From: an uncultured bacterium
GTDB taxonomy: Bacteria > Cyanobacteriota > Vampirovibrionia > Gastranaerophilales > Gastranaerophilaceae
DNA length: 64,000 bases
Assembly: GCA_902791985.1 (NCBI GenBank)
Contig: CADAYD010000012.1
Coordinates: forward strand, 1 to 64,000
Reading direction: 5' to 3'
Made by a program: the position numbers and the translations under genes. The notes under the pieces were generated by a model. That model was not told where the DNA came from. It did not search any database and saw nothing but the letters and a program-made list of their open reading frames with translations. How positions within the stretch are numbered: position 1 is the stretch's first letter; each line of letters starts with the position of its first letter. Positions 1-64,000 of this stretch are shown one piece after another.

Positions 1-60
1 AGTCTTCTAGACCGTCCATTCTACAAAATTAATAAGATGTTAAGAATATAAGATTGTAGG

Positions 61-79
61 TTGGGCATACTTGCCCAAC
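61..79. repeat. short inverted repeat
   Basis: TTGGGCA and TGCCCAA arms lie around a short loop. This G+C-containing palindrome, preceded by GTAGG, resembles in form the palindrome at 55553-55569. It may be a copy of a dispersed intergenic repeat. Confidence 0.45.
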
Positions 80-82
80 AAT

Positions 83-120
83 AAAAACGGGAATTTTGTT
101 ATTACAAAATTCCCGCTTTT
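83..120. terminator. bidirectional Rho-independent terminator
   Basis: A perfect 12-bp stem (88-99 with 104-115) and a 4-nt loop are flanked by an A-run on the left and a T-run on the right. It can therefore end transcripts on both strands, including the minus-strand acyl-CoA synthetase gene that stops at 178. Confidence 0.8.
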
Positions 121-177
121 ATTACTTTACGTCTTTCCTAACCTGCTCAAAAATGGTGCGGGTGAGGAGGAAGATGA

Positions 178-2361
178 TTATTTATTGCAAGTGCAAATTT
201 CTCCGCATTCGCAGCCTTCGCCACAATTACATTCAAAGTATTTTTTAGCATCTTCCATTTTTACTTTGATACGTCCGTCAACTGCGATACCTTCACCTGT
301 TTTTTCAGAAATTAACAGCGGGTTGATATCGAGTTCTGTGATGAAACCGAAATCTGAAACAAGTTGAGATAATCTCAAAATTGTTTCTTCAATCTGATCC
401 ATCTGAGCAGGAGTTGTACCTCTTGCGCCTTCTAATAATTTATATGCTTTTACTGATTTAATCATTTCTTTTGCATCAACATCTGTCAAAGGTGCAATTC
501 TGAAGGTTACGTCTTTCATAACTTCGATAAATACACCGCCCAAACCGAACATCATCATGTGTCCGTATTGAGGGTCTGTAGCAACGCCACAAACCATTTC
601 ACGGTTGCCTTTTACCATTTCTTGAATGATTACACCTTCAAGACCGTCTAACAAACCTTTTGCTTCAAGTTTAGAGATAAGGTCTTGGTATTCTGCTCTT
701 AATTGCTCTGCAGATTGGATATTTACTCTTACACCGCCAACATCTGTTTTGTGAGAAGTGGTTTTTGATGTCATCTTCATTACAACAGGGTAGCCAATTG
801 AATCTGCAATAGATACTGCCTGATCTTCGGTTGTTGCAAAACCTGATTTGCAAACTCTGATTCCGTACGCATCCAATACGTCAATTGATTCTCTTGTTGT
901 TAATTGTTCTCTGCCTTCTCTTAAGGAACCTGCAATAATTTCAGCAGCTTTTGCCTTATCAACGCTGTATGATGGGATTTTACCTTCCGGTCTTTCAATC
1001 CACAATCTTTGTTGATTTAATCTGTGCAAGCCTTCAGCAGCTTCTTCAGCATACATAAAGAACGGAATATTAACATCCATATCTGATAATGCTGTGAAGA
1101 ATTCAGATTTTGTCATAAATACACCGATAACAGGTTTTTGCGGATTTTTAGCCTTAATTTCCATCAATGCTTTAGCAACATCAATATCTTTCAAGCCTAA
1201 GAACGGCAAGTAAATACAAATAATCATATCAACGTTTTCATCAGCAATAACTGTTTCTAATGTTTGCTTGTAGTGCTCGATAGGTGCAGATGCTATCATA
1301 TCAATAGGGTTTTTAACAGATGCTGCAGACGGTAAGAAACTTCTTAATTTTTCTTTTGTAGCGTCTGTAATTTTAGCTATTTGCATACCGTATTCACAAA
1401 CAGCATCAGTTGCCATGATACCCGGTCCGCCGGAGTTTGTGATAATTGCAACTCTGTCACCCTTTGGAATCGGGCAGTTTGCAAAAACTTTAGCGGTTGA
1501 GAACAGGTTCTTCAATGAATATTCTCTGATAACACCTGACTGGTTTAATAAAGCGTTAGCGGCTTTATCTGCACCTGCCAAAGAACCGGTGTGAGAAGAT
1601 GCTGCAGAAGCACCTGCTGCACTACGTCCTGCTTTCAATGCTAAAATAGGTTTCTTTTTAGAAATTCTTGTTGCTAATTTTCTGAAATTAGCAGGGTTTT
1701 GGATTGATTCCATATATAACAAAATTTGCTCAACGTCAGGTTCATTTTCCCAGTATTCCAAAGCTGTTTCAGCGTTAACATCTGCTTGGTTACCTATAGA
1801 AATGAACTGAGCAAAACCTAAGTTTAGGTCTTTTAAGATGTTTAAAATACCGCCGCCTAATGCGCCTGACTGAGATACAAACCCGATGTGTCCTCTTTCA
1901 GGTAAAGATTCAGCGAAACATCCGTCCATAGAGATTTCAGGTAATGTGTTTACAACACCTAAGCAGTTAGGGCCAACGCATCTCATACCGTATTCTTGAA
2001 CTTTAGCCAAAAGTGCTTTTTCAGCTTCTGCACCTTCAGCACCTGTTTCTTTAAATCCTGCAGTTATGATACAAAGACCTTTGATACCTTTTTGATGGCA
2101 TTGGTCTATAGTGTCAAGAACGAATTTAGCGTTTACAACGATGATAGCTAAATCAATTTCTCCCGGAACTTCCAAAACGGAAGTATATGCTTGTAAACCT
2201 TCAATAATACCGCCTTTTGGGTTAATCGGATAAATTTGTCCTTTGAATTTGTATTCTTGAAGTCTTTTCATAATGTCAGAACCGATTGTGTGTTCTTTTG
2301 TAGAAGCACCGACAACCGCAATTGACTTTGGTTTCATAATTTTGTCTAAATTTGCTGTCAT
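178..2361 (-). CDS. acyl-CoA/acetate-CoA ligase (ADP-forming) with Cys-rich tail
   Basis: This 727-residue protein is a fused alpha-beta ADP-forming acyl-CoA synthetase. Such enzymes convert acetyl- or acyl-CoA, ADP and Pi to acid, CoA and ATP, giving substrate-level ATP in fermenters. A CoA-binding Rossmann domain comes first, then succinyl-CoA-ligase-like domains with the phosphohistidine loop SSHTGSLAG (His257), then an ATP-grasp domain from about residue 490 (GYPVVMKMTSKTTSHKTDVGG). The start follows a GAAAGGAT ribosome site. Oddly, the last 18 residues hold three CxC pairs (CNC, CEC, CTC) spaced by Gly-Glu-x, a metallothionein-like tail I do not know from this family. Substrate (acetate or another acid) cannot be told from sequence. 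A monocistronic unit between terminator and promoter region is likely. Confidence 0.93.
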   Translation of the reverse strand: MTANLDKIMKPKSIAVVGASTKEHTIGSDIMKRLQEYKFKGQIYPINPKGGIIEGLQAYTSVLEVPGEIDLAIIVVNAKFVLDTIDQCHQKGIKGLCIITAGFKETGAEGAEAEKALLAKVQEYGMRCVGPNCLGVVNTLPEISMDGCFAESLPERGHIGFVSQSGALGGGILNILKDLNLGFAQFISIGNQADVNAETALEYWENEPDVEQILLYMESIQNPANFRKLATRISKKKPILALKAGRSAAGASAASSHTGSLAGADKAANALLNQSGVIREYSLKNLFSTAKVFANCPIPKGDRVAIITNSGGPGIMATDAVCEYGMQIAKITDATKEKLRSFLPSAASVKNPIDMIASAPIEHYKQTLETVIADENVDMIICIYLPFLGLKDIDVAKALMEIKAKNPQKPVIGVFMTKSEFFTALSDMDVNIPFFMYAEEAAEGLHRLNQQRLWIERPEGKIPSYSVDKAKAAEIIAGSLREGREQLTTRESIDVLDAYGIRVCKSGFATTEDQAVSIADSIGYPVVMKMTSKTTSHKTDVGGVRVNIQSAEQLRAEYQDLISKLEAKGLLDGLEGVIIQEMVKGNREMVCGVATDPQYGHMMMFGLGGVFIEVMKDVTFRIAPLTDVDAKEMIKSVKAYKLLEGARGTTPAQMDQIEETILRLSQLVSDFGFITELDINPLLISEKTGEGIAVDGRIKVKMEDAKKYFECNCGEGCECGEICTCNK

Positions 2362-2446
2362 GTTCTTATCCTTTCTTGTTTTTATAATTAAATTATATAA
2401 TAAACATCAGTAAACATACACAATTTCTGTAAAATTTCTGTTTACA

Positions 2447-3346
2447 TCAGTTCATTTTTCTTTTGAGTTCGTTTTTAAAATCGGTTAGGGGGCCGGAATT
2501 TGGATTGCGAATTATTTGGTAATATTTCTGTGCATAGGTTACAGGGTATTTTGGTATCCAGCTAAACTTTTTGTATATAGAAATTGTATCGGCTCCGTGT
2601 GAAAGCATTAAATCATCAATTGTTCCCTCGTGGGCTGGGGAGATTGATGAAATGATTTTTATAACATAATCCGAAAGCGTTAATACCGAATAGCCTGAAA
2701 TAACTCCTGTTTCTTTTATGAATTTGTATAAATTTAATCCGTTGTCTTCATCGTAGATATGTTCTTTGGCATTTTCCGGTAATGTGAGCGAGCCGGAATC
2801 TGCTTGTTCTATTTCGTACCATTCACCTTTGTATAAAATTCTCATTACACTTTTTGAAGGCATGTAAATATCGTCAAATTCATTATCTAATAATACTTTT
2901 CCATCAAAACTCATTACTCCGTACTTATAGTTTTTGTATGTTAAAAACATTTTTCCAAAAAGTAAATCAATTTTTTGGTATTTATGCGGGATTATTATTT
3001 GTCCGTATTCGTTATACAGCCCGAAATTATTAGAGTTCCCAAGTTTGACGTATTTACCTAATATTCTGTCTGCGTGTCGATATTTGGGTTCTATAATTGT
3101 ATTTCCTTTTTCGTCTGTTAACCCAAACTTGTCATTATGCGCTTGAACAAGCCAACTGTGGTATCCTATTCTAATCATTTTTTTATAAATGGCATCAGTC
3201 AAAACTGAACCGTCTTGATCTTTCAATCCCCATTTATCCCCGACCTGATATAAAATTACATCGTCGTTTGTAAAAGGTTTTTGTGTTGCCATAACAGGGT
3301 TAATGCATAAATATAAAATACAAAAGATAATTAATAATTTTTTCAT
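2447..3346 (-). CDS. secreted WG-repeat protein
   Basis: The 299-residue protein starts with a signal peptide (MKKLLIIFCILYLC, likely cut after VMA). It then shows degenerate WG beta-repeats: KWGLKDQDGSVLTDAIYKKM, KFGLTDEKGNTIIEPKY, NFGLYNEYGQIIIPHKY and KYGVMSFDGKVLLDNEF. WG repeats occur in bacterial surface or periplasmic proteins, usually of unknown role. The C-terminal 120 residues lack repeats and I do not recognise them. The ATG lies exactly 6 nt after a TATAAT box with no Shine-Dalgarno, so the mRNA is probably leaderless. It is divergent from the metallopeptidase-like gene at 3374. Confidence 0.75.
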   Translation of the reverse strand: MKKLLIIFCILYLCINPVMATQKPFTNDDVILYQVGDKWGLKDQDGSVLTDAIYKKMIRIGYHSWLVQAHNDKFGLTDEKGNTIIEPKYRHADRILGKYVKLGNSNNFGLYNEYGQIIIPHKYQKIDLLFGKMFLTYKNYKYGVMSFDGKVLLDNEFDDIYMPSKSVMRILYKGEWYEIEQADSGSLTLPENAKEHIYDEDNGLNLYKFIKETGVISGYSVLTLSDYVIKIISSISPAHEGTIDDLMLSHGADTISIYKKFSWIPKYPVTYAQKYYQIIRNPNSGPLTDFKNELKRKMN

Positions 3347-3358
3347 AAGTTAATTATA
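3347..3358 (-). promoter_or_regulatory. -10 box of leaderless promoter (WG-repeat gene)
   Basis: TATAAT occupies 3353-3358 on the minus strand, with 6 nt (TAACTT) to the ATG at 3346. No convincing -35 box is seen. Confidence 0.6.
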
Positions 3359-3373
3359 GCAAAAAAAATATTT

Positions 3374-4228
3374 ATGTTTTTTTATAATTACATGTTTATA
3401 AATAAATTAGATAATAACATTAAAATTCCATATAAATATATAAAAGGTTCATTCAAGGAAAGGCAAACAAAATCATATCTTCTAATAGAAGATGTATACA
3501 AAAATTTGTCAGAAAAAATAAAAGATGACTACTCAATTTTTAATTATGATTTTCTTCAAAAAACAATCTTAAGCTTTCTTCCAAATAAGGATTTAAAAAT
3601 TATTATTGAAAATTTGTCTAAAAATAAAAAAAATGTATGTGAAGGTTTTTTTAAGACTAAATACGATAACAATTATAATATAAATGCTTTTTTGGTGCTG
3701 TTGAACGGTATATCATCATCAATAAGAGCCCGTCATCTTCCGGTGGTCCTGCATGAATTTCAGCATTTATCGGATGTAATTTATCACCCGAAATATTTAT
3801 CGAGATTACAGAGTCTAAATAAAAAAGGGTTGGATAATAAAAGATATGAAAAATTTTATGATTCATTTTATTATGCGAATGAATCTGCTCAAAATGCGCA
3901 GGAAAAAGAAGAAATTCTTAAAATTATTAAAAAAAATACCAAAAAATTTTTGAGAAAATTAAATATTTCGGACAAAATGGATTGCATTCAAGATATGAGA
4001 TATTCTCTTGAATCGGAAATAGCTGCTTACAGCATGCAAAGAAAAATTGCAAATGATTTGCGTTCCAAGGGTTTGATGGTAAGTGATTTTGATTTTTACG
4101 ATTACCCTAAGAGTGCTCTTTTTAGAGAAAAAATTGATTTATTAAAACAAATTGCAATAGAATACATCACGAAAGAACGCACAAATTTAAATGCACGTTC
4201 TTGTAAAAAACAAAATCTAAATTCTTAG
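3374..4228 (+). CDS. possible zinc metallopeptidase (HEFQH motif), function unknown
   Basis: The 284-residue protein matches no family I know. It contains VVLHEFQHLSD, with His127-Glu128 and His131 forming an HExxH zinc-peptidase motif in a predicted helix. A later segment, YSLESEIAAYSMQ, could supply a third Glu ligand as in gluzincins. There is no signal peptide or membrane segment, and the surroundings are Lys-rich. The first ATG lacks a clear Shine-Dalgarno; a second in-frame ATG follows six codons later. It overlaps the 3' end of the convergent small gene by 4 nt. HExxH can occur by chance, so enzymatic activity is an inference. Confidence 0.6.
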   Translation: MFFYNYMFINKLDNNIKIPYKYIKGSFKERQTKSYLLIEDVYKNLSEKIKDDYSIFNYDFLQKTILSFLPNKDLKIIIENLSKNKKNVCEGFFKTKYDNNYNINAFLVLLNGISSSIRARHLPVVLHEFQHLSDVIYHPKYLSRLQSLNKKGLDNKRYEKFYDSFYYANESAQNAQEKEEILKIIKKNTKKFLRKLNISDKMDCIQDMRYSLESEIAAYSMQRKIANDLRSKGLMVSDFDFYDYPKSALFREKIDLLKQIAIEYITKERTNLNARSCKKQNLNS

Positions 4229-4377
4229 TATCCAAAAAGTTTCATTCTGTTTTGTTCCATTCTTATTTCGAATGACAATTCAAAATCTTTTATACTTTCA
4301 GAAAAATCACCATTATCTTTTTTGAATAGCATAAAGCCGTATGCTAAGTTGTGGATACAAAAATAAATTTCAGGCAT
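4225..4377 (-). CDS. small protein of unknown function (50 aa)
   Basis: The reading frame can be extended upstream, but the ATG at 4377 has a strong AAAGGAG 8 nt before it, so I chose that start (MPEIYFCIHNLAYGFM...). The protein is acidic in its second half with no recognised domain. Its promoter region carries one copy of the dispersed TACTTTATATATAAG element (4415-4429), shared with other small genes of this window. Convergent with the HEFQH gene. Confidence 0.55.
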   Translation of the reverse strand: MPEIYFCIHNLAYGFMLFKKDNGDFSESIKDFELSFEIRMEQNRMKLFGY

Positions 4378-4414
4378 TGCTCTATCTCCTTTAAGCTTAA
4401 TCTTATTACTTCGA

Positions 4415-4429
4415 CTTATATATAAAGTA
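4415..4429 (-). promoter_or_regulatory. dispersed promoter-like element, copy A
   Basis: On the minus strand this reads TACTTTATATATAAG, 38 nt before the start of the 50-residue gene. It belongs to the six-copy set described in the findings. Confidence 0.45.
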
Positions 4430-4540
4430 AAATTAGTTTGCATAAATTTCATTAAATCTAAAAAATGTAATAATTTGTAATATATGTAAACTTGCGTAAA
4501 TGTAATATTTGGGATAAAATTTTGTAAAAAGGAGAGGGTA

Positions 4541-5161
4541 ATGGATCAAGAAACTTATATGAAAATAATGGGTTATGTCCCGACTGTTATAGAAGCATCT
4601 TCCAGGGGAGAACGCTCTTTTGATATTTTTTCAAGATTATTAAGAGAAAGAATAATATTTTTAGGAACTGAAATCGATGATGAAGTCGCAAATTCTGTTG
4701 TCGCGCAGTTATTATTATTGGATAGCGAAAATCCGGATAAGGATATAATGTTGTACATAAATAGTCCCGGTGGAGTTATAACTGCAGGTATGGCGATTTA
4801 TGATACTATGAATTTGATTAAAGCAGATGTATGTACGATTTGTCTTGGCGAAGCCGCATCAATGGGCGCATTTTTATTGTGCTCCGGTGCTAAAGGTAAA
4901 AGAATGTCCCTGCCAAGTTCAAGAATAATGATTCACCAACCGCTTGGAGGTGCTAAAGGTCAAGCAACCGATATTGAACTTGAAGCAAAAGAAATTATGC
5001 GTATGAAAGATATGCTTATTGATATTATTTCAAAAAATTCAGGTCAAGATCCTAAAAAGGTTCGTGAAGATTGTGAACGTGACCACTATTTATCTGCATA
5101 TGAAGCAAAAGAATATGGCTTAATTGATAAAGTTGTAGAAAAAGTTCCATCAAATAACTAA
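4541..5161 (+). CDS. clpP: ATP-dependent Clp protease proteolytic subunit
   Basis: The 206-residue protein is a full-length ClpP serine peptidase. It forms the degradation chamber that works with ClpX or ClpC ATPases in the cytoplasm. The catalytic triad is visible as Ser107 (GEAASMGAF), His132 (MIHQPLGG) and Asp181 (ERDHYLSA). The glycine-rich oxyanion segment INSPGGV is also present. The start follows AAAGGAGAGGG. The gene is monocistronic, closed by the hairpin at 5249-5280; no clpX is adjacent. Stand-alone Clp accessory domains are encoded at 36446 and 40117. Confidence 0.97.
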
Positions 5162-5248
5162 TTAGTTTTTATTGTAAAAGCCTGTGTTATTCCTTATTCA
5201 TGCTTGGCTATTATAATACATTACTTAACAAAACTTAATAAAAGGTTA

Positions 5249-5282
5249 AAAACATGCAATTACTTGACGTTGCATGTTTTTA
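5249..5282 (+). terminator. terminator of clpP
   Basis: An 11-bp stem (AAAACATGCAA with its complement ending 5280) runs into a T-rich tract. The tract overlaps promoter-like element copy F. Confidence 0.65.
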
Positions 5283-5300
5283 TATATATGTAGGTTAAAA
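5277..5300 (+). promoter_or_regulatory. dispersed promoter-like element, copy F
   Basis: TTTATATATATGTAGGTTAA precedes the 176-residue gene. Its leader (TAGGTTAG repeats, then AGGTTAGTTATGGG) resembles the leader of the gene starting at 33092, which also follows a copy of the element. Confidence 0.45.
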
Positions 5301-5339
5301 AAATAGGTTAGTTTAAAAAATTGTAAAGGTAGGTTAGTT

Positions 5340-5870
5340 ATGGGATTTCTAATGTTTACCGCAAGAGTTCATGACTTGTGCAGGCAGAAATCTGACATTC
5401 AGTACAAGTTATTGAAAATTTCGCGAAAATTACGAGATTTGCAGCAGTACGCCTCAATGGTTGGAAACGGCAATATCTCTGTCGGGGATTTATTAAGTTC
5501 TCCGGGCTCAATGATGGGCAGATCAATGGCATATATTACATATGCTCACAATACGGCACTGCAATATATGCAGATGAATGCTCAGCCGATGATGATGATG
5601 TATCAACAACAAATGGGCGGGTCAATGCAAAATCCGCAACAGATGCAGATGATGCAAAATTATATTATGCGTACATTGTATATTCAAGGCAGAGAACAAG
5701 CAGCACAAGAAGAACAAAAGAATTTGAAAGTTGAAGAAGGCAAACTTGCTCAAGAGCAAGACACATTAAAGACACTTCTTGATGAAATCACTGCAGAGCT
5801 GCAAGAAGCAAAAAAAGCAAGGGACGAAGACATAAAACTAATGGCTCCTAAATATACGGCAAATGCATAA
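5340..5870 (+). CDS. Met/Gln-rich coiled-coil protein, unknown function
   Basis: The 176-residue protein is not a family I recognise. Residues 1-40 look helical (SDIQYKLLKISRKLRDLQQY). The middle (about 55-115) is very rich in Met and Gln (QPMMMMYQQQMGG, QNPQQMQMMQ). The last 55 residues form a charged coiled coil (EEQKNLKVEEGKLAQEQ). There is no signal peptide or membrane helix. The start ATG is preceded by AAAGGTAGG. The upstream leader contains three TAGGTTA-type repeats and a copy of the TATATATATG element, suggesting shared control with the 239-residue gene at 33092. The fliE-flhA cluster in this window makes an export substrate or structural role conceivable, but nothing here proves it. 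Confidence 0.7.
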   Translation: MGFLMFTARVHDLCRQKSDIQYKLLKISRKLRDLQQYASMVGNGNISVGDLLSSPGSMMGRSMAYITYAHNTALQYMQMNAQPMMMMYQQQMGGSMQNPQQMQMMQNYIMRTLYIQGREQAAQEEQKNLKVEEGKLAQEQDTLKTLLDEITAELQEAKKARDEDIKLMAPKYTANA

Positions 5871-5915
5871 ATAAAAGATTGATTTAACTTACCCTATATA
5901 ATTAACTAACCCAAG

Positions 5916-5957
5916 AAGATGGGGACTTGAATAATATTCAGGTCCTCATCTTTCTTT
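5916..5957 (+). terminator. terminator after the Met/Gln-rich gene
   Basis: A long stem of 17 bp (5916-5932 with 5937-5953) is followed by a pyrimidine-rich TCTTTCAATTTT tail. Confidence 0.6.
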
Positions 5958-6021
5958 CAATTTTCTTTCTAAATATTAATTTTTGTAACAACATTTATAA
6001 AAAGAGTAAATTATCAAAACG

Positions 6022-6041
6022 AAAAATACTTTATATGTATA
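6022..6041 (+). promoter_or_regulatory. dispersed promoter-like element, copy E
   Basis: AAAAATACTTTATATGTATA is oriented rightward, about 95 nt before the terminator at 6134-6160. No open reading frame lies between, so it may drive a small RNA. Confidence 0.45.
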
Positions 6042-6047
6042 TACAGA

Positions 6048-6162
6048 GTATATAATTTTTAAATTATATAACTACTACCTTCTACTTTCTACCTACTAAC
6101 CTTTTACACGAGGAATTGTAACAGATTCCAAGGAAGCTTCTTTTTTAAGAGGCTTTTTTTTT
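6048..6162 (+). ncRNA. candidate small RNA
   Basis: A transcript starting just after element copy E would run through a C/T-rich stretch (CTACTACCTTCTACTTTCTA) to a 9-bp terminator stem with a T9 tail. No ribosome site plus open frame is present. The boundaries are inferred, and no known RNA family is recognised. Confidence 0.3.
6134..6162 (+). terminator. Rho-independent terminator upstream of coaD
   Basis: AAGCTTCTT pairs with AAGAGGCTT (one G-U pair), followed by a run of T's. It isolates coaD from upstream transcription. Confidence 0.65.
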
Positions 6163-6193
6163 ATGTTATAATTTTCGTAAAAGGAGTGTATTT

Positions 6194-6664
6194 ATGAAAA
6201 TCGCTATATATCCCGGTAGTTTTGATCCTATAACTTATGGTCATTTGGATATTTTGAAAAATGCTTCTGAAATTTTTGACAAAGTTATAATTGCAGTTGC
6301 TAATAATGGTTCAAAAACAGGCTTTTTAACGGTTGATGAACGTGTAGAACTTATCAGACAAAGTATAAAAGGTATTGATAATGTTGAGGTTGATTCTTTT
6401 GAAGGGTTAACGGTTGAGTATGCAAAAAAACATGGCGCAAATATATTGATACGTGGTTTGCGAGCTGTATCTGATTTTGAGTTTGAGATGCAATTATCTC
6501 AAACAAACAGTGCACTCTGCGATGAAATAAAAACAGTATTTTTAACTACAAAGCCGAAATACAATTTCATTTCATCTTCAACGATAAAAGAAATTTACAA
6601 AAATAATGGTGATATATCAAAGTTTGTACCTAAAGCCGTTGATGATTATTTGAAAAGTAAATAA
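6194..6664 (+). CDS. coaD: phosphopantetheine adenylyltransferase
   Basis: The 156-residue protein catalyses ATP plus 4'-phosphopantetheine to dephospho-CoA, the fourth step of CoA synthesis. It has the nucleotidyltransferase motif YPGSFDPITYGHLDI near the N-terminus, the RGLR loop and the ISSSTIKE signature close to the C-terminus, and the normal family length. The start follows AAAAGGAG. The next gene encodes a coiled-coil protein, an arrangement also typical of clostridial genomes, where a similar coiled-coil protein follows coaD. Confidence 0.97.
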   Translation: MKIAIYPGSFDPITYGHLDILKNASEIFDKVIIAVANNGSKTGFLTVDERVELIRQSIKGIDNVEVDSFEGLTVEYAKKHGANILIRGLRAVSDFEFEMQLSQTNSALCDEIKTVFLTTKPKYNFISSSTIKEIYKNNGDISKFVPKAVDDYLKSK

Positions 6665-6711
6665 TCAGTGAAAACCATGTTAAAATATGTAATTTCAGTG
6701 TATAAAATTAT

Positions 6712-6740
6712 TTGACAATTGATTTTCGCTTATGTAATAT
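6712..6740 (+). promoter_or_regulatory. promoter of the coiled-coil gene at 6780
   Basis: A consensus TTGACA (6712-6717), a 17-bp spacer and TAATAT (6735-6740) predict a start near 6747. The leader contains the GGGATAAGGGG ribosome site. Confidence 0.7.
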
Positions 6741-6779
6741 ATTATTGTATATAAATGAAAGGGATAAGGGGATATTGGC

Positions 6780-7376
6780 ATGCCTCAGAATGAAGTGTAT
6801 GATTTATTAAAATTACTTGAAATGACTTTAGATGATGGATTTTCGATTTCAAAGTATGCGATTGTAAATAAAAGAGAAATAGAAACTTTAATTGATAGAA
6901 TATATGCTGCACTCCCACCCGAAGTGCAGGAAGCGCGTGTTTTCATGAAAAGAAAAGAAGAATTATTAAATGAAGCTCAGCAGCAAGCTGCAAAGGTTGT
7001 ACAAGACGCGCAAAACGAAGCAAACAGATTGATTAGCGAATCTGAAATCAGAAAAGCGATTGAACGTGATGGTATCAGGCTCAAAAATGAGGTGGTTGCT
7101 GATTGCGAAAATATTAAACATATATCGATGCAGGATGCAGAACAGTTAAGACTTCAGGCTACAGAAGAATCCATGAAGATTAGAGAAGGTGCTGAATTGT
7201 ATGCAAGGCAGGTTCTAACCAGTCTTGAAGATAACTTGACTCAGCTTCAACAGGTTGTTAAAAATGGTCAAATTTACATGGAACAAATTAAAAATGACAG
7301 TGCGAGATATACTCAGCAACCGGTGAATAGCGGAAACCGAGGTTGGGCAAATAATAAGGATGCTAAAAAATTATAA
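6780..7376 (+). CDS. DivIVA/ATP-synthase-b-like coiled-coil protein
   Basis: The 198-residue protein opens with a short helical domain (VYDLLKLLEMTLDDGF...REIETLIDRIYAALPPEVQEAR). About 120 residues of Ala/Glu/Gln-rich coiled coil follow (AQQQAAKVVQDAQNEANRLI), then a disordered tail. From memory, the N-terminal pattern matches the protein often annotated only as ATPase that follows coaD in clostridia. Its role is unknown. There are no membrane segments. It has its own consensus promoter and ends at a strong terminator. Confidence 0.7.
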   Translation: MPQNEVYDLLKLLEMTLDDGFSISKYAIVNKREIETLIDRIYAALPPEVQEARVFMKRKEELLNEAQQQAAKVVQDAQNEANRLISESEIRKAIERDGIRLKNEVVADCENIKHISMQDAEQLRLQATEESMKIREGAELYARQVLTSLEDNLTQLQQVVKNGQIYMEQIKNDSARYTQQPVNSGNRGWANNKDAKKL

Positions 7377-7393
7377 TTTATAGCAATAAAAAT

Positions 7394-7431
7394 AAACAGT
7401 CCCGAAACTTATGTTTCGGGACTGTTTATTT
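7394..7431 (+). terminator. strong Rho-independent terminator
   Basis: A perfect 15-bp stem (7394-7408 with 7413-7427) and a 4-nt loop are followed by ATTTTTATT. Confidence 0.85.
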
Positions 7432-7618
7432 TTATTGTATGATTTTTGGTAAAAATATCAATTCCTTATATCCATTTCTTTTTCTTCTTTGGGTTTATTA
7501 GTATATTTGCTGCAATTTTCCCAAAATTTTAACGAACTTTGAAAAAGTTTTTCAAAGAAATTTTGAGTTAATACAATACCTTTTTTGTCAATTTTATTAT
7601 AATTTGTTTACAAATTGT

Positions 7619-7646
7619 TTGATTTTTTTCATGTTTGGTATATTAT
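7619..7646 (+). promoter_or_regulatory. promoter of the rpmG-secE-nusG-rplKA region
   Basis: TTGATT (7619-7624), 16 bp and TATTAT (7641-7646) predict a start near 7653. That is about 13 nt before the terminator-like hairpin at 7666. Confidence 0.5.
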
Positions 7647-7665
7647 GACACTATAAGCCGAATTA

Positions 7666-7697
7666 AAAGAGAATGTGAGGGAACCACATTCTTTTTT
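7666..7697 (+). promoter_or_regulatory. possible attenuator in the rpmG leader
   Basis: AGAATGTG (7670-7677) pairs with CACATTCT (7685-7692). The stem can extend through A-T pairs and is followed by T's. It looks like an intrinsic terminator placed between the promoter and rpmG. Attenuation is inferred; it might instead end an upstream transcript. Confidence 0.4.
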
Positions 7698-7738
7698 AAA
7701 GGTCAAAAAAAATAAGTAATAAAAAAGGAAATAAAACA

Positions 7739-7906
7739 ATGGGTATCAAAGGAAAATTAGACAAAATGGTAGTTCTTGCATGTGAAGAATGCAAAGAAAG
7801 AAACTACACAACAACCAAAAACAAAAAGACATTAAAAGAAAGAATGGAACTCAACAAATATTGTCCAAAGTGCAAAAAGCACACTGCACATAAGGAAACG
7901 AAATAG
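7739..7906 (+). CDS. rpmG: 50S ribosomal protein L33
   Basis: This 55-residue protein has the zinc-ribbon form of L33: Cys15 and Cys18 ([10 protein letters not shown]) with Cys42 and Cys45 (YCPKCKKH). The length and sequence are typical. The start follows AAAAAGGAAATAAAACA. The order rpmG, tRNA-Trp, secE, nusG, rplK, rplA is a widely conserved translation/transcription cluster. Confidence 0.95.
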
Positions 7907-7993
7907 GAAAGATATTAAGACACTAAGGCACTAAGATAATAAGAGTTAAATTCTTACTGCCTTAGTATCTAAAGTCTTAGTATTTTGAAATTT

Positions 7994-8066
7994 GCGTCCT
8001 TAGTTCAGTTGGTAGAACGTCGGTCTCCAAAACCGGATGTCGAGGGTTCGAGTCCTTCAGGGCGCG
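7994..8066 (+). tRNA. trnW: tRNA-Trp (anticodon CCA)
   Basis: The 73-nt cloverleaf is complete. A 7-bp acceptor stem (GCGTCCT with AGGGCGC, one G-U), D arm GTTC/GAAC, anticodon stem TCGGT/ACCGG around CTCCAAA and a GGTTCGAGTCC T arm are all present. The discriminator is G and CCA is not encoded. It sits between rpmG and secE, the classical position. Confidence 0.97.
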
Positions 8067-8091
8067 ATTTATAAGATAAAGGAACAGTAAA

Positions 8092-8283
8092 ATGAATGAA
8101 ATGATGGAATCAATTAAAACATATTTCAAAGGTGTAAAAGCCGAATGGGGCAGAATCAGCTGGCCCGAACGCAGGCAAATTATAGCTGAAACAGTGTCTG
8201 TAATTGTTATTGTATTCTTTTTTACTGTTGCAATTTACTGTATAGATTTACTTTTTAAAGGACTTTTAAGTCTTATAAAATAA
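8092..8283 (+). CDS. secE: preprotein translocase subunit SecE
   Basis: The 63-residue protein has the single-membrane-span form of SecE. It has a short amphipathic N-terminus with the signature VKAEWGRISWPERRQI, then one transmembrane helix (VSVIVIVFFFTVAIYCIDLLF). It stabilises the SecYEG channel in the inner membrane. It lies between tRNA-Trp and nusG, as in many bacteria, and is preceded by AAAGGAACAG. Confidence 0.96.
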   Translation: MNEMMESIKTYFKGVKAEWGRISWPERRQIIAETVSVIVIVFFFTVAIYCIDLLFKGLLSLIK

Positions 8284-8314
8284 ATATATAACCAAATTAT
8301 AATATAGGTGGCTT

Positions 8315-8941
8315 ATGACGAAGAAAGAAAAAACAATGGAAGAACAACTGAATGAAGATATCGCTGAAGAAAAAGCGATGGAACAAGCAGAAGTTGAAGC
8401 ACAAGATGCAAAAAAATCTCAGAAAAGATGGTACATAGTTCATACTTATTCCGGTTATGAAAATAAGGTAAAAGTAAACCTTGAAAAACGTGTTGAATAT
8501 ATGAACATGGGTGATAAAATCTTTAGAGTAGAAGTTCCTCAAAAGACTGTTGTACAGGTAAAGAGCGGGAAGAAACAAGAAAAAGAAGAAAAAATCTTTC
8601 CGGGATACGTGCTTGTTGAAATGATTATGGACGAGGACAGCTGGTATGTTGTAAGACACACTTCAGGGGTTACAAAATTTGTTGGTTCAGTTAAGAAGCC
8701 TATCCCAGTTAAAGAAAGTGAAATTAAAAGAATATTGCACAGAACATCATCTCAAGTTGAAAAAGTTGAGCTTGATGTCAAAGTTGGTGATAAAATCAGA
8801 ATTGTATCAGGTCCGTTTGCTGACTTTGATGCAGATATCATTGAAGTTTATCCTGATAAATCAAAACTTCGTGCAAATGTTTCAATTTTTGGTCGTGAAA
8901 CGCCTGTTGAATTGGAATATAATCAAATAAATAAATTATAA
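8315..8941 (+). CDS. nusG: transcription termination/antitermination factor NusG
   Basis: The 208-residue protein has the NusG N-terminal domain (RWYIVHTYSGYENKVK, FPGYVLVEM, VRHTSGVTKFVG). It ends with a KOW domain (VGDKIRIVSGPFADFDADI). It binds RNA polymerase and couples it to Rho or the ribosome. An acidic extension of about 35 residues precedes the core domain. The AGGTGG ribosome site supports the ATG at 8315. Confidence 0.97.
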   Translation: MTKKEKTMEEQLNEDIAEEKAMEQAEVEAQDAKKSQKRWYIVHTYSGYENKVKVNLEKRVEYMNMGDKIFRVEVPQKTVVQVKSGKKQEKEEKIFPGYVLVEMIMDEDSWYVVRHTSGVTKFVGSVKKPIPVKESEIKRILHRTSSQVEKVELDVKVGDKIRIVSGPFADFDADIIEVYPDKSKLRANVSIFGRETPVELEYNQINKL

Positions 8942-8949
8942 AAAGTAAT

Positions 8950-9012
8950 ATGCGATTTTTCGCATTATAGGTACACAAAACTGTGGAAGAGGCATGACCT
9001 CGTTATTACCAC
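8950..9012 (+). promoter_or_regulatory. structured leader of rplK (possible L1 target)
   Basis: Between nusG and rplK a hairpin (TGCGA/TCGCA, 8951-8964) is followed by a nested structure with outer GTGG/CCAC (8983-8986 with 9009-9012) and inner GAGG/CCTC. Ribosomal protein L1 represses rplKA by binding such leaders in other bacteria. The match here is by position and shape only. Confidence 0.4.
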
Positions 9013-9026
9013 AAAAGGAGAAAAAA

Positions 9027-9455
9027 ATGGCAAAAAAAGTAGTAGGAAAAATCAAACTTCAAATTGAAGCCGGAAAAGCAAATCCGTCACCTCCAGTTGG
9101 TCCTGCATTGGGTCAACATGGTGTAAACATCATGGATTTTTGTAAACAATTCAATGCAAAAACTCAAGACAAAGCAGGATACATCATCCCTGTAATTATT
9201 GATGTATATGAAGACAGAAGTTTTACTTTTGTAATCAAATCCCCACCTGCCCCTGTATTGATTAAAAAAGCCTTAAATCTTCCAAAAGGTTCATCAGTTC
9301 CAAACAAAGATAAAGTAGGCGAAATTACAAGAGCACAGCTTGAAGAAATTGCAAAAACCAAAATGGATGATTTAAACGCTACAACTATGGAGGCTGCAGT
9401 TAAAATGATTGCAGGTTCTTGCAGAGCAATGGGCGTAACGGTTAAAGAAGATTAG
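9027..9455 (+). CDS. rplK: 50S ribosomal protein L11
   Basis: I chose the ATG at 9027, directly after ACAAAAGGAGAAAAAA, rather than an upstream in-frame start that would add 11 atypical residues. The 142-residue product has the L11 signature [25 protein letters not shown] cut across its N-terminal domain and an RNA-binding C-terminal domain ending [10 protein letters not shown]-like. It forms the GTPase-associated centre stalk base with 23S rRNA. Co-transcribed with rplA. Confidence 0.96.
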
Positions 9456-9531
9456 TACAAAATGGAAGGGTTTAGGTTGGCATTAAAATGCTGACAAAAG
9501 TACCCGCTAACACCATGAAAGGAATAAAATA

Positions 9532-10254
9532 ATGAGTAGATTAACTAAAAAACAACAAAAAACTCAACAGATGATGGAAGGCTTTAATCAGCCGGCAACC
9601 GCTGTTGATGCAATAAAAAAATTACAGGAAATTTCAAAAGAAGTTTCTAAGTTCAATGAAACAGTTGAATGCCACATGAGATTAGGTATTGACGTACGTC
9701 AAGCTGATCAGCAGATTCGTTCAACCGTTGTATTACCTGCAGGTTTGGGTAAAACAGTCAGAGTTTGCGTTATCGCAAAAGGTGCAAAGGCTTCTGAAGC
9801 AACTGAAGCCGGTGCAGATTTTGCAGGAGCAGAAGAAATCATTGATAAAATTTCAGACGGCTGGTTTGAATTTGATACATTGATTGCAACTCCCGACTGT
9901 ATGGGTATGCTCGGTAAACTCGGTAGAGTTTTAGGGCCGAAAGGCTTGATGCCGAACCCGAAAACAGGTACCGTAACAATGGATATTGCTAAAGCTGTTA
10001 AAGATGCTAAAGCAGGTAAAGTTGAATACAGAGCAGATAAACAGGGTATGATTCACTGCCCTATCGGGAAAATTCAGTTCAGCGAAGAAGATTTGGTTAA
10101 AAACTATGCAACATTAGCTGATGCAGTTTTGAAATCTAAACCGTCTTCTGCAAAAGGAACTTATGTTAAATCAATTTACTTATCAACAACAATGGGACCG
10201 GGGATTAAATTAGACCCGAAAACCTTCGCTGCTGAAGTAAAAGAATTGGTTTAG
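9532..10254 (+). CDS. rplA: 50S ribosomal protein L1
   Basis: The 240-residue protein has L1 hallmarks: [19 protein letters not shown], the conserved [19 protein letters not shown] region and [14 protein letters not shown]. It builds the ribosomal L1 stalk and usually represses its own operon by binding the leader mRNA. Ribosome site AAAGGAATAAA. A strong terminator follows at once, so rplJ and rplL, often next, are not in this operon. Confidence 0.97.
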
Positions 10255-10271
10255 TCTAATAATGAAAACTT

Positions 10272-10310
10272 AAAAAGCGATGGATTTATTCCATCGCTTT
10301 TGTTTTTTTA
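10272..10310 (+). terminator. terminator of the rplKA operon
   Basis: AAAAGCGATGGA pairs with TCCATCGCTTTT, followed by GTTTTTTT. Confidence 0.85.
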
Positions 10311-10466
10311 GTAGTCTTTTTCTGATACTGTGCCTTCGCCTTTAACGCTATACCATTCATTATCTTCCATTGGATCAAAATAATGGTCACGGTATTCAGC
10401 TCTGAAATCTGTTGATTTTAATGTAGTCTCATCTTTACTATCCTGAATTATTTTGTTAGTTAGCAT
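10308..10466 (-). CDS. hypothetical small protein (52 aa)
   Basis: An ATG frame of 52 codons encodes MLTNKIIQDSKDETTLKS and continues to a Glu/Asp/Tyr-rich end with EWYSVKGEG. The composition is protein-like and codon use is similar to neighbours, but no good Shine-Dalgarno precedes the ATG. The stop overlaps the T-run of the rplA terminator. No family is recognised. Confidence 0.4.
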   Translation of the reverse strand: MLTNKIIQDSKDETTLKSTDFRAEYRDHYFDPMEDNEWYSVKGEGTVSEKDY

Positions 10467-10513
10467 TGTTTGTTCTAAATAACACAATATTTTGTTTATA
10501 ATTTATAAAATTT

Positions 10514-10789
10514 TTATGCTGCATATTTTGCAGGATTTATGTTTTTGAGTTTATCCGCAAGGATAATAACATAATCTACGACTGTTCTTTCAGCATCGGG
10601 TTTTGCTTTTGATTTTTCGGCAAATGTTTCAATTAGCGTAAAAATAATATTTTTTGCACGATTTACCCTTTCATTTTTTCTTGGCATAATACTTTCGCCT
10701 AAAGAAATTGCTTTTGCAACTTTTGATTGTGGGGCAACTGAACTGACAGCCGACATTGCTGCTTTCACAGGAGAAACACTCATAGACAT
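10514..10789 (-). CDS. hypothetical protein (91 aa)
   Basis: The start at 10789 is preferred over a longer frame because AAAGGTAGG lies before ATGTCTATG. The product begins MSMSVSPVKAAMSAVSSV. A basic middle (RKNERVNRAKN) and a helical C-terminus (VVDYVIILADKLKNI) follow. No domain is recognised. Like several small proteins in this window it has a Ser/Val/Pro-rich, probably unstructured N-terminus. Confidence 0.55.
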   Translation of the reverse strand: MSMSVSPVKAAMSAVSSVAPQSKVAKAISLGESIMPRKNERVNRAKNIIFTLIETFAEKSKAKPDAERTVVDYVIILADKLKNINPAKYAA

Positions 10790-10932
10790 AATAAGACCTA
10801 CCTTTCTGAAATATAAACCATTTTTCCACTTCACTGTAAATTTACTAAAACATTTTTTTTAAACTTTTTGCGCTTTTAAAAAAAATTGTTACAATATTAA
10901 TAATTCATGCAAAAAAATCGCAGGAGAAAATT

Positions 10933-11295
10933 TTGAATAAAAACAGTACAATTGGTGAAAATATAACAAGACCTTGGGGATTTTACAGAGTAATAGCACA
11001 AGGTAAAAATTATGCGTCAAAAGTTATTCATGTTAATGTCGGGCAGAGGCTTTCAGTTCAATCGCATAATCACAGGGCTGAACACTGGGTTGTTGCTTGT
11101 GGCAAAGCAAAGGTTTTGTTGAATGACAAGGAATTTGTTTTAGAAGTCGGACAGAGTGTTGATATTCCTGTCAAAGCAATACATTCTCTTGCAAACCCTT
11201 ATGACGAAGCACTTGAAATTATTGAACTTCAAATGGGAGAAATTATATCAGAAGACGATATTATAAGATATTCCGATATTTATGGCAGAGTTTAA
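10933..11295 (+). CDS. cupin protein, mannose-6-phosphate isomerase type II-like
   Basis: The 120-residue protein is a single cupin barrel. It resembles the C-terminal isomerase domain of bifunctional GDP-mannose pyrophosphorylase/phosphomannose isomerases (TRPWGFYRV, SVQSHNHRAEHWVVACGKA, VDIPVKAIHSLANP). The two His plus Glu of SHNHRAEHW and the later His of AIHSL are the expected metal ligands. The start is TTG at 10933 after GCAGGAG. As a stand-alone domain it could be an isomerase or a sugar-binding cupin; substrate is inferred. It overlaps the next, convergent gene by 4 nt. Confidence 0.8.
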   Translation: MNKNSTIGENITRPWGFYRVIAQGKNYASKVIHVNVGQRLSVQSHNHRAEHWVVACGKAKVLLNDKEFVLEVGQSVDIPVKAIHSLANPYDEALEIIELQMGEIISEDDIIRYSDIYGRV

Positions 11296-11852
11296 AGTTC
11301 ATCAAACGGTGAAATTTTTACTTCTCGGAAGCCGTCATTGAGCGCATCTAAAGTGTTTTTTTTCTCCAATACTGCATCACTAATTTGTAGATTAGAGACC
11401 AATACTTCATCGGTACATGTTCTGTATGCAAGATGTGTAGGGCTTTTGCCGTCTTTCAAAAATGTTGTCGGAATTTTTAAATAATCAAGCAAATCAACAA
11501 ATTTATTCCAAATATCCTGACTTTGTTTTGAATTTTTAGAGCCGACAAGTACAGCCTGCAAATTTTTATCTTTCAAATCAATATTATTTCTCAAAAAATT
11601 CAGAACATTAGAAAAAATATGATTATCTTTATTAAGCGGGATAAGATGCATCAAAACTGCTTTATCCCCGTTTGTAATCAGGCAGGAAGTACAGTCGCAG
11701 ACTCTTTGGGTGAAAACATCTTTACCAATCCGACTTGAACTGATTGCCCACGGGTAATCAACAAGATTATCACGGCTGAATGACGAAGTTATTTTATTAA
11801 AATCCTGCCAATACATTGGTACTATTTTTGATGTAAAAGAGATGTCTGTCAT
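11292..11852 (-). CDS. hypothetical protein (186 aa)
   Basis: The protein starts MTDISFTSKIVPMYW, an N-terminal style shared loosely with other unknown proteins here. It continues with alternating hydrophobic strands: VCDCTSCLITNGDKAVLMHL and KNLQAVLVGSKNSKQ. The strand-Cys-strand-His arrangement is faintly like CheD-type deamidases, but spacing and flanking motifs do not match well, so I make no functional call. There is no signal peptide. It converges on the cupin gene with a 4-nt overlap. Confidence 0.6.
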   Translation of the reverse strand: MTDISFTSKIVPMYWQDFNKITSSFSRDNLVDYPWAISSSRIGKDVFTQRVCDCTSCLITNGDKAVLMHLIPLNKDNHIFSNVLNFLRNNIDLKDKNLQAVLVGSKNSKQSQDIWNKFVDLLDYLKIPTTFLKDGKSPTHLAYRTCTDEVLVSNLQISDAVLEKKNTLDALNDGFREVKISPFDEL

Positions 11853-11953
11853 ATTTTATTATTTATTTTTGATACAATACCATACCCGTATTTGCAGCAT
11901 TTTGTGTGAAATAGTACAACTGCTGCCTTCCTAATTATGGGGGTGGTGCGGGT

Positions 11954-12319
11954 TTATTTATAATAAACCCGAAAAAATAAAAATTTGCGCTCTTTTTCTT
12001 CTTTATAAGGATGTAATATTTCAGGATTATTTTTATCCCTTATGTATAATGGCTTTCTTCTCGGTGGTTCTGTTTTTATTTGGGTAATTTGTTTTGGGGG
12101 GATGTGAACTTGTTTGGTTTTTGGTGCTTCCCCGTTATTCAGTACATAGTTGGCATACTCAATTTGTTTGTCATAATGTTCTTGCGGCTTACTTCTAAAT
12201 TTTTTTATAAATTTAAAATATTCCGTTTGGTATTTGCCTATGGGTATAAAAGTTACGCAAGCAGATATAAATACGGATATTAATAAGAATACAAATACAA
12301 TTCTAATTGCAAATTTCAT
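11954..12319 (-). CDS. small predicted lipoprotein
   Basis: The 121-residue protein has a lipoprotein-type signal: MKFAIRIVFVFLLISV followed by ISAC with Cys21 as the candidate lipid-modified residue. A basic, Lys/Pro-rich periplasmic part follows (PPKQITQIKTEPPRRKPLYI). The function is unknown. The ATG is 6 nt after TATTAT, with TTTACA 17 bp further upstream, and has no Shine-Dalgarno, so translation is probably leaderless. A hairpin (CGGGTTTATT arms) overlaps the stop codon. Confidence 0.6.
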   Translation of the reverse strand: MKFAIRIVFVFLLISVFISACVTFIPIGKYQTEYFKFIKKFRSKPQEHYDKQIEYANYVLNNGEAPKTKQVHIPPKQITQIKTEPPRRKPLYIRDKNNPEILHPYKEEKERKFLFFRVYYK

Positions 12320-12325
12320 AAGAAA

Positions 12326-12354
12326 ATAATATCAGTTTCATGAATAAATGTAAA
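12326..12354 (-). promoter_or_regulatory. leaderless promoter of the small lipoprotein gene
   Basis: On the minus strand TTTACA, a 17-bp spacer and TATTAT are followed by 6 nt and the ATG at 12319. Confidence 0.65.
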
Positions 12355-12403
12355 ATAATTGTATATATAGCATGAGTAATTTATAATAATATTTGGGTAG
12401 TAT

Positions 12404-12441
12404 TCCCTTTAGTCGGCGTACTGCCGCTTTCCCAAAAGGGA
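12404..12441 (+). promoter_or_regulatory. structured 5' leader of hppA
   Basis: The outer stem TCCCTTT/AAAGGGA encloses CGGC-GTACT-GCCG. It lies just before the AGAAGGAGAG ribosome site. It does not match a riboswitch class I can name; it may simply be an mRNA-stabilising hairpin. Confidence 0.35.
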
Positions 12442-12472
12442 CATAAAACTAAAATAAAAGAAGGAGAGATAT

Positions 12473-14851
12473 ATGATTAAAAAAATTACTGCTTTAATGG
12501 CATTATTTATGACATCAGTTGCTCCTGCTTTTGCAAGTGAAGCGGATTTGGTTGTTCCGTTGCTTTTGATAGGTCTTGGAATTTCTGTCATCGGACTTTG
12601 TTTCGGGTTATGGAAATTTTTGGAAGTCAAAAAACTTGAAGTCCATTCTGCAATGGCAGCCGTAGGCAACACAATTTTTGAAACCTGTAAAACATATCTT
12701 GTTCAGCAGGGCAAATTTTTACTTGCACTTGAAATAATAATCGGTGCATGTATTGCGTTTTATTTCGGATACTTGCAGCAGATGGGCTGGACAGGAGTCT
12801 TGACTATTTTAGGATGGTCTGTAATCGGCATTTTAGGCTCTTATGCGGTTGCATGGTTTGGTATCAGAATGAATACTCTGGCAAACGCAAGAACCGCTTT
12901 TGCATCATTAAAAGGTAATCCGTTGAATATACTCAATATTCCTTTAAAAGCAGGTATGAGTATCGGAGTCTTGTTAGTTTCGGTAGAACTTATTATGATG
13001 CTTATAATTCTACTGTTTGTTCCTGGCAAAATCGCTGGTGCGTGCTTTATCGGGTTTGCTATCGGTGAATCTTTGGGTGCATCTGCTTTGCGTGTAGCAG
13101 GTGGTATTTTTACCAAAATTGCTGACATTGGTTCTGATTTAATGAAAATTCAATTTGGCATCAAAGAGGATGACCCTCGTAATCCCGGTGTTATTGCTGA
13201 TTGCACAGGTGACAACGCAGGCGATTCTATCGGACCTACGGCTGACGGGTTTGAAACATACGGTGTAACCGGCGTTGCTCTTGTAAGTTTCATTTTGCTT
13301 GCGGTTTTGGGCAGCGGAAATCAAGTTCAATTATTGGCTTGGATTTTTGTAATGAGATTTTTAATGATTGTAACCTCAGTTGTTGCATATGGTATAAATG
13401 CTTTGTGGGATAAATTCGTTTATTCTAAAAAGGTTCAAAAATTTGATTTCGAAGTACCTTTGACAAGACTTGTTTGGATAACATCAATTCTTTCTATCGG
13501 TATGACTTACGGCGTAAGCGCATGGTTACTGAATCCTTTAGGGCACGGAATTTGGTTTATTTTGGCAACAATTATTTCCTGCGGAACTTTAGGCGCAGCG
13601 TTAATACCTGAATTTACTAAAATATTTACCTCTCCAAAGGCTAAACATACTGAAGAAGTCGTAACTGCATCTCGTGAGGGCGGTGCTTCTTTGACAATTT
13701 TGTCAGGTATAGTTTCAGGAAATTTCTCAGGATTTTGGATTGGTTCTGTTATCGTATTTTTAATGGCGCTTGCATACATCGCAAGTACATTTATTCCTGA
13801 TTCTTTGATGCAATACTCTTCTGTATTTGCATTCGGGCTTGTTGCATTCGGATTCTTAGGGATGGGGCCTGTTACGATTGCGGTTGATTCTTACGGCCCC
13901 GTAACTGATAATGCGCAATCAGTATATGAATTATCTTTAATTGAAGAAATTCCTGATGTGGCTAAGGAAATTGAAGTGCAGTATTCATTTACACCTGATT
14001 TTGAAAATGCTAAAAAATATTTGGAAGAAAATGACGGTGCAGGTAATACTTTCAAAGCGACCTCAAAACCTGTTTTAATCGGTACTGCGGTTGTCGGTGC
14101 AACCACAATGATTTTCTCATTGATTTTGGTTATCCAAAACACTTTGGGGATTCAACCTGAAATGATTTTGAACCTGTTAAACCCGTACACTTTGCTGGGT
14201 TTATTGATGGGTGGCGCAGTCATATACTGGTTTAGCGGTGCTTCTATGCAGGCTGTTACAACAGGGGCGTATAGAGCGGTTGAATATATCAAAGAACACA
14301 TTAAACTTGGTGAAAGTGATGAAAAGAGTGCAAATGTTGCAAACTCAAAAGAAGTTGTAAAGATTTGTACACAATACGCTCAAAAAGGTATGGTAAACAT
14401 CTTTATCGCATTGTTTACCTTTGCTCTTGCGCTTGCTTGTCTTTCTGCTCCTTCGGAAAAATCACTGCTTGCGGTTTCATTCTTTGTAAGTTACCTGATT
14501 GCGATTGCGATATTCGGCTTATTCCAAGCGGTATTTATGGCAAACGCAGGCGGGTGCTGGGATAACGCAAAGAAAATTGTAGAAGTTGATTTGGCAGAAA
14601 AGGGAACACCTTTGCACGAAGCAACTGTTGTCGGAGATACGGTTGGCGACCCTTTCAAAGATACATCTTCGGTTGCGATGAACCCGATTATTAAATTTAC
14701 GACCTTGTTTGGCTTACTTGCAATGGAAATTGCGATTAACGAAAACTTCCGTGACATAGCACCTTATGTCGGTATCGTATTTTTAATAATTGCTTTAATC
14801 TTTGTTGTACGTTCTTTCTACGCAATGAGAATTCCGACAAAGAAGGGGTAA
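12473..14851 (+). CDS. hppA: membrane-bound ion-translocating pyrophosphatase
   Basis: The 792-residue, about 16-helix protein hydrolyses PPi and pumps H+ and/or Na+ across the inner membrane. The pyrophosphate site motifs are DNAGDSIGPTADG (around residue 250), GPVTDNAQSVYEL and DTVGDPFKDTSS near the C-terminus. In place of the common ADNAGG motif there is TDNAQS, and GNTFKATSKP replaces the GNTTxA loop. I remember similar changes from a Bacteroides-like subgroup in which Na+ and H+ transport has been described. The Lys in GNTFKA argues for K+ independence, but subgroup rules may not hold here. A signal-like N-terminus (MALFMTSVAPAFAS) precedes the first helix. Single gene with its own terminator. 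Confidence 0.94.
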   Translation: MIKKITALMALFMTSVAPAFASEADLVVPLLLIGLGISVIGLCFGLWKFLEVKKLEVHSAMAAVGNTIFETCKTYLVQQGKFLLALEIIIGACIAFYFGYLQQMGWTGVLTILGWSVIGILGSYAVAWFGIRMNTLANARTAFASLKGNPLNILNIPLKAGMSIGVLLVSVELIMMLIILLFVPGKIAGACFIGFAIGESLGASALRVAGGIFTKIADIGSDLMKIQFGIKEDDPRNPGVIADCTGDNAGDSIGPTADGFETYGVTGVALVSFILLAVLGSGNQVQLLAWIFVMRFLMIVTSVVAYGINALWDKFVYSKKVQKFDFEVPLTRLVWITSILSIGMTYGVSAWLLNPLGHGIWFILATIISCGTLGAALIPEFTKIFTSPKAKHTEEVVTASREGGASLTILSGIVSGNFSGFWIGSVIVFLMALAYIASTFIPDSLMQYSSVFAFGLVAFGFLGMGPVTIAVDSYGPVTDNAQSVYELSLIEEIPDVAKEIEVQYSFTPDFENAKKYLEENDGAGNTFKATSKPVLIGTAVVGATTMIFSLILVIQNTLGIQPEMILNLLNPYTLLGLLMGGAVIYWFSGASMQAVTTGAYRAVEYIKEHIKLGESDEKSANVANSKEVVKICTQYAQKGMVNIFIALFTFALALACLSAPSEKSLLAVSFFVSYLIAIAIFGLFQAVFMANAGGCWDNAKKIVEVDLAEKGTPLHEATVVGDTVGDPFKDTSSVAMNPIIKFTTLFGLLAMEIAINENFRDIAPYVGIVFLIIALIFVVRSFYAMRIPTKKG

Positions 14852-14870
14852 AATATAACAATTAACATAT

Positions 14871-14908
14871 AAAAGTAAGGTGCATCGTCTGACGTACCTT
14901 ACTTTTTT
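14871..14908 (+). terminator. terminator of hppA
   Basis: An 11-bp stem (AAAAGTAAGGT, 14871-14881, with 14896-14906) ends in a T6 run. Confidence 0.8.
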
Positions 14909-14947
14909 GTGTACTTCATTATTGAATCCTTCGGCTTTGTCTACGCA

Positions 14948-14968
14948 TACAAGTTTGCACAACTTGTA
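14948..14968. promoter_or_regulatory. perfect inverted repeat upstream of the TrmB-family gene
   Basis: TACAAGTT-TGCAC-AACTTGTA lies about 80 bp before the regulator's start. Its perfect symmetry makes it a candidate operator, possibly autoregulatory; this is inferred. Confidence 0.4.
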
Positions 14969-15014
14969 CCTCGTTGGTTTATTTTGTATCTTCATCGGAG
15001 AGGTCGTTCATATC

Positions 15015-15043
15015 TTGAAACTCCAAACATAATTTGCTAAAAT
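15015..15043 (+). promoter_or_regulatory. leaderless promoter of the TrmB-family gene
   Basis: TTGAAA (15015-15020), 17 bp and TAAAAT (15038-15043) are followed by 6 nt and the ATG at 15050. Confidence 0.7.
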
Positions 15044-15049
15044 TGCATT

Positions 15050-15847
15050 ATGGATAATCTTGTTGAAAAATTTAAGAGTTTAGGGTTTAACTCATACGAG
15101 GCAAAGGTTTACATCGCCCTATTAAAAAAATATCCCTCAACGGGTTATGAGGTATCTCAAATGGCAAATATCCCGCAGTCAAGAGCCTATGATGCCCTAA
15201 AATCACTCGCTTTGGAGAAAATCGTTATTGCATCTGACGATAAACCTCAAAAATATTCCCCGATAGCGCCAAAAGAACTCACCCAAAGGTTTAAACGCAA
15301 AATCAATTCAACAATAGAATATCTTGAAAAGAAACTTCCTGATGTCAAGGAGGATTATAACGAGCCGCTGCACACTATTTCAGGCTACGAAAATATTTTA
15401 AATAAATTGAAAGAAATCATAAAAAATACCAAAAAATCTATTTATATCGAAATCTGGAAAGAGGATTTTAAGCACGTTGAAAAAGAGTTGAAAAATGCTT
15501 ATGACAAAGATGTGGATGTCAAGATTGTCGCATTAGACGGTTTTACAACAAATTTCGGGCTTGTTTATCAGCACGCCGGAGCAAAGGAGATTGAACACTA
15601 TGCTGGCAGCCGTTTAATTTATATTCTGTCAGATACTCAGGAATGTCTTTTTGGTAAAATTGAATATGAAGCGACTTGGACAAAAAATATTGATGTTGCT
15701 TATCTTCTTTTGAATTTTATTGTCCATGATATGTATTTGCTTGATGTCGGGCAGAATTTCCCCGAACAATTAAAGTATTTTTACGGCGCAGGGATGAAAA
15801 AATTAAAAAATAAGATTTTATCTCAGGGAGGGGTAAACATTCATTAA
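15050..15847 (+). CDS. TrmB family transcriptional regulator
   Basis: The 265-residue protein has an N-terminal winged helix (LGFNSYEAKVYIALLKKYPSTGYEVSQMANIPQSRAYDALKSL) typical of TrmB. A coiled linker follows, then an effector-sensing domain with the family's PLD-like fold (IYIEIWKEDFKHVEKEL...VKIVALDG). In archaea TrmB regulators control sugar uptake and metabolism; in bacteria targets vary. The ATG is 6 nt after the -10 box without a ribosome site, so a leaderless mRNA is expected. A perfect inverted repeat at 14948-14968 could be its operator. The gene stands alone, so no regulon can be named. Confidence 0.85.
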   Translation: MDNLVEKFKSLGFNSYEAKVYIALLKKYPSTGYEVSQMANIPQSRAYDALKSLALEKIVIASDDKPQKYSPIAPKELTQRFKRKINSTIEYLEKKLPDVKEDYNEPLHTISGYENILNKLKEIIKNTKKSIYIEIWKEDFKHVEKELKNAYDKDVDVKIVALDGFTTNFGLVYQHAGAKEIEHYAGSRLIYILSDTQECLFGKIEYEATWTKNIDVAYLLLNFIVHDMYLLDVGQNFPEQLKYFYGAGMKKLKNKILSQGGVNIH

Positions 15848-15870
15848 TAGGCCATTGAGGTAACAAGACT

Positions 15871-15888
15871 ATTTAAAGTGAATGGTGA
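15871..15888. repeat. copy of a short dispersed repeat
   Basis: TTTAAAGTGAATGGTGAA shares 17 nt with 40395-40411. It lies in the gap between the TrmB-family gene and prfA, which otherwise holds only the prfA promoter. Confidence 0.4.
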
Positions 15889-15985
15889 ATAATGAATAGA
15901 TTTTTGCGGGATTAATTATTATTAAATTGCGTGATAGTATCGATAATGACTATTTACTACTTAATATTCGCTTATTTCCTTATCC

Positions 15986-16013
15986 TTGCATTTCCCTATG
16001 TTCTTGCTATTAT
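15986..16013 (+). promoter_or_regulatory. leaderless promoter of prfA
   Basis: TTGCAT (15986-15991), 16 bp and TATTAT (16008-16013) are followed by 6 nt and the ATG at 16020. Confidence 0.6.
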
Positions 16014-16019
16014 TGAATT

Positions 16020-17102
16020 ATGAAAGATATGTTAGATAAAATATTGCAAATAGAACAACGCTATAAAGAACTTGGTGAAACATTGTCTGACCCTGCTGTG
16101 ATTCAGGATTATAATAAGTTCAGAGATTTGTCAAAGCAGCGCAAATCAATGGAAGAAACTGTTGAACTTTATTATGCTTGGAAAAAAGCTACAGATGCAA
16201 TAGAAGATGATAAACTTCTATTGCAAGAGGAAAAGGATGAAGATATGCGCGAAATGTTGAAAGCGGATATCGAGGAAAACGAGTCAAAACTTCCTGAATA
16301 TGAAGAACGTATGAAACGACTATTACTTCCAAAAGATCCGATGGATGATAAGGATATCATGCTTGAAATTCGTGGCGGAGCAGGTGGAGATGAAGCAAAC
16401 ATTTTTGCAGGAGACCTTGCAAGAATGTATCTGAAATTTGCTGATAAACAAGGTTGGAAAACTCAAGTTTTATCAAAAACCGAATGTGAAGCAGGCGGAT
16501 ATTCAGAAATTATTATATCTATTCAAGGTGATGCGGTTTATTCCAAACTCAAATACGAATCTGGGGTTCACAGGGTTCAAAGAGTGCCGGAAACAGAATC
16601 TCAGGGTCGTGTTCATACCTCAACCGCAACAGTAGCCGTTATGCCGGAAGTTGATGATGTTGAGATTGAAATCAGACCGGAAGATATAGAAATGTCAACG
16701 GCGCGTTCAGGCGGTGCAGGCGGACAAAATGTCAATAAAGTAGAAACTGCTGCAAGACTTTTCCATAAACCGACAGGAATTATGATTTTCTGTACCGAAG
16801 AACGTTCACAATTGCAAAACAAAGAACGTGCTATGCAGATTTTGCGCTCAAAACTCTACGATATGGAAGTCCAAAAACAAATGCAGGAAATTACAGATCT
16901 TCGTCGCAGTCAAGTAGGTACCGGCGACCGTTCTGAGCGTATCAGAACATATAACTTTCCTCAAGGTCGATTAACAGATCACAGATTAAATCATAACCTT
17001 AATGTTTGGACAGTTATTGATGGCGATTTGGATGAACTAATCAATATGCTCATTGAATATGACCAAAAACTAAAACTTGAAAAGTTAGCTCAACAAAATT
17101 AA
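16020..17102 (+). CDS. prfA: peptide chain release factor 1
   Basis: The 360-residue protein is a full-length RF1 that releases the peptide at UAA and UAG. It has a helical N-terminal domain, an anticodon-mimic loop after [18 protein letters not shown], and the catalytic GGQ loop in [18 protein letters not shown]. The GGQ glutamine is normally methylated by PrmC, which is not encoded nearby. The ATG follows the -10 box by 6 nt without Shine-Dalgarno, pointing to a leaderless transcript for a core translation gene. Confidence 0.96.
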
Positions 17103-17112
17103 AAATGAACAT

Positions 17113-17178
17113 CATTCTGAGCGAAAATAAAAAGATTCTTCGATTATAAAGCCTCAGAATGAAGTAAGCGAAGAATCT
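17113..17178. repeat. interleaved inverted-repeat element between prfA and rnpM
   Basis: CATTCTGAG (17113-17121) pairs with CTCAGAATG (17153-17161), and AGATTCTTCG (17133-17142) pairs with CGAAGAATCT (17169-17178). The arms are in a-b-a'-b' order, so they cannot both form in a simple nested hairpin. It looks like two inverted copies of a dispersed intergenic repeat. Confidence 0.55.
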
Positions 17179-17193
17179 CTTGTAAAACAAATC

Positions 17194-17442
17194 ATGACAG
17201 AAAGACGATGTGCCGGATGCTGGCAAATTAAAGACAGAAAAGATTTAATAAAGATTACAAATTCCTCTCAAGGTATTGTAATTAATCCAAATTCATATAC
17301 ATTTGGCAGATCTGTATATCTTTGCTATAATAATTCCTGTATAGAATCGGCATTTAAGAAAAATAAATTGGCAAAGTTTCTAAAGGCCCCTGTACCAAGC
17401 GAATTGAAAGGATATTTATTGAATGAGTTACGAGACAATTAG
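17194..17442 (+). CDS. rnpM: YlxR/RnpM family RNA-binding protein
   Basis: The 82-residue protein belongs to the YlxR (DUF448) family, described in firmicutes as an RNase P modulator. The signature RRCAGCWQIKDRKDLI is followed by GRSVYLCYNNSCIESAFKKNKLAKFL. Its gene overlaps the start of infB by 20 nt, the standard ylxR-infB pairing, which supports both calls. NusA, often upstream, is absent; the preceding gene is prfA. Confidence 0.9.
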   Translation: MTERRCAGCWQIKDRKDLIKITNSSQGIVINPNSYTFGRSVYLCYNNSCIESAFKKNKLAKFLKAPVPSELKGYLLNELRDN

Positions 17443-19906
17443 AATAAGTGAATTAGCAAAAGAACTTGGCAAATCAAGTAAAGAAGTTCTTGAAAAATTG
17501 GAAACAATGGGTATAAAAGGCAAAACCCATTCAAGTACCGTAACTCAAGAACAGATAAAAAGGTTAAAAGATTTTATTGAAAACGGTTCTGCAAAATCTA
17601 AGCCAAAAGCTTTTATTGTAAAAAGGGCAAAGGTTGAGGAACAAGTTGCTGCAAAAGAGGCGGCAAAAGAAGAAGCAAAAGAGCGTAAAGCAGAATTGAA
17701 AAAAGCGATAGAAAAACCGTCAATTGAAAAAGTTGCAAGACCTAAAATTGAAATAGTCAGACGCAGTACTCCAAAACCTGTTCAAGTTGTTGGTAAGTCT
17801 GATAAACCAGCTGATGATTCAAAGACAGATAGACCTAAAAAATTTAATAAAGAATCTAAATTCCCTCCAAAGCGTGAAGGGGAAAAAGGAAAAAATTTTG
17901 CATCTAAAAAGCCTATTGAAAGACGTATTATTCCTCAAGATATTTATGAAAATAAAGGTGGAGGAAGTGGAAAATTTGGCGGAAGTAAAAATTCCGGTAA
18001 GAAAAAAGAGAAAGATTTCAATTCTAAAAAAGAAGAACAGGAAATGATTTCTCTTGAAAAAGCAGCAGCGCAGCATCATAAAAAAAGAACTCAAAAATCA
18101 GAGGAAATTGAAGAAGTTAAGCAAATAGTTGTTAATCAAGCTATGACAATTGCTGAGTTGTCTGAGAAGATTAAGAAAACTCCTGCTGATATTGTTAAAT
18201 TTCTTATGATGAATGGTATTATGGCTACAGTCAATCAGCTTATTGATATTGATGTCATTAAAAAAGTTTGTGCAGAATACGAACTGGAAGTTCTTGATGA
18301 AGATTTAGATGCATATGTTGAAGAAGAACTTAAAAAAGAAGAAGAAAAAAATGCATTAGCAAATGTAGATAAAAAATTACTCAAAAAGCGCGCTCCTGTC
18401 ATCAGTATTATGGGGCACGTCGATCATGGTAAAACTACTTTGTTAGACAGTATTCGTGCCTCAAAACACAAAATTGTTGCCACTGAAGTTGGCGGTATTA
18501 CTCAATCAATTGGTGCGTATACGGTTTATGTCGGGGACAAAAATGATAAGAAGATTGTATTTTTGGATACGCCGGGTCACGAAGCATTTACCGAAATGCG
18601 AGCAAGGGGTGCTCAGGCTACTGATATTGCAATTCTTGTTGTTGCAGCAGACGATGGTATTATGCCTCAAACCATTGAAGCTATAAACCATGCAAAGGCT
18701 GCAGAAATTCCTGTTATTGTTGCGGTGAATAAAATTGATAAACCGGGTGCTAATCCAGATAAAGTTTTACAACAATTAACAGAACACGGTCTGGTTCCTG
18801 AAGACTGGGGTGGAGATACAATTGTTGTAAAAGTTTCTGCTCTTCAAGGTACAGGTATTGATGAACTTTTAGAGTATATTCTGCTTGTTGCGGATGTTCA
18901 AGACCTTAAGGCTAATCCGAAAGCTGAAGCAACCGGTGTTGTAATTGAAGCTAATTTGGATAAAGGTAAAGGACCTGTTGCTACACTATTGGTTCAAAAT
19001 GGGACATTAAGAGCCGGTAATTGTATTGTAGTCGGTACCGCTTGTGGTCGTGTTCGTGCGTTGTTATCAGATAGCGGTGAAAGAATTCAAAAGGCTGAAC
19101 CTTCTACACCTGTTGAGATTTTAGGGTTGTCAGAAGTTCCGCAGGCAGGTGACAGGTTTATGGTTGTTAAAAACGAAAAAGAAATGAAAGCCATAAGTGC
19201 AGAACGTCAAGAAAAAGCAAGAGATAAGAGATTAGAAGCTATGCTCCCTGCTCATATTAGAAAAGAAGCCGTTGCAGGAGATGATGCAATTCCGCAGCTT
19301 AACCTTATTATTAAGGCAAATACAAATGGTTCGGCTGAAGCTGTTGCTCAGGCTATTGCTCAAGTAGAATCAAAAGAAATTTCAACAAAAATTATTCATG
19401 TAGGTGTCGGTGATATTTCAGAAGCTGATGTTATGCTTGCTGCGGCATCAAATGCTTTGATTTTAGGATTCACTGTAAAAGAAGATTCAAATGCTCTTGC
19501 TGCTGCGGAAAGAGAAAAAGTTACAATCAAAAAATATGATATCATTTATCAATTACTTGAAGATATTGAAAAAACTCTGCTCTCACTTCTTGATCCTGAA
19601 ATTAAAGAAGTTGAACTTGGGAAAGCAGAAGTCAGACAGGTATTTAATATTGGGAAAACCGGCAAAATTGCGGGTTGTTATGTTCTTGAAGGTAAAATTA
19701 TCAGAGATAAAGATGCTGTTATTATTCGTGACGGAGTTGAAATATATAAGGGTGCGATTGAACAACTCAAACGATTCAAAGATGATGTTAAGGAAGTTGC
19801 TCAAGGATTTGAATGTGGTATTTCATTCGGTAAATTCAATGATCTTCAAGAGGGCGATATAATTCAAGTTTCAACAACCGAAGAAATTGAAAGAACGTCT
19901 TTATAA
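17423..19906 (+). CDS. infB: translation initiation factor IF-2
   Basis: The 827-residue GTPase delivers initiator tRNA to the 30S subunit. Order of parts: IF2_N-like helix domain (ISELAKELGKSSKEVLEKL) at the N-terminus, and a Lys/Glu-rich disordered linker to about residue 225. A second IF2_N domain follows (TIAELSEKIKKTPADIVKFL), then the G domain from about residue 330 (GHVDHGKTTLLDS, DTPGHEAF, NKIDKPGA), domain 2, and the IF-2 core and C2 tRNA-binding domains. Overlap with rnpM indicates translational coupling. Confidence 0.97.
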   Translation: MSYETIRISELAKELGKSSKEVLEKLETMGIKGKTHSSTVTQEQIKRLKDFIENGSAKSKPKAFIVKRAKVEEQVAAKEAAKEEAKERKAELKKAIEKPSIEKVARPKIEIVRRSTPKPVQVVGKSDKPADDSKTDRPKKFNKESKFPPKREGEKGKNFASKKPIERRIIPQDIYENKGGGSGKFGGSKNSGKKKEKDFNSKKEEQEMISLEKAAAQHHKKRTQKSEEIEEVKQIVVNQAMTIAELSEKIKKTPADIVKFLMMNGIMATVNQLIDIDVIKKVCAEYELEVLDEDLDAYVEEELKKEEEKNALANVDKKLLKKRAPVISIMGHVDHGKTTLLDSIRASKHKIVATEVGGITQSIGAYTVYVGDKNDKKIVFLDTPGHEAFTEMRARGAQATDIAILVVAADDGIMPQTIEAINHAKAAEIPVIVAVNKIDKPGANPDKVLQQLTEHGLVPEDWGGDTIVVKVSALQGTGIDELLEYILLVADVQDLKANPKAEATGVVIEANLDKGKGPVATLLVQNGTLRAGNCIVVGTACGRVRALLSDSGERIQKAEPSTPVEILGLSEVPQAGDRFMVVKNEKEMKAISAERQEKARDKRLEAMLPAHIRKEAVAGDDAIPQLNLIIKANTNGSAEAVAQAIAQVESKEISTKIIHVGVGDISEADVMLAAASNALILGFTVKEDSNALAAAEREKVTIKKYDIIYQLLEDIEKTLLSLLDPEIKEVELGKAEVRQVFNIGKTGKIAGCYVLEGKIIRDKDAVIIRDGVEIYKGAIEQLKRFKDDVKEVAQGFECGISFGKFNDLQEGDIIQVSTTEEIERTSL

Positions 19907-19998
19907 AAACATTTTCTTTACAAATATTTAACACTTTAAGATAGCAATATTTTATTTCAGTGGTTTTTGTTATAATAAAAGCATAAAGGTTAAGTGTG

Positions 19999-20853
19999 AT
20001 GATAAATAAAATATCTTTTGCCGACAACAAAAAATATTATCTGAATGATGTACCCAAAGGTGTAAATAAAGAGGTTTCAACTTTTACACACTCATACCTT
20101 GAACATTCCGATTTAACTCTGAAGCAAAAAGCAACTGTATTAGGCACATCTGCACTTGGTATGGCTCTGCCTTTAGCATTTTTGAGTAAAAAAGCGGGTT
20201 TTAGTTTGAATCCTGCAAAAATATTCAAAACCCCGATTAAAGATTGGGCATTGTTTAAATATAAACCCGTAGATAAAGTTTTAGAATTTGATGAGGGGTG
20301 GAAAATTATTTCTGTTGCTACCGGTTCTGTTGCGGGCGGTTTTGCAGGCGGCGTGCTGGTGGATAAAGATAATATAAAAGCAAAAAAACGTGAAGTTTTG
20401 AGCCAGTTATTAGGGGACGTTATAGTTCCGATTTCTTGTGTATGGGCGGGGGCAAAGTTGTTTAAGCATTATGAAACAACATTGCAAAAACTAATGCCCA
20501 AAATAAATAATAATTTAAAAATATTCGGTAAAAATATCTCAAAAGATTCAAAATTTGTAAATATTGTAAATACTATCAGTGAAAATATTCCTAATGCAGT
20601 TGCAACACTAGGATCTTTGGGGGTAGGAATTATCGCCGGTAACAAAGTTTCAAATGAGATTAACGAAAAATTGTATAATATGAAGGTTGAGCGTGGTATT
20701 AAGGCGACAGATTTTGCTCCGCACGTTGACGATTTATGCTTATCAATTTCAATGGTAAACAGTGGTTCTACATTAGGAACATTGCTTGGCAGAGTAATTC
20801 CGCTTGCACTTTTGGTTCCGGGATATGAAACCGGTACAGCAAGAGAAAAATAA
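19999..20853 (+). CDS. hypothetical membrane-associated protein (284 aa)
   Basis: The protein starts MINKISFADNKKYY; a GTG one codon earlier is also possible. The ribosome site is AAAGG. At least three hydrophobic Gly/Ala-rich segments are visible: ATVLGTSALGMALPLAFL, ISVATGSVAGGFAGGVLV and AVATLGSLGVGIIAG. No domain is recognised. A TATAAT lies upstream in the gap after infB. It precedes the AsmA-like gene by 49 bp, so the two may be co-transcribed. Confidence 0.65.
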   Translation: MINKISFADNKKYYLNDVPKGVNKEVSTFTHSYLEHSDLTLKQKATVLGTSALGMALPLAFLSKKAGFSLNPAKIFKTPIKDWALFKYKPVDKVLEFDEGWKIISVATGSVAGGFAGGVLVDKDNIKAKKREVLSQLLGDVIVPISCVWAGAKLFKHYETTLQKLMPKINNNLKIFGKNISKDSKFVNIVNTISENIPNAVATLGSLGVGIIAGNKVSNEINEKLYNMKVERGIKATDFAPHVDDLCLSISMVNSGSTLGTLLGRVIPLALLVPGYETGTAREK

Positions 20854-20902
20854 ATTATAATTATGCTAAAATGTTGTTGCAATTCATTTTAGGGGATTTT
20901 TT

Positions 20903-23900
20903 ATGAAAATTAAAATTAATTTTGAAAAAATAGGTATTATAGCATTAGCAGTAATTTCAGGTTTATATGCTTTATTTTTGGTTTTACCGTTTATAATTTC
21001 TCCAATTGCAAACAAATTTTGTAATCAGATTGAGGAACTTATAAAAGTTTCAACAGGTTTGGAAGCGCATGTTCAAGGAATTGGAATAATAACTTCCCCT
21101 GGACTTTCTGTCGGGCTCAAGGTTAAAGAGTTTTCTGTTTATGTCCCAAATGAAAAAGTCCCTGTTATTGATATTGATAATTTAAAAGGTGATTTACTCC
21201 TTGTTCCGTTATTGGCTAAGAAAATTCAATTTGGAACAATTAGTGCAGAGGAAATTGAAACAAATATAGTGCTGGATAAAAAGGGGATTCCTGTTATTAT
21301 AAAATATTTACCGGAACAAAATGATGAAAATGAAGGTACTTTAAGTTCTTTACCTTTAGGGCTAAAACTTTCCAATCATTTCCCAAATATTATAATTGAA
21401 GATTATAGATTTTCTTTCATAGATGAAGCAACAGGAAGTGCTTATTATATAGATGGCGAAGATTTAAAAATTACCGACTTTATTCTTGATAAAAAATTGA
21501 AAATTTCTACGACAGGTCAAATAGTTTTTGACAAGAGAGTCGTTTCCAATTATGATATAAAAATTTTTAACAGAATTATGCCTGATTGGAAGTTAGATGA
21601 TTTGGTTTTCCCGAAAGAAGTCAAAATTGAAGATGAAAAATCAGTAAAAAAAAACGAAGTTAATTCTTTAGCTGAAATCAATATAATAGACTTTTTTAAG
21701 GCCGTAAACAAAAACGGTTTTAAAGCGGATATAAATGCAGATATAAAAACTTCAGGAACTTTTAAAAAGCCCGTTCAAAAAGGGCTTTTTGAGATTGTCG
21801 GATTAAGTGTTTTTGTGAATGGAAAACAACTTCCTGAAAGTTATGCAAAATTTCATTTTAAGGGAGAAGAAACGGATATAGATTCTATTTTCTATACTTC
21901 TTCCGATATAAATGAAAAAACTCAACTTATCGGAAATATAAAAACCGGTGATACTCATTCTCTTGATATAACATTACGTTCAAATGCAAAATTTAATAAT
22001 ATAATCAGGCTTCTTGACAGTATTGCGAGTTCGTTAGGTCGTGATGATTTAAAAACAGTAAGTGCAACAGGTGCTATTGATGCTGATTTTAATGTAAGTT
22101 CAGATATGCGAACAATAATTTCAAACGGGCATTTGAAAATTAAACCTTCAACGTTGAGTTATGCTTTGTATAATGTTTATATTAGTAATATCAATGCTGA
22201 TATTGATTTTGATAACAATAACATAAATATAAATAACATTGGTTTTTCTGTTTTTGGTCATCCGTTTAAAATAGTCGGGGAATTGGCTTCAAATGCTGTT
22301 GCGGATATTAAAATTACAGCTGATAACTTGCCTATAAAAGGACTTGTTGGGATAGCCGGTCAAATAGGTTTGTTAAAAGAAAACGATTTTAATTCCGGTT
22401 CATTAACTTTAAATGCAATAATAAAAGGTGCGCTTAATGAAATAAAACCTGATGTAATGTTGAGTATAGATAATGTAAATATCTATAATAAAATGCTTCA
22501 GACACGTTTATTACTTACAAAAGCAATAGTGAAGCTTCTTTTATCGAAAACGAATATTAATGGGGATGTAGATATAAATTCGTTGAAACTAAAACATGAT
22601 ATGGCATCAGTTTCTGTTCCGAGTGCGCTTGTATATTTTGATTCAAAGGATATCAATATAAAAAATTCTTACGTTATGATTAATAATTCAAAAATTGACG
22701 TGAAAGGAAGCGTAAAAGATTATACGACTAAAAACTTGAATATGGATATTAGTGCAAAAGGGGATTTGGCATCTGTTGATGTTGCAGCATTTATTCCAAG
22801 AGAGCTTCATTCTATGTTCCCTTATACAGGTAAAATGCCTCTTAGTATTATTCTAAAAGGTGATGCCAACACGCAGCATATAACGTTTGATTTGAGTGCA
22901 ACTCCAAGTGCTTATGTAAAATTTTTGGATATAAACAAATTAAAAGGTAAAAATACCAAGATTCATACCGATGTAAAACTTGAAAATAATTCTGCAACTC
23001 TTGTAAATTCGGGGATTTTTGCTAATGCAGAGCGGATAGCAACATTCGACGGCGGGGTCAATAATCTCTCAAACCCTGATTTGAGTATAAATATCTCTAT
23101 TCCTCAAAAAATTTCTTTCCCAATTCCTGGTATGGGGGCAAATTCAAATATAACAGGGTATGGTGCATTTAATTTCGGCGGAAGTCCGCTAAGTCCAAAG
23201 CTTAAAGGAAAAGTTTATCTTGATGATATTTCAATAAAAGATATGGATTTTGAATTAAAAAATCTTATTGCAAATCTTAACGGGCAGGGCATAAGCGGGG
23301 ATGGAACCGCAGAAAAAATGAGATTTGGCGGTATTGTAGCGTCAAATTTGGTTGCAAAATTTATACTGAATGATTTTACTGTATTTAATTTGAGTGATAT
23401 AAAAGCGGATGTATTTAGCGGAAAGGTTAGCGGAAAACTGACCTATCATATCCCAACATTTTTATTTGGTCTTGATTTAGAGGGCAAGGGATTAAATTCA
23501 ATGGATGCGGTGTATGGCACTGTCGGAATTCCCAAGGCTTTGACGGGGACTTTAGGTTTTGGGGTTAAATTAACTTCTAAAGGGGTTACTGATACTGAAA
23601 TTATTAAAAATTTAAAAGGTGATATAAATTTCAACATTACCAATGGCAGATTTGTAAGTATCGGCAGGCTCGAAAATCTTGTTGCAGCGCAAAATATTTC
23701 ATCAAATTCAATTTTAAAATCAGCAATATCTGCGCTTACTACGGCTGCTAATATACAGGAAACAGATAAATTTAAACTAATAAACGGTGAAATGACTATG
23801 TCAAACGGGAGTGTAAATATTTTGTTTATAAATGTCTCAGGACCGTTGATGTCATATTATATAAAAGGGGTTTATAATATATTACAAAATAGTGCAAATT

Positions 23901-24607
23901 TAGTAATTTTAGGACGACTCGACTCTAAAGTTGTATCTTATTTGGGTCCGATAGGACAATTATCTGCTGAAAAATTGCTTTCATATATTCCTAAATTTGG
24001 GGCTTCCACTGCAAAATTTTTGGATATATTAACACAAGATCCCAAGAACGAAAAAACAGAGCTCATACCGGAATTATCTTCAGGGAGCAAGAGTTATAAG
24101 GATTTTAAAGTAATATATAATGGCTCAATTGAAAAGGCTTCATCAATTAAGACTTTCAAATGGCTTTCAAAATGTGATACAAGTCAAATGGATTTGAAGC
24201 AGGAAGTAAAAAATGCTGTTAATGCAGCAAAAGATAATGTAAAAAGTCAAGTTGAATCAGCCAAAACTACGGCAAACAATATAAAAACAAATGTTACAAA
24301 AATTGTCGAGACACAAAAGCAGCAGGTCAAAACTGAAAAACAATCGCTTGAACAAGCCAAAAAAGATGTTCAAAATATTAAGCAAAATGCTTCGCAGAGT
24401 GCGACAAATTTGGGGAATTTACTAAAAAATGCCGCTTTAAATGCTAATAAAAAACTGGAAACTTCTCAACCGGCAGCGTCTCAAACTAATTCGACGACTC
24501 AAAACATACCAGCCGCTCAAACAACAACTCAAACTACAATAGCTCATCCTCAGACCGAGACTAAAACGGAATCACAAAGCCGCGAACAAGCTTCAAAAGA
24601 AGAATAA
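20903..24607 (+). CDS. AsmA-like envelope biogenesis protein
   Basis: The 1234-residue protein has one N-terminal membrane anchor (IIALAVISGLYALFLVLPFII) and a very long beta-rich periplasmic region with AsmA-type repeats (SGKLTYHIPTFLFGLDLEGKGLNSMD, GVTDTEIIKNLKGDINFNITNG). The last 170 residues are a Lys/Gln/Ala coiled-coil and low-complexity tail, which is unusual for the family. AsmA/TamB/YhdP proteins bridge inner and outer membranes and move phospholipids; that role is inferred from fold. The presence of lpxC/lpxD elsewhere in the window agrees with a lipid-A outer membrane. The aminotransferase gene follows after 2 nt. Confidence 0.8.
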   Translation: MKIKINFEKIGIIALAVISGLYALFLVLPFIISPIANKFCNQIEELIKVSTGLEAHVQGIGIITSPGLSVGLKVKEFSVYVPNEKVPVIDIDNLKGDLLLVPLLAKKIQFGTISAEEIETNIVLDKKGIPVIIKYLPEQNDENEGTLSSLPLGLKLSNHFPNIIIEDYRFSFIDEATGSAYYIDGEDLKITDFILDKKLKISTTGQIVFDKRVVSNYDIKIFNRIMPDWKLDDLVFPKEVKIEDEKSVKKNEVNSLAEINIIDFFKAVNKNGFKADINADIKTSGTFKKPVQKGLFEIVGLSVFVNGKQLPESYAKFHFKGEETDIDSIFYTSSDINEKTQLIGNIKTGDTHSLDITLRSNAKFNNIIRLLDSIASSLGRDDLKTVSATGAIDADFNVSSDMRTIISNGHLKIKPSTLSYALYNVYISNINADIDFDNNNININNIGFSVFGHPFKIVGELASNAVADIKITADNLPIKGLVGIAGQIGLLKENDFNSGSLTLNAIIKGALNEIKPDVMLSIDNVNIYNKMLQTRLLLTKAIVKLLLSKTNINGDVDINSLKLKHDMASVSVPSALVYFDSKDINIKNSYVMINNSKIDVKGSVKDYTTKNLNMDISAKGDLASVDVAAFIPRELHSMFPYTGKMPLSIILKGDANTQHITFDLSATPSAYVKFLDINKLKGKNTKIHTDVKLENNSATLVNSGIFANAERIATFDGGVNNLSNPDLSINISIPQKISFPIPGMGANSNITGYGAFNFGGSPLSPKLKGKVYLDDISIKDMDFELKNLIANLNGQGISGDGTAEKMRFGGIVASNLVAKFILNDFTVFNLSDIKADVFSGKVSGKLTYHIPTFLFGLDLEGKGLNSMDAVYGTVGIPKALTGTLGFGVKLTSKGVTDTEIIKNLKGDINFNITNGRFVSIGRLENLVAAQNISSNSILKSAISALTTAANIQETDKFKLINGEMTMSNGSVNILFINVSGPLMSYYIKGVYNILQNSANLVILGRLDSKVVSYLGPIGQLSAEKLLSYIPKFGASTAKFLDILTQDPKNEKTELIPELSSGSKSYKDFKVIYNGSIEKASSIKTFKWLSKCDTSQMDLKQEVKNAVNAAKDNVKSQVESAKTTANNIKTNVTKIVETQKQQVKTEKQSLEQAKKDVQNIKQNASQSATNLGNLLKNAALNANKKLETSQPAASQTNSTTQNIPAAQTTTQTTIAHPQTETKTESQSREQASKEE

Positions 24608-24609
24608 AA

Positions 24610-25716
24610 ATGAAAATAGATAATTTTAAAGTTGAAGAATGGTTTAACATGTATGAAAGTGATGCAATTTATGATCTTGCAGATACTTGTGTAGAGTCAC
24701 TTTCTATAAATGAACTTCTCAAAATAACAGGTGCCGATACAGATGAAATTTGTTCAAGGAGGTTAAATTACGGAGATATTCATGGGTCGAGCAGATTAAA
24801 AAATGCGATATGCAGTATGTATCAAAACCAAAATGCTGATAATATAACGATTACTCATGGTGCAATCGGGGCTAATCAACTTGCCATGTTGTCTTTAATT
24901 GAACGCGGGGACAGTGTTGTGTCTATCATTCCGACATATCAGCAGCACTATTCTATTCCTAAATCTATTGGCGCAAATGTCAAAACGCTATTTTTGAAAG
25001 AAGAAAATAATTGGCTACCGGATTTAAACGCATTTGAAAAATTAGTTGGAATTGATACGAAAATTATTTGTATGAATAATCCTAATAACCCGACAGGCTC
25101 TGTAATACCCGATGAAATGCTTTATAAAATCGCTGAAATTGCACGTAAATCGAATGCATATATTCTTTGTGATGAAGTTTACAGAGGGCTTGAACACAAC
25201 GGGCAAATTTCAAAATCAATTGCTGATATTTATGAAAAAGGAATTTCAACAGGCAGCGTATCAAAGGTATTTTCACTTGCCGGTTTGCGTCTTGGTTGGA
25301 TTGCAGCATCAAAAGATGTTATTGCAGAAGTTAATCATCAAAGAGAATATAATACGATAAGTGTTGGGATTTTGGATGATTTCTTTGCATCGCTAGCCAT
25401 AGAAAATAAAGATAAAATAATAAAAAGGAATTTGATTAAAATTTTAGAAGGTAAAAAAGTCTTGACAGATTGGCTTAAAAACGAATCTTATTGCCATTGC
25501 ATTGTTCCGCAGGGTGGAACAACGGCTTTTGTCGGATATGATATAAATCTGTCATCTGTTGATTTGTGTCAAAAACTTCAACAAGATACCGGTGTTATGA
25601 TTCTTCCGGGAGAAACAATGGAGCTTGATAAATATTTGCGCATTGGTTTCGGAAATAATCCCGACAAATTAAAAACTGCGCTAAATATTTTCTCTGATTG
25701 GCTAAAGATACAATAA
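24610..25716 (+). CDS. PLP-dependent class I/II aminotransferase
   Basis: The 368-residue protein is a fold-type I aminotransferase. It has the substrate/PLP segment ITHGAIGANQLAM, NNPNNPTGSVIP, CDEVYRGLE and the Schiff-base lysine in SVSKVFSLAGLRLGW. The C-terminal arginine lies in YLRIGFGN. The substrate cannot be inferred. Sequence style recalls capreomycidine-synthase-like aminotransferases, but this is weak. It starts 2 nt after the AsmA-like gene, indicating an operon. Confidence 0.88.
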   Translation: MKIDNFKVEEWFNMYESDAIYDLADTCVESLSINELLKITGADTDEICSRRLNYGDIHGSSRLKNAICSMYQNQNADNITITHGAIGANQLAMLSLIERGDSVVSIIPTYQQHYSIPKSIGANVKTLFLKEENNWLPDLNAFEKLVGIDTKIICMNNPNNPTGSVIPDEMLYKIAEIARKSNAYILCDEVYRGLEHNGQISKSIADIYEKGISTGSVSKVFSLAGLRLGWIAASKDVIAEVNHQREYNTISVGILDDFFASLAIENKDKIIKRNLIKILEGKKVLTDWLKNESYCHCIVPQGGTTAFVGYDINLSSVDLCQKLQQDTGVMILPGETMELDKYLRIGFGNNPDKLKTALNIFSDWLKIQ

Positions 25717-25750
25717 ACCCTTACTTCCTATGAGGTTGAAGTAAGGGTTA
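25716..25750. terminator. hairpin between convergent genes
   Basis: AACCCTTACTTC pairs with GAAGTAAGGGTT (12 bp). The following tract is AT-rich rather than a pure T-run, so efficiency is uncertain. Confidence 0.55.
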
Positions 25751-25771
25751 AACTTTATATTTGGCTATATT

Positions 25772-25975
25772 TTAGTTATTACTTAAAACTAATTTTAATG
25801 TTGCCAAGCTTTCAATTGAAAACATAACGTGGCGATTGTGTTGTTCTTCAGAGATATCAAAAATTCTGATAATTCTTTGAATTTCTGCTAAATCTTTATA
25901 TGTATCAATTTTATAAACGTTTTCGATAGGATCTGAAACTACTGACATCATTGCGTTTAATTCTTGTTCTTTCAT
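25772..25975 (-). CDS. small acidic protein of unknown function (67 aa)
   Basis: The product is MKEQELNAMMSVVSDPIENV followed by a helical region with EIQRIIRIFDISEEQHNRHV. A TTG three codons upstream is an alternative start; AGAGG lies 13 nt before the ATG and 4 nt before the TTG. No domain is recognised. It is preceded by copy B of the dispersed element (26011-26030). Confidence 0.55.
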   Translation of the reverse strand: MKEQELNAMMSVVSDPIENVYKIDTYKDLAEIQRIIRIFDISEEQHNRHVMFSIESLATLKLVLSNN

Positions 25976-26010
25976 AATAACCAAAAATCCTCTTTTCCTA
26001 ATACTATATA

Positions 26011-26030
26011 CATATATATAAAGTATTTTT
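26011..26030 (-). promoter_or_regulatory. dispersed promoter-like element, copy B
   Basis: On the minus strand this reads AAAAATACTTTATATATATG, upstream of the 67-residue gene. TTGAAT lies 17 bp before a TATATG core and could act as a -35 box. Confidence 0.5.
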
Positions 26031-26150
26031 CTGATTCAAAATTGCCTTTTTTAATTAATTATTGTTAACATGTCTTAATAATTCATATAAAATGTTGATA
26101 TAGTAGCAAAAATTTTTCTGTATGATTTTATTAGAGATAGGAGAAAAATT

Positions 26151-26906
26151 TTGAATATTCTGTCAAAAATATTTAGTAAAAATAAATTAACTTGTGAATT
26201 GGGATATAGAATAGTTCCATTAGGGACGTATTGTTTACCCAGAGTAATAGCTACGTTAAGTATGCTAAAACCCAGAAAGGCTGCCGGTGAAAAAACTTTA
26301 CCTTTTGATTTAGGTTTTTTTTGGAATTTTGATGGAATTTTGGACACATTAGATAATGAATTCAGTATTTTTTATGATGATATAAAATATGGATTACTTG
26401 ATGATAAGGCTGTCACAAGGGATTTGCAGGCTTTATTCGGCGGATATAATTCAGAGGCTAAACATTGGGTTAGCAATAATTTAAGTGCTATTTTCAATCA
26501 CGAATATATGATGGAAAATATAGATGCTTTTAAAGAACGTTATGATAGCAGAATTGAGAATTTTTATGAATATGTAAAGGACAATAAATACGAAATATAT
26601 TTTTTAATTGCTTCTTTTAGTGAAATATCTGAATATCAAATTAAGCGTCTTAAAAGTATTATAAACAGATACAGAAATTCTGAGAGTTACAGTATTATTA
26701 TAATTAATCAGTGTTCTCATGCATATAAAATCAATCAAAAAAATGTTTATGTTATAGATGAAATTGATGAAACTTTTTACAATATGTCCGTATCAAATAA
26801 TACAAATTGGGTATCTGCTCTAAAAAGGAAAAATGATTTTCCTGCTGCAAAAAAATTTTATGAAGAAGTAACAGGTGATTTAAAGAAAATAATTTTAAAA
26901 ATATAA
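26151..26906 (+). CDS. DUF1796 family putative cysteine peptidase
   Basis: The 251-residue protein starts with TTG at 26151 after GATAGGAG. The N-terminal segment IVPLGTYCLPRVIATL and the later LPFDLGFFWNFDGIL match the DUF1796 pattern (LGxxC, then PFDW). This family is predicted papain-like, with Cys28 as the candidate nucleophile, and is often linked to polysaccharide or surface modification. Activity is not established. Single gene between a divergent small gene and a terminator. Confidence 0.65.
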   Translation: MNILSKIFSKNKLTCELGYRIVPLGTYCLPRVIATLSMLKPRKAAGEKTLPFDLGFFWNFDGILDTLDNEFSIFYDDIKYGLLDDKAVTRDLQALFGGYNSEAKHWVSNNLSAIFNHEYMMENIDAFKERYDSRIENFYEYVKDNKYEIYFLIASFSEISEYQIKRLKSIINRYRNSESYSIIIINQCSHAYKINQKNVYVIDEIDETFYNMSVSNNTNWVSALKRKNDFPAAKKFYEEVTGDLKKIILKI

Positions 26907-26913
26907 AATAAAT

Positions 26914-26946
26914 AAAAGCACCGAATATTTTCGGTGCTTTTATTTA
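26914..26946. terminator. terminator between convergent genes
   Basis: AAAAGCACCGAA pairs with TTCGGTGCTTTT across a 4-nt loop. A/T runs on both sides allow use in both directions. Confidence 0.8.
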
Positions 26947-26950
26947 TTTT

Positions 26951-27403
26951 TTAAGTTAGTGCAAAAGTCATATCCGCTTCAACACAAATTTTTCCGTCAA
27001 CAGAGCCTATACCGTGCGCTTTGCAGATAGGTCCTTTTAATTTTGTAAGTTCTATGGATATTTCGAATTTATCTCCCGGTCTTACGATATTCTTAAATCT
27101 TGCATTCTCAACTCCTGCATAAAGTGCTAATTTACCTTGATATTGAGGTAATTTAAGCAAAATCGGAGCAGAACATTGAGCCATTGCCTCAAGTTGTAAA
27201 ACTCCAGGCATAACTGGGTTGCCAGGGAAGTGACCTTGGAAAAATTCTTCATTCATAGTCAAATTTTTGTAGCCTTTACAATATTTCCCCGGCACACATT
27301 CTGTAATTCTATCAATCAGCAAGAATGGGTATCTGTGAGGGAGCATTTCCATAATTTCCATTATATCCATGCTAAATGCTTCTTGATTCATTTCTTCTGT
27401 CAT
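26951..27403 (-). CDS. fabZ: 3-hydroxyacyl-[ACP] dehydratase FabZ
   Basis: The 150-residue hot-dog-fold enzyme dehydrates beta-hydroxyacyl-ACP in fatty-acid synthesis. The catalytic His23 lies in LPHRYPFLLID and the catalytic Glu in PGVLQLEAMAQ; the central-helix entry GHFPGNPVMPG is intact. It is the last gene of lpxD-lpxC-fabZ, sharing 3-hydroxyacyl-ACP substrate with the lipid A branch. Ribosome site AAAAGGAGAA. Confidence 0.96.
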   Translation of the reverse strand: MTEEMNQEAFSMDIMEIMEMLPHRYPFLLIDRITECVPGKYCKGYKNLTMNEEFFQGHFPGNPVMPGVLQLEAMAQCSAPILLKLPQYQGKLALYAGVENARFKNIVRPGDKFEISIELTKLKGPICKAHGIGSVDGKICVEADMTFALT

Positions 27404-27445
27404 TATTATTCTCCTTTTGTTTTAAGTATTTTCAATAGAATTTAT

Positions 27446-28273
27446 CTAATTTGATATTTCAACAATTTTTTCTCTCATCATTTTTGCCACTTTGATATGC
27501 ACTGCATGTCCTGCTTCTTTTGCAAGAATTTGACACTTTAAATCTAATGGATTTATACCTGTTAAATATAAATCGCCGACTAAGTCAAGCATTTTGTGCT
27601 TTAGTGGTTCGCAATCTGAGCGCAAATCTGTTGAATATCCTCCATCATCCATAAATCCCAGAGTATTATCGATGCTTGCGCCCTGTGCAAATCCGAGCAT
27701 TTGATATTTTCTTAAATCTCGATAAAATCCAAAGGTTCTTGCTTCAATAATTTCATACGGATCTTTTGGGTTGTAGTTTATAAATCGACGAATTTCTTTG
27801 GGGTGGTCATAATTAACCGCATAAGACATAAAAAGTTCTTTATCAGGCAAAATTATGAGGCTCGTTTTTCCATTTAAGTAGTATACTGGTTCAGACACTG
27901 TATATTTTTTGTCTTTTTCAAATAAAGGTTTATCAATCCCTGCGTTTTTAAAGGCTTCAACCCATTGTTTTGAGCTTCCGTCTAAAATGGGTACTTCTTC
28001 TTCACTCATACAAATATCAACAGAATCGATATGGCAAAAAGCAAGTGCTGCCGTCAGGTGTTCAGTAAGTATTGCTTTTGATTTTTTGTTGCCTAAAACA
28101 ACGCAATGATCTGTAGCCAGCACATTATCAATATTTGCAACAAAAGCCTCTTGTCCTTTAATATAATATTTTATTTCACCGGATTTTGATGGAAATAGTG
28201 TAATTTCACATGGCTTGTTTTTCATCAAGCCATTGCCGGTTATTTTTACTTCTTTTTTTAAAGTAATTGCCAT
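27446..28273 (-). CDS. lpxC: UDP-3-O-acyl-N-acetylglucosamine deacetylase
   Basis: The 275-residue zinc enzyme performs the committed step of lipid A synthesis. Zinc ligands are visible as His72 (LTEHLTAAL) and the HxxxD of KHKMLDLVGD. The catalytic His is in KEAGHAVHIK, and VPILDGSS is conserved. It lies 7 nt after lpxD and 42 nt before fabZ, so they form an operon. Its presence shows a lipopolysaccharide or lipid-A-like outer membrane. Confidence 0.96.
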   Translation of the reverse strand: MAITLKKEVKITGNGLMKNKPCEITLFPSKSGEIKYYIKGQEAFVANIDNVLATDHCVVLGNKKSKAILTEHLTAALAFCHIDSVDICMSEEEVPILDGSSKQWVEAFKNAGIDKPLFEKDKKYTVSEPVYYLNGKTSLIILPDKELFMSYAVNYDHPKEIRRFINYNPKDPYEIIEARTFGFYRDLRKYQMLGFAQGASIDNTLGFMDDGGYSTDLRSDCEPLKHKMLDLVGDLYLTGINPLDLKCQILAKEAGHAVHIKVAKMMREKIVEISN

Positions 28274-28280
28274 TATTTTT

Positions 28281-29378
28281 TTATTTTACCTCTTGCTGAG
28301 ATTCCTCAAATTCTTTTAGTAACGGTTCAAATTTGCGGAATTTTGTAAAGATTTCCTGAGCATCTTTCATTGTTTTCATTTGTTTAATGAAATCTTTTCT
28401 TGGAACAGCAGGAATACCTATGATGATGGATTTTTCAGGGAATGATTTAGTAACGCCTGCTTTTGCTGTAATAATTGTGTCAGAACCGATTTCAATGTGG
28501 TCTGCAAGTCCTGCCTGACCTGCGATTACAACTCTGTCACCGATTACACAACTACCTGCAATACCGACCTGCGAAACAATTAGGCAACCTTTACCGATAC
28601 GGCAGTTATGCCCTATCATTACAAGGTCATCAATTTTTGTGTTATCCCCGATTACCGTGTTTTCAATAGTTCCTCTGTCAATAGCGGTATTAGCACCGAT
28701 TTCAACATTGTTGCCGATTACAACCGAACCAATTGAAGGGATTTTGAAGATTACTTGGTCTGAATTATCTTTTTTAATTTCACCGTCTTGTCTTGCGTTT
28801 TCAATGTTATTTGGGTTTTCTGTTACAAAACTAAACCCATCAGCGCCGAGTGAAACTCCGTGGTTCAAGATTACATCGTTTCCGATTTGGACTCTGTCAC
28901 CGATGTTTACACCTGCGTGGAAGAAACAGTTGTTGCCGATTTTTACGTTGCTTCCGATGTATGAATTAGCCAAAATCTTTGTATTATCACCAATTACGGC
29001 ATTAGGTGAAATTACAACATTCGGGCCAATGCAGACGTTTGCGCCGAGTTTTGCGCTTGGGTCAACTACTGCTGTAGGATGAATGTCTTTATTTACAACA
29101 GGAGGAACATAGAACAGGTTTAACAATTTCATCATTGCAAGTCTTGGTCTTTCAACTTCTATGGTTGTAAGTCCGTCTATTTGCACACCCAAAGGAACAA
29201 GTGCCGCTTTAGCTTCGGACTTCGCAAGATTTGCGATTTCTTCTTCTCCTAATGCAAGAGCAAGAGTATGTTCATCACTCAATAGCGGAGGTGCAATCTG
29301 AGTAATTTCAGGACTTGCTACTTTGGTAAGCATACCGCCTACGATTTGTGTAATTTCATCTACCGTAAAAGATTTCAT
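28281..29378 (-). CDS. lpxD: UDP-3-O-acylglucosamine N-acyltransferase
   Basis: The 365-residue protein has the LpxD N-terminal uridine-binding domain. A left-handed beta-helix of hexapeptide repeats follows ([20 protein letters not shown]), including the catalytic His in [16 protein letters not shown]-terminal helical tail completes it. It adds the second hydroxyacyl chain to the lipid A precursor. First gene of the lpxD-lpxC-fabZ operon, with AAAAAGGAGAG before the start. Confidence 0.96.
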
Positions 29379-29466
29379 ATATAACTCTCCTTTTTATAAC
29401 TTATCCCTATGTTTAAATTTTACATAAAAAACACTAAAGTAGGCGTTTTTATTGCAAATTGTTACA

Positions 29467-30516
29467 TTATATGTTCATAGTTTTTAAAATATCCGTAATG
29501 TCAGAAGATGTCTTTTTGACATCGGCATTTGAATATTTTATCGCATTGTCAGGGTCTTTTAAACCATTACCTGTCAAAATGCAAACGATTTTAGAACCTT
29601 CTTTTACCTGATCTTTGACTTTGATAAGTCCTGCAACAGATGCTGCTGAAGCAGGTTCTGCAAGTATGCCCTCCGTTGATGCGATAAGTTTGTATGCTTT
29701 AACGATTTCATCATCGGTTACAAAGTTAATCATTCCGTTGCTTTCATCTCGTGCGGCTTCTGCTTTTTCCCAACTTGCAGGATTCCCAATTCTGATAGCG
29801 GTAGCAAGCGTTTCTGGATTCATAATTCTTTCACCCTTAACGATTGCAGCAGCACCCTCTGCTTCAAACCCCATCATTTTGGGTTTAGCAGGAATTTTGC
29901 TCAAATCATAAAATTCTTTATACCCTTTCCAGTATGCAGTGATATTTCCTGCATTTCCAACCGGTATAAAGTGATAATCGGGCGCCTGGCCTAATGCTTC
30001 GCAAATTTCAAACGCACCTGTTTTTTGCCCCTCAATTCTGTACGGATTAACCGAATTTACAAGAGTAATCGGGTATTTTTCGGCTATTTCACGAACGACT
30101 TCTAATGCTCTGTCAAAATTACCCTGAATCGCAATGATTTCTGCTCCGTACATCATCGCTTGAGAGAGTTTACCCAAAGCAATGTACCCGTCAGGGATTA
30201 ATACAAAAGTTTTTAATCCGGCTTTTGCGCCGTAAGCCGCAGCAGAAGCCGATGTATTACCTGTTGAAGCACAAATAATTGCTCCTGAACCTGATTCTTT
30301 TGCCTTTGTAACAGCCATTGTCATCCCGCGGTCTTTAAAACTTCCTGTTGGATTACATCCTTCAAATTTCAAATAAACTTCCGCTTCAAGCCCGATTTTT
30401 TTTGCTAAATTATCTGCTTTAATAAGCGGGGTATTCCCTTCATTTAAGGTTACAACAGGTGTTGAATCCGTAACTGGCAGATATTGTCTGTATTTGTTAA
30501 TTAATCCTTGGTACAT
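29467..30516 (-). CDS. thrC: threonine synthase
   Basis: The 349-residue PLP enzyme converts O-phosphohomoserine to threonine. The PLP lysine is Lys61 in [31 protein letters not shown] binds substrate and ILTGNGLKD lies near the phosphate site. It is the short cyanobacterial/Gram-positive form. Homoserine dehydrogenase is encoded at 33280; thrB is not seen. A terminator lies 34-60 nt upstream of its ATG, consistent with attenuation or with a separate small RNA. Confidence 0.94.
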
Positions 30517-30544
30517 ACTTCCCTCTTTTCTTTTTCTTTATTTT

Positions 30545-30678
30545 ACTACAAAAAAAATCCCCGCATGGGCGGGGGCAAAATCTTTTAGGAAATTAGGAAT
30601 AGGAATTAAATCTTCTCTCTGCTATTTAAACGGATTGTAAATCTCTCTCTTAATAATATCGCATTTATTTAATGCTCT
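30545..30678 (-). ncRNA. candidate leader RNA/attenuator or small RNA upstream of thrC
   Basis: On the minus strand element copy C is followed by about 110 nt and the terminator at 30549-30575. A 19-codon frame (30681-30622, starting MRALNKCDIIKREIY) lies inside but has no ribosome site and no threonine-codon run. Extent and function are inferred. Confidence 0.4.
30549..30575 (-). terminator. terminator upstream of thrC
   Basis: CCCCGC-CCAT-GCGGGG followed by ATTTTTTTT on the minus strand is a textbook terminator. It is G+C-rich against its surroundings. Confidence 0.8.
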
Positions 30679-30696
30679 CATATATATAAAGTATAT
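30679..30696 (-). promoter_or_regulatory. dispersed promoter-like element, copy C
   Basis: On the minus strand this reads ATATACTTTATATATATG, pointing toward the RNA unit upstream of thrC. Confidence 0.45.
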
Positions 30697-30814
30697 ACTG
30701 TTTTATATATTTCATTAATTTTCATTTTTGTAACAAAAGTTAATATATCTTCGGGATATATTTTGAAAATTGTTTATGTTATTATTTCCCTGTATAAGAC
30801 TAAGGAGGATTAAT

Positions 30815-31162
30815 ATGCAAGTAAATTCAGTTGATAATATGAATTTCGGGCATGTTGTTAATAAAAAAGCGCCGTTTTACGGACCGGTAAAAAATACTTT
30901 TAAAAGGCAGGCAACTATTGCAGAAGCAGACCATTTGGAAGCAATTGCAAGAGCGCACTACATGAAATTCCAAAAAGCAGAAAATTCACTTGATGAAATT
31001 GGAAAAATCAATTCACCTAAAAAAGTTTGGCAACTTATAAAAACATTAGCTAAAATGGGTTATCATAAATGGCAAAGTGTGGATTACATTGCTAATTCAT
31101 ACGAAATTCGCCACAGTTTGGATAAAAAACTCAGCACAAAACTAAAAAAAATTGATAAATAA
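30815..31162 (+). CDS. small basic protein with MQVxxVxNxxFG N-terminus
   Basis: The ATG at 30815 follows CTAAGGAGGATTAAT, a near-perfect ribosome site, and gives a 115-residue product. Its N-terminus MQVNSVDNMNFGHVV is strikingly like MQVQKVNDNTAFGVKI of the gene at 62995-63345. The rest is helical and Lys/His-rich, with no known domain. The shared start suggests a common targeting or partner-binding peptide; this is inferred. A bidirectional terminator follows. Confidence 0.7.
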   Translation: MQVNSVDNMNFGHVVNKKAPFYGPVKNTFKRQATIAEADHLEAIARAHYMKFQKAENSLDEIGKINSPKKVWQLIKTLAKMGYHKWQSVDYIANSYEIRHSLDKKLSTKLKKIDK

Positions 31163-31178
31163 ATAATTTTATACGCGC

Positions 31179-31214
31179 AAAAAATGTGCATAGAAATATG
31201 CACATTTTTTAATT
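31179..31214. terminator. bidirectional terminator
   Basis: A 14-bp stem (31179-31192 with 31197-31210) has a GAAA loop. It lies between convergent genes and overlaps the minus-strand stop codon. Confidence 0.85.
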
Positions 31215-32348
31215 TATTTTTTCTGCCATAGCAAGAAATTCAAGTAAACTAACCACTTTTGTTTTTTTGTTTTTAATTAGTTGCAATCCTTGTTTCAGCC
31301 CTAGAATACAGGCAGGACAAGAAGTTATAACGTAATCTGCATCCGTATTTTGGATATTAAGTGCTTTATTTTTTGAGATTTCTTTTGAAAGTCCTCTGTT
31401 TTTGAGTGCAAAACTCCCCGCAAATCCGCAACACTCGTCATAATCGTCCATTTTAACGTATGTTATGTTTGTGCAATTTGAAATAATTTTTTCAAAAAAT
31501 GCGTCGCTTTTTAAATGACATGGTTTGTGGAAAGTCACTTTTACAGGCTTTTTAAACTCAAATTTCAAACCTTTTAATGCAATTATATCACCCCAATTGA
31601 GCGTTTTTTTCAGAGTAATATTACACTCAAAATATTTCCCGTAACTCAGCAGAGTGCTTTCACAACTTGCGCAATCGGTTACGAGATAGTCATAATCTGC
31701 ATTAAGTTTTTCAATATTTATTTTGGCTGCTTGTTCAAACCTTTTCATATTGCCTTCTGATAAGAATGGCAGACCGCAGCAGTCAAAATCTGGTGAAAGA
31801 ATTTTTATACCTGAATTTTTAAAAATTTTACTCAAATATTTGTCTGTATTGGGAAAAATCTGATTTACACAACCTTTGAAATATATAACAGACAAACAAT
31901 TTTGCTTTGCATTATCAGGAGATTCTTCACACTCTGTCATTCTTAGGGCTTTAGTCCGAATAATATCCTGCTTAGAATGATGAAATATTAATTTCCCAAT
32001 TTTGAGAATATTGGAAAACACAAACCTGCTTTGAAAAAAGTTGATTAATTTACTCAAAACAGTATTTTTCATGTATTCGTATTTTGCGCAGTTTATAATC
32101 TCAAGCGCATCAATTCCTGCAGGGCAAAAATCTTTGCACTTCCCGCATTTAAGGCACATATCAAGGTATTTGTTTATATTTTGTGATAGTTTTAATTCCT
32201 TTTGTGTAACTCCGTGCAGCATCAAAAACTTTCCGCGGCTGACAGTGCAGTCGTTTTTTGTAAGTTTATAAATCGGGCAAGCAATTTGACACTGACCGCA
32301 TTTGGAACATTTTGAGAGCTCTTTTTCATAGTCTTTCAAGGTTTTCAT
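31209..32348 (-). CDS. GlcF/HdrD-like iron-sulfur oxidoreductase subunit
   Basis: The 379-residue protein has two 4Fe-4S motifs (CSKCGQCQIACP; CLKCGKCKDFCP) and then two CCG domains (CCGLPFLSEG; DECCGFAGSFAL with CPACILGL). This is the arrangement of glycolate oxidase GlcF and heterodisulfide reductase-like subunits. No FAD subunit (GlcD) is adjacent, so the substrate is unknown. I chose ATG 32348 over an upstream TTG because it sits exactly 6 nt after TATTAT, like the other leaderless starts here. Confidence 0.82.
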   Translation of the reverse strand: MKTLKDYEKELSKCSKCGQCQIACPIYKLTKNDCTVSRGKFLMLHGVTQKELKLSQNINKYLDMCLKCGKCKDFCPAGIDALEIINCAKYEYMKNTVLSKLINFFQSRFVFSNILKIGKLIFHHSKQDIIRTKALRMTECEESPDNAKQNCLSVIYFKGCVNQIFPNTDKYLSKIFKNSGIKILSPDFDCCGLPFLSEGNMKRFEQAAKINIEKLNADYDYLVTDCASCESTLLSYGKYFECNITLKKTLNWGDIIALKGLKFEFKKPVKVTFHKPCHLKSDAFFEKIISNCTNITYVKMDDYDECCGFAGSFALKNRGLSKEISKNKALNIQNTDADYVITSCPACILGLKQGLQLIKNKKTKVVSLLEFLAMAEKIN

Positions 32349-32354
32349 AGCTAT

Positions 32355-32360
32355 ATAATA
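32355..32360 (-). promoter_or_regulatory. -10 box of leaderless promoter (Fe-S oxidoreductase)
   Basis: TATTAT on the minus strand is followed by 6 nt (ATAGCT) and the ATG at 32348. The -35 region is weak. Confidence 0.5.
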
Positions 32361-32372
32361 GCATGGCAAAAA

Positions 32373-33092
32373 TTAATTATTGCGTAAATTGTTCAGGTAA
32401 TATTTTATTTTTTGCTTTAAAGAAAGTTTTTTCAGAGCAAAATCGATGGTTGATTTGTCTATATCAAGTTCAAATAGTTTTGATTTTGTGTAATTTTGTT
32501 CGCAAATTAAATAATTTACGGTTTTAAAATTATATTTGCAATTCGATTTTTTAGCCATATCCTTCAGATATCTGTGAATATCATCCATTGTGTAGGATAA
32601 ATTTCGATTTTTTAATGTTGAAGAAATTATATATGCTGTAGTATCAGAATTATCTTTTTCATAATATTTGAGGCTGTTTCCGAGAATAAAATCAAGTTCC
32701 GGCTGATTTGTTATCCCAAGAGTTTTCATTGCATCTTTGGGAAGGTTTTGAGGATTTTCATAAACGTTCCAAACTTCTTTGCATTTTTGGTTTAAGTATT
32801 TTTTTGCGTTATTAAATTCTTTTAAGTGTCCGTATTTATTTTTTAGAAATTTTACTTTTGAAACAGAATTTTTGTCTATTGCTAAAGATAGTTCTTTAAT
32901 AATTGTTCTTTCAAGAGTGTTATAAAGGTTATCACTGTTAAACAGTGCTTGGTATGGATTGTTATTTATTGGCTCGAGAGAAACGCATGCACTCAATGTT
33001 TTTGGAAATTGCGCAGGTCGGATAAAATCTGTACTTGCAGCAAATTTGTTTTTAATCAAAATATTACAAATATCTTCTACTGTTTTTCCCAT
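32373..33092 (-). CDS. hypothetical protein (239 aa)
   Basis: The protein (MGKTVEDICNILIKNK...) is Lys/Asn-rich and mostly helical, without signal peptide or recognised domain. It is preceded by AAAAGG and, farther up, by copy D of the TATATATATGTAGG element. Its leader resembles that of the gene at 5340 (both end in GGTTAGTTA(TTT)ATGGG). The Fe-S oxidoreductase gene follows 24 nt downstream but seems to have its own promoter inside this gene's end. Confidence 0.6.
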   Translation of the reverse strand: MGKTVEDICNILIKNKFAASTDFIRPAQFPKTLSACVSLEPINNNPYQALFNSDNLYNTLERTIIKELSLAIDKNSVSKVKFLKNKYGHLKEFNNAKKYLNQKCKEVWNVYENPQNLPKDAMKTLGITNQPELDFILGNSLKYYEKDNSDTTAYIISSTLKNRNLSYTMDDIHRYLKDMAKKSNCKYNFKTVNYLICEQNYTKSKLFELDIDKSTIDFALKKLSLKQKIKYYLNNLRNN

Positions 33093-33148
33093 AAATAACT
33101 AACCTTTTAATATTTATTTGCGTATTTGCACAAAAATATTTTTACCTA

Positions 33149-33167
33149 CATATATATAAAGTATTTT
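33149..33167 (-). promoter_or_regulatory. dispersed promoter-like element, copy D
   Basis: On the minus strand this reads AAAATACTTTATATATATG followed by TAGGTAAAAA, 57 nt before the 239-residue gene. Confidence 0.5.
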
Positions 33168-33244
33168 GCTTCTCAAAAATTGCTTAAATTTTACAAAAAT
33201 ATATAATTTTGTGTATTTTGTTCATTTTTAGTCAATGTTAAATT

Positions 33245-33273
33245 TGCGACAAATAAAAAATGTATGATATACT
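33245..33273 (+). promoter_or_regulatory. leaderless promoter of hom
   Basis: TTGCGA (33245-33250), 17 bp and TATACT (33268-33273) are followed by 6 nt and the ATG at 33280. Confidence 0.7.
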
Positions 33274-33279
33274 TATTCT

Positions 33280-34551
33280 ATGGAAAATAAAATTAAGATT
33301 GGTTTAATTGGTTTAGGCACTGTCGGAAGCGGCGTTTATAAAACGCTTCAAAATTTTGATAACGTGGAAGTTGTCAAAATAGCGGTGCATAACAAAAATA
33401 AAAAACGAAATATCCCGAATTTGGATGAAAGTATTATAACGGATGATGCCTATGAAGTTGTTAATGACCCGCAAATTCAAATTGTAGCCGAGCTTATAGG
33501 TGGTACAGATCCGGCTTATGACCTTATTAAAACCGCAATAAAAAACGGCAAGCATATAGTTACCGCCAATAAAGAGCTTTTGGCAAAATATGGCGAAGAA
33601 TTATTCAGTTTTGCACAAGAAAATAATAAGGTTATTCTTTACGAAGCTGCTATTGCAGGCGGCATACCGCTTATAATGCCGATAAAAACTATTCTTGCGG
33701 GGAATAAAATTAATAAAATTAAAGCAATATTGAATGGTACGACCAATTATATTTTAACCAAAATGGATGTGTTGGGTGAATCTTACAACGATGTTTTGGT
33801 TGAAGCGCAGGATTTAGGATATGCGGAAACAAACCCAACGGGTGATGTCGAAGGGTTTGATGCTGCGTATAAGATTACAACTCTTGCAACGATTGCATTC
33901 GGTCAACGTGTAAAGCTTGAAAATGTTTATCGTGAAGGGATTACAAAAATTCGCCCTGAAGATATGAAGGCTGCAAATGAGATGGGTTACAAAATCAAAC
34001 TTATAGCATCTGCAGAACTAAATGATGATGGGCGTGCAGACGTGCGGGTTCATCCGATGTTGGTGCCAAAATCAAAAACTTTGGCGCATATCGATTATGT
34101 TACTAACGCGGTTACTCTAAGCGGACATCCTGTGGGAGAAGTTACGCTCTCCGGTCCAGGAGCCGGAGAATTTCCGACTGCAAGCTCAGTTGTCGGAGAT
34201 ATTTTGGCGATTGTATCAGAGCTTGGCAAAACGGATTATATTCTGCCTATGATGCGTTGTTCACACACTGTAGATGCTGATATGATTGATATTTCCGAAA
34301 CAAAAAACAAATATTATCTTTCTATCAAGGCAAAAAATAAGATGGGGGTTATCGGAAAGATTGGTACGGTTTGTGGGGATAATAATATAAGCCTTGAAAG
34401 TATAGTCCAAAAGGAATTGAAAGAAGATTATGCTCAAATAACCGTAATTACGGAGTTGTGTAAAGAAAAATCGATGCAAAAAGTTATTGAAACTCTTGAA
34501 AATGACGATAGTATCTGGGGTGTAAACAGCCTCATTCGTGTTCAGGTTTAA
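33280..34551 (+). CDS. hom: homoserine dehydrogenase
   Basis: The 423-residue enzyme reduces aspartate semialdehyde to homoserine. It has an NAD(P)-binding GLIGLGTVGSGVYKTL, the catalytic region GTTNYILTKM and DVEGFDAAYKI, and a C-terminal ACT domain (YLSIKAKNKMGVIGKIGTV), which usually senses threonine. It supplies thrC, encoded 3 kb away on the other strand. The start is leaderless by promoter geometry. It ends 1 nt from the convergent hpt stop, with no terminator between. Confidence 0.95.
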   Translation: MENKIKIGLIGLGTVGSGVYKTLQNFDNVEVVKIAVHNKNKKRNIPNLDESIITDDAYEVVNDPQIQIVAELIGGTDPAYDLIKTAIKNGKHIVTANKELLAKYGEELFSFAQENNKVILYEAAIAGGIPLIMPIKTILAGNKINKIKAILNGTTNYILTKMDVLGESYNDVLVEAQDLGYAETNPTGDVEGFDAAYKITTLATIAFGQRVKLENVYREGITKIRPEDMKAANEMGYKIKLIASAELNDDGRADVRVHPMLVPKSKTLAHIDYVTNAVTLSGHPVGEVTLSGPGAGEFPTASSVVGDILAIVSELGKTDYILPMMRCSHTVDADMIDISETKNKYYLSIKAKNKMGVIGKIGTVCGDNNISLESIVQKELKEDYAQITVITELCKEKSMQKVIETLENDDSIWGVNSLIRVQV

Positions 34552-34552
34552 G

Positions 34553-35083
34553 TTATTCTTTATATCCAATATACGGTAGGTTTCTGTAGTAACCGTCGTA
34601 ATCAAGTCCGTAGCCGACAACAAATTTATTATCCACCTCAAAACAGTAATAATCCGGCTCTATGTCGACTTTTCTTGTGATTTTTTTGTCTAAAAGTGCG
34701 CAAAATTTTAAAGTTTTAACATGGAAATTCATATTAATAAAATCGACTAAAAATTTTGCTGTAAGCCCTGTATCCACAATGTCTTCAATAATTAAAACAT
34801 TTTTCCCGTTTAAATCCGGCAGAGCAATGTCTACAGCATTGACTTTACCTGATGTTGTTGTTGATGAACCATAGCTTGAAAGCCTTATAAATTCCATTTT
34901 TAAAGGCATATTCAGTTCTCTGACCAAATCCGTGGCAAAAACGATTGCCCCTTTCAATACACACACCGCGATAATTTCTTCACCGTTATATAACTCATTC
35001 AGGTCTTTTGCAACCTCTTTTATTTTAGTGTGCAGCTGCTTTTGGCTATACAAAACTTTCAAATCTTCTAATTTAATTTCCAT
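34553..35083 (-). CDS. hpt: hypoxanthine phosphoribosyltransferase
   Basis: The 176-residue enzyme salvages hypoxanthine/guanine with PRPP. It has the PRPP loop VLIIEDIVDTGLTAKFLV, the flexible-loop LSSYGSSTTTSGKV and the C-terminal VGYGLDYDGYYRNLPYIG. Its start overlaps the end of tilS by 11 nt, the tilS-hpt coupling common in many bacteria, where ftsH often follows; it does not here. Confidence 0.96.
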   Translation of the reverse strand: MEIKLEDLKVLYSQKQLHTKIKEVAKDLNELYNGEEIIAVCVLKGAIVFATDLVRELNMPLKMEFIRLSSYGSSTTTSGKVNAVDIALPDLNGKNVLIIEDIVDTGLTAKFLVDFINMNFHVKTLKFCALLDKKITRKVDIEPDYYCFEVDNKFVVGYGLDYDGYYRNLPYIGYKE

Positions 35084-36413
35084 CAATGCTCACCTCTATT
35101 TTGTGTGTCGGTTTTGTTGTTACTTTTATTTTATCACTTAAACCCAAATCGACAGCCCAAAGAATTTCTTTTCCTTGTGCTAAAAAGAGTAGTTCATCTT
35201 TTTTGTGATTGGGTATTTTTTTTGAGTTAAGGTATTTTTTAAGTTTCTGATGCCCATTTAGGCCGTAAGGTTGGATTATATCACCATCTTTGCGATTTCT
35301 GAGTTCAAAATTGAAATCTAATGTGGAGAAATCCACATAAACAGTTCTGCCAGAAAGTTTATTACTTTCGTGAAAACCTCCACTATATGGGTAAATATTG
35401 ACAGTAATTCTTCCATTTTTATATTCTCCGATTTTGTCTATTTTTATTGAAACTTTTTCATCTGATTTTTCTTTTATCAGTTCAAAATATTTTTCACAGA
35501 CATACAAGTTGTAACCGGTTGTAACCGAGCAGCTTTTACCGGATTTTGAGGTGAAATTTTCTTTGATAAAACTAAGCAGAGTTAAAATTCTTTGTCTGTC
35601 ATAATCTTGCGGTACGAGTGGAGTGACCAAATTATAAATAAGTCGCATTTGTACTGATTCAGATAATGCTAAAAATTCTTTTGTGTTATATTTCCCGTCT
35701 TTTAAGATTTTGTCTTCGACAAGTTTTATATATTCCGCTATAATTTGTTCTTCTTCTTTTGCGCAGGTGGCAAGCGAATTGAGGCTGTCTGTGACATTAG
35801 GATTAATCTTTACCAGCAAAGGTAAGATGTCGTTTCTTATAAGGTTGCGTTTGTGAATTATGTCTGTATTTGAGCTGTCATTATTTGGGGTCAAATTATT
35901 GTCAGCACAGTAATTTTCAATTTTACATCTCGAAATTCCAAGTAATGGTCTATAATAAATATCCCTTTTAGGGGCAATTCCTTCAAGTCCCTTTATTCCT
36001 GTTCCTTTAGCAATTCTGTAGATAAGAGTTTCTGCGTTATCATTTTTATTATGAGCTGTAAAAATTATATTTGAATTGAATTTTTTTGCGCATTTTTCAA
36101 AAAAAGCATAGCGGATATTTCTGGCTTCAGTTTCTGTTGGAGAAACGCTTTTAGGTAATTTTTCACTATAAAATTCAACGCCTATTTTTTTGCAGAAATC
36201 TTTGCAATTTTGTTCTTCATTATCGCTTTCTTTCCCTCGCCAATTGTGGTTTAGGTGAATTGCAACAATCTTGTTTTTTGTAATTATTTTGAGACAATTT
36301 AAAAGGCACATAGAATCAAAGCCGCCGGAAAATGCAACAATATAAACGTTTTTCGGCTTATCCAAATTATATTTTTCTAAGAAATTTTTGACAGTTTGTT
36401 CAATAATATTCAT
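35073..36413 (-). CDS. tilS: tRNA(Ile)-lysidine synthase
   Basis: The 446-residue enzyme makes lysidine at C34 of tRNA-Ile(CAU) so that AUA is read. It has the ATP-pyrophosphatase P-loop AFSGGFDSMCLL, AIHLNHNWRGKESD, and TAHNKNDNAETLIYRIAKGTG. The substrate-binding and C-terminal TilS domains follow. I preferred ATG 36413 to a TTG seven codons upstream; neither has a clear ribosome site, in keeping with coupling to the gene before it. Confidence 0.95.
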   Translation of the reverse strand: MNIIEQTVKNFLEKYNLDKPKNVYIVAFSGGFDSMCLLNCLKIITKNKIVAIHLNHNWRGKESDNEEQNCKDFCKKIGVEFYSEKLPKSVSPTETEARNIRYAFFEKCAKKFNSNIIFTAHNKNDNAETLIYRIAKGTGIKGLEGIAPKRDIYYRPLLGISRCKIENYCADNNLTPNNDSSNTDIIHKRNLIRNDILPLLVKINPNVTDSLNSLATCAKEEEQIIAEYIKLVEDKILKDGKYNTKEFLALSESVQMRLIYNLVTPLVPQDYDRQRILTLLSFIKENFTSKSGKSCSVTTGYNLYVCEKYFELIKEKSDEKVSIKIDKIGEYKNGRITVNIYPYSGGFHESNKLSGRTVYVDFSTLDFNFELRNRKDGDIIQPYGLNGHQKLKKYLNSKKIPNHKKDELLFLAQGKEILWAVDLGLSDKIKVTTKPTHKIEVSIDGN

Positions 36414-36445
36414 ATTTATTTGCCGGTATAGCAATAGTGATGTGC

Positions 36446-37810
36446 TTATTGCTGTTTAGAAAGGTGTTTTTTTATACCTTCACGAATTTCTAGTACATCT
36501 GTTCCGAGCTGTTCCAGTACCTGCATGGCTGTTGAATTTGGTTCTGTTGTGATAGCCCATAATAAATCAGACGATTCTATTTTGGTTTTGCTTGCTTTTT
36601 TGGCTATTTCCCATGCGGTTTCAAGTACACGTTTTGCACGTTTTGTGAACATTATTTCGTTTTCAAAATAATCATTCCCAGGACCAACCATTTGCGATAC
36701 AACGGTGCGGGCGTCTTTTATTGTAATTTCAAGCTCATTAAGAACTATTGCTCCTATGCCTGTTGCTTCTCCTATTATTCCGAGCAGAAACATTTCCGTT
36801 CCAACTACGGTTTTCCCAAGTCTGCGTGCCTCTTGTTTTGCAAGCCTTAGAATAGTAAGTGTCTCCGGCATTTCTTTTTCTATCGGTTTTAAAATTGTGT
36901 GAGCCAAATCGTCATCATTTATTCGAAATTCTTTTAATATATTATATGCAACTCCTTTTTTTGATTTTAATAGTCCTAAAATCATATGCTCAGGTAAAAC
37001 TTCTGAAGAGCCGAGCTCTTTAGCGGTTTGCTGTGCGAGAGTCATTGCTATAAAGGCATTCGGGGTGAATACAATCTGTCTTCCCTCATACTCCGCACTG
37101 CGGGATTGAATTTTTGACAATTTTTCTTCAAAAACATTGTCTGTAATTCCAAATTTGGCAAGAATTTTAGACAAATTTGACTCTTTATCTTCAAGGATTG
37201 AGCTTATAATTTGTTCGGTGCCCAAAATTTCGTATCCTGATGTCGAAAGCTTTGAAACTGCGCGTTCAAGAACTTTTGAAGATTCTTCGTTATCAAAAAG
37301 GGTATCAGTTTCTTTTGTCAAATCAATTTCGGGTTCTTTGTTTTCATCAACTTCAGGGTGAAAATCTTTTTTTACCTTACGTTGAACAAGTTTTTCAATT
37401 AGAGGTCTGGATTTATCTATGTCAAATCCTAATGTTTCAAGATAAACAGAAATTTTTGAATGTGTATCATTTATAAGAGCAAGAAAAATATGTTCGTAAT
37501 GGACTGTAGAATTACCTGATTCATTAACCAAATCCATTGTTCTTTGCAAAATGCGTTTAAAATCATCACTGAAAGGTATGGAAGAATTCATGTCGGCTTC
37601 TTCAATATTAAGGCTTAAATATATTTCTTGAGCCAAGTTTTCGTATGTTATTCCGTAAGAACTAAATATTCTCGCACAAAACCCCTTTGCGGTTTTTACT
37701 GTAGCCAAAAGCAAGTGTTCGGACAGAACCTTGTCCGAATGATCGTAAATGGCAATGTTTTGTGCTTCTACAATAACATTAAGTGCTTTTTCAGTGAATT
37801 TTTCAAACAT
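36446..37810 (-). CDS. ATPase-free protein of tandem ClpC N-terminal domains
   Basis: The 454-residue protein consists of six Clp_N-type helical repeats in three pairs (about residues 1-145, 175-300 and 318-454). Typical elements are FTEKALNVIVEAQNIA with LSEHLLLAT, FTPNAFIAMTLAQQTAKELG with VLPEHMILGLL, and FTKRAKRVLETAWEIAKKAS with SSDLLWAI. No Walker A/B or AAA+ module is present. In ClpA/ClpC such domains bind adaptors and substrates; stand-alone ClpN-like proteins (plastid ClpT) attach to ClpP. A role as Clp adaptor or regulator is inferred. It shares a minus-strand gene run with a lone ClpX zinc finger. Confidence 0.85.
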   Translation of the reverse strand: MFEKFTEKALNVIVEAQNIAIYDHSDKVLSEHLLLATVKTAKGFCARIFSSYGITYENLAQEIYLSLNIEEADMNSSIPFSDDFKRILQRTMDLVNESGNSTVHYEHIFLALINDTHSKISVYLETLGFDIDKSRPLIEKLVQRKVKKDFHPEVDENKEPEIDLTKETDTLFDNEESSKVLERAVSKLSTSGYEILGTEQIISSILEDKESNLSKILAKFGITDNVFEEKLSKIQSRSAEYEGRQIVFTPNAFIAMTLAQQTAKELGSSEVLPEHMILGLLKSKKGVAYNILKEFRINDDDLAHTILKPIEKEMPETLTILRLAKQEARRLGKTVVGTEMFLLGIIGEATGIGAIVLNELEITIKDARTVVSQMVGPGNDYFENEIMFTKRAKRVLETAWEIAKKASKTKIESSDLLWAITTEPNSTAMQVLEQLGTDVLEIREGIKKHLSKQQ

Positions 37811-37812
37811 AA

Positions 37813-38097
37813 TTATTCTTCTTCGTCTTCGTATTCTTCTTCTAATAATTTTTCAACATATTCTGTTACTCTGTCGAATTCATCATCGTCATCGATAGTT
37901 TCAAAGTAACTTGTACCGTTTTCTTCGGTATAGGTGACAATAATAGTATCATATTGTTCTTCTTCCCCGTTTGTCATATCTGCAAGGATGGCATATTGTT
38001 TGTTTTCAAAATCAATAATGTCATACAACGCGCATTTGATTATGTTACCGTCTTCATCTGTTAGTTCAATTAAATTATTTTCTTCTTCGTTTGTCAT
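37813..38097 (-). CDS. DUF1292 domain protein
   Basis: The 94-residue, very acidic protein matches DUF1292 (YrzB-like): IELTDEDGNIIKCALYDIIDFENKQYAIL and later EEQYDTIIVTYTEENG. Members often sit next to ruvX (yrrK), as here. The function is unknown. It ends in a poly-acidic tail and is followed after 2 nt by the Clp_N repeat gene, so they are co-transcribed. Confidence 0.85.
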   Translation of the reverse strand: MTNEEENNLIELTDEDGNIIKCALYDIIDFENKQYAILADMTNGEEEQYDTIIVTYTEENGTSYFETIDDDDEFDRVTEYVEKLLEEEYEDEEE

Positions 38098-38116
38098 CTT
38101 TTTTACTCCTTTGTTA

Positions 38117-38518
38117 TTATATTCTTGATAAATATTGCTCTAATATAATGCAGGCACTTTCTATATCTACAAGTCCTTTATCTTTTTTAAAATCGATTTT
38201 TCTTTGACGTAGGTTTTCTTCTGCAGTTTCTGAAGTCAATCTTTCGTCTTCAAAAATAATTTCATAGCCTTCGATTTTTGAAACAAACTCTTCACAATCC
38301 TTTGCTTGAAAACCTTTCGTCCCGTCCATGTTCATGGGTAATCCTGCTACAATTTTTTCTACATGATTTTCTTTTGCTATTTTATAGATTGTTTCAAGTG
38401 CTTTATCTTCCGGTTGTCTTGGTATATAAGAGTGTCCCTTCGCCGTTATTAAAAGAAAATCGCTTAATGCTATTCCTATACGTTTAGTCCCGATATCAAG
38501 AGCCATTACTTTATACAT
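38117..38518 (-). CDS. ruvX: RuvX/YqgF family Holliday-junction resolvase-like protein
   Basis: The 133-residue RNase H-fold protein has MALDIGTKRIGIALSD, VAGLPMNMDG and FEDERLTSETAEENL, with catalytic acidic residues in ALDIG, FEDERL and the C-terminal VDIESA. YqgF is linked to 16S rRNA 5' processing and recombination. The ATG at 38518 overlaps the stop of the upstream gene by 1 nt. The DUF1292 gene follows, the common firmicute order. Confidence 0.93.
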   Translation of the reverse strand: MYKVMALDIGTKRIGIALSDFLLITAKGHSYIPRQPEDKALETIYKIAKENHVEKIVAGLPMNMDGTKGFQAKDCEEFVSKIEGYEIIFEDERLTSETAEENLRQRKIDFKKDKGLVDIESACIILEQYLSRI

Positions 38519-40113
38519 CAAGATTTTACCCAATTTGTTTCTATATATGCTATTCTATCCGAAATATCGTCATCTGTAAACATTTCGGTGTTCAAATCTT
38601 TATTATATTTTATTAAAATAAAATATTCATAGATACTGCGTTTTAGTATTTCTTCTAAAAATTTTTCAAACAAATTATTATTTAATGCCAAGCTGTAGAT
38701 TTCTTTGGCCTCTTCTGTTTTGTCTATAGAGCATTTTAAGTATGCACTAAATATAAGTTTGTCTTTCCAGCATTGTTTTTCTTCGTCATAAAAAATTTTA
38801 TTTTTATTTTTTATAATAATTTCATTTAAATCCATTGTTGTTTTTAATTCTTTTATAAGATTTTTATACTCAATACTGTAATCAATATCCAAAAACCAGT
38901 GAGAAGATACTTTCATATCATTAAGTTTTTGGATAATATCTTCATTAATTTCTATAGATTTAATTTTTTCTTTTAAAATATTTTCGATTAGCTCTTCTTC
39001 GCAGTCAATATCAATAAGTAAATTTCTCCAGCAAATGTATTCATAAGGTAATTGCCAGCCTACAGTTGAGTTTTTAATTGTTTTCACTTCTGCATTGTAT
39101 AGTATATTTTTGAAATATTCAGGGGCAAGAGAAATAACTTTTTCATCTTTTAAGAATCGTTCAAGAATTTTATCACATTCAAATTGAGAAATATCGTAAA
39201 ATCCGAAACAGTCCTTTATTCCGCTTTCAAGATTTATAACAATTGAAATAAATCTAATCCTGTTTTCTGGAGTAATTCTAGTGCAAATCATTGCGATGTC
39301 ACCACGTCCGTCAGGATAAGTCAGGTAAAATTTATCAGGTTTTGTGTCTTCAAGTATTTTTTTATAAAACTCTTTGGTATTATCTGTTCGTATGCCTGAC
39401 ATTTTTAAAGTTGCAAGACTTTTTCTTATTCTTTGATTAAGTTCTCCGGAGGTTAATTTATTCATTCTTTCAAGAAGATTTAATGCAAGCTGAGATTGAG
39501 TGTTCCCTAAAAGATTCAGTGCTTCTTTACCTTCCGGACTATTTGGATTTGATTCGAAAACCGGAATAAGAATATTGGCTAAAGCATCAGGTTCAAAATC
39601 TTTTTCAAAAGAATTAATTAATGTTAATTTATCTTCCGTCTTTATTGAAGCTAAAAAATCCATAAAATCTATTTGAACTTCAGGGTTTATGATGGCATTT
39701 TTGAGTAACTGTTTAGTGTTTTCATCAAGAATTTCATCGGCATCATCAATGTATTCGTTGCAGTTATCATAAGACCAGTCTGCATCAAGTTCTCTGAGCA
39801 TATTTAAAATCATAACTCTGATATCTGTATTGAGGTTTTTGTTTTTCATTAATTCCCAAAGTCCTGATATCAATTCGTCTTTTGGTACAAAATGTTCCAA
39901 CAAAAAACACACTACAGAAATTTTTTCTTTTCGAGCGTTCGAAAGTTCTTTGAATAAAAGTTTTGTTAATACGGATTTATTTTCTTGGGCTTCTAATAAA
40001 TCTATATCTGCAAGGCAATCCTTAATATCACTAACAGTATTTATTTTAGAAAGTAGCTGTGTCAGTGAGGCTTTTAATTCAAACGGATTTAATTGTTTAA
40101 AATTGTTGTTCAA
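38518..40113 (-). CDS. HEAT-repeat-like protein, unknown function
   Basis: The 531-residue protein starts with TTG (MNNNFKQLNPFELK) after AAAGGC. The N-terminal half is helical in a HEAT-like pattern (TDIRVMILNMLRELDADW, PEGKEALNLLGNTQSQLALNLL). The C-terminal half is mixed and acidic, with no motif I recognise. It lies 3 nt after the ClpX zinc-finger gene and overlaps ruvX, so it belongs to the operon. A scaffold or adaptor function would fit its neighbours but is speculation. Confidence 0.65.
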   Translation of the reverse strand: MNNNFKQLNPFELKASLTQLLSKINTVSDIKDCLADIDLLEAQENKSVLTKLLFKELSNARKEKISVVCFLLEHFVPKDELISGLWELMKNKNLNTDIRVMILNMLRELDADWSYDNCNEYIDDADEILDENTKQLLKNAIINPEVQIDFMDFLASIKTEDKLTLINSFEKDFEPDALANILIPVFESNPNSPEGKEALNLLGNTQSQLALNLLERMNKLTSGELNQRIRKSLATLKMSGIRTDNTKEFYKKILEDTKPDKFYLTYPDGRGDIAMICTRITPENRIRFISIVINLESGIKDCFGFYDISQFECDKILERFLKDEKVISLAPEYFKNILYNAEVKTIKNSTVGWQLPYEYICWRNLLIDIDCEEELIENILKEKIKSIEINEDIIQKLNDMKVSSHWFLDIDYSIEYKNLIKELKTTMDLNEIIIKNKNKIFYDEEKQCWKDKLIFSAYLKCSIDKTEEAKEIYSLALNNNLFEKFLEEILKRSIYEYFILIKYNKDLNTEMFTDDDISDRIAYIETNWVKS

Positions 40114-40116
40114 AAT

Positions 40117-40380
40117 TTATCTTGCCTTTCCCCAAAAAGCTTTCAAAATTTGTTGTGCTTCTGAGCATGGTATTCGGTCTTCAAGTACAAAATATTGCAG
40201 CGCAATCATTGTACACTCGGAACAAATGTTTACACCGGGTCCCTCTATCATTTTTATGACTTGGGTATTAGGTCTGCCGCAAAAGCTGCAATATACAAGT
40301 TCTTGATTTTGTTCTTCTTGTTTTTTGTTTTTAGATTTATTCTTTTTTGCTCCAAGACTTACAACTTTATCTTCTGACAT
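40117..40380 (-). CDS. stand-alone ClpX-type zinc-binding domain protein
   Basis: The 87-residue protein has a Lys/Gln-rich N-terminus, then a ClpX zinc finger: Cys31, Cys34, Cys53 and Cys56 in YCSFCGRPNTQV and MIEGPGVNICSEC. A short helix (AQQILKAFWGKA) follows. No AAA+ domain is present. In ClpX this domain dimerises and docks adaptors such as SspB and some substrates. A free copy could modulate ClpXP delivery (inference). It heads an operon that also encodes the Clp_N repeat protein. Confidence 0.88.
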   Translation of the reverse strand: MSEDKVVSLGAKKNKSKNKKQEEQNQELVYCSFCGRPNTQVIKMIEGPGVNICSECTMIALQYFVLEDRIPCSEAQQILKAFWGKAR

Positions 40381-40394
40381 TTTGAACTCCTTTT

Positions 40395-40507
40395 TTAAAG
40401 TGAATGGTGAGAAGTGCAGAATGAACAGTTGTTATCAGTACTATTGTACAATATTTAACCGATAAATCCGTAAAGGTCTTTTCACTATTACCTTTCACAA
40501 TTCACTT
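40395..40507. repeat. imperfect inverted-repeat element
   Basis: AAGTGAATGGTGAG at the left and TTTCACAATTCACTT at the right are inverted, with 12 of 14 positions alike. They enclose about 85 bp without a gene. The left arm also matches 15871-15888. A small MITE-like insertion is possible. Confidence 0.4.
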
Positions 40508-40598
40508 CTTTATTGTAACCCAAATTAATGAAATTTGCCATATTTTTATTATTAAATTATAATAACTTAAAAACCTTTGTTCTTATAAGAGGAGATTT

Positions 40599-41180
40599 AT
40601 GAAAAAAACTTTATTAATAGTAAGTGTATTACTGGTTGCCGTTGTTTCTACGGCTTGTATAAATAATTTTGCGGTAAGAGATTTAAACAATAAAGCACAG
40701 AGCTATATGCAAAAAGGGGATTACGGTCAGGCTATTGAACGTTTAAAATCGAGCTTGGATTTGGATCCTTCTGTATATGAAACTCATTACAATTTGGCAG
40801 TTGCATATACTCAGGCTGAAGATTATTTGAATGCTTCTACAGAATATGAAAAAGCATTAGAAATCAAGCCTAACGAGGCTGATGTATTTTATTCTTTAGC
40901 AACAGCACAAAATAATCTTGCTGTTGATATTGAACAGGGAAGAGTAAGAGTCAATACTGACGGAAGTTTATATAAACCAAAGGCTGATGAAATTAATTTT
41001 GATGAAAAATATGAAATGAACGATAAAGAGGAAAAATTTGTTGCTGATTATAAATATGCAGCGGTTCAAAATTATCAAAAATATTTAGAACTCAATCCGC
41101 AGGCAAATGATAAAGAAGAGGTTGAAAAGCAGATTGAATCGTTAACAAAGACTAAAGAAGATATGACAGCCGAGGAGTAA
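40599..41180 (+). CDS. TPR-repeat lipoprotein
   Basis: The 193-residue protein has a lipoprotein signal (MKKTLLIVSVLL, VSTAC with Cys20). Two to three TPR units follow (AQSYMQKGDYGQAIERLKSS, NLAVAYTQAEDYLNASTEYE) with a charged C-terminus. TPR lipoproteins serve as assembly scaffolds at the outer or inner membrane. The prolipoprotein processing enzyme Lgt is encoded next, 1 nt downstream. Ribosome site AAGAGGAGA. Confidence 0.85.
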   Translation: MKKTLLIVSVLLVAVVSTACINNFAVRDLNNKAQSYMQKGDYGQAIERLKSSLDLDPSVYETHYNLAVAYTQAEDYLNASTEYEKALEIKPNEADVFYSLATAQNNLAVDIEQGRVRVNTDGSLYKPKADEINFDEKYEMNDKEEKFVADYKYAAVQNYQKYLELNPQANDKEEVEKQIESLTKTKEDMTAEE

Positions 41181-41181
41181 A

Positions 41182-41976
41182 ATGGTGATTATTCCTGCAC
41201 AAAACGATATTGCATTTAATTTATTCGGCATATCGGTATATTGGTACGGAATAATCTTGGCTTTTGCGATATTTTTTGCATTAATTTGTGCTAATAAACT
41301 GTTTAATAGAGTACATCCAGACTTAAAAAAGGATATAATTATAGAATTTGCGCCATTGATAATTATTCTTGGTATACTGTGCGCCAGATTATATTTTTGC
41401 TTATTAAATCCACATTATTACTTTACCCATCCATTAGAAATCTTTGATATTAGAGAAGGCGGGTTATCAATTCATGGCGCGATAATCGGAGGTATATTAA
41501 GTATACTTTTTATTGTGAAAAAATATAGGCTCAATTTTTTAACAGTAATTGATCCTATTGCTTGTTCTACATTTTTAGGGCAAGCTATTGGGCGCTGGGG
41601 CAATTATTTCAATTCTGAAGCTTACGGTTATCCTGTAGCATCACAAAATTGGGGATTATTTATTCCGCAAAGCCGCAGGCTTTCGGGGTTTAGTCAATAT
41701 GATTTATTCCATCCGACATTTTTGTATGAAAGTATTTTGGATTTATTATCTTTCATAATTTTAGTTTACGTTTACAAAAGATTTGGCAAAGAATATAGAG
41801 GGTTGGTATTTTTTTCATATCTGATTTTGTACGCATTGATAAGGTTTTTTGTTGAAAAAATTCGTATTGACAGTGCTCTTTATATCGCATCTGTTCCTAT
41901 TGCTCAGATTGTTTCAATTGTTTTGTTTGTTATAGGCTTGATTGGCATAATTTGTATAAAAAAATTTCAAAAATAA
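41182..41976 (+). CDS. lgt: prolipoprotein diacylglyceryl transferase
   Basis: The 264-residue inner-membrane enzyme adds diacylglycerol to the lipobox cysteine. It has seven hydrophobic helices, the conserved GGLSIHGAIIGGI with the essential His, and the Lgt signature GQAIGRWGNYFNSEAYG. Its length is typical. It follows a lipoprotein gene in the same transcript and comes about 150 bp before fliE. Confidence 0.96.
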   Translation: MVIIPAQNDIAFNLFGISVYWYGIILAFAIFFALICANKLFNRVHPDLKKDIIIEFAPLIIILGILCARLYFCLLNPHYYFTHPLEIFDIREGGLSIHGAIIGGILSILFIVKKYRLNFLTVIDPIACSTFLGQAIGRWGNYFNSEAYGYPVASQNWGLFIPQSRRLSGFSQYDLFHPTFLYESILDLLSFIILVYVYKRFGKEYRGLVFFSYLILYALIRFFVEKIRIDSALYIASVPIAQIVSIVLFVIGLIGIICIKKFQK

Positions 41977-42129
41977 TTTTAATTATACAAAATGTTGCTT
42001 TTTGTAAATAAATCATTAAGAATTACATGCAAAAATATCTAATTTATACTCCGTATGGTTGATTTTTTGTATATAACTTGAACAAATTTAATAAAATAAA
42101 GTATTATAGAAAAGAGAGGTAGTAGATTT

Positions 42130-42465
42130 ATGACGAGTTACTTTCCTAATTATGACTTGGCGGGAAGAATACAGCATACAAAGTATGCGTCAGGGTTTAA
42201 TATGCCCAGTATTCGTTTTGACAGAGTTGAAAAACCGGAAACTCAAGACTTCAAACAGGTTTTTTCAGGACTGGTTGAAAACTTTAACAATGAACTAAAT
42301 GCTCCGGATGATTTACTCAAAGATGTAATGCAAGGCAACAAAAATGTCGATATTCACGATGTAATGGTTGCAATGTCAAAAACAGAAATCAGTGTTAATA
42401 TTGCGACGCAGGCAGTAGGTAAAGTAATTAATGCATATGACAGAATAATGCAAATAAACATCTAA
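42130..42465 (+). CDS. fliE: flagellar hook-basal body protein FliE
   Basis: The 111-residue protein has the FliE C-terminus (VMQGNKNVDIHDVMVAMSKTEISVNIATQAVGKVINAYDRIM, read across two helices). FliE joins the MS ring to the rod. Position directly before fliF supports the call. An AAGAGAGGTAG ribosome site precedes the ATG, and AGTATTATAG upstream may be the operon's -10 region. Confidence 0.92.
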   Translation: MTSYFPNYDLAGRIQHTKYASGFNMPSIRFDRVEKPETQDFKQVFSGLVENFNNELNAPDDLLKDVMQGNKNVDIHDVMVAMSKTEISVNIATQAVGKVINAYDRIMQINI

Positions 42466-42519
42466 GTAAAATCTGTTACAAAATAGTACAAATTAAAAAA
42501 TCAGACAGTGGGAAACGAT

Positions 42520-44238
42520 ATGGATTTTAGTAAAATTACGGAAAACAAACCTTTATTTTATGGAATAATCGGCGGTGGAGTGCTGATTGTTGCAATCATT
42601 CTAATGGCCATAATTATAGGTGCAAGTTCAAAAAGTAATAATTCTTCTAAATCAGTTGGAGATACTCCTTTGAACGGCAATGTTGAATTATTGCAAACAG
42701 ACAGTATCGGAAAAGCGCTGGAAATTCAAGCAATGCTTGCAAAACAAGGTATTGTAGCCGACAGACAACTTAACGGTACGAAATCAAAACTTGTTTTAAT
42801 GGAGAAAAATTGTTCTTCTATGACAAACAAAAAATGTACAATATCTGATAGAGATAAAGCTATTGTTGCTATTGTACAATCCGGTCTTGTTGATCAGAAT
42901 GTCGGACTTGAAATATTTGATAAAGGTGATTTTACATCGACAAAAGAAGATAAAAGAATTCGTCTTGCTCGCGCAATGAATGGTGAATTATCAAGACTTA
43001 TCAAGCAAATCCCTCCGATTCAAAGTGCTACCGTATTTATTTCAATTCCTGAACAAAATTCAATGTTTGATGAACAAAAACCTCAAACTGCTACTGTTCA
43101 ACTTGTTATGCCGGTTGGTGAAAAGTTGGATCAATCAAAAGTTAAAGCGATAACCAATTTATTATTGGGCAGTGTTACAGGTTTGCAGGCCGAAAATATT
43201 GCAATTACAGATACAAACGGAAATACCTATCACAGTGTTATGAACGCTGAAGATGAAATGCTTCAGAAACTTGAAGAAAATGATAAATACATGCAGCAAA
43301 AGATTTCAAAGCAATTAGACAGACTCGTTGGACCTGGGAATTATGTTGCAACCGTAAGTACATTCTTGCGTCAAACTCCTGTTGAAAAATTTACCATAGA
43401 TTATGATCCGCAAAGAAAAACGGCTGTTACTGAACAATCATTCTCAGAAGGTTTAGGAGATAAAACATCTGATCAAAGCAGAGGAATAAATGCAGTTAGT
43501 ACCTACTTGCCGAATGGTTTGCCAACAGGCGGAATGGATTCTTCTCAAGATCGTAATTATTCAAGAACAGCAACAGAAACTCAATATGGCGTAACAAAAA
43601 CTCAAACAAATGAATATATAAAACCGGGGGTTGTAGAGGAAATTTCTATTGCCGTAACATTAGACAGAAACAGTATCCCTGCTGATACAACAATGGAAGA
43701 AATGAAGGATTTAATCGCTCGTGCTGCAAGTCCAAAAGTTACAGCGGCAAATGTATCTATTGCATTTTCTAATTCTAATGATCCTTATTTGTCCCCTGAT
43801 AAGCAACAGAATTTACCAAAAGTTGACGAATCCGGTAATCCGTGGTGGCTTGCACTTCTGATTATGGCAATCGGTATTATAATTACATTCAAGGCTGTAA
43901 CAGCAAAAGTAAGACAGCTCAAGGAAGAAAATGAAATAGAAGTTGAAGCATTAAGACAAAAGGCATTAGAACAAGAAAGACAACTCAACGATATAAATTC
44001 ACGTGCAAGTCAGTTGACTCAAAGACAATCCGAACTTGCGCAAGATTTACTCAACCAACGTCAAAATGGCGGAATGTTGCCTGGTTATGCTTTTGATGAA
44101 AGTCTGCTTGACGATTCTTTGGATGCAATTTCAAACGAATTGAATGAAGATGCTGCAGAAAGAATTAAGAGTTGGATAGAAGACGGATCAGGGAAAGCAA
44201 GTGCCGCAATTGTCGGAGCGCCTGAGGAAGGTAAATAA
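42520..44238 (+). CDS. fliF: flagellar M-ring protein FliF
   Basis: The 572-residue protein forms the MS ring. It has an N-terminal membrane helix (FYGIIGGGVLIVAIILMAII), YscJ/FliF periplasmic domains (RLARAMNGELSRLIKQIPPIQSA; TVQLVMPVGEKLDQSKVKAI), and a second membrane helix (WWLALLIMAIGIIITFKA). The cytoplasmic end contains ERIKSWIEDG, like the FliG-binding tail. An in-frame GTG four codons earlier is possible; ATG 42520 has better spacing to GGGAA. The next gene starts immediately. Confidence 0.93.
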   Translation: MDFSKITENKPLFYGIIGGGVLIVAIILMAIIIGASSKSNNSSKSVGDTPLNGNVELLQTDSIGKALEIQAMLAKQGIVADRQLNGTKSKLVLMEKNCSSMTNKKCTISDRDKAIVAIVQSGLVDQNVGLEIFDKGDFTSTKEDKRIRLARAMNGELSRLIKQIPPIQSATVFISIPEQNSMFDEQKPQTATVQLVMPVGEKLDQSKVKAITNLLLGSVTGLQAENIAITDTNGNTYHSVMNAEDEMLQKLEENDKYMQQKISKQLDRLVGPGNYVATVSTFLRQTPVEKFTIDYDPQRKTAVTEQSFSEGLGDKTSDQSRGINAVSTYLPNGLPTGGMDSSQDRNYSRTATETQYGVTKTQTNEYIKPGVVEEISIAVTLDRNSIPADTTMEEMKDLIARAASPKVTAANVSIAFSNSNDPYLSPDKQQNLPKVDESGNPWWLALLIMAIGIIITFKAVTAKVRQLKEENEIEVEALRQKALEQERQLNDINSRASQLTQRQSELAQDLLNQRQNGGMLPGYAFDESLLDDSLDAISNELNEDAAERIKSWIEDGSGKASAAIVGAPEEGK

Positions 44239-45263
44239 TGGCAGCAAAAGGGTTTAATTATGAGGAATTCGCACAAAATCTTGCAGCGCAAGCGCAGGAT
44301 TTAGTGCCAAAAGAGTTTTCACCCGAAGAAAAGCAGTATGTTATAAATACTTTGGGTAATTTTTCATTGATGGCGGGAAAAGCGCTTGCGGAAGATAAAG
44401 ATTTGCCTTTTGATGCCGAAACTTCATCATATATTACTCAAATTATTGCTGAATGGTCTTTTCATAAATCGGTGGACGTTATTCGTTCAGGTATCCCAAG
44501 ACAGCATTGGGATTCTATCATGCAAAAAATTGCATACACAATATTTGAAGTGGCAAAACAAGTATTTACTCAAAAAATGCCAAATGAACAAATTATTGAA
44601 ATAATTGAACACCATGTTAATAAAACCTATGTAGATGCAATAACCGAATTAAAGGATAAAGGGGTAATAGATGAAGAATTAATGCAGTTCGCTGCATCCC
44701 AGTCTAATATGAATAAAATGGCTCAAGAAATGCAGCAGCAAGCAATGGAACAGAGTGCTGCAGAAGGGCAAAATCCTGTGTCTGCCGAAGGTCAGAATTT
44801 ACCCCAAACCACTCAAGAAGTTCTTCCTTCAAATCCGAGAGAACCTGTGGTTGCACCAAAAGTTATTAAGCTTGCAACTGTTGCGATGCTGTTTAACAGA
44901 ATGAATCAAGACAGGGTTCAAACATTTTTAGATAAATTTGAAGAAAATGATGCTCAAGATGTAATAAAATACATGAAACTTCCTGATTTGACTCAAAGAG
45001 TCGGAGTTGAGAATGCAATGAAATGCCTGCAAGAAATTAAAATGCAGCTTCCAAAAGCAACTGACTTGGCACCTATGAGAGTTGTTAAGAAAATTAAGAA
45101 TTTTGCATCAAAATATAATGAGAAAGAACTTGAGGCAATGTTGATAAAAGAGCGTATAGGTGTAAAAAGACTTGTATTTACCGCTCTTGAAGATAAGTAT
45201 TATGAAAATATTCCCCCAAAAGTTGCAAGTATTGTTGCCACGCACTTGATAAATAGTGTATAA
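44238..45263 (+). CDS. FliG-position protein, divergent FliG-like
   Basis: The 341-residue protein lies between fliF and fliH, where fliG is expected, and has FliG's usual length. The middle (VAMLFNRMNQDRVQTFLDKFEENDAQDVI) resembles FliG helical motifs faintly. I cannot find the EHPQ motif or the charged torque helix of canonical FliG. A Gln/Met-rich linker (MQQQAMEQSAAEGQ) separates two helical halves. It may be a highly divergent FliG or a lineage-specific C-ring/export component. Start overlaps the end of fliF. Confidence 0.55.
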   Translation: MAAKGFNYEEFAQNLAAQAQDLVPKEFSPEEKQYVINTLGNFSLMAGKALAEDKDLPFDAETSSYITQIIAEWSFHKSVDVIRSGIPRQHWDSIMQKIAYTIFEVAKQVFTQKMPNEQIIEIIEHHVNKTYVDAITELKDKGVIDEELMQFAASQSNMNKMAQEMQQQAMEQSAAEGQNPVSAEGQNLPQTTQEVLPSNPREPVVAPKVIKLATVAMLFNRMNQDRVQTFLDKFEENDAQDVIKYMKLPDLTQRVGVENAMKCLQEIKMQLPKATDLAPMRVVKKIKNFASKYNEKELEAMLIKERIGVKRLVFTALEDKYYENIPPKVASIVATHLINSV

Positions 45264-45275
45264 TAATGTCGTATC

Positions 45276-45980
45276 ATGATAATTAAAAAGAATAAAAAAC
45301 AGACTCAAGGGGTAGAAGATAAAGTCGAAATAGAGTCAGACCAATCTCAAAAAACTCCCGAAATAATGGCGGAGGATATTGACTTATTTGACCTTGATAA
45401 TATTGATTTTAAACAGCGAAACGAACGTAGAAAAGGCGATCGCCGCAGAGGTTTTCGTCGTATAGATGATAGAAATCTAATTTCTCGTGCCAGAGAAGAA
45501 GCGGATTCAATAAGAGAAAATGCGGCAAAGGACGGTTATCAAGCCGGACTTGATATGGCTAAAGAAGATTTGCTCGTTTTAAAAGACAGTTTGGAGGCTT
45601 TTTATGGCGCAAAACAGCAGGTTTATGATGCTTTAGCTCCAAATATATTGAAAATCAGTCTTGAAATTGCAAAAAAAATCATTAAGAAGGAAGTGACAGA
45701 AAATCATGAAATTATTCTGTCAAATATAAAAGAAATTTTGAATGGACTTTCAAAAGATGAAGCAAAATTAATTATAAAGGTAAACCCTGCGCAGGCAGCT
45801 TTATTAAAACAGCAAGTACCTGAAATTGCTAATTCTGCAGGACTTGAAGTGAAGATTACAGTTATTCCTGATGAAAACATGATGGAAGGCGGATGTCTTA
45901 TAACCACTGAAAACGGGGTCATTGATGCGACAATTGAAAGTCAGTTTGAGATAATAAGTGAAGTATTAAAGGAATTATAA
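45276..45980 (+). CDS. fliH: flagellar assembly protein FliH
   Basis: The 234-residue protein is a FliH/SctL-type ATPase regulator. It has a charged N-terminus, the coiled region AREEADSIRENAAKDGYQAGLDMAK and a C-terminal domain ending GGCLITTENGVIDATIESQFEII, a hallmark of the family. It normally binds the export ATPase FliI, which is not encoded next to it here. Followed after 7 nt by flhA. Confidence 0.9.
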   Translation: MIIKKNKKQTQGVEDKVEIESDQSQKTPEIMAEDIDLFDLDNIDFKQRNERRKGDRRRGFRRIDDRNLISRAREEADSIRENAAKDGYQAGLDMAKEDLLVLKDSLEAFYGAKQQVYDALAPNILKISLEIAKKIIKKEVTENHEIILSNIKEILNGLSKDEAKLIIKVNPAQAALLKQQVPEIANSAGLEVKITVIPDENMMEGGCLITTENGVIDATIESQFEIISEVLKEL

Positions 45981-45987
45981 AAGTAGT

Positions 45988-48093
45988 ATGGCAGCACCGG
46001 AGGGACAAGCAAATCCTATAAGTGAAGTTTTGATGGCAGTATTTGTACTGTTTCTCATCGTTATATTGCTTGTGGAACTTCCGACGTGGGTTATTAATAT
46101 TTGTATATGTTTGAACATAACACTCGGTATAGTTCTTTTGATGTTTGCGTTATATGTACAAAAAACACTGGAATTATCATCATTCCCGTCAATTATTCTT
46201 GTAGGGACGATGTTTAGGCTTTGTCTTTCAATAGGTTCAACGAGGTTGATTCTTGCAAAAGGTCAAGCGGGGGAGGTTATTCAAGCGTTTGGTGAATTTG
46301 TAACCGGCGGTAATATGATTGTAGGGGGTGTTATCTTTTTAATTATCACGATTGTACAATTCATGGTTATTACCAAGGGTGCGGAACGTATAGCAGAAGT
46401 TAGTGCTCGTTTTGCATTAGATGCTATGCCCGGTAAACAAATGACAATTGATGCCGATTTTAATGCCGGTTTAATTTCCCCCGAAGAGGCAACAAAGCGC
46501 CGTGATGATTTGTCAAGAGAGTCAAATCTTATGGGTTCTATGGATGGTGCGATGAAATTTGTAAAAGGGGATACTATTGCAGGTATTATCATTACTCTTG
46601 TAAATATTATCGGAGGTTTGGCAATCGGCTGTTTGATGGAACAAATGCCTCTGGCTGATGCTGTCAGCAAATATACTCAATTAACCATTGGTGATGGTCT
46701 TTGTTCTCAAGTTCCGTCTTTATTGATGTCAATTGCGGCAGGTGTATTTATGACTCGTGCGTCTGCAAAAAGTTCATCCTTAGGGGGTGATGTTGCAACG
46801 CAAATTACGAGTAAACCTTATGCACTGTTTTTTGCTTCGATTTTCTTGTTCTTTCTCGGGCTTACAGGAAAAACATGGTTTTGGGATGGTACAGGTTTAC
46901 CAAGTCTTCCGTTTATGATTTTTGCGGTCGTAATATTTATTGCAGGGTTCCAAGTTCTTATCAATGCAGATGTCCAGTCGCAGTTGGGTCAATTGGAAAA
47001 TGTTAAACAGAATATGCAGGATTTGGTTAATCCGAATAGAATGTATGAACGCTTGGGGGTTGATATTTTGAGCTTGCAGGTTGGTTCTAACTTGCTTGTA
47101 ATTGCAGACCCTGATCAGGAAGGTCAACTGCTCGCTAAAATTGCGGCTTTGCGTCAAAGAGTAACTGATGAACTCGGGTACATTTTACCAAATATTCGTA
47201 TTATGGACTCATCTGCACTTGATGCAAATGAGTATATGATTTTGATAAGAGGTAACACTGTTGCTACAGGTTATGTTTATCCCGGTAAATATATGGTAAT
47301 CGCCGATCAGTGGGATTCGATGAAGAAAGAAGTGCCTGATGATGCAATTATCGGTATTGATCCGACATACCAGACTCAAGCATATTGGATAAGTAATGAC
47401 GATGCAAAGTCAGCTCGTCTTGTTACTGCGGTTGATGCTACAGATGTTATTGTCACTCACTTGCAAGAGTGTGTCAGAAAGCATGTTGATGACGTTATGA
47501 CAAAAACAGACGTACTCAAGCTCATGGAACTTGTCAGAAGCCAAGACCCGACGCTTGTTAACGACCTTGTACCGACGATTATTTCTACAAGCGATTTGCG
47601 CAAAATTTTTGTTAATTTAATCAGGGAAAAAGTTTCTATAAAAGATATAATATTTGTATTTGAGCGACTTTGTGATTACGCAAGGTTCTCAAAAGAACCT
47701 GATATTTTGTCTGAACGTTTGCGCGCAGCGCTCGGCCGTCAAATTTGTCTTTCTAATGTTGAAGAAGATAAAGTTTTGTATGCTTTGACGCTTTCTCCGG
47801 AATGGGAAAAAATTCTTGATGACAGCTGCCAGAGAACAGAACTGGGTACGATGTTTTTGTTAAATCCTGTTCAGGTACAAGAACTTATTGAAACTACCGC
47901 AACGACATTGATGCGAGCACATCAGACTTGTGGTCGTCAGCCGGTTGTATTGTGCTCTCCAAGAATACGTCTGCCTCTGTATCAGCTTTTGGAACGCCAT
48001 ATTCCGACAATTGTTGTAATTTCTTATTCAGAACTTATAACTGATATTAAGGTTGAAGCAATTGATACCATTGGCGATGCGTATGTTCAATAG
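45988..48093 (+). CDS. flhA: flagellar biosynthesis protein FlhA (FHIPEP family)
   Basis: The 701-residue protein is the main gate of the flagellar type III export apparatus. Eight N-terminal membrane helices and the FHIPEP signature (KGAERIAEVSARFALDAMPGKQ then IDADFNAGLI) are intact. The cytoplasmic nonameric-ring domain (YERLGVDILSLQVGSNLL to the C-terminus) is complete. Gene order favours FlhA over an injectisome SctV homologue, but sequence reading alone cannot fully exclude the latter. Confidence 0.93.
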   Translation: MAAPEGQANPISEVLMAVFVLFLIVILLVELPTWVINICICLNITLGIVLLMFALYVQKTLELSSFPSIILVGTMFRLCLSIGSTRLILAKGQAGEVIQAFGEFVTGGNMIVGGVIFLIITIVQFMVITKGAERIAEVSARFALDAMPGKQMTIDADFNAGLISPEEATKRRDDLSRESNLMGSMDGAMKFVKGDTIAGIIITLVNIIGGLAIGCLMEQMPLADAVSKYTQLTIGDGLCSQVPSLLMSIAAGVFMTRASAKSSSLGGDVATQITSKPYALFFASIFLFFLGLTGKTWFWDGTGLPSLPFMIFAVVIFIAGFQVLINADVQSQLGQLENVKQNMQDLVNPNRMYERLGVDILSLQVGSNLLVIADPDQEGQLLAKIAALRQRVTDELGYILPNIRIMDSSALDANEYMILIRGNTVATGYVYPGKYMVIADQWDSMKKEVPDDAIIGIDPTYQTQAYWISNDDAKSARLVTAVDATDVIVTHLQECVRKHVDDVMTKTDVLKLMELVRSQDPTLVNDLVPTIISTSDLRKIFVNLIREKVSIKDIIFVFERLCDYARFSKEPDILSERLRAALGRQICLSNVEEDKVLYALTLSPEWEKILDDSCQRTELGTMFLLNPVQVQELIETTATTLMRAHQTCGRQPVVLCSPRIRLPLYQLLERHIPTIVVISYSELITDIKVEAIDTIGDAYVQ

Positions 48094-48190
48094 TAATATT
48101 TCGTAAAATATTATTTTATTAATTAAAGTTTTCTGTAAAAGTGTCGATGTGTAAAATGCGTAGCAAATAGAAATAAGAAAGTGGAAATGT

Positions 48191-49222
48191 ATGCAGAATT
48201 ATGTAATCAAAAAAGGTGATAATTTATCTGTAATAGCAAAACGATTCGGTACGACTGTTGCGGCTATAAAAAATGCAAATAATATTGCAAATGCGGATTA
48301 TATTGTCGCAGGTAAAATTTTGAAAGTTCCCGGAGGAATCGGAACAACGGTTGAGCATACTCAAGAGAGTCCTTCTGATGCTCAGACAAGGCAGGCTCAT
48401 GCGGCGGCAAGAACAAGAGAACTTGAAGACGTGGCAGCAATGAAGGCTAAACACCAAAACACTGTGCCTCGTTCCGTACAACATACGAGTCCGTCAAATA
48501 CAAATATTTTAGTATGTGATGAAATGAAATTAAAAAAAGCACCACCTGAGGGTGGGAAAAGGACTTATGTTGTTAAAGGTAAAAAACTTGTAAAAAATTT
48601 TGGGAGTGTTGAATATTGGACTGAAAAGATTGATAGAATATCGGCTCAATTTGATTTTCCTAGAGAAATTATGATTGCAAAAGTATCAAGAGAAGTAACT
48701 TTTGAGAGAAATAAAGTCAGTGGTGACCAGCATGGATGTATGCAAATTAGACCTACTGCGGTTAGAGCAATGTTTCCCGGAGCACCGGGCAATTGGTATG
48801 ATAAATATAAAGAACTTGATGAAAAACTCTTAAATGATATTCTATATAAAAAAGATGCAAAAGGTAATTATTTAAAAGATTCTAAAGGTAATATGATTCC
48901 AAAATATTCTTCATGGGAAGAACTTCATGAGGCATGTAAGGATGATGAAGTAAGTCTTAAAGTGGGTATTTTATACGATAAAATGCAGCTAGCAGAATCT
49001 TTAACCGCAGCAAAATATGGGTCTAAAAGAGTTTATCCCCATGTTTCTGAAACTATTGCCAGATTGAAAGCAAAAACAAGTGTTACACCTGAAGAGAATT
49101 TGAGTTATATAAAAATGATGGAAACAAGATATAATGGCAGTCCTTCATATGGTAAAGCAATAGCTGATTCTATGATTAGAATGGGGTTTGATCTTCGTAT
49201 TCCTATTATTAAAAGAACATAG
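48191..49222 (+). CDS. LysM and transglycosylase-like protein without signal peptide
   Basis: The 343-residue protein starts with a LysM domain (MQNYVIKKGDNLSVIAKRFG, residues 3-47). A linker and an SLT-like lysozyme domain follow: IMIAKVSREVTFERNKVSGDQHGCMQIRP with a candidate catalytic Glu in SREV, and ETRYNGSPSYGKAI. There is no signal peptide, so it is either cytoplasmic by error of start choice, unlikely here, or exported by the type III apparatus encoded just upstream. It would cut peptidoglycan to let the rod through, like FlgJ (inference). Confidence 0.75.
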   Translation: MQNYVIKKGDNLSVIAKRFGTTVAAIKNANNIANADYIVAGKILKVPGGIGTTVEHTQESPSDAQTRQAHAAARTRELEDVAAMKAKHQNTVPRSVQHTSPSNTNILVCDEMKLKKAPPEGGKRTYVVKGKKLVKNFGSVEYWTEKIDRISAQFDFPREIMIAKVSREVTFERNKVSGDQHGCMQIRPTAVRAMFPGAPGNWYDKYKELDEKLLNDILYKKDAKGNYLKDSKGNMIPKYSSWEELHEACKDDEVSLKVGILYDKMQLAESLTAAKYGSKRVYPHVSETIARLKAKTSVTPEENLSYIKMMETRYNGSPSYGKAIADSMIRMGFDLRIPIIKRT

Positions 49223-49229
49223 AAGCTAC

Positions 49230-50141
49230 TTAATACCTCAACGGAATTTTTGAGCGCACAACCTCAATGTTTTCGTAACCAAAATTGAGTAACATTCTGT
49301 TTGTGCTGGTATAAAATATTGTTTCATCAAAAGTTGGCCCTATATTTACGGAGCTCACAGAACTCTTATTAAAATGATACTCAAGATAAGGCACGAAAAG
49401 TCCGTTCTTTTCTGCAACCTTTGTGGGTTTGCAATCGGGTGTGCCAAATGCATTTACAATAACTATTCTATACTCATGCTCGTTTTTGAACTGCGGATTT
49501 TTAAAGAAAATGCTAACTATATTTAGCACATCAATAAGCTCAAACAAAATATCAAAAAGTTTGACCTGAGTATTTTTTTTAGAGTTAAGAGCCTTTTCAA
49601 AAAGACTGTTCCATTTTTTAAATATACTTTGAATAATTTGAACTTGTTTTTTGCGGTCATAAATTACGCTGCCGTATATCGGGAGATAATTTTTGTCATT
49701 CATTTCTTTAATGATCTTTTTCTTGTTAAATCCGATATTATAACCGGTATAATTAAGGCCTTTGGCGTAATTATTCCAGAGTGTCAGATTGTCGCTTTCG
49801 GATGAGAATGAGGTTGTAAAATACTCAAGTTTATTAATTAAATCGCTATTACCATCGACGATATTTTTGTACTTATTATCAAAATGATTTTTAATTTTTT
49901 CAAATAAATCATGATTCAAATCCTTAGTTTGGTCAATCAAATTGACAATGAGTTTATATGAATATGCAACCTCCTCTTTATCATTAAGATAAAGAACGTT
50001 TGAAAATCGTATTGTCTCTCCTGATAGAATTTTTAATAATTTTTCCGGTTTTGTGTAATGGTAAATTGTGTAGTCAGTATCATTATCAAGTATTTTCTTG
50101 ATTTTTGGAATCTTTTTCAATAACTCATCATAATAAGACAT
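49230..50141 (-). CDS. DUF2971 domain protein
   Basis: The 303-residue protein matches DUF2971: IYHYTKPEKLLKILSGETIRFSN, LYLNDKEEVAY, TTSFSSESDNLTLWNNYA and YNIGFNKK. The family is of unknown function and is common in mobile and defence-associated loci. No signal peptide. The ribosome site AGAGG supports the ATG. It starts 43 nt after a 52-residue gene on the same strand, so the two may form a small unit. Confidence 0.8.
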   Translation of the reverse strand: MSYYDELLKKIPKIKKILDNDTDYTIYHYTKPEKLLKILSGETIRFSNVLYLNDKEEVAYSYKLIVNLIDQTKDLNHDLFEKIKNHFDNKYKNIVDGNSDLINKLEYFTTSFSSESDNLTLWNNYAKGLNYTGYNIGFNKKKIIKEMNDKNYLPIYGSVIYDRKKQVQIIQSIFKKWNSLFEKALNSKKNTQVKLFDILFELIDVLNIVSIFFKNPQFKNEHEYRIVIVNAFGTPDCKPTKVAEKNGLFVPYLEYHFNKSSVSSVNIGPTFDETIFYTSTNRMLLNFGYENIEVVRSKIPLRY

Positions 50142-50184
50142 GCAAAAAACCTCTAAATGTTATATTTATATTATAACATATATT

Positions 50185-50343
50185 TTAATGCTTTTCACTG
50201 TCTTTGAGACGTTTAGTAATTTGTTTCATTTCTGTTTTTGTCAGGTATTTCGAAATTCTGGCAAATTCTTCCATAATATCCCACGAAGAATAATTACCCT
50301 TTTCGACCTTTTTAATCCAGTTGTTAACTTCTTGTGTTATCAT
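50185..50343 (-). CDS. small protein (52 aa) upstream of the DUF2971 gene
   Basis: The frame MITQEVNNWIKKVEKGNYSS continues with WDIMEEFARISKYLTKTEMK and has a good GGAG ribosome site 9 nt before its ATG. It is charged and helical, with no recognised domain. Same strand and short spacing to the DUF2971 gene suggest co-transcription. Confidence 0.6.
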   Translation of the reverse strand: MITQEVNNWIKKVEKGNYSSWDIMEEFARISKYLTKTEMKQITKRLKDSEKH

Positions 50344-50410
50344 AATACATTACTCCAGCATAAAACGACAGTCCCATGATACAGATTGCCCCAATTTTTG
50401 TCAAGGCATA

Positions 50411-50436
50411 AAAAAAAGCCGTTTTAAAAACGGCTA
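50411..50436 (-). terminator. terminator upstream of the 52-residue gene
   Basis: On the minus strand GCCGTTTT and AAAACGGC form a short-loop hairpin followed by TTTTTTT. It would stop leftward transcripts entering from about 50.6 kb. Confidence 0.65.
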
Positions 50437-50737
50437 CCAGACTTGGGGAGGAGGTATGAAAAACTTTCGTTTTTCATATCTATATTTTTTATAACGGAAC
50501 ATTTTTTTTTATCTTTACAATTATGTTTAATATATCCTCCATTTGGAGTAGATAAAAATAGGAGAAGTAATATTACAAAATGTAAAAGTATATTTAAATC
50601 TCTCAAATCCTCTTAATAACCTAATATTTGGTATGATGTGATTAGAGTTGGAGTGAGTGAATTTGGCAATTTTGTGCTCTTTTGTTTTTTTATATTAATG
50701 TAGGCAGAAATAAAATAATAGTGAAGGAGAATTTGTT

Positions 50738-51025
50738 ACGATTAATCCAGTCCCGCAAAATGTAAATTTTTATCCCGGATGTGCACCTGTTATGGTTGAA
50801 AACCATTCAAATCCGGAAGCAGAAAAATTTAGAGCTGAAATTGGTGATGAAATTAAATTTAAACAGGCTAGTATCAAAGTTGAATTTTTACAACACCTAT
50901 TAGATACGCATAAAGAATTTACTCAAGTTCAAAAGAATGTGTTAAGTGCAGAATTGCAAGATGCTCAAAGAGATTTAGCACTTTTACAACAGCAATTAAA
51001 TAATAAGTATGGTGTAAGAAATTAA
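50738..51025 (+). CDS. small protein with probable non-AUG start
   Basis: The first in-frame ATG (50792) has no ribosome site. An AAGGAG at 50724-50729 is correctly spaced for ACG (50738) or ATT (50741), and no ATG, GTG or TTG exists in frame before 50792. Starting there gives (M)INPVPQNVNFYPG, a Pro/Asn-rich N-terminus like those of other small proteins here. The rest is a Gln/Glu-rich coiled coil (FLQHLLDTHKEFTQVQKN). Unknown function. Either a rare start codon or a recent ATG-to-ACG change is implied. Confidence 0.55.
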   Translation, partial: TINPVPQNVNFYPGCAPVMVENHSNPEAEKFRAEIGDEIKFKQASIKVEFLQHLLDTHKEFTQVQKNVLSAELQDAQRDLALLQQQLNNKYGVRN

Positions 51026-51039
51026 TTATATTGATAAAT

Positions 51040-51074
51040 AAAACTCCATGTCTGTTAGGACATGGAGTTTTATA
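51040..51074 (+). terminator. terminator after the small gene
   Basis: AAAACTCCATGTC pairs with GACATGGAGTTTT across 6 nt. It may also serve the convergent GGGtGRT gene ending at 51094. Confidence 0.85.
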
Positions 51075-51093
51075 TTGTATAAATTCAATTAAT

Positions 51094-52098
51094 TTATTTA
51101 TTCATTGCTTGAGCAACAGCAACGGCGCATGCAACAGTTGCACCTACCATCGGGTTGTTACCCATACCGATTACCCCCATCATTTCTACGTGAGCAGGAA
51201 CTGATGATGAACCTGCAAACTGAGCATCCCCATGCATTCTTCCCATAGTATCAGTCATACCGTAAGAAGCCGGACCTGCTGCAACGTTGTCAGGGTGAAG
51301 AGTACGGCCTGTTCCACCGCCTGAAGCAACAGAAAAATATTTTCTTCCGTTTTCAATTGCCCATTTTTTATAAGTACCTGCAACAGGGTGCTGGAATCTT
51401 GTCGGGTTAGTTGAGTTACCTGTAATAGAAACGTCAACGCCTTCTTTAATCATAATTGCAACACCTTCAGATACATCATCGGCACCGTAGCATTTAACTT
51501 TTGCTCTCTCGCCGTCTGAGAACGGAGTTTCTTTAACGACTTTGAGTTCGCCTGTTTTGTAATCGTAATCGGTTTCAACATAGGTAAAACCGTTGATTCT
51601 TGAAATTACATATGCAGCGTCTTTGCCTAAGCCGTTCAAGATAACTCTTAAAGGTTCCTTTCTTACTTTGTCAGCGTTTCTTGCAATTCCGATTGCACCT
51701 TCAGCAGCTGCAAATGATTCGTGACCTGCCAAGAAACAGAAGCATTTTGTTTCTTCTCTTAAAAGCATTGCGCCCAAGTTTCCGTGACCGATACCGACTT
51801 TACGTCTGTCACCAACCGAACCGGGAACTGCAAAAGCTTGCAAACCAAGACCGATAGCTTCAGCCGCATCGGCAGCATTTGTAATACCTTTTTTGATTGC
51901 AATTGCAACGCCTAAAGTGTAAGCCCAAGATGCGTTATCAAACGCAATGGGTTGAATTCCTTTAACAATGGCATCTACATCAATGCCTTTTGATAAACAC
52001 AGTTCGCAAGCATCTTCTAAAGAATTGAAGCCATATTCAGCCAAAACTTTTTTCAAAGTTGCTTCACGTCTGTCTTGTCCTTCAAATTTTACTGTCAT
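51094..52098 (-). CDS. GGGtGRT protein
   Basis: The 334-residue protein carries the eponymous motif ASGGGTGRTLHPD. It also has FAVPGSVGDRRKVGIGHGNLGAM and FLAGHESFAAAEGAIGIARNADKVR. This family is named after the motif and, as far as I know, has no assigned function. It usually neighbours an IscU/NifU-like gene, as here (52229). Metal- or cofactor-related chemistry is plausible from that partnership only. Confidence 0.9.
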   Translation of the reverse strand: MTVKFEGQDRREATLKKVLAEYGFNSLEDACELCLSKGIDVDAIVKGIQPIAFDNASWAYTLGVAIAIKKGITNAADAAEAIGLGLQAFAVPGSVGDRRKVGIGHGNLGAMLLREETKCFCFLAGHESFAAAEGAIGIARNADKVRKEPLRVILNGLGKDAAYVISRINGFTYVETDYDYKTGELKVVKETPFSDGERAKVKCYGADDVSEGVAIMIKEGVDVSITGNSTNPTRFQHPVAGTYKKWAIENGRKYFSVASGGGTGRTLHPDNVAAGPASYGMTDTMGRMHGDAQFAGSSSVPAHVEMMGVIGMGNNPMVGATVACAVAVAQAMNK

Positions 52099-52142
52099 TT
52101 TTATTTTCCCTTTTCTATTTTAATTAACTTATTTTTTTTTAG

Positions 52143-52215
52143 TCATTCCGAACTCGAGTCGAAATCTATCAATGTCAATTAAATGGATAGACCCTGAAAC
52201 AATTTCAGGGTGACA
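52143..52215. repeat. dispersed intergenic repeat with hairpin
   Basis: It starts GTCATTCCGAACTCGAGTCG and ends with ACCCTGAAA (52191-52199) and TTTCAGGGT (52203-52211), a 9-bp inverted repeat. Such sequences recur between genes in many gut bacterial genomes. It separates the GGGtGRT and NifU-like genes. Confidence 0.55.
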
Positions 52216-52228
52216 ATTATATTTACCC

Positions 52229-52930
52229 CTATTCTTCTCTTGGGTCAATATATTTAACTGCATCAGCAAATCTGCCGTAAGTACCGGTGTTTTCTTTTAA
52301 TGCTTGAGCCGGGTCTATACCCTTTTTGATGCAAGCCATAAATTTGCCCATGTTGACAAATTGATAACCGATAACTTCGTTATTTTTGTCCAAACCGAGT
52401 TTCAAAATATAACCTTCGGTTAATTGTAAGTATCTTACGCCTTTTTGAACGGTAGAATGAATTGTACCGCACATAGAACATAAACCCTTGCCTAAGTCTT
52501 CTAAGCCTGCGCCGACAGGTAAACCGTTTTCGCTGAATGCTGATTGAGTTCTTCCGTAAACAATTTGTAAGAATAATTCTCTCATAGCAACGTTAATTGC
52601 GTCGCAAACAAGGTCAGTATTTAATGCTTCAAGAATTGTTTTACCCGGAAGAATTTCGCCTGCCATAGCTGCAGAATGAGTCATACCTGAACATCCTATG
52701 GTTTCAACGAGTGCTTCTTGAATAATACCGTTTTTAACATTTAATGTAAGTTTGCAGGTGCCTTGTTGAGGTGCACAGCAGCCGCAACCATGAGTTAAAC
52801 CCGAAATATCCTTGATTTCTTTACATTTTGTCCATTCTCCTTCTTGAGGAATCGGAGCAGGACTACCTTTAACCCCGCGCTTAACAGGGCACTTGTCTAA
52901 AATTTCTTGAGTAACTTGTATATTAGTCAT
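52229..52930 (-). CDS. NifU/IscU-like iron-sulfur scaffold protein, GGGtGRT partner
   Basis: The 233-residue protein contains an IscU-type region (VETIGCSGMTHSAAMAGEILPGKTILEAL, with one of the scaffold cysteines). It has extra Cys clusters at HGCGCCAPQQGTCKL and LCSMCGTIHST. It is longer than IscU and has a C-terminal extension. The fixed pairing with GGGtGRT suggests it supplies or carries an Fe-S cluster for that protein (inference). Ribosome site AAGGGAG. Confidence 0.85.
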   Translation of the reverse strand: MTNIQVTQEILDKCPVKRGVKGSPAPIPQEGEWTKCKEIKDISGLTHGCGCCAPQQGTCKLTLNVKNGIIQEALVETIGCSGMTHSAAMAGEILPGKTILEALNTDLVCDAINVAMRELFLQIVYGRTQSAFSENGLPVGAGLEDLGKGLCSMCGTIHSTVQKGVRYLQLTEGYILKLGLDKNNEVIGYQFVNMGKFMACIKKGIDPAQALKENTGTYGRFADAVKYIDPREE

Positions 52931-53050
52931 TTTTTACTCCCTTCACCTTATATACACAAAAATTTTAGCTTGCTCAAAATTTATCGTCAAGATAATTGAA
53001 ATTTTCGCAATATAATGGTAAAGTGAATATTGGAAGAAGAGGTTGATTTT

Positions 53051-53725
53051 ATGTTTCATATTAAAAGACAAGGCTTTACTTTATTGGAAGTTTTAGCGGC
53101 TATCTTGATTATCGGTATAATAGCTGTTATGGTAATGCCGAGTTTGACTAAAAATATTCAGGACAAAACTAATATGTCACTGCTAAAAGGTACGGTTTCT
53201 TCTGTCGATAATGTTGTTCAAGCCGAGCTTACAAAACAAAGAACAGATGATATATTGTTGACTGATATATACAAAAATCCTCGGGCTTTTTTAGAAAAAT
53301 TTGACCTTGCAAAATCAGGAGAAGCTTTTTCTACTACTTATAAAAAACTTTCGAATTCTTCGAAAATAGGTGTATTGATACCGGAAGAAAATAATCGTGT
53401 TTTACTGAAAAATGGTGTGGGATTAGGCATAATAAATGGTGATGATGACAAATATACAACGGTTGTGGTTGATGTTACAGGTAGTGCTAAGCCAAATATT
53501 GTCGGTGTTGATTATTTTGTGTTTAAAATTGAATGGGAGGACAATTACTCTGACGGATACAGAACGGGTGATGTCAATTCGTTTAAGAATGTCAATTCAG
53601 AAGGTGCTGAATCAAAAAGCGCATTGAAAACATTGTGCGAAGATGGTGATGGTGCAGCTTGTTACAGGTTGGTTGTGCTTTCTTCATATGATCCGGAGTA
53701 CTTGAAGAAAGAATATTTAGATTAA
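53051..53725 (+). CDS. type IV prepilin-like protein
   Basis: The ATG at 53051 follows AGAGG and gives MFHIKRQG^FTLLEVLAAIL, a class III signal with cleavage after Gly8 and Glu at position +5. The hydrophobic helix ILIIGIIAVMVMP follows. The 224-residue protein has a variable C-terminal pilin-like domain with a Cys pair near the end (LCEDGDGAACYRL). It is a pseudopilin, minor pilin or adhesin; no pilus machinery genes are adjacent. The second prepilin gene follows after 12 nt. Confidence 0.88.
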   Translation: MFHIKRQGFTLLEVLAAILIIGIIAVMVMPSLTKNIQDKTNMSLLKGTVSSVDNVVQAELTKQRTDDILLTDIYKNPRAFLEKFDLAKSGEAFSTTYKKLSNSSKIGVLIPEENNRVLLKNGVGLGIINGDDDKYTTVVVDVTGSAKPNIVGVDYFVFKIEWEDNYSDGYRTGDVNSFKNVNSEGAESKSALKTLCEDGDGAACYRLVVLSSYDPEYLKKEYLD

Positions 53726-53737
53726 AGGAGAAGTAAT

Positions 53738-54361
53738 ATGAAAAAAGGGTTCACATTATCTGAGTTATTAATATCTGTGGCAATCATCGGAATTATTGCC
53801 ACACTTGCAATACCCACACTTATGGGAAATGTCAGTGATCGTGCTTTTGTAAACCAGATAAAGAATATGGTTGCAAATATTGAAGAAGTTGCTCAGGATG
53901 AATTAATATCTAATCGAACAAGAGATTTATCCGAGACTGATTTTGGAGATCCTGCAGAGCTTCTTTCCGATAAACATTTTTCGATTTCAAAACAATGCAC
54001 TGCTACTGATAATTGTTGGAATGAAACTTATAAAAATATAAATAAATCAGAAGTTACGTTATCTACTGATAATTCCGTAATTTTGAAAAATGGTGTTGTT
54101 ATGAGCTACTCTATATTGGAAGATGATAATTTAGCGGGTGTGTTTACAATAGACCTTAACGGAGTGGATAAGCCTAATCTTGCAGGGCGTGATTTATATG
54201 CATTTTATGTCAACTCAAAGGGTAAGGTTGTTGATATCGGTAGCCTGCAAGAAGAAGGTGTTACTTTGGCTACAGAAAACAATAATTGCAAAACAGAAAA
54301 TGATGCACAATTTTGGTGTTATGCTGCAATTGTGGATAACGGCTGGAATGTCGGGTATTAA
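53738..54361 (+). CDS. type IV prepilin-like protein
   Basis: The 207-residue protein starts MKKG^FTLSELLISVAIIGI, with prepilin cleavage after Gly4 and Glu at +5. Cys pairs occur at CTATDNCW and CKTENDAQFWC. It shares the central pattern (VILKNGVVMSYSI; DLNGVDKPNLAG) with its neighbour (VLLKNGVGLGII; VDVTGSAKPNIVG), so the two arose by duplication. AAAGGAGAAGT precedes the ATG. Confidence 0.88.
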   Translation: MKKGFTLSELLISVAIIGIIATLAIPTLMGNVSDRAFVNQIKNMVANIEEVAQDELISNRTRDLSETDFGDPAELLSDKHFSISKQCTATDNCWNETYKNINKSEVTLSTDNSVILKNGVVMSYSILEDDNLAGVFTIDLNGVDKPNLAGRDLYAFYVNSKGKVVDIGSLQEEGVTLATENNNCKTENDAQFWCYAAIVDNGWNVGY

Positions 54362-54397
54362 TTTGGCTTAAAGTCCGGCAGGATGGTTGTAAGTTAA

Positions 54398-54964
54398 TTA
54401 TGTATTATAAGGTAAACGATCTCTATCAGGATATATAGTGGCTTTTATCGCTTTTATATCGTCTTCGTTAATATTATCCAACTCTTCTAATTGATGTTTA
54501 CAGAATGCTGCATTTTTTGCTTGCAAAATAATATATTCTTTTGTTTCCATATCGAGTTTTGGGTTATTTAAGACTTTATTCAATCGCATTAACGCTCCGG
54601 TTACATTAATATGAGCTATAGCGTCTACCATGTGATTATAATACCCTGGAGTTGCTTTTGTATATTTTATTTCAGCCTCATACTTGCCAATTTCAATATT
54701 GCGTATAATCTCTATAAGTTCTGACTGATTATATTTAAAAAATTTATTTTGAGAGATTTCTTGAAAAACATTGTTTTTGCTGTATTTGTTATAAATATGA
54801 TGATAACCCGCCACGGGTTCTTTTAGTTGTTTCAATTCATTTTCTGCGGAATATATTTTATTCAAATTTTCTTGATAAACGTGAGGACCGTACATATTAT
54901 TTATGTCCTGAGCTGTTATTTGCGGACTCGGCACATATGCAATTGGTGAAATTGAATTAATCAT
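54398..54964 (-). CDS. hypothetical protein (188 aa)
   Basis: The protein starts MINSISPIAYVPSPQITAQD, a Ser/Pro/Ile-rich, likely unstructured N-terminus. A Tyr/Asn/Lys-rich helical body follows with HMVDAIAHINVTGALMRLNK. No recognised domain, signal or membrane segment. AAAAGGAAAT precedes the ATG. Next to another unknown gene on the same strand (31 bp apart), so probably co-transcribed. Confidence 0.6.
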   Translation of the reverse strand: MINSISPIAYVPSPQITAQDINNMYGPHVYQENLNKIYSAENELKQLKEPVAGYHHIYNKYSKNNVFQEISQNKFFKYNQSELIEIIRNIEIGKYEAEIKYTKATPGYYNHMVDAIAHINVTGALMRLNKVLNNPKLDMETKEYIILQAKNAAFCKHQLEELDNINEDDIKAIKATIYPDRDRLPYNT

Positions 54965-54995
54965 AATATTTCCTTTTAAGTCTAAAATATATTCT

Positions 54996-55358
54996 TTAAT
55001 TTACTTTAACATTATTTTGTTTAATCATTTTTATAAAATCGCGAATTCTCTGGAAACCTTTTCCTTGACTGCCTTCAACTATAATTTTTCGGTAGGTATT
55101 GATTTTGCCCTCGGTATCTTTTTCTTTAACCAATTTCCCTACCCAAATGTGTTTACTTGCACTGGTTTTTTGGTTTTTGGGGATGGCAGATAATTCAATA
55201 TAGTCAATACCGAGTTGTTTCAACCTGTGGTTTTGGGGTAATAATACCATTTTATCTCTACTATAAACACCGGTGGTAGGATTAGAAATACCCTTTTCTA
55301 CTATTGTACCTGTTAAATCTGATACATAGGTTCCAAGACGCCCATTTACAATTTTCAT
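54996..55358 (-). CDS. hypothetical protein (120 aa)
   Basis: The product (MKIVNGRLGTYVSDLTGTIV...) is basic and beta-rich at first (DKMVLLPQNHRLKQLGIDYIELSAI is split by loops). It ends with a helix (RIRDFIKMIKQNN). AAAAAGGAGTG precedes the ATG. I recognise no family. Convergence or divergence gives no functional clue. Confidence 0.6.
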   Translation of the reverse strand: MKIVNGRLGTYVSDLTGTIVEKGISNPTTGVYSRDKMVLLPQNHRLKQLGIDYIELSAIPKNQKTSASKHIWVGKLVKEKDTEGKINTYRKIIVEGSQGKGFQRIRDFIKMIKQNNVKVN

Positions 55359-55746
55359 ACTTCACTCCTTTTTTTATAACATGTATCCTAAAAACGAAAA
55401 AAAATTTTTTTTGCTATTGAAATAAATAAATCTTAGCATAGTAAAAAAGAAATACAATATTTTGCATAAGTTGATCTTACTTATGAAATTAGACATACAG
55501 ACGTATTATAATCTCAGAATGATATTAGGGTTTAAGGTATAATTAAGATTTTGTCAGGCATTGCCTGACCTACAAACTTGATACACAGACGTACTATAAT
55601 ATAAGAATGGTATTAGGAGTTAAGTATAAATAAAAACTCTCAATATAGTTATTTATGCTATAATTAAACCATGAAATAAATGTTTATTTACAAGAAATAA
55701 CAATATTTAAATCCAATTAAAAATTAAAATTATACAGAAATATATA
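55359..55746. other. intergenic region with direct repeats and palindrome
   Basis: No gene is seen. Two imperfect direct copies of about 50 bp (55497-55547 and 55583-55632) each contain CAGACGTA[T/C]TATAAT. Between them lies the palindrome GTCAGGCA-T-TGCCTGAC (55553-55569). Both copies hold a perfect TATAAT box, so tandem promoters or a repeat-borne promoter are possible. Confidence 0.5.
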
Positions 55747-56658
55747 ATGAATAATACTGATAAACAAAATTTAAAAAAGAAATTTTATGAGCAATGTAAA
55801 AAAAATGTATTGCCAAAAATTTCAGAAATGGAAGCAATACGCCAAAAACTATTAAAATCTCATAATAATGCAAAATATAAAAATATAATTAAAGAAAATT
55901 GTATTAATGAATTGTTATCTTGTTTTGATTTTATTGAACGTGGTACAAGTTCCTTAATTCCTATGTGTGTTAAAAGTCTTATAAATCCTGATTTCGGACA
56001 TATAACAGATGATTCTTTTTTTGGTTGTTATAATACCGTAAATTTTCAGGTAACAGAGGCATATGCACAAATTAAATATAAGAAAGATGTATATGGTTTT
56101 ACAGAACATTTTATCTTTATAAACCTTGTATTCAATAAGAATGCAAAAACAAATGTGCATCTGTGTCCACAGTTTAAGCCAAGTTATAGTAAGAGTTTAT
56201 GGGGTTGTATTATACTTAGTGCAATTATCTGTATATTTGTTTCAAAAGTGGTTTGGCTTGCATATGTTTTTCTTGGAATTTTATTGATACTAATATTAGC
56301 AATGTTATCTAATATATATCATAATAAGGCTCAAGAAATAAATTTAGAAGATACGAATTTCGAGAAAAATTTTTATGTAGAATGTGACAATCCAGTTGAA
56401 GCTAGATATATATTAACCCCTGCCTTTATGGAAAGACTGAATGAACTTAAAACAGTATTTGCGTCTAAAAATATTTGGGTTGAAATAGAGAATAATCAAG
56501 TAACTTTCGCAATACAAACAAATAATGATTTGTATGAAGTAGGTGATTTATATACTCCAGCAACAGACCTTAAAAAATTTGATAAATTTTTTAATGAAAT
56601 AATGGCAATAACTGAAGTAATAGACCACTTTAAACTCAACGAAAAGACCGGATTATAA
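55747..56658 (+). CDS. DUF3137 domain membrane protein
   Basis: The 303-residue protein has a soluble N-terminal part, two adjacent membrane helices (SLWGCIILSAIICIFVSKVV and WLAYVFLGILLILILAML), and a DUF3137-type C-terminal region (FYVECDNPVEARYILTPAFMERLNEL, VTFAIQTNNDLYEVG). The function of the family is unknown. No clear Shine-Dalgarno precedes the ATG. Ends just before the mini-island. Confidence 0.78.
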   Translation: MNNTDKQNLKKKFYEQCKKNVLPKISEMEAIRQKLLKSHNNAKYKNIIKENCINELLSCFDFIERGTSSLIPMCVKSLINPDFGHITDDSFFGCYNTVNFQVTEAYAQIKYKKDVYGFTEHFIFINLVFNKNAKTNVHLCPQFKPSYSKSLWGCIILSAIICIFVSKVVWLAYVFLGILLILILAMLSNIYHNKAQEINLEDTNFEKNFYVECDNPVEARYILTPAFMERLNELKTVFASKNIWVEIENNQVTFAIQTNNDLYEVGDLYTPATDLKKFDKFFNEIMAITEVIDHFKLNEKTGL

Positions 56659-56731
56659 ATTATAGTCCCAGTAAGTAGGTCGACTTTAACAATCCTTGTT
56701 GGCTTGGTATAGCCAACCAATTTTAAAATGG

Positions 56732-56749
56732 TGTCGACTGGGGGACTTG
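56732..56749. repeat. att-like partial copy of the tRNA-Leu 3' end
   Basis: TGTCGACTGGGGGACTTG matches 58190-58207 (3' end of tRNA-Leu) in 17 of 18 positions. It marks the left boundary of a possible integrated element. Confidence 0.6.
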
Positions 56750-56886
56750 TCTTGCTGCGCCTCGCATGGGACGGCTTCCGCGTCGGCTCATTTGTCTAGC
56801 CGACCGCTTGACGATTTCGCCGACGGCTACAGCCTCTGCTCGGCTTGCGCTGAACCCCCGAAAAGTGATTCAAGCCCGACCCAACT
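56736..56886. other. G+C-rich anomalous island without gene
   Basis: About 150 bp with far higher G+C than any neighbour, rich in CGGC/GCCG. It contains the hairpin GTCGGCT (56782-56788) with AGCCGAC (56798-56804) and several other short inverted repeats. No convincing gene. It starts at the att-like copy, so it may be part of the element end or an inserted structured repeat. Confidence 0.6.
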
Positions 56887-56955
56887 TCATTGTAATTTAA
56901 CATACAGAACAAGATTAAATTATCTATGAGATGGAGATGGTTTGATATTGTCTTT

Positions 56956-57411
56956 TTATATATACCTTTTGCATTTATGAATATATCCATTTATATTAAT
57001 ACCAACCCAATAAGTTTTATTTTGCCCAATAATTATCATAATTACTGGGAATTTAACATTTTTATATCTTCTGATTTTCATTAAAGTTTTTAAATCTGTC
57101 TTTGAAGGTTTAGGATTTATTTCAGAATGAGTATGCCATTCTCCAATATAATTTATTTTCCCGTTGCTGATATTATATTTATTGTTTATTATGAATTGAT
57201 GACCAAATATATTTCTAATAAAATTATATCGTCTATGTATATCAAATATATTTGGTTGTGTGCAATCCAAAATTTTTAATTCGTTTCTTGCAATATATCC
57301 CATTAATGCCCCGCCACTCTCGTTTTGCCCGTTATATTGCTCAAATTTTGACAAAGTTTGTATTACAGAGGTGTCAATATTAATAGTAAATTTATTATAT
57401 GTATATATCAT
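56956..57411 (-). CDS. JAB/MPN (JAMM) metallopeptidase domain protein
   Basis: The 151-residue protein has a complete JAMM zinc site: Glu31 (ESGGALMGY), His93 and His95, Ser103 and Asp106 (EWHTHSEINPKPSKTD). It resembles the single-domain JAB proteins found in integrative elements and CBASS-like loci (Cap3), which remove ubiquitin-like conjugates. No E1/E2-like or cyclase gene is next to it. The start at 57411 is taken at the first Met before the conserved fold. Its head abuts a truncated integrase, suggesting a rearrangement junction near 57.42 kb. Confidence 0.8.
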   Translation of the reverse strand: MIYTYNKFTINIDTSVIQTLSKFEQYNGQNESGGALMGYIARNELKILDCTQPNIFDIHRRYNFIRNIFGHQFIINNKYNISNGKINYIGEWHTHSEINPKPSKTDLKTLMKIRRYKNVKFPVIMIIIGQNKTYWVGININGYIHKCKRYI

Positions 57412-57418
57412 ATTCTTC

Positions 57419-58108
57419 CCAATAAACTCTGAATATAAAGCTAACAGAAAGAACATTAAACCAATACTTTATAGAAGTGCTGCAATTAAGATGTTTAATG
57501 TGGCTATTGATAATGATATTCTGATTAAAAATCCTTGTAGAACTTGGAAGAAGATGGTGGAAGATAATGTAAAACTTGTCTATTGGTCTAAAACTGAAGA
57601 AAAACAATTTTATAAATATTGTGATGAGTGGTTAAAAGATTTAATCACTTTAGCTTTAGCAACAGGATTAAGAAAAAGTAATGTAAGATTGTTTCAGAAG
57701 TCTTGGATTGATTTTGAACAAAGTCTTATAAAGATTCCACGAACACAGAACAAAGGGAGAAAATTCATAGAGCTACCTTTTGGAGAGGATTTAAAACTTA
57801 TGTTTTTACAACATATAAATAATAAGAATGAAAAATATTTATTTATCAATGAACAGAGAAATGCTCCGTACAGTGAAAAAAGAATAGATGAAGCTTTTGC
57901 TGAAATATGTAATAAAGCAAAGATTAAAAATATAGGCTTTCATGGATTAAGACACACAGTAGGTACTAGATTAGGAGAAAAAGGTGTGGATTTAGCAGTC
58001 ATACAAGACATATTAGCGCATACAAGTGTAGCTACTACAAAAAGATATAGACATACTACTCCTGAGCAAATGACTAAAGCTATGCAAGTTCTTAATTCAT
58101 ACAACTAG
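57419..58108 (+). pseudogene. 5'-truncated tyrosine recombinase (integrase)
   Basis: The catalytic domain is intact by motif: Arg in ATGLRKSNVRLF, Lys in RTQNKGRKF, HGLRHT, LAHTS and the nucleophile Tyr in TKRYRHTT. Only the end of the core-binding domain (YRSAAIKMFNVAIDNDILIKNP) remains. The N-terminal part is absent, since further upstream the same frame runs antisense through the JAMM gene. The first internal ATG is at 57491. It points at tRNA-Leu 80 bp away, the usual position of an integrase beside its attachment site. Confidence 0.8.
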
Positions 58109-58189
58109 TATTTTAATCAATGGACATATAATGGACACAGGTAAGAGTTTAAAGGGGTTCAAATTCAGGTCTATCAAGGGAAAACAAAT

Positions 58190-58207
58190 TGTCGACGGGG
58201 GGACTTG
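58190..58207. repeat. att-like site in tRNA-Leu 3' end
   Basis: This 18-bp sequence pairs with the copy at 56732-56749 (one mismatch). Together they bracket the JAMM gene and the integrase remnant. Confidence 0.6.
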
Positions 58208-58270
58208 AACCCCCACAGCTCTCGCCACATGCACCTCAAGCATGCGTGTCTACCATTCCACCACATCGAC
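58190..58270 (-). tRNA. trnL: tRNA-Leu (anticodon GAG)
   Basis: The 81-nt class II tRNA is complete: acceptor GTCGATG with CGTCGAC, a long variable arm (TGGCGAGAGCTGT), T arm GGGGGTTCAAGTCCCCC and anticodon GAG in TTGAGGT. The discriminator is A and CCA is not encoded. Its 3' end is the att-like target. Its 5' end (CCACATCGAC on the plus strand) recurs in the repeats to its right. Confidence 0.95.
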
Positions 58271-58272
58271 AT

Positions 58273-58596
58273 GGTATTTAATTATTTTAAATACTACTAT
58301 GAAATTGTCACTTGTCCAATACCGTCGATGTGCTGGATGTTTTCACTTTGTTCAAACCCTCTTCTCGGACGATACTTAATCGTCCTCGTCGGCAGAGTAC
58401 CACATCGACATGGTATTTAATTATTTTAAATACTACTATGAAATTGTCGGTATTTAATTATTTTAAATACTACTATGAAATTGTCACTTGTCCAATACCG
58501 TCGATGTGCCGGATGTTTTCACTTTGTTCAAACCCTCTTCTCGGACGATACTTAATCGTCCTCGTCGGCAGAGTACCACATCGACATGGTATTTTA
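58273..58596. repeat. tandem X/Y repeat block next to tRNA-Leu
   Basis: Order is X1 (58273-58309), Y1 (58310-58411), X2 (58412-58448), X3 (58449-58485), Y2 (58486-58587), then a broken X. X is 37 bp and its three copies are identical. Y is 102 bp, with one difference (T58334/C58510). Each Y ends with CCACATCGACAT, the first bases of tRNA-Leu plus upstream bases. X contains the likely tRNA promoter region. Within Y, GTCGATGTG and CACATCGAC form a 9-bp closing stem, and GGACGAT-ACTTA-ATCGTCC an inner hairpin. Confidence 0.85.
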
Positions 58597-58646
58597 TTAC
58601 GACTCATTCATTCTACCACAAAAAATTTTTTCATACAAAAAAATTA

Positions 58647-58674
58647 TTGAAGTATGTCGTTTATTGTGTAAAAT
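58647..58674 (+). promoter_or_regulatory. leaderless promoter of the barrel-like gene
   Basis: TTGAAG (58647-58652), 16 bp and TAAAAT (58669-58674) are followed by 6 nt and the ATG at 58681. Confidence 0.65.
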
Positions 58675-58680
58675 ATGGGT

Positions 58681-59598
58681 ATGAAGCGAATTATTCTTGG
58701 TTTGTTATTATTCATAATCTCATTTATGCCCGCTTATTCTCAAAATTTTGAACTGGCACAAATTTTTAGTACTGAAAACGGGGTATTTACCTATCATATC
58801 CCGGATGAGATAGAAGAACCTTCTGCACCTGACTCTCCTCTTAAAGATAAGCCGGAGCAGGTGCAAACAGATATTATAAGTGACGATGTTACTGCGGATA
58901 CTTCCGGTTTAACCCAATATAACCCTGAAGATTATATGTATGCTGATATAGATTATGATATTGACGATATGTATGCGTACGTATTACACGGTTATGCTGA
59001 GTATTTTGATGATGAAGAATCAACTGTATTGTTGAATTTGCCTCAGAATGATTTTTTAGCTTTAAATATTCGCAAACCTGATTTTGTGGAGGAAAAATAT
59101 TTTGGCTATCTTAAATCTTCGCCATCGCTGCTTGATAATTATTATACAAAATATAACGGAACTGAATACAGTATAGCGCCAATTTCCGGATATGCATCTA
59201 AAACTGTCGGAGGATTTAGTGCCGGTACTACTTATTTTCAAGGTATTGACTTTGGAGAGCTTGAACAATCTTCAGGGGTTTTCTCAAAATATCAGTATAA
59301 AAATTTTGCTATAAGCACTTCATATGCTAAGACTGTTAACACGACGAACAATAATTATAATGACACGTTTTATTTAACTCCCGAGCTACGCTTGAACCAG
59401 TACTTGGCGATAAAAAATGTGTTGTCTGCCGATACGGTTAAAAAACGTAAAAAGGCGGAAGTAATCTTATCTGTAAACCCGTTCGGTCAAAAGGATATGG
59501 ATAGACTGCGCTTTGAGTTCGGTGCAAGTGAAACATACGACGAAATGAATAATACCTTAAAAAAACAATTCAAATTTTCTACAATGTATAAGTTTTAA
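58681..59598 (+). CDS. secreted protein, candidate outer-membrane beta-barrel
   Basis: The 305-residue protein has a signal peptide (MKRIILGLLLFIISF, cut near AYS). An acidic, Pro-rich linker follows, then a C-terminal half of alternating strands (TVGGFSAGTTYFQGIDFGE, AISTSYAKTVNTT) ending KFSTMYKF. The terminal Phe is typical of Omp85-inserted barrels. No family assigned. An ATG two codons upstream overlaps the predicted transcription start, so I chose the ATG exactly 6 nt after the -10 box. Confidence 0.65.
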   Translation: MKRIILGLLLFIISFMPAYSQNFELAQIFSTENGVFTYHIPDEIEEPSAPDSPLKDKPEQVQTDIISDDVTADTSGLTQYNPEDYMYADIDYDIDDMYAYVLHGYAEYFDDEESTVLLNLPQNDFLALNIRKPDFVEEKYFGYLKSSPSLLDNYYTKYNGTEYSIAPISGYASKTVGGFSAGTTYFQGIDFGELEQSSGVFSKYQYKNFAISTSYAKTVNTTNNNYNDTFYLTPELRLNQYLAIKNVLSADTVKKRKKAEVILSVNPFGQKDMDRLRFEFGASETYDEMNNTLKKQFKFSTMYKF

Positions 59599-59691
59599 TT
59601 GTTAATCATTGTTTTAGATTTTTGTTTTTTGTACTATAGAAATATGGTAGGTTTGCATTGCCATGCTGACATTATAAGAAGGAGAAAACTC

Positions 59692-60888
59692 ATGAAAAAA
59701 TCAATTAAAGATTTAGGCGACATTAAGGGTAAACGTGCTTTAGTCAGAGTTGACGTTAACGTACCTCTTGATGAAAACAAAAACGTAACAGATGATACAA
59801 GAATTCAAGCAATTGTTCCTACTGTTAATTACTTAACAGAAAAAGGTGCAAGGGTTATTTTGATGGCTCATTTGGGTAGACCGAAGGGTGAAAGGAATAT
59901 GGATTTTTCACTTGCTCCTGTTGCAAAATATATGAGTAAAGTTTTCGGTCAGGAAATTGTGTTTATTCCGTCGGTAGAAGAAGCTGCACCTTACGTTGAA
60001 AAATTACAAGACGGTCAGATTGCACTTTTGGAAAACATTAGATTTTATAAGGCTGAAGAAGCAAAAGACGATGATATGACTTTTGCTAATGAAATTGCAA
60101 AACTCGGTGATTTTTATGTGAACGACGCATTTGGCGCTGCTCATAGAAACCACACTTCAACCGCAAAACTTGCAAAGGTTGTAAAACCTGCAGTTTCAGG
60201 CTTGTTAATGGAAAAAGAAATCAGATGCTTATCTCAGGCTCTTGATAATCCGACTCGTCCGTTTACTGCAATTGTAGGCGGTGCAAAGGTTTCATCAAAA
60301 ATCGGGGTTTTGGAAAACTTGTTAGACAAAGTTGATAATATGATTATCGGCGGCGGAATGGCTTATACATTTGTTAAAGCAAACGGCGGCAAAATCGGGA
60401 ATTCAATCTGCGAAGACGATCAAATTGAAACCGCAAAAGCAATTGAAGCTAAGGCTGCAGCAAAAGGCGTTAAACTCGTAATGGCAACAGATGTGTTGGT
60501 TGCGGATGATTTTTCAGGTAACGGAACAAACAAATTTGTTAAAATTAATGAAATTCCTGACGGATTTGAAGGTGTTGACGCCGGAGAGGATTCGAGAAAA
60601 GCATTTGCTGACGTTATCAAATCATCAAAAACTATATTGATGAACGGGCCTGTAGGGGCATTTGAAAATCCGAAGTTCGCTGAAGGTACAAAGGCTGTTC
60701 TTGCTGCTGTAGTTGAAGCAACCAAAAACGGTGCAACTTCTGTTATTGGTGGCGGAGATAGTGTTTCTGCTGCTAAGAAATTCTTTAAAGCAGAAGATTT
60801 CACCCACGTTTCAACAGGCGGAGGAGCTTCGCTGGAATTTATTGAAGGTAAAGTTCTTCCGGGTGTTGCTGCTTTGGATGAAAAATAA
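59692..60888 (+). CDS. pgk: phosphoglycerate kinase
   Basis: The 398-residue glycolytic enzyme transfers phosphate from 1,3-bisphosphoglycerate to ADP. It has VRVDVNVPLDENKN, LMAHLGRPKGERN, NDAFGAAHRNHTS, VGGAKVSSKIGVL and the nucleotide loop VIGGGDSVSAAKKF. The start at 59692 follows AGAAGGAGAAAAC; the longer upstream frame is not family-like. It stands alone without gapA. Confidence 0.97.
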   Translation: MKKSIKDLGDIKGKRALVRVDVNVPLDENKNVTDDTRIQAIVPTVNYLTEKGARVILMAHLGRPKGERNMDFSLAPVAKYMSKVFGQEIVFIPSVEEAAPYVEKLQDGQIALLENIRFYKAEEAKDDDMTFANEIAKLGDFYVNDAFGAAHRNHTSTAKLAKVVKPAVSGLLMEKEIRCLSQALDNPTRPFTAIVGGAKVSSKIGVLENLLDKVDNMIIGGGMAYTFVKANGGKIGNSICEDDQIETAKAIEAKAAAKGVKLVMATDVLVADDFSGNGTNKFVKINEIPDGFEGVDAGEDSRKAFADVIKSSKTILMNGPVGAFENPKFAEGTKAVLAAVVEATKNGATSVIGGGDSVSAAKKFFKAEDFTHVSTGGGASLEFIEGKVLPGVAALDEK

Positions 60889-60904
60889 TTTGTTTATTAA
60901 TGAA

Positions 60905-60942
60905 ACAAAAAAAGACTCGTTTATGACGAGTCTTTTTTTTTG
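60905..60942. terminator. bidirectional terminator between pgk and TPR gene
   Basis: A 14-bp stem (60907-60920 with 60926-60939) and loop TTATG are flanked by A and T runs. Confidence 0.85.
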
Positions 60943-60943
60943 T

Positions 60944-62020
60944 TTAAAATTTAAGTGGCTTATTTTTATTTTTTTCAAAGTTTTTCAAAAATTCATATCG
61001 GTTTCCGCATTTCCCGTCATAATCTCCTATATCATACGGATTTTCACAAAATTGATCATAATATTCTTGAGCGTTGTCTTTAGACATTTTATAATATTTT
61101 TCGGCTTGTTTCATGTCGCCATTATATCTGCTTATTTCTGCCAAATCCCAGTATGTACTGTAGTTGTATTTATTTCGTTTTAATATCTTATTTGAGAGTT
61201 CTTCTGCTTCTTCAAATTTATGTTTATGTTTTAAAATATCAACTTTTAAATTTAATAAATATGAAAAAGTTGGGGCATAATTCAATCCTTCGTCGATGTG
61301 TTTATCTGCATCATCATATTTCCCGATTTTGATTTCACTATTGGAAACATTGACAAGACCTGCCACATGAGTCGGATTTTTTTCAATATATTTTTTATAA
61401 TATTCAACGGCTTCTTTGTGTCTATCCATTTGCGCTAATATATATGCTTTACTGAAATAATCGCCATATTTCCCTTCATCAATACCAAGTGCCATTTTTT
61501 TGTTTTGATAGTCCAGTGCTTTTTGGTAATCAAATTTGATATTACAATATATATATGATAGTTTTTCTAAGGCATATTTATCTTTTGGATTTTTTTCAAG
61601 TACTTTTTTATAATATTCAATAGCCTTATCAAATTCTTCTAATTGGTGGTATACATATGCGTATTCGGAGTATACATATCCGTTATTAGGATGTTTTACA
61701 TTCTCTGCGTTAAGATGTTTTATTGCTAATTCCAAATCTGCTTTTTTCTTTGGAGTTAATGGTGTTCCCCAATATTTACTGCGTAAACTTTGTGCAATAT
61801 AGTAATCGAGCCAAGTAATATTGGGTGCAATTTTTTGTGCTGTAATATATAATCCGGTTGAAATACCGTATAATTGATTCTCTTTGAATTTATTTGCTGT
61901 ATTAGCAAATTTCATTCCGATATTATTCCTAAGTGCCCGATTATAAGTTAAATTGAATAATATTGACGCTCCCAATAATAAACACAGTCCGCCATAAAAT
62001 ATTTTCTTTGATGTTTTCAT
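60944..62020 (-). CDS. membrane-anchored TPR protein
   Basis: The 358-residue protein has an N-terminal signal anchor (IFYGGLCLLLGASILFNLTY). Six or more TPR-like units follow (YVYHQLEEFDKAIEYYKKVL, AYILAQMDRHKEAVEYYKKY, LAEISRYNGDMKQAEKYYKM). The protein would sit in the periplasm or at the outer face of the inner membrane as a scaffold. No partner is implied by neighbours. Ribosome site AAGAGGGAA. Confidence 0.85.
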   Translation of the reverse strand: MKTSKKIFYGGLCLLLGASILFNLTYNRALRNNIGMKFANTANKFKENQLYGISTGLYITAQKIAPNITWLDYYIAQSLRSKYWGTPLTPKKKADLELAIKHLNAENVKHPNNGYVYSEYAYVYHQLEEFDKAIEYYKKVLEKNPKDKYALEKLSYIYCNIKFDYQKALDYQNKKMALGIDEGKYGDYFSKAYILAQMDRHKEAVEYYKKYIEKNPTHVAGLVNVSNSEIKIGKYDDADKHIDEGLNYAPTFSYLLNLKVDILKHKHKFEEAEELSNKILKRNKYNYSTYWDLAEISRYNGDMKQAEKYYKMSKDNAQEYYDQFCENPYDIGDYDGKCGNRYEFLKNFEKNKNKPLKF

Positions 62021-62171
62021 AGTTCCCTCTTAGCAAGTATTTTAAATTATAATTTATATAAAATATTTAATATTTTTTTGTGTAATATGTCAATTTTTTA
62101 TGTTACAAAGATATAAAAAAACCTCTTAACTTTTTGTCGTTTATAGGTTAAAATATAATAAGAGGATTGTT

Positions 62172-62978
62172 ATGAAATCGGTAAAAGAACTTTCAACGGA
62201 AACAAAAATACAAAACAGATTAAAAAATAACCCAGTTTGTCTTGAACTTGTTAATTATTTATTTAACGACGCAGAACTTCAAGAGATGCAGGAGTATGCA
62301 AATAATGTTTCGATTAGACGTCTTGGATATAATGACCATGGTCCTGTGCATATGCGTCAGGTTGTCGGAAATGCCATTAAAATGCTCAATATTTTGCATG
62401 ATTTTGGGATAAAAACTTCTTTAGAGGAAGAAGAAATCGGAACATTTGATGACAGTATGTGTGCAGTAATTATGGCAGGATTGATGCATGATTTGGGAAT
62501 GGCAATCGGCAGGCAAAATCATGAAGAACTTTCTGCGCTTCTTGCAATTCCGATAATTGATCGAACATTGATGCACATGTTTCCGAATGATTTACACAAG
62601 CGTGTAATTATTAAGGAACTTACAACCGAAGCAATAATCGGACACATGTCCTCTCATAGAATAAATTCTATTGAAGCGGGAATAATTTTGATTGCTGACG
62701 GATGTGATATGACAAAAGGTCGTGCAAGAATACCTCTATCAATGAATACTGTCCCAAAGGTCGGAGATATCCATAAATATAGCGCAAACGCAATTAAATG
62801 GATTGGAATTCACCATGGAGAAAGAAAACCGATAAAAATTGATATAGAAATGATTTCAGAAGTTGGATTTTTCCAGATAGAAGAAGTTTTATTGACCAAA
62901 ATTGATGTCAGTCCGGCAAAAAAATATGTAGAATTGTATGCCGGTGTCGAAGGTCAAGAAAGAAAATGCTATCTGTAA
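62172..62978 (+). CDS. HD-domain phosphohydrolase
   Basis: The 268-residue protein has an HD metal-binding core: His56/His60 region NDHGPVHMRQV, the LMHDLGM His-Asp pair, HEELSA and ADGCDMTKGRARIP. It resembles archaeal-type predicted HD hydrolases. It is likely a nucleotide or phosphoester phosphohydrolase; the substrate is unknown. TATAAT lies 12 nt before the ATG with AGAGG between, giving a very short leader. Confidence 0.85.
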   Translation: MKSVKELSTETKIQNRLKNNPVCLELVNYLFNDAELQEMQEYANNVSIRRLGYNDHGPVHMRQVVGNAIKMLNILHDFGIKTSLEEEEIGTFDDSMCAVIMAGLMHDLGMAIGRQNHEELSALLAIPIIDRTLMHMFPNDLHKRVIIKELTTEAIIGHMSSHRINSIEAGIILIADGCDMTKGRARIPLSMNTVPKVGDIHKYSANAIKWIGIHHGERKPIKIDIEMISEVGFFQIEEVLLTKIDVSPAKKYVELYAGVEGQERKCYL

Positions 62979-62994
62979 TGTGAATTAATGAATA

Positions 62995-63345
62995 TTATTG
63001 ATTCTTAAATTTTGTACTAAATTCGTGTTTTGTCATTCGCATAAAACTGTCAATTATTTTTGCAAGTGTGTTGCGATTAAAAATTTCAACTTTCTTATTT
63101 CCGTCATTTGTTATTGCAACAAGAAGATGCTGTCTGCGACCTTTTATAAATTTTTGTTCATAATCAAGAGAATAATTATCAAACCCAAAATTTGAATATT
63201 GTTCAATTTTTTGATTAAACTCATACATCCGTTTTAATTTATTCGGGACTTGATTGTAATTGTAGTGATTTTGTACTACCTGATGAAAATGCGGAGATAT
63301 TTTAACTCCAAAAGCAGTGTTGTCATTAACTTTTTGTACTTGCAT
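62995..63345 (-). CDS. small protein with MQVxxVxNxxFG N-terminus
   Basis: The 116-residue protein starts MQVQKVNDNTAFGVKISPHF, close to the start of the 115-residue gene at 30815 although the bodies differ. It then shows Tyr/Asn/His-rich and beta segments (QHLLVAITNDGNKKVEIFN). No domain is recognised. A GGGGG-rich ribosome site precedes the ATG, and an AAGATAT...ATATCTT palindrome (about 63368-63388) lies upstream. Confidence 0.68.
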   Translation of the reverse strand: MQVQKVNDNTAFGVKISPHFHQVVQNHYNYNQVPNKLKRMYEFNQKIEQYSNFGFDNYSLDYEQKFIKGRRQHLLVAITNDGNKKVEIFNRNTLAKIIDSFMRMTKHEFSTKFKNQ

Positions 63346-63429
63346 TTTATCCCCCTTTAAATTTTATAAGATATCCTTTATATATCTTATCACAAAACTC
63401 GTAAAAATAAAATTTGCTGTTTTTCATGA

Positions 63430-63435
63430 TAATAT
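63430..63435 (+). promoter_or_regulatory. -10 box of leaderless promoter (tsaC)
   Basis: TAATAT is followed by 6 nt (GAGTTT) and the ATG at 63442. No good -35 box is seen. Confidence 0.5.
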
Positions 63436-63441
63436 GAGTTT

Positions 63442-64000
63442 ATGTTGGAAGATAAAGAACAAATTATAAAGTGTCTTGAACAAGGCGGGGTTATTGCTTA
63501 TGTTACGGATACGGTATGGGGACTCGGGTGTCTGCCTGACAGTGCGGATGCTGTAAAAAAAATCTACGAAATTAAAAAGCGTGAAGCGCAAAAACCATTA
63601 ATCTTAATGTCTAATGAAATCTATAATTTGTTAGATTATGTTGAGCCTATACCAAAAATCGGACAGATTTTGATAAAAAAATATTTTCCCGGTGCGCTGA
63701 CTATTGTAACGGATAAGAGTGAAAAAACGCCAGAATATATAACTTCCGGAATGCAAACCGTAGGAATAAGAGTGCCGGATAATGAAGTATTTAAACAAAT
63801 CTGTGAAATTATACCCGGTCACGTTCTTGCAACAACCAGTGCAAATCTTTCTCATCAGCCGTCTGCTAAAACATATAAACAGGCTTTAGAAAATATGTCA
63901 GGACTTGCTGATATGATTATTCCTGACTATGGTTTTGCGGCAAAAGGTCTTGAATCCACTGTTGTAGGGGTTATGAATAATGAACTTCGGATTTTCAGGC
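63442..64000 (+). CDS. tsaC: threonylcarbamoyl-AMP synthase, TsaC/Sua5 family (3' end beyond window)
   Basis: The visible 186 codons show the YrdC/Sua5 fold: GGVIAYVTDTVWGLGC, the KxR-like substrate region YEIKKREAQKPLIL, YFPGALTIV, VGIRVPDN, ATTSANLSHQPS and STVVGV. It makes threonylcarbamoyl-AMP for t6A37 of tRNAs. The window ends near the end of a short TsaC-type protein, so the true length is unknown. The start is leaderless by promoter geometry. Confidence 0.93.
   Translation, partial: MLEDKEQIIKCLEQGGVIAYVTDTVWGLGCLPDSADAVKKIYEIKKREAQKPLILMSNEIYNLLDYVEPIPKIGQILIKKYFPGALTIVTDKSEKTPEYITSGMQTVGIRVPDNEVFKQICEIIPGHVLATTSANLSHQPSAKTYKQALENMSGLADMIIPDYGFAAKGLESTVVGVMNNELRIFR

What the first reader, a model, noticed from the sequence alone, without database searches (positions are those of the whole stretch)
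58190..58596. tRNA-Leu 5' end amplified in a tandem X/Y repeat block with internal hairpins
Three identical 37-bp X units and two 102-bp Y units (one mismatch) follow the tRNA. Each Y ends with the first ten tRNA bases and Y also holds their complement, giving a 9-bp closing stem around an about 86-nt unit with an inner 7-bp hairpin. X carries the likely tRNA promoter. Leftward transcripts would therefore contain structured RNAs that start like the tRNA and can pair with its 5' end. Near identity points to recent amplification or gene conversion.
Basis: seen in the sequence. Interest (0 to 1): 0.6.

Follow-up and report, generated by a model that had tools for sequence, protein, structure and literature searches.

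The report
tRNA-linked three-way-junction hairpin repeats
The repeat block beside this tRNA gene is one copy of a previously unlisted family of small folded elements, found in nearly every genome of one gut-bacterial family, that sit against tRNA and other stable-RNA genes, carry a copy of the gene's start plus its complement, and keep their folded shape as they evolve.

Summary
In detail: three identical 37-bp X and two 102-bp Y units (one mismatch) lie 5' of tRNA-Leu(GAG). The interpretation needs extending. Y is not a one-off amplification of the tRNA. Its ~40-nt core, A-CTCTGCCGA-[variable hairpin]-GAGAGG, belongs to a dispersed family: present in 165 of 170 sampled genomes of this bacterial family (1-86 copies; 15 here), at chance level elsewhere in the phylum. 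Of cores with enough flanking sequence, 70% have a tRNA within 400 nt on their 3' side, on either strand; almost none on the 5' side. Others adjoin tmRNA or 5S rRNA, or sit inside intergenic repeats, where the core has replaced 5-6 nt. A full unit is: copy of the target's 5' part (L), core, side hairpin, antisense of the target (D'L'), then the intact gene. Twenty units form a three-way junction with strong covariation. In all 21 loci tested, D'L' pairs better with the real tRNA than with its own L. No Rfam match, no phage copies, no enzyme partner found. Best reading: a REP-like non-autonomous hairpin element that copies into stable-RNA genes by strand-switching synthesis (inferred); a tRNA-maturation switch is the novel alternative.

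The parts
58189..58271 (-). tRNA-Leu(GAG), intact target copy (L-D-R); L = GTCGATGTGGT, D = GGAAT, R = GGTAGAC...
   Evidence: ARAGORN, Rfam RF00005 55.3 bits
58273..58309 (-). X1: leader / -10 region between proximal Y and the tRNA
   Evidence: direct repeat D2; promoter-like matches
58324..58409 (-). Y1 three-way-junction unit: L (tRNA 1-11 copy) - core - P3 hairpin - ATCC - L'
   Evidence: covariance model R1 81.2 bits, E 4e-20; fold
58358..58398 (-). core of Y1: ACTCTGCCGACGAGGACGATTAAGTATCGTCCGAGAAGAGG
   Evidence: family pattern; apical 15-mer in seven exact copies in the genome; sequence
58324..58338 (-). D'L' of Y1 (ATCCAGCACATCGAC), antisense to tRNA nt 1-15
   Evidence: I1 inverted repeat; duplex energies
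58412..58448 (-). X2
   Evidence: direct repeat D2, 100%
58449..58485 (-). X3
   Evidence: direct repeat D2, 100%
58500..58585 (-). Y2 three-way-junction unit, distal copy (one mismatch to Y1)
   Evidence: covariance model R1 80.9 bits, E 4.8e-20
58534..58574 (-). core of Y2
   Evidence: sequence; same 15-mer
58575..58599 (-). outermost copy of leader + tRNA start (25 nt, 96%)
   Evidence: direct repeat D3

Best explanation
Y is a member of a lineage-specific, non-autonomous hairpin repeat. SHOWN: (1) A ~40-nt core with a near-invariant asymmetric base (A-CUCUGCCGA / GAGAGG) and an interchangeable, covarying apical hairpin is dispersed through almost all genomes of the family. (2) At intergenic repeats it replaces 5-6 nt of the host sequence. 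(3) At tRNA genes the core sits in a partial copy of the tRNA's 5' part (leader + nt 1-11), followed by a side hairpin and antisense of the target, and then by the intact gene, which lies on the core's 3' side. (4) The unit folds as a three-way junction, and the fold is kept by compensatory changes at an orthologous locus. INFERRED: the element enters by strand-switching DNA synthesis or reverse transcription. The growing strand copies the target's 5' part, takes in the core, folds back and copies the complement of the target, then re-anneals upstream and copies the gene again. Only events that leave an intact tRNA survive, which gives the polar layout. Here the unit was later tandemly duplicated (two Y, three X) by ordinary slippage or unequal recombination. 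Its structure may be kept because the element, or the tRNA leader it now forms, depends on it.
For: Copies in the own genome next to tRNA-Ile, -Val, -Leu(TAG) and other tRNA genes, and orphans. The relaxed core pattern is found in 165 of 170 sampled genomes of the family, median 6.5 and up to 86 copies; elsewhere in the phylum it is as rare as its reversed control. Empty versus filled sites among paralogous repeats in one genome: GGTACAC-GGAGT-GCGAG versus GGTACAC-ACTCTGCC..GAGAGGTA-GCGAG, and TTTTACG-GAAGT-GACCCC versus TTTTACG-ACTCTGCC..GAGAGGTA-GACCCC. A tRNA-Ile-like relic is interrupted by the core with no duplication (L264). Polarity: 88 of 126 cores with at least 440 nt of 3' sequence have a tRNA within 400 nt 3' (73 same strand, 15 opposite), against 7 of 164 on the 5' side. 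Stable-RNA targets on the opposite strand include tmRNA and 5S rRNA. Three-way junction: 93.8% of cells paired against 31-57% when slid, covariation 0.260 against 0.116 shuffled, 0/500. Model R1 matches units of other tRNAs over its full length at E down to 8e-10.
Against: No mobilising enzyme was identified. RVT_1 presence is unrelated to copy number (p = 0.97). Y1 transposases correlate only weakly (median 9 versus 5 copies, p = 0.0007), are not detected in this genome or in several high-copy genomes, and have their own different repeats. The unit at tRNA-Leu(GAG) is kept with compensatory changes at a syntenic position in several species, which is more than a purely selfish single copy would need. 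No insertion event was observed between near-identical genomes at a tRNA gene.
Confidence: 0.5

Rival explanations
1. Functional leader RNA: units are co-transcribed ahead of the tRNA and act as a cis switch. D'L' can pair either with the unit's own L (three-way junction, tRNA free to fold) or with nt 1-15 of the tRNA (tRNA folding and 5' processing blocked).
For: In all 21 tRNA-Leu(GAG) loci D'L' pairs better with the real tRNA (-14.0 to -23.5 kcal/mol) than with its own L (-8.7 to -16.6). The unit is syntenic and covarying in the genus, L follows each species' own tRNA sequence, and UCC in D' is invariant.
Against: The same anatomy occurs antisense to tRNA genes, by tmRNA and 5S rRNA, and inside intergenic repeats, where no such switch can work. 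Some species have lost the unit (L186, L191, L198, L199). The better pairing with the tRNA follows automatically if D'L' was copied from the gene. Promoter-like sites lie between Y and the tRNA.
Confidence: 0.25
2. REP element moved by a RAYT/TnpA-REP (Y1 HUH transposase).
For: Small imperfect hairpin, many intergenic copies, insertion within other hairpin repeats; weak copy-number correlation with Y1 genes.
Against: No GTAG/CGTC tag at the 5' foot; no Y1 gene detected in this genome or in G029 and G053 (41 and 40 copies); the Y1 genes looked at are flanked by a different repeat (GTTGGGCAtAcTTGCCCAAC), and one has inserted into a core rather than being flanked by it.
Confidence: 0.1
3. Plain template-switch mutations: tRNA genes, being palindrome-rich, suffer fold-back duplications, and the block is debris without any element.
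For: L-R-loop-R'-D'-L' is the classic product of strand switching; many arrays are tandem.
Against: The core is not derived from any target, is shared by all copies and by non-tRNA sites, and is confined to one bacterial lineage.
Confidence: 0.08
4. Attachment-site remnant of the integrase-bearing element at the tRNA 3' end.
For: A tyrosine integrase gene (57260-58108, PF00589) abuts the tRNA 3' end; tRNA genes are common att sites.
Against: The repeats are on the 5' side and contain tRNA 5', not 3', sequence. Relatives carry the unit with different 3' flanks, and integrases are not a general neighbour of the cores.
Confidence: 0.03

Closest known systems
REP / BIME elements with RAYT transposases (GTAG- and CGTC-tagged palindromes, PMC3733652; PMC2817692; PMC8266576; abstracts only read)
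   Same: Short imperfect hairpins, tens of dispersed non-coding copies per genome, nested in other repeats, lineage-specific.
   Different: No GTAG/CGTC tag, no RAYT detected in several high-copy genomes, strong tRNA/tmRNA/5S association, carries target-derived sense and antisense flanks, replaces 5-6 nt.
E. coli tyrT repeats / rtT RNA (from memory; the paper search gave no dedicated paper)
   Same: Tandem repeats beside a tRNA gene, each holding a stretch of one end of the tRNA gene.
   Different: tyrT repeats carry the tRNA 3' end and lie downstream at one locus. Here the 5' end is copied, upstream, at many tRNA genes, with a common inserted hairpin and antisense.
Template-switch (quasi-palindrome / microhomology-mediated) mutations (from memory)
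   Same: Fold-back copy plus return upstream explains L-R-R'-D'-L'-L-D-R.
   Different: A constant, foreign, structured core is present every time.
IS110/IS1111 bridge or seek RNAs (from memory)
   Same: Structured RNA-like unit with stretches matching the target on both strands.
   Different: No recombinase gene found as a shared neighbour within 1.2 kb of the cores; target-like parts are long local copies. IS110 families were not searched genome-wide.

Membership tests
REP (RAYT-mobilised) | GTAG or CGTC tag at the foot of the palindrome | tested here: not met
   Constant feet are A-CTCTGCC and GAGAGG
REP (RAYT-mobilised) | cognate RAYT in the genome, flanked by the repeat | tested here: not met
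   PF01797 not found in G000, G029 or G053; the Y1 genes examined carry other repeats
REP (RAYT-mobilised) | high-copy imperfect palindrome in non-coding DNA | tested here: met
   up to 86 copies per genome
Known Rfam RNA family | match at gathering score | tested here: not met
   only tRNA in the window; core unmatched also with permissive E-value up to 10; only tmRNA and 5S neighbours in seven other loci
tyrT / rtT repeat | repeat carries the tRNA 3' end, downstream | tested here: not met
   5' end, upstream
Retroelement | reverse transcriptase linked to copies or to copy number | tested here: not met
   RVT_1 versus copy number p = 0.97; no shared neighbouring RT
IS110 bridge-RNA system | DEDD recombinase adjacent to the ncRNA | tested here: inconclusive
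   no shared recombinase neighbour within 1.2 kb; PF01548/PF02371 not searched genome-wide
Structured RNA (cis-regulatory leader) | conserved secondary structure with compensatory change | tested here: met
Structured RNA (cis-regulatory leader) | transcription and effect on the downstream gene | not testable with these tools
   no expression data

The most novel reading that the evidence does not exclude
A new class of genetic element that takes a hairpin module into stable-RNA genes by polar strand-switching copying, and whose tRNA-linked copies have become cis switches: a three-way-junction RNA carrying a conserved antisense of the tRNA's first ~15 nt that can hold or release the tRNA for maturation, used at many tRNA genes of one bacterial family.
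Probability: 0.18. Interest if true: 0.9.

Novelty: new variant of a known kind. Interest (0 to 1): 0.68.

Why it matters
An element near-universal in a large family of gut bacteria, tied to tRNA, tmRNA and 5S genes and absent from Rfam, is either an unrecognised way for short DNA to spread without a known transposase, or a general layer of tRNA control. Both can be tested. It also warns that tRNA-leader repeats, and contig ends that fall in them, in these MAGs are element copies rather than assembly errors.

Tried and rejected
Rfam at gathering and at permissive thresholds: no family for Y. RAYT/Y1 as the mover: not linked to the cores; own repeats. Reverse transcriptase as the mover: no correlation. 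Common neighbouring protein genes of the cores: none shared beyond orthologous loci and scattered integrases. Viral carriage: no IMG/VR contig with three core types, no phage record. Literature: five searches gave REP papers but nothing on such elements in Gastranaerophilales/Melainabacteria. Considered from sequence alone and dropped: hammerhead and twister ribozymes, CRISPR-like arrays, attC sites, group II domain V. A kink-turn-like base (CUC-UGCC-GA / GA-GAG) is possible but untested.

Full report
OBSERVATION. The window holds tRNA-Leu(GAG) on the - strand at 58189-58271. On its 5' side lie three identical 37-bp X units and two 102-bp Y units with one mismatch, arranged tRNA-X-Y-X-X-Y reading away from the tRNA on the + strand. 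Y folds with a 9-bp closing stem and an inner 7-bp hairpin, better than all 200 shuffles for the 88-nt version.

THE FAMILY. Searching the genome with Y finds further copies whose neighbours are other tRNA genes: Ile(GAT), Val(GAC, two tandem copies) and Leu(TAG), and one orphan. What they share is not the tRNA part but a core, A-CTCTGCCGA-[hairpin]-GAGAGG. The exact apical 15-mer ACGATTAAGTATCGT occurs seven times in this genome. The core with this apical type is in 103 of 286 genomes of the order and in many named Candidatus Gastranaerophilales / Melainabacteria gut and rumen MAGs. With the apical hairpin left open, the pattern ACTCTGCCGN{14,36}GAGAGG is found in 165 of 170 sampled genomes of the window's family, 1-86 copies each, and in a sister family of the order. 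Outside the order it falls to the level of the reversed control. Apical hairpins come in many types (loops TAAGT, TAAAT, TGAGT, CCGGTGA, GAACCGTTGA and others), each with a matching stem. In two tRNA-linked copies the apical hairpin is inverted (GATACTTAATC), a DNA-level event.

ANATOMY. Write the target as L-D-R (for tRNA-Leu: GTCGATGTGGT-GGAAT-GGTAGAC). At intergenic repeats, paralogous copies with and without the core in one genome show that A-core-GAGAGG-TA replaces a 5-nt D: GGAGT at one site and GAAGT at another. At tRNA genes the unit is leader-L-A-core-GAGAGG-R or side hairpin-R'-D'-L'-linker-leader-L-D-R(intact gene). R' or a side hairpin, D' and L' are antisense to the target; for example L153 reads GTCGATGTGGC-A-core-GTTGAC CTTGA GTCAAC-ATCC-GGCACATCGAC. 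Not every unit has all parts: some Val and Pro units lack L' (sequence). The same layout is found antisense to tRNA-Phe, tRNA-Leu(CAA) and tRNA-Glu(CTC), beside tmRNA and beside 5S rRNA. The intact gene lies on the core's 3' side: of 126 cores with at least 440 nt of 3' sequence, 73 have a same-strand and 15 an opposite-strand tRNA within 400 nt, against 7 of 164 on the 5' side. These counts treat tandem copies singly and come from cores with the exact TAAGT loop, so they are not independent events.

STRUCTURE. Twenty units, most from the genus and all of the tRNA-Leu(GAG) type, align into a three-way junction: P1 (L/L'), P2 (core), P3 (side hairpin), with a UCC-ending joining strand. 93.8% of cells pair, against 31-57% with partners slid. 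Ten pairs show changes on both sides (5.1 shuffled, 0/500), and the covariation score is 0.260 against 0.116 (0/500). The model from these units finds only the two Ys in the window (81.2 and 80.9 bits). It also matches the units of Leu(TAA), Ile, Pro, Val, Phe (antisense), Glu (antisense) and Leu(CAA, antisense) over its full length at E 8e-10 to 3e-7, and the orphan L003 at 80.5 bits. Relatedness inflates such tests, but slid partners share the relatedness and fail.

CONSERVATION AT ONE LOCUS. In 46 genomes of the genus a match to the tRNA-Leu query was found in 45. Most of the best 30 carry a unit, and nine of the relatives still have the window's upstream gene (58675-59598) next to it. L follows each species' own tRNA sequence (GTCGATGTGG, GTCGTAGTGG, GTCGATATGG). 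A few have lost the unit. D'L' pairs better with the real tRNA nt 1-20 than with L in all 21 loci. This is what copying from the gene predicts, and also what an antisense switch would need.

HOW IT LIKELY WORKS. The polar layout, the constant foreign core, the replaced 5-6 nt and the fold-back antisense fit strand-switching synthesis: copy L, take in the core, fold back and copy the complement of the target, return upstream and copy the gene again. At dispensable sites a simple replacement survives; at single tRNA genes only duplications that leave an intact gene survive. This mechanism is inferred. No enzyme was found: neither Y1 transposases nor reverse transcriptases follow copy number convincingly, the Y1 genes examined have their own repeat, and no shared protein neighbour was seen. 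The two-Y, three-X block itself is a recent tandem duplication of one such unit, as the single mismatch shows.

FUNCTION OR SELFISH? Compensatory change at a syntenic locus argues for constraint on the host copy. Insertions antisense to genes, into intergenic repeats and into a tRNA-Ile-like relic argue for an element. Both can hold. I put about 0.5 on an element with no required role here, 0.25 on a leader RNA with a role in tRNA expression, and the rest on other readings.

LIMITS. The named genomes are MAGs, and many contigs end inside these repeats. Expression, excision and insertion were not observed. The 5' leaders have boxA-like sequences (TTGAAAACT..AATA, my reading) that were not studied.

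Noticed in passing
window 57260-58108 (+): Tyrosine integrase (PF00589, catalytic part) abutting the tRNA-Leu 3' end; it overlaps a Prok-JAB gene on the other strand and lacks a clear N-terminal start, so it is probably a remnant of an element integrated at the tRNA 3' end.
   Followed up: partly
window 56956-57456 (-): Prok-JAB (PF14464) domain protein next to the integrase; possible cargo of the integrated element.
   Followed up: no
window 55747-56658 (+): DUF3137 protein near the integrase remnant.
   Followed up: no
L003 1514-1597 (G000:C8, - strand): Orphan full-length unit (80.5 bits) with a promoter-like leader and no tRNA nearby: a candidate stand-alone small RNA.
   Followed up: partly
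L007, L176, L179, L180: A second ~110-nt module (GCCGAGCAGAGCCACGAGCC...GGCGGTGGCGTTT..GCGAGGC) inserted in or near the unit; in L007 the core sits inside it.
   Followed up: no
L170, L169 (Y1 genes): A RAYT gene with its own GTTGGGCA repeat appears to have inserted into the apical loop of a core next to a tRNA-Phe-like end.
   Followed up: partly
L247, L265, L269-L280 (G088): A dispersed ~250-nt structured repeat with up to three separate core insertion sites, some copies empty and some filled: a good natural record of core insertion.
   Followed up: partly
L123, L147: A variant core, AAGGACTCCG-hairpin-GGAGGGAAGG, in tRNA-Val and tRNA-Pro arrays: possibly a sister family.
   Followed up: no
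leaders of tRNA genes in many loci, e.g. L028, L100: boxA-like TTGAAAACTTAATA or TTGACAATTAAATA just 5' of many tRNA genes, copied along with the units.
   Followed up: no
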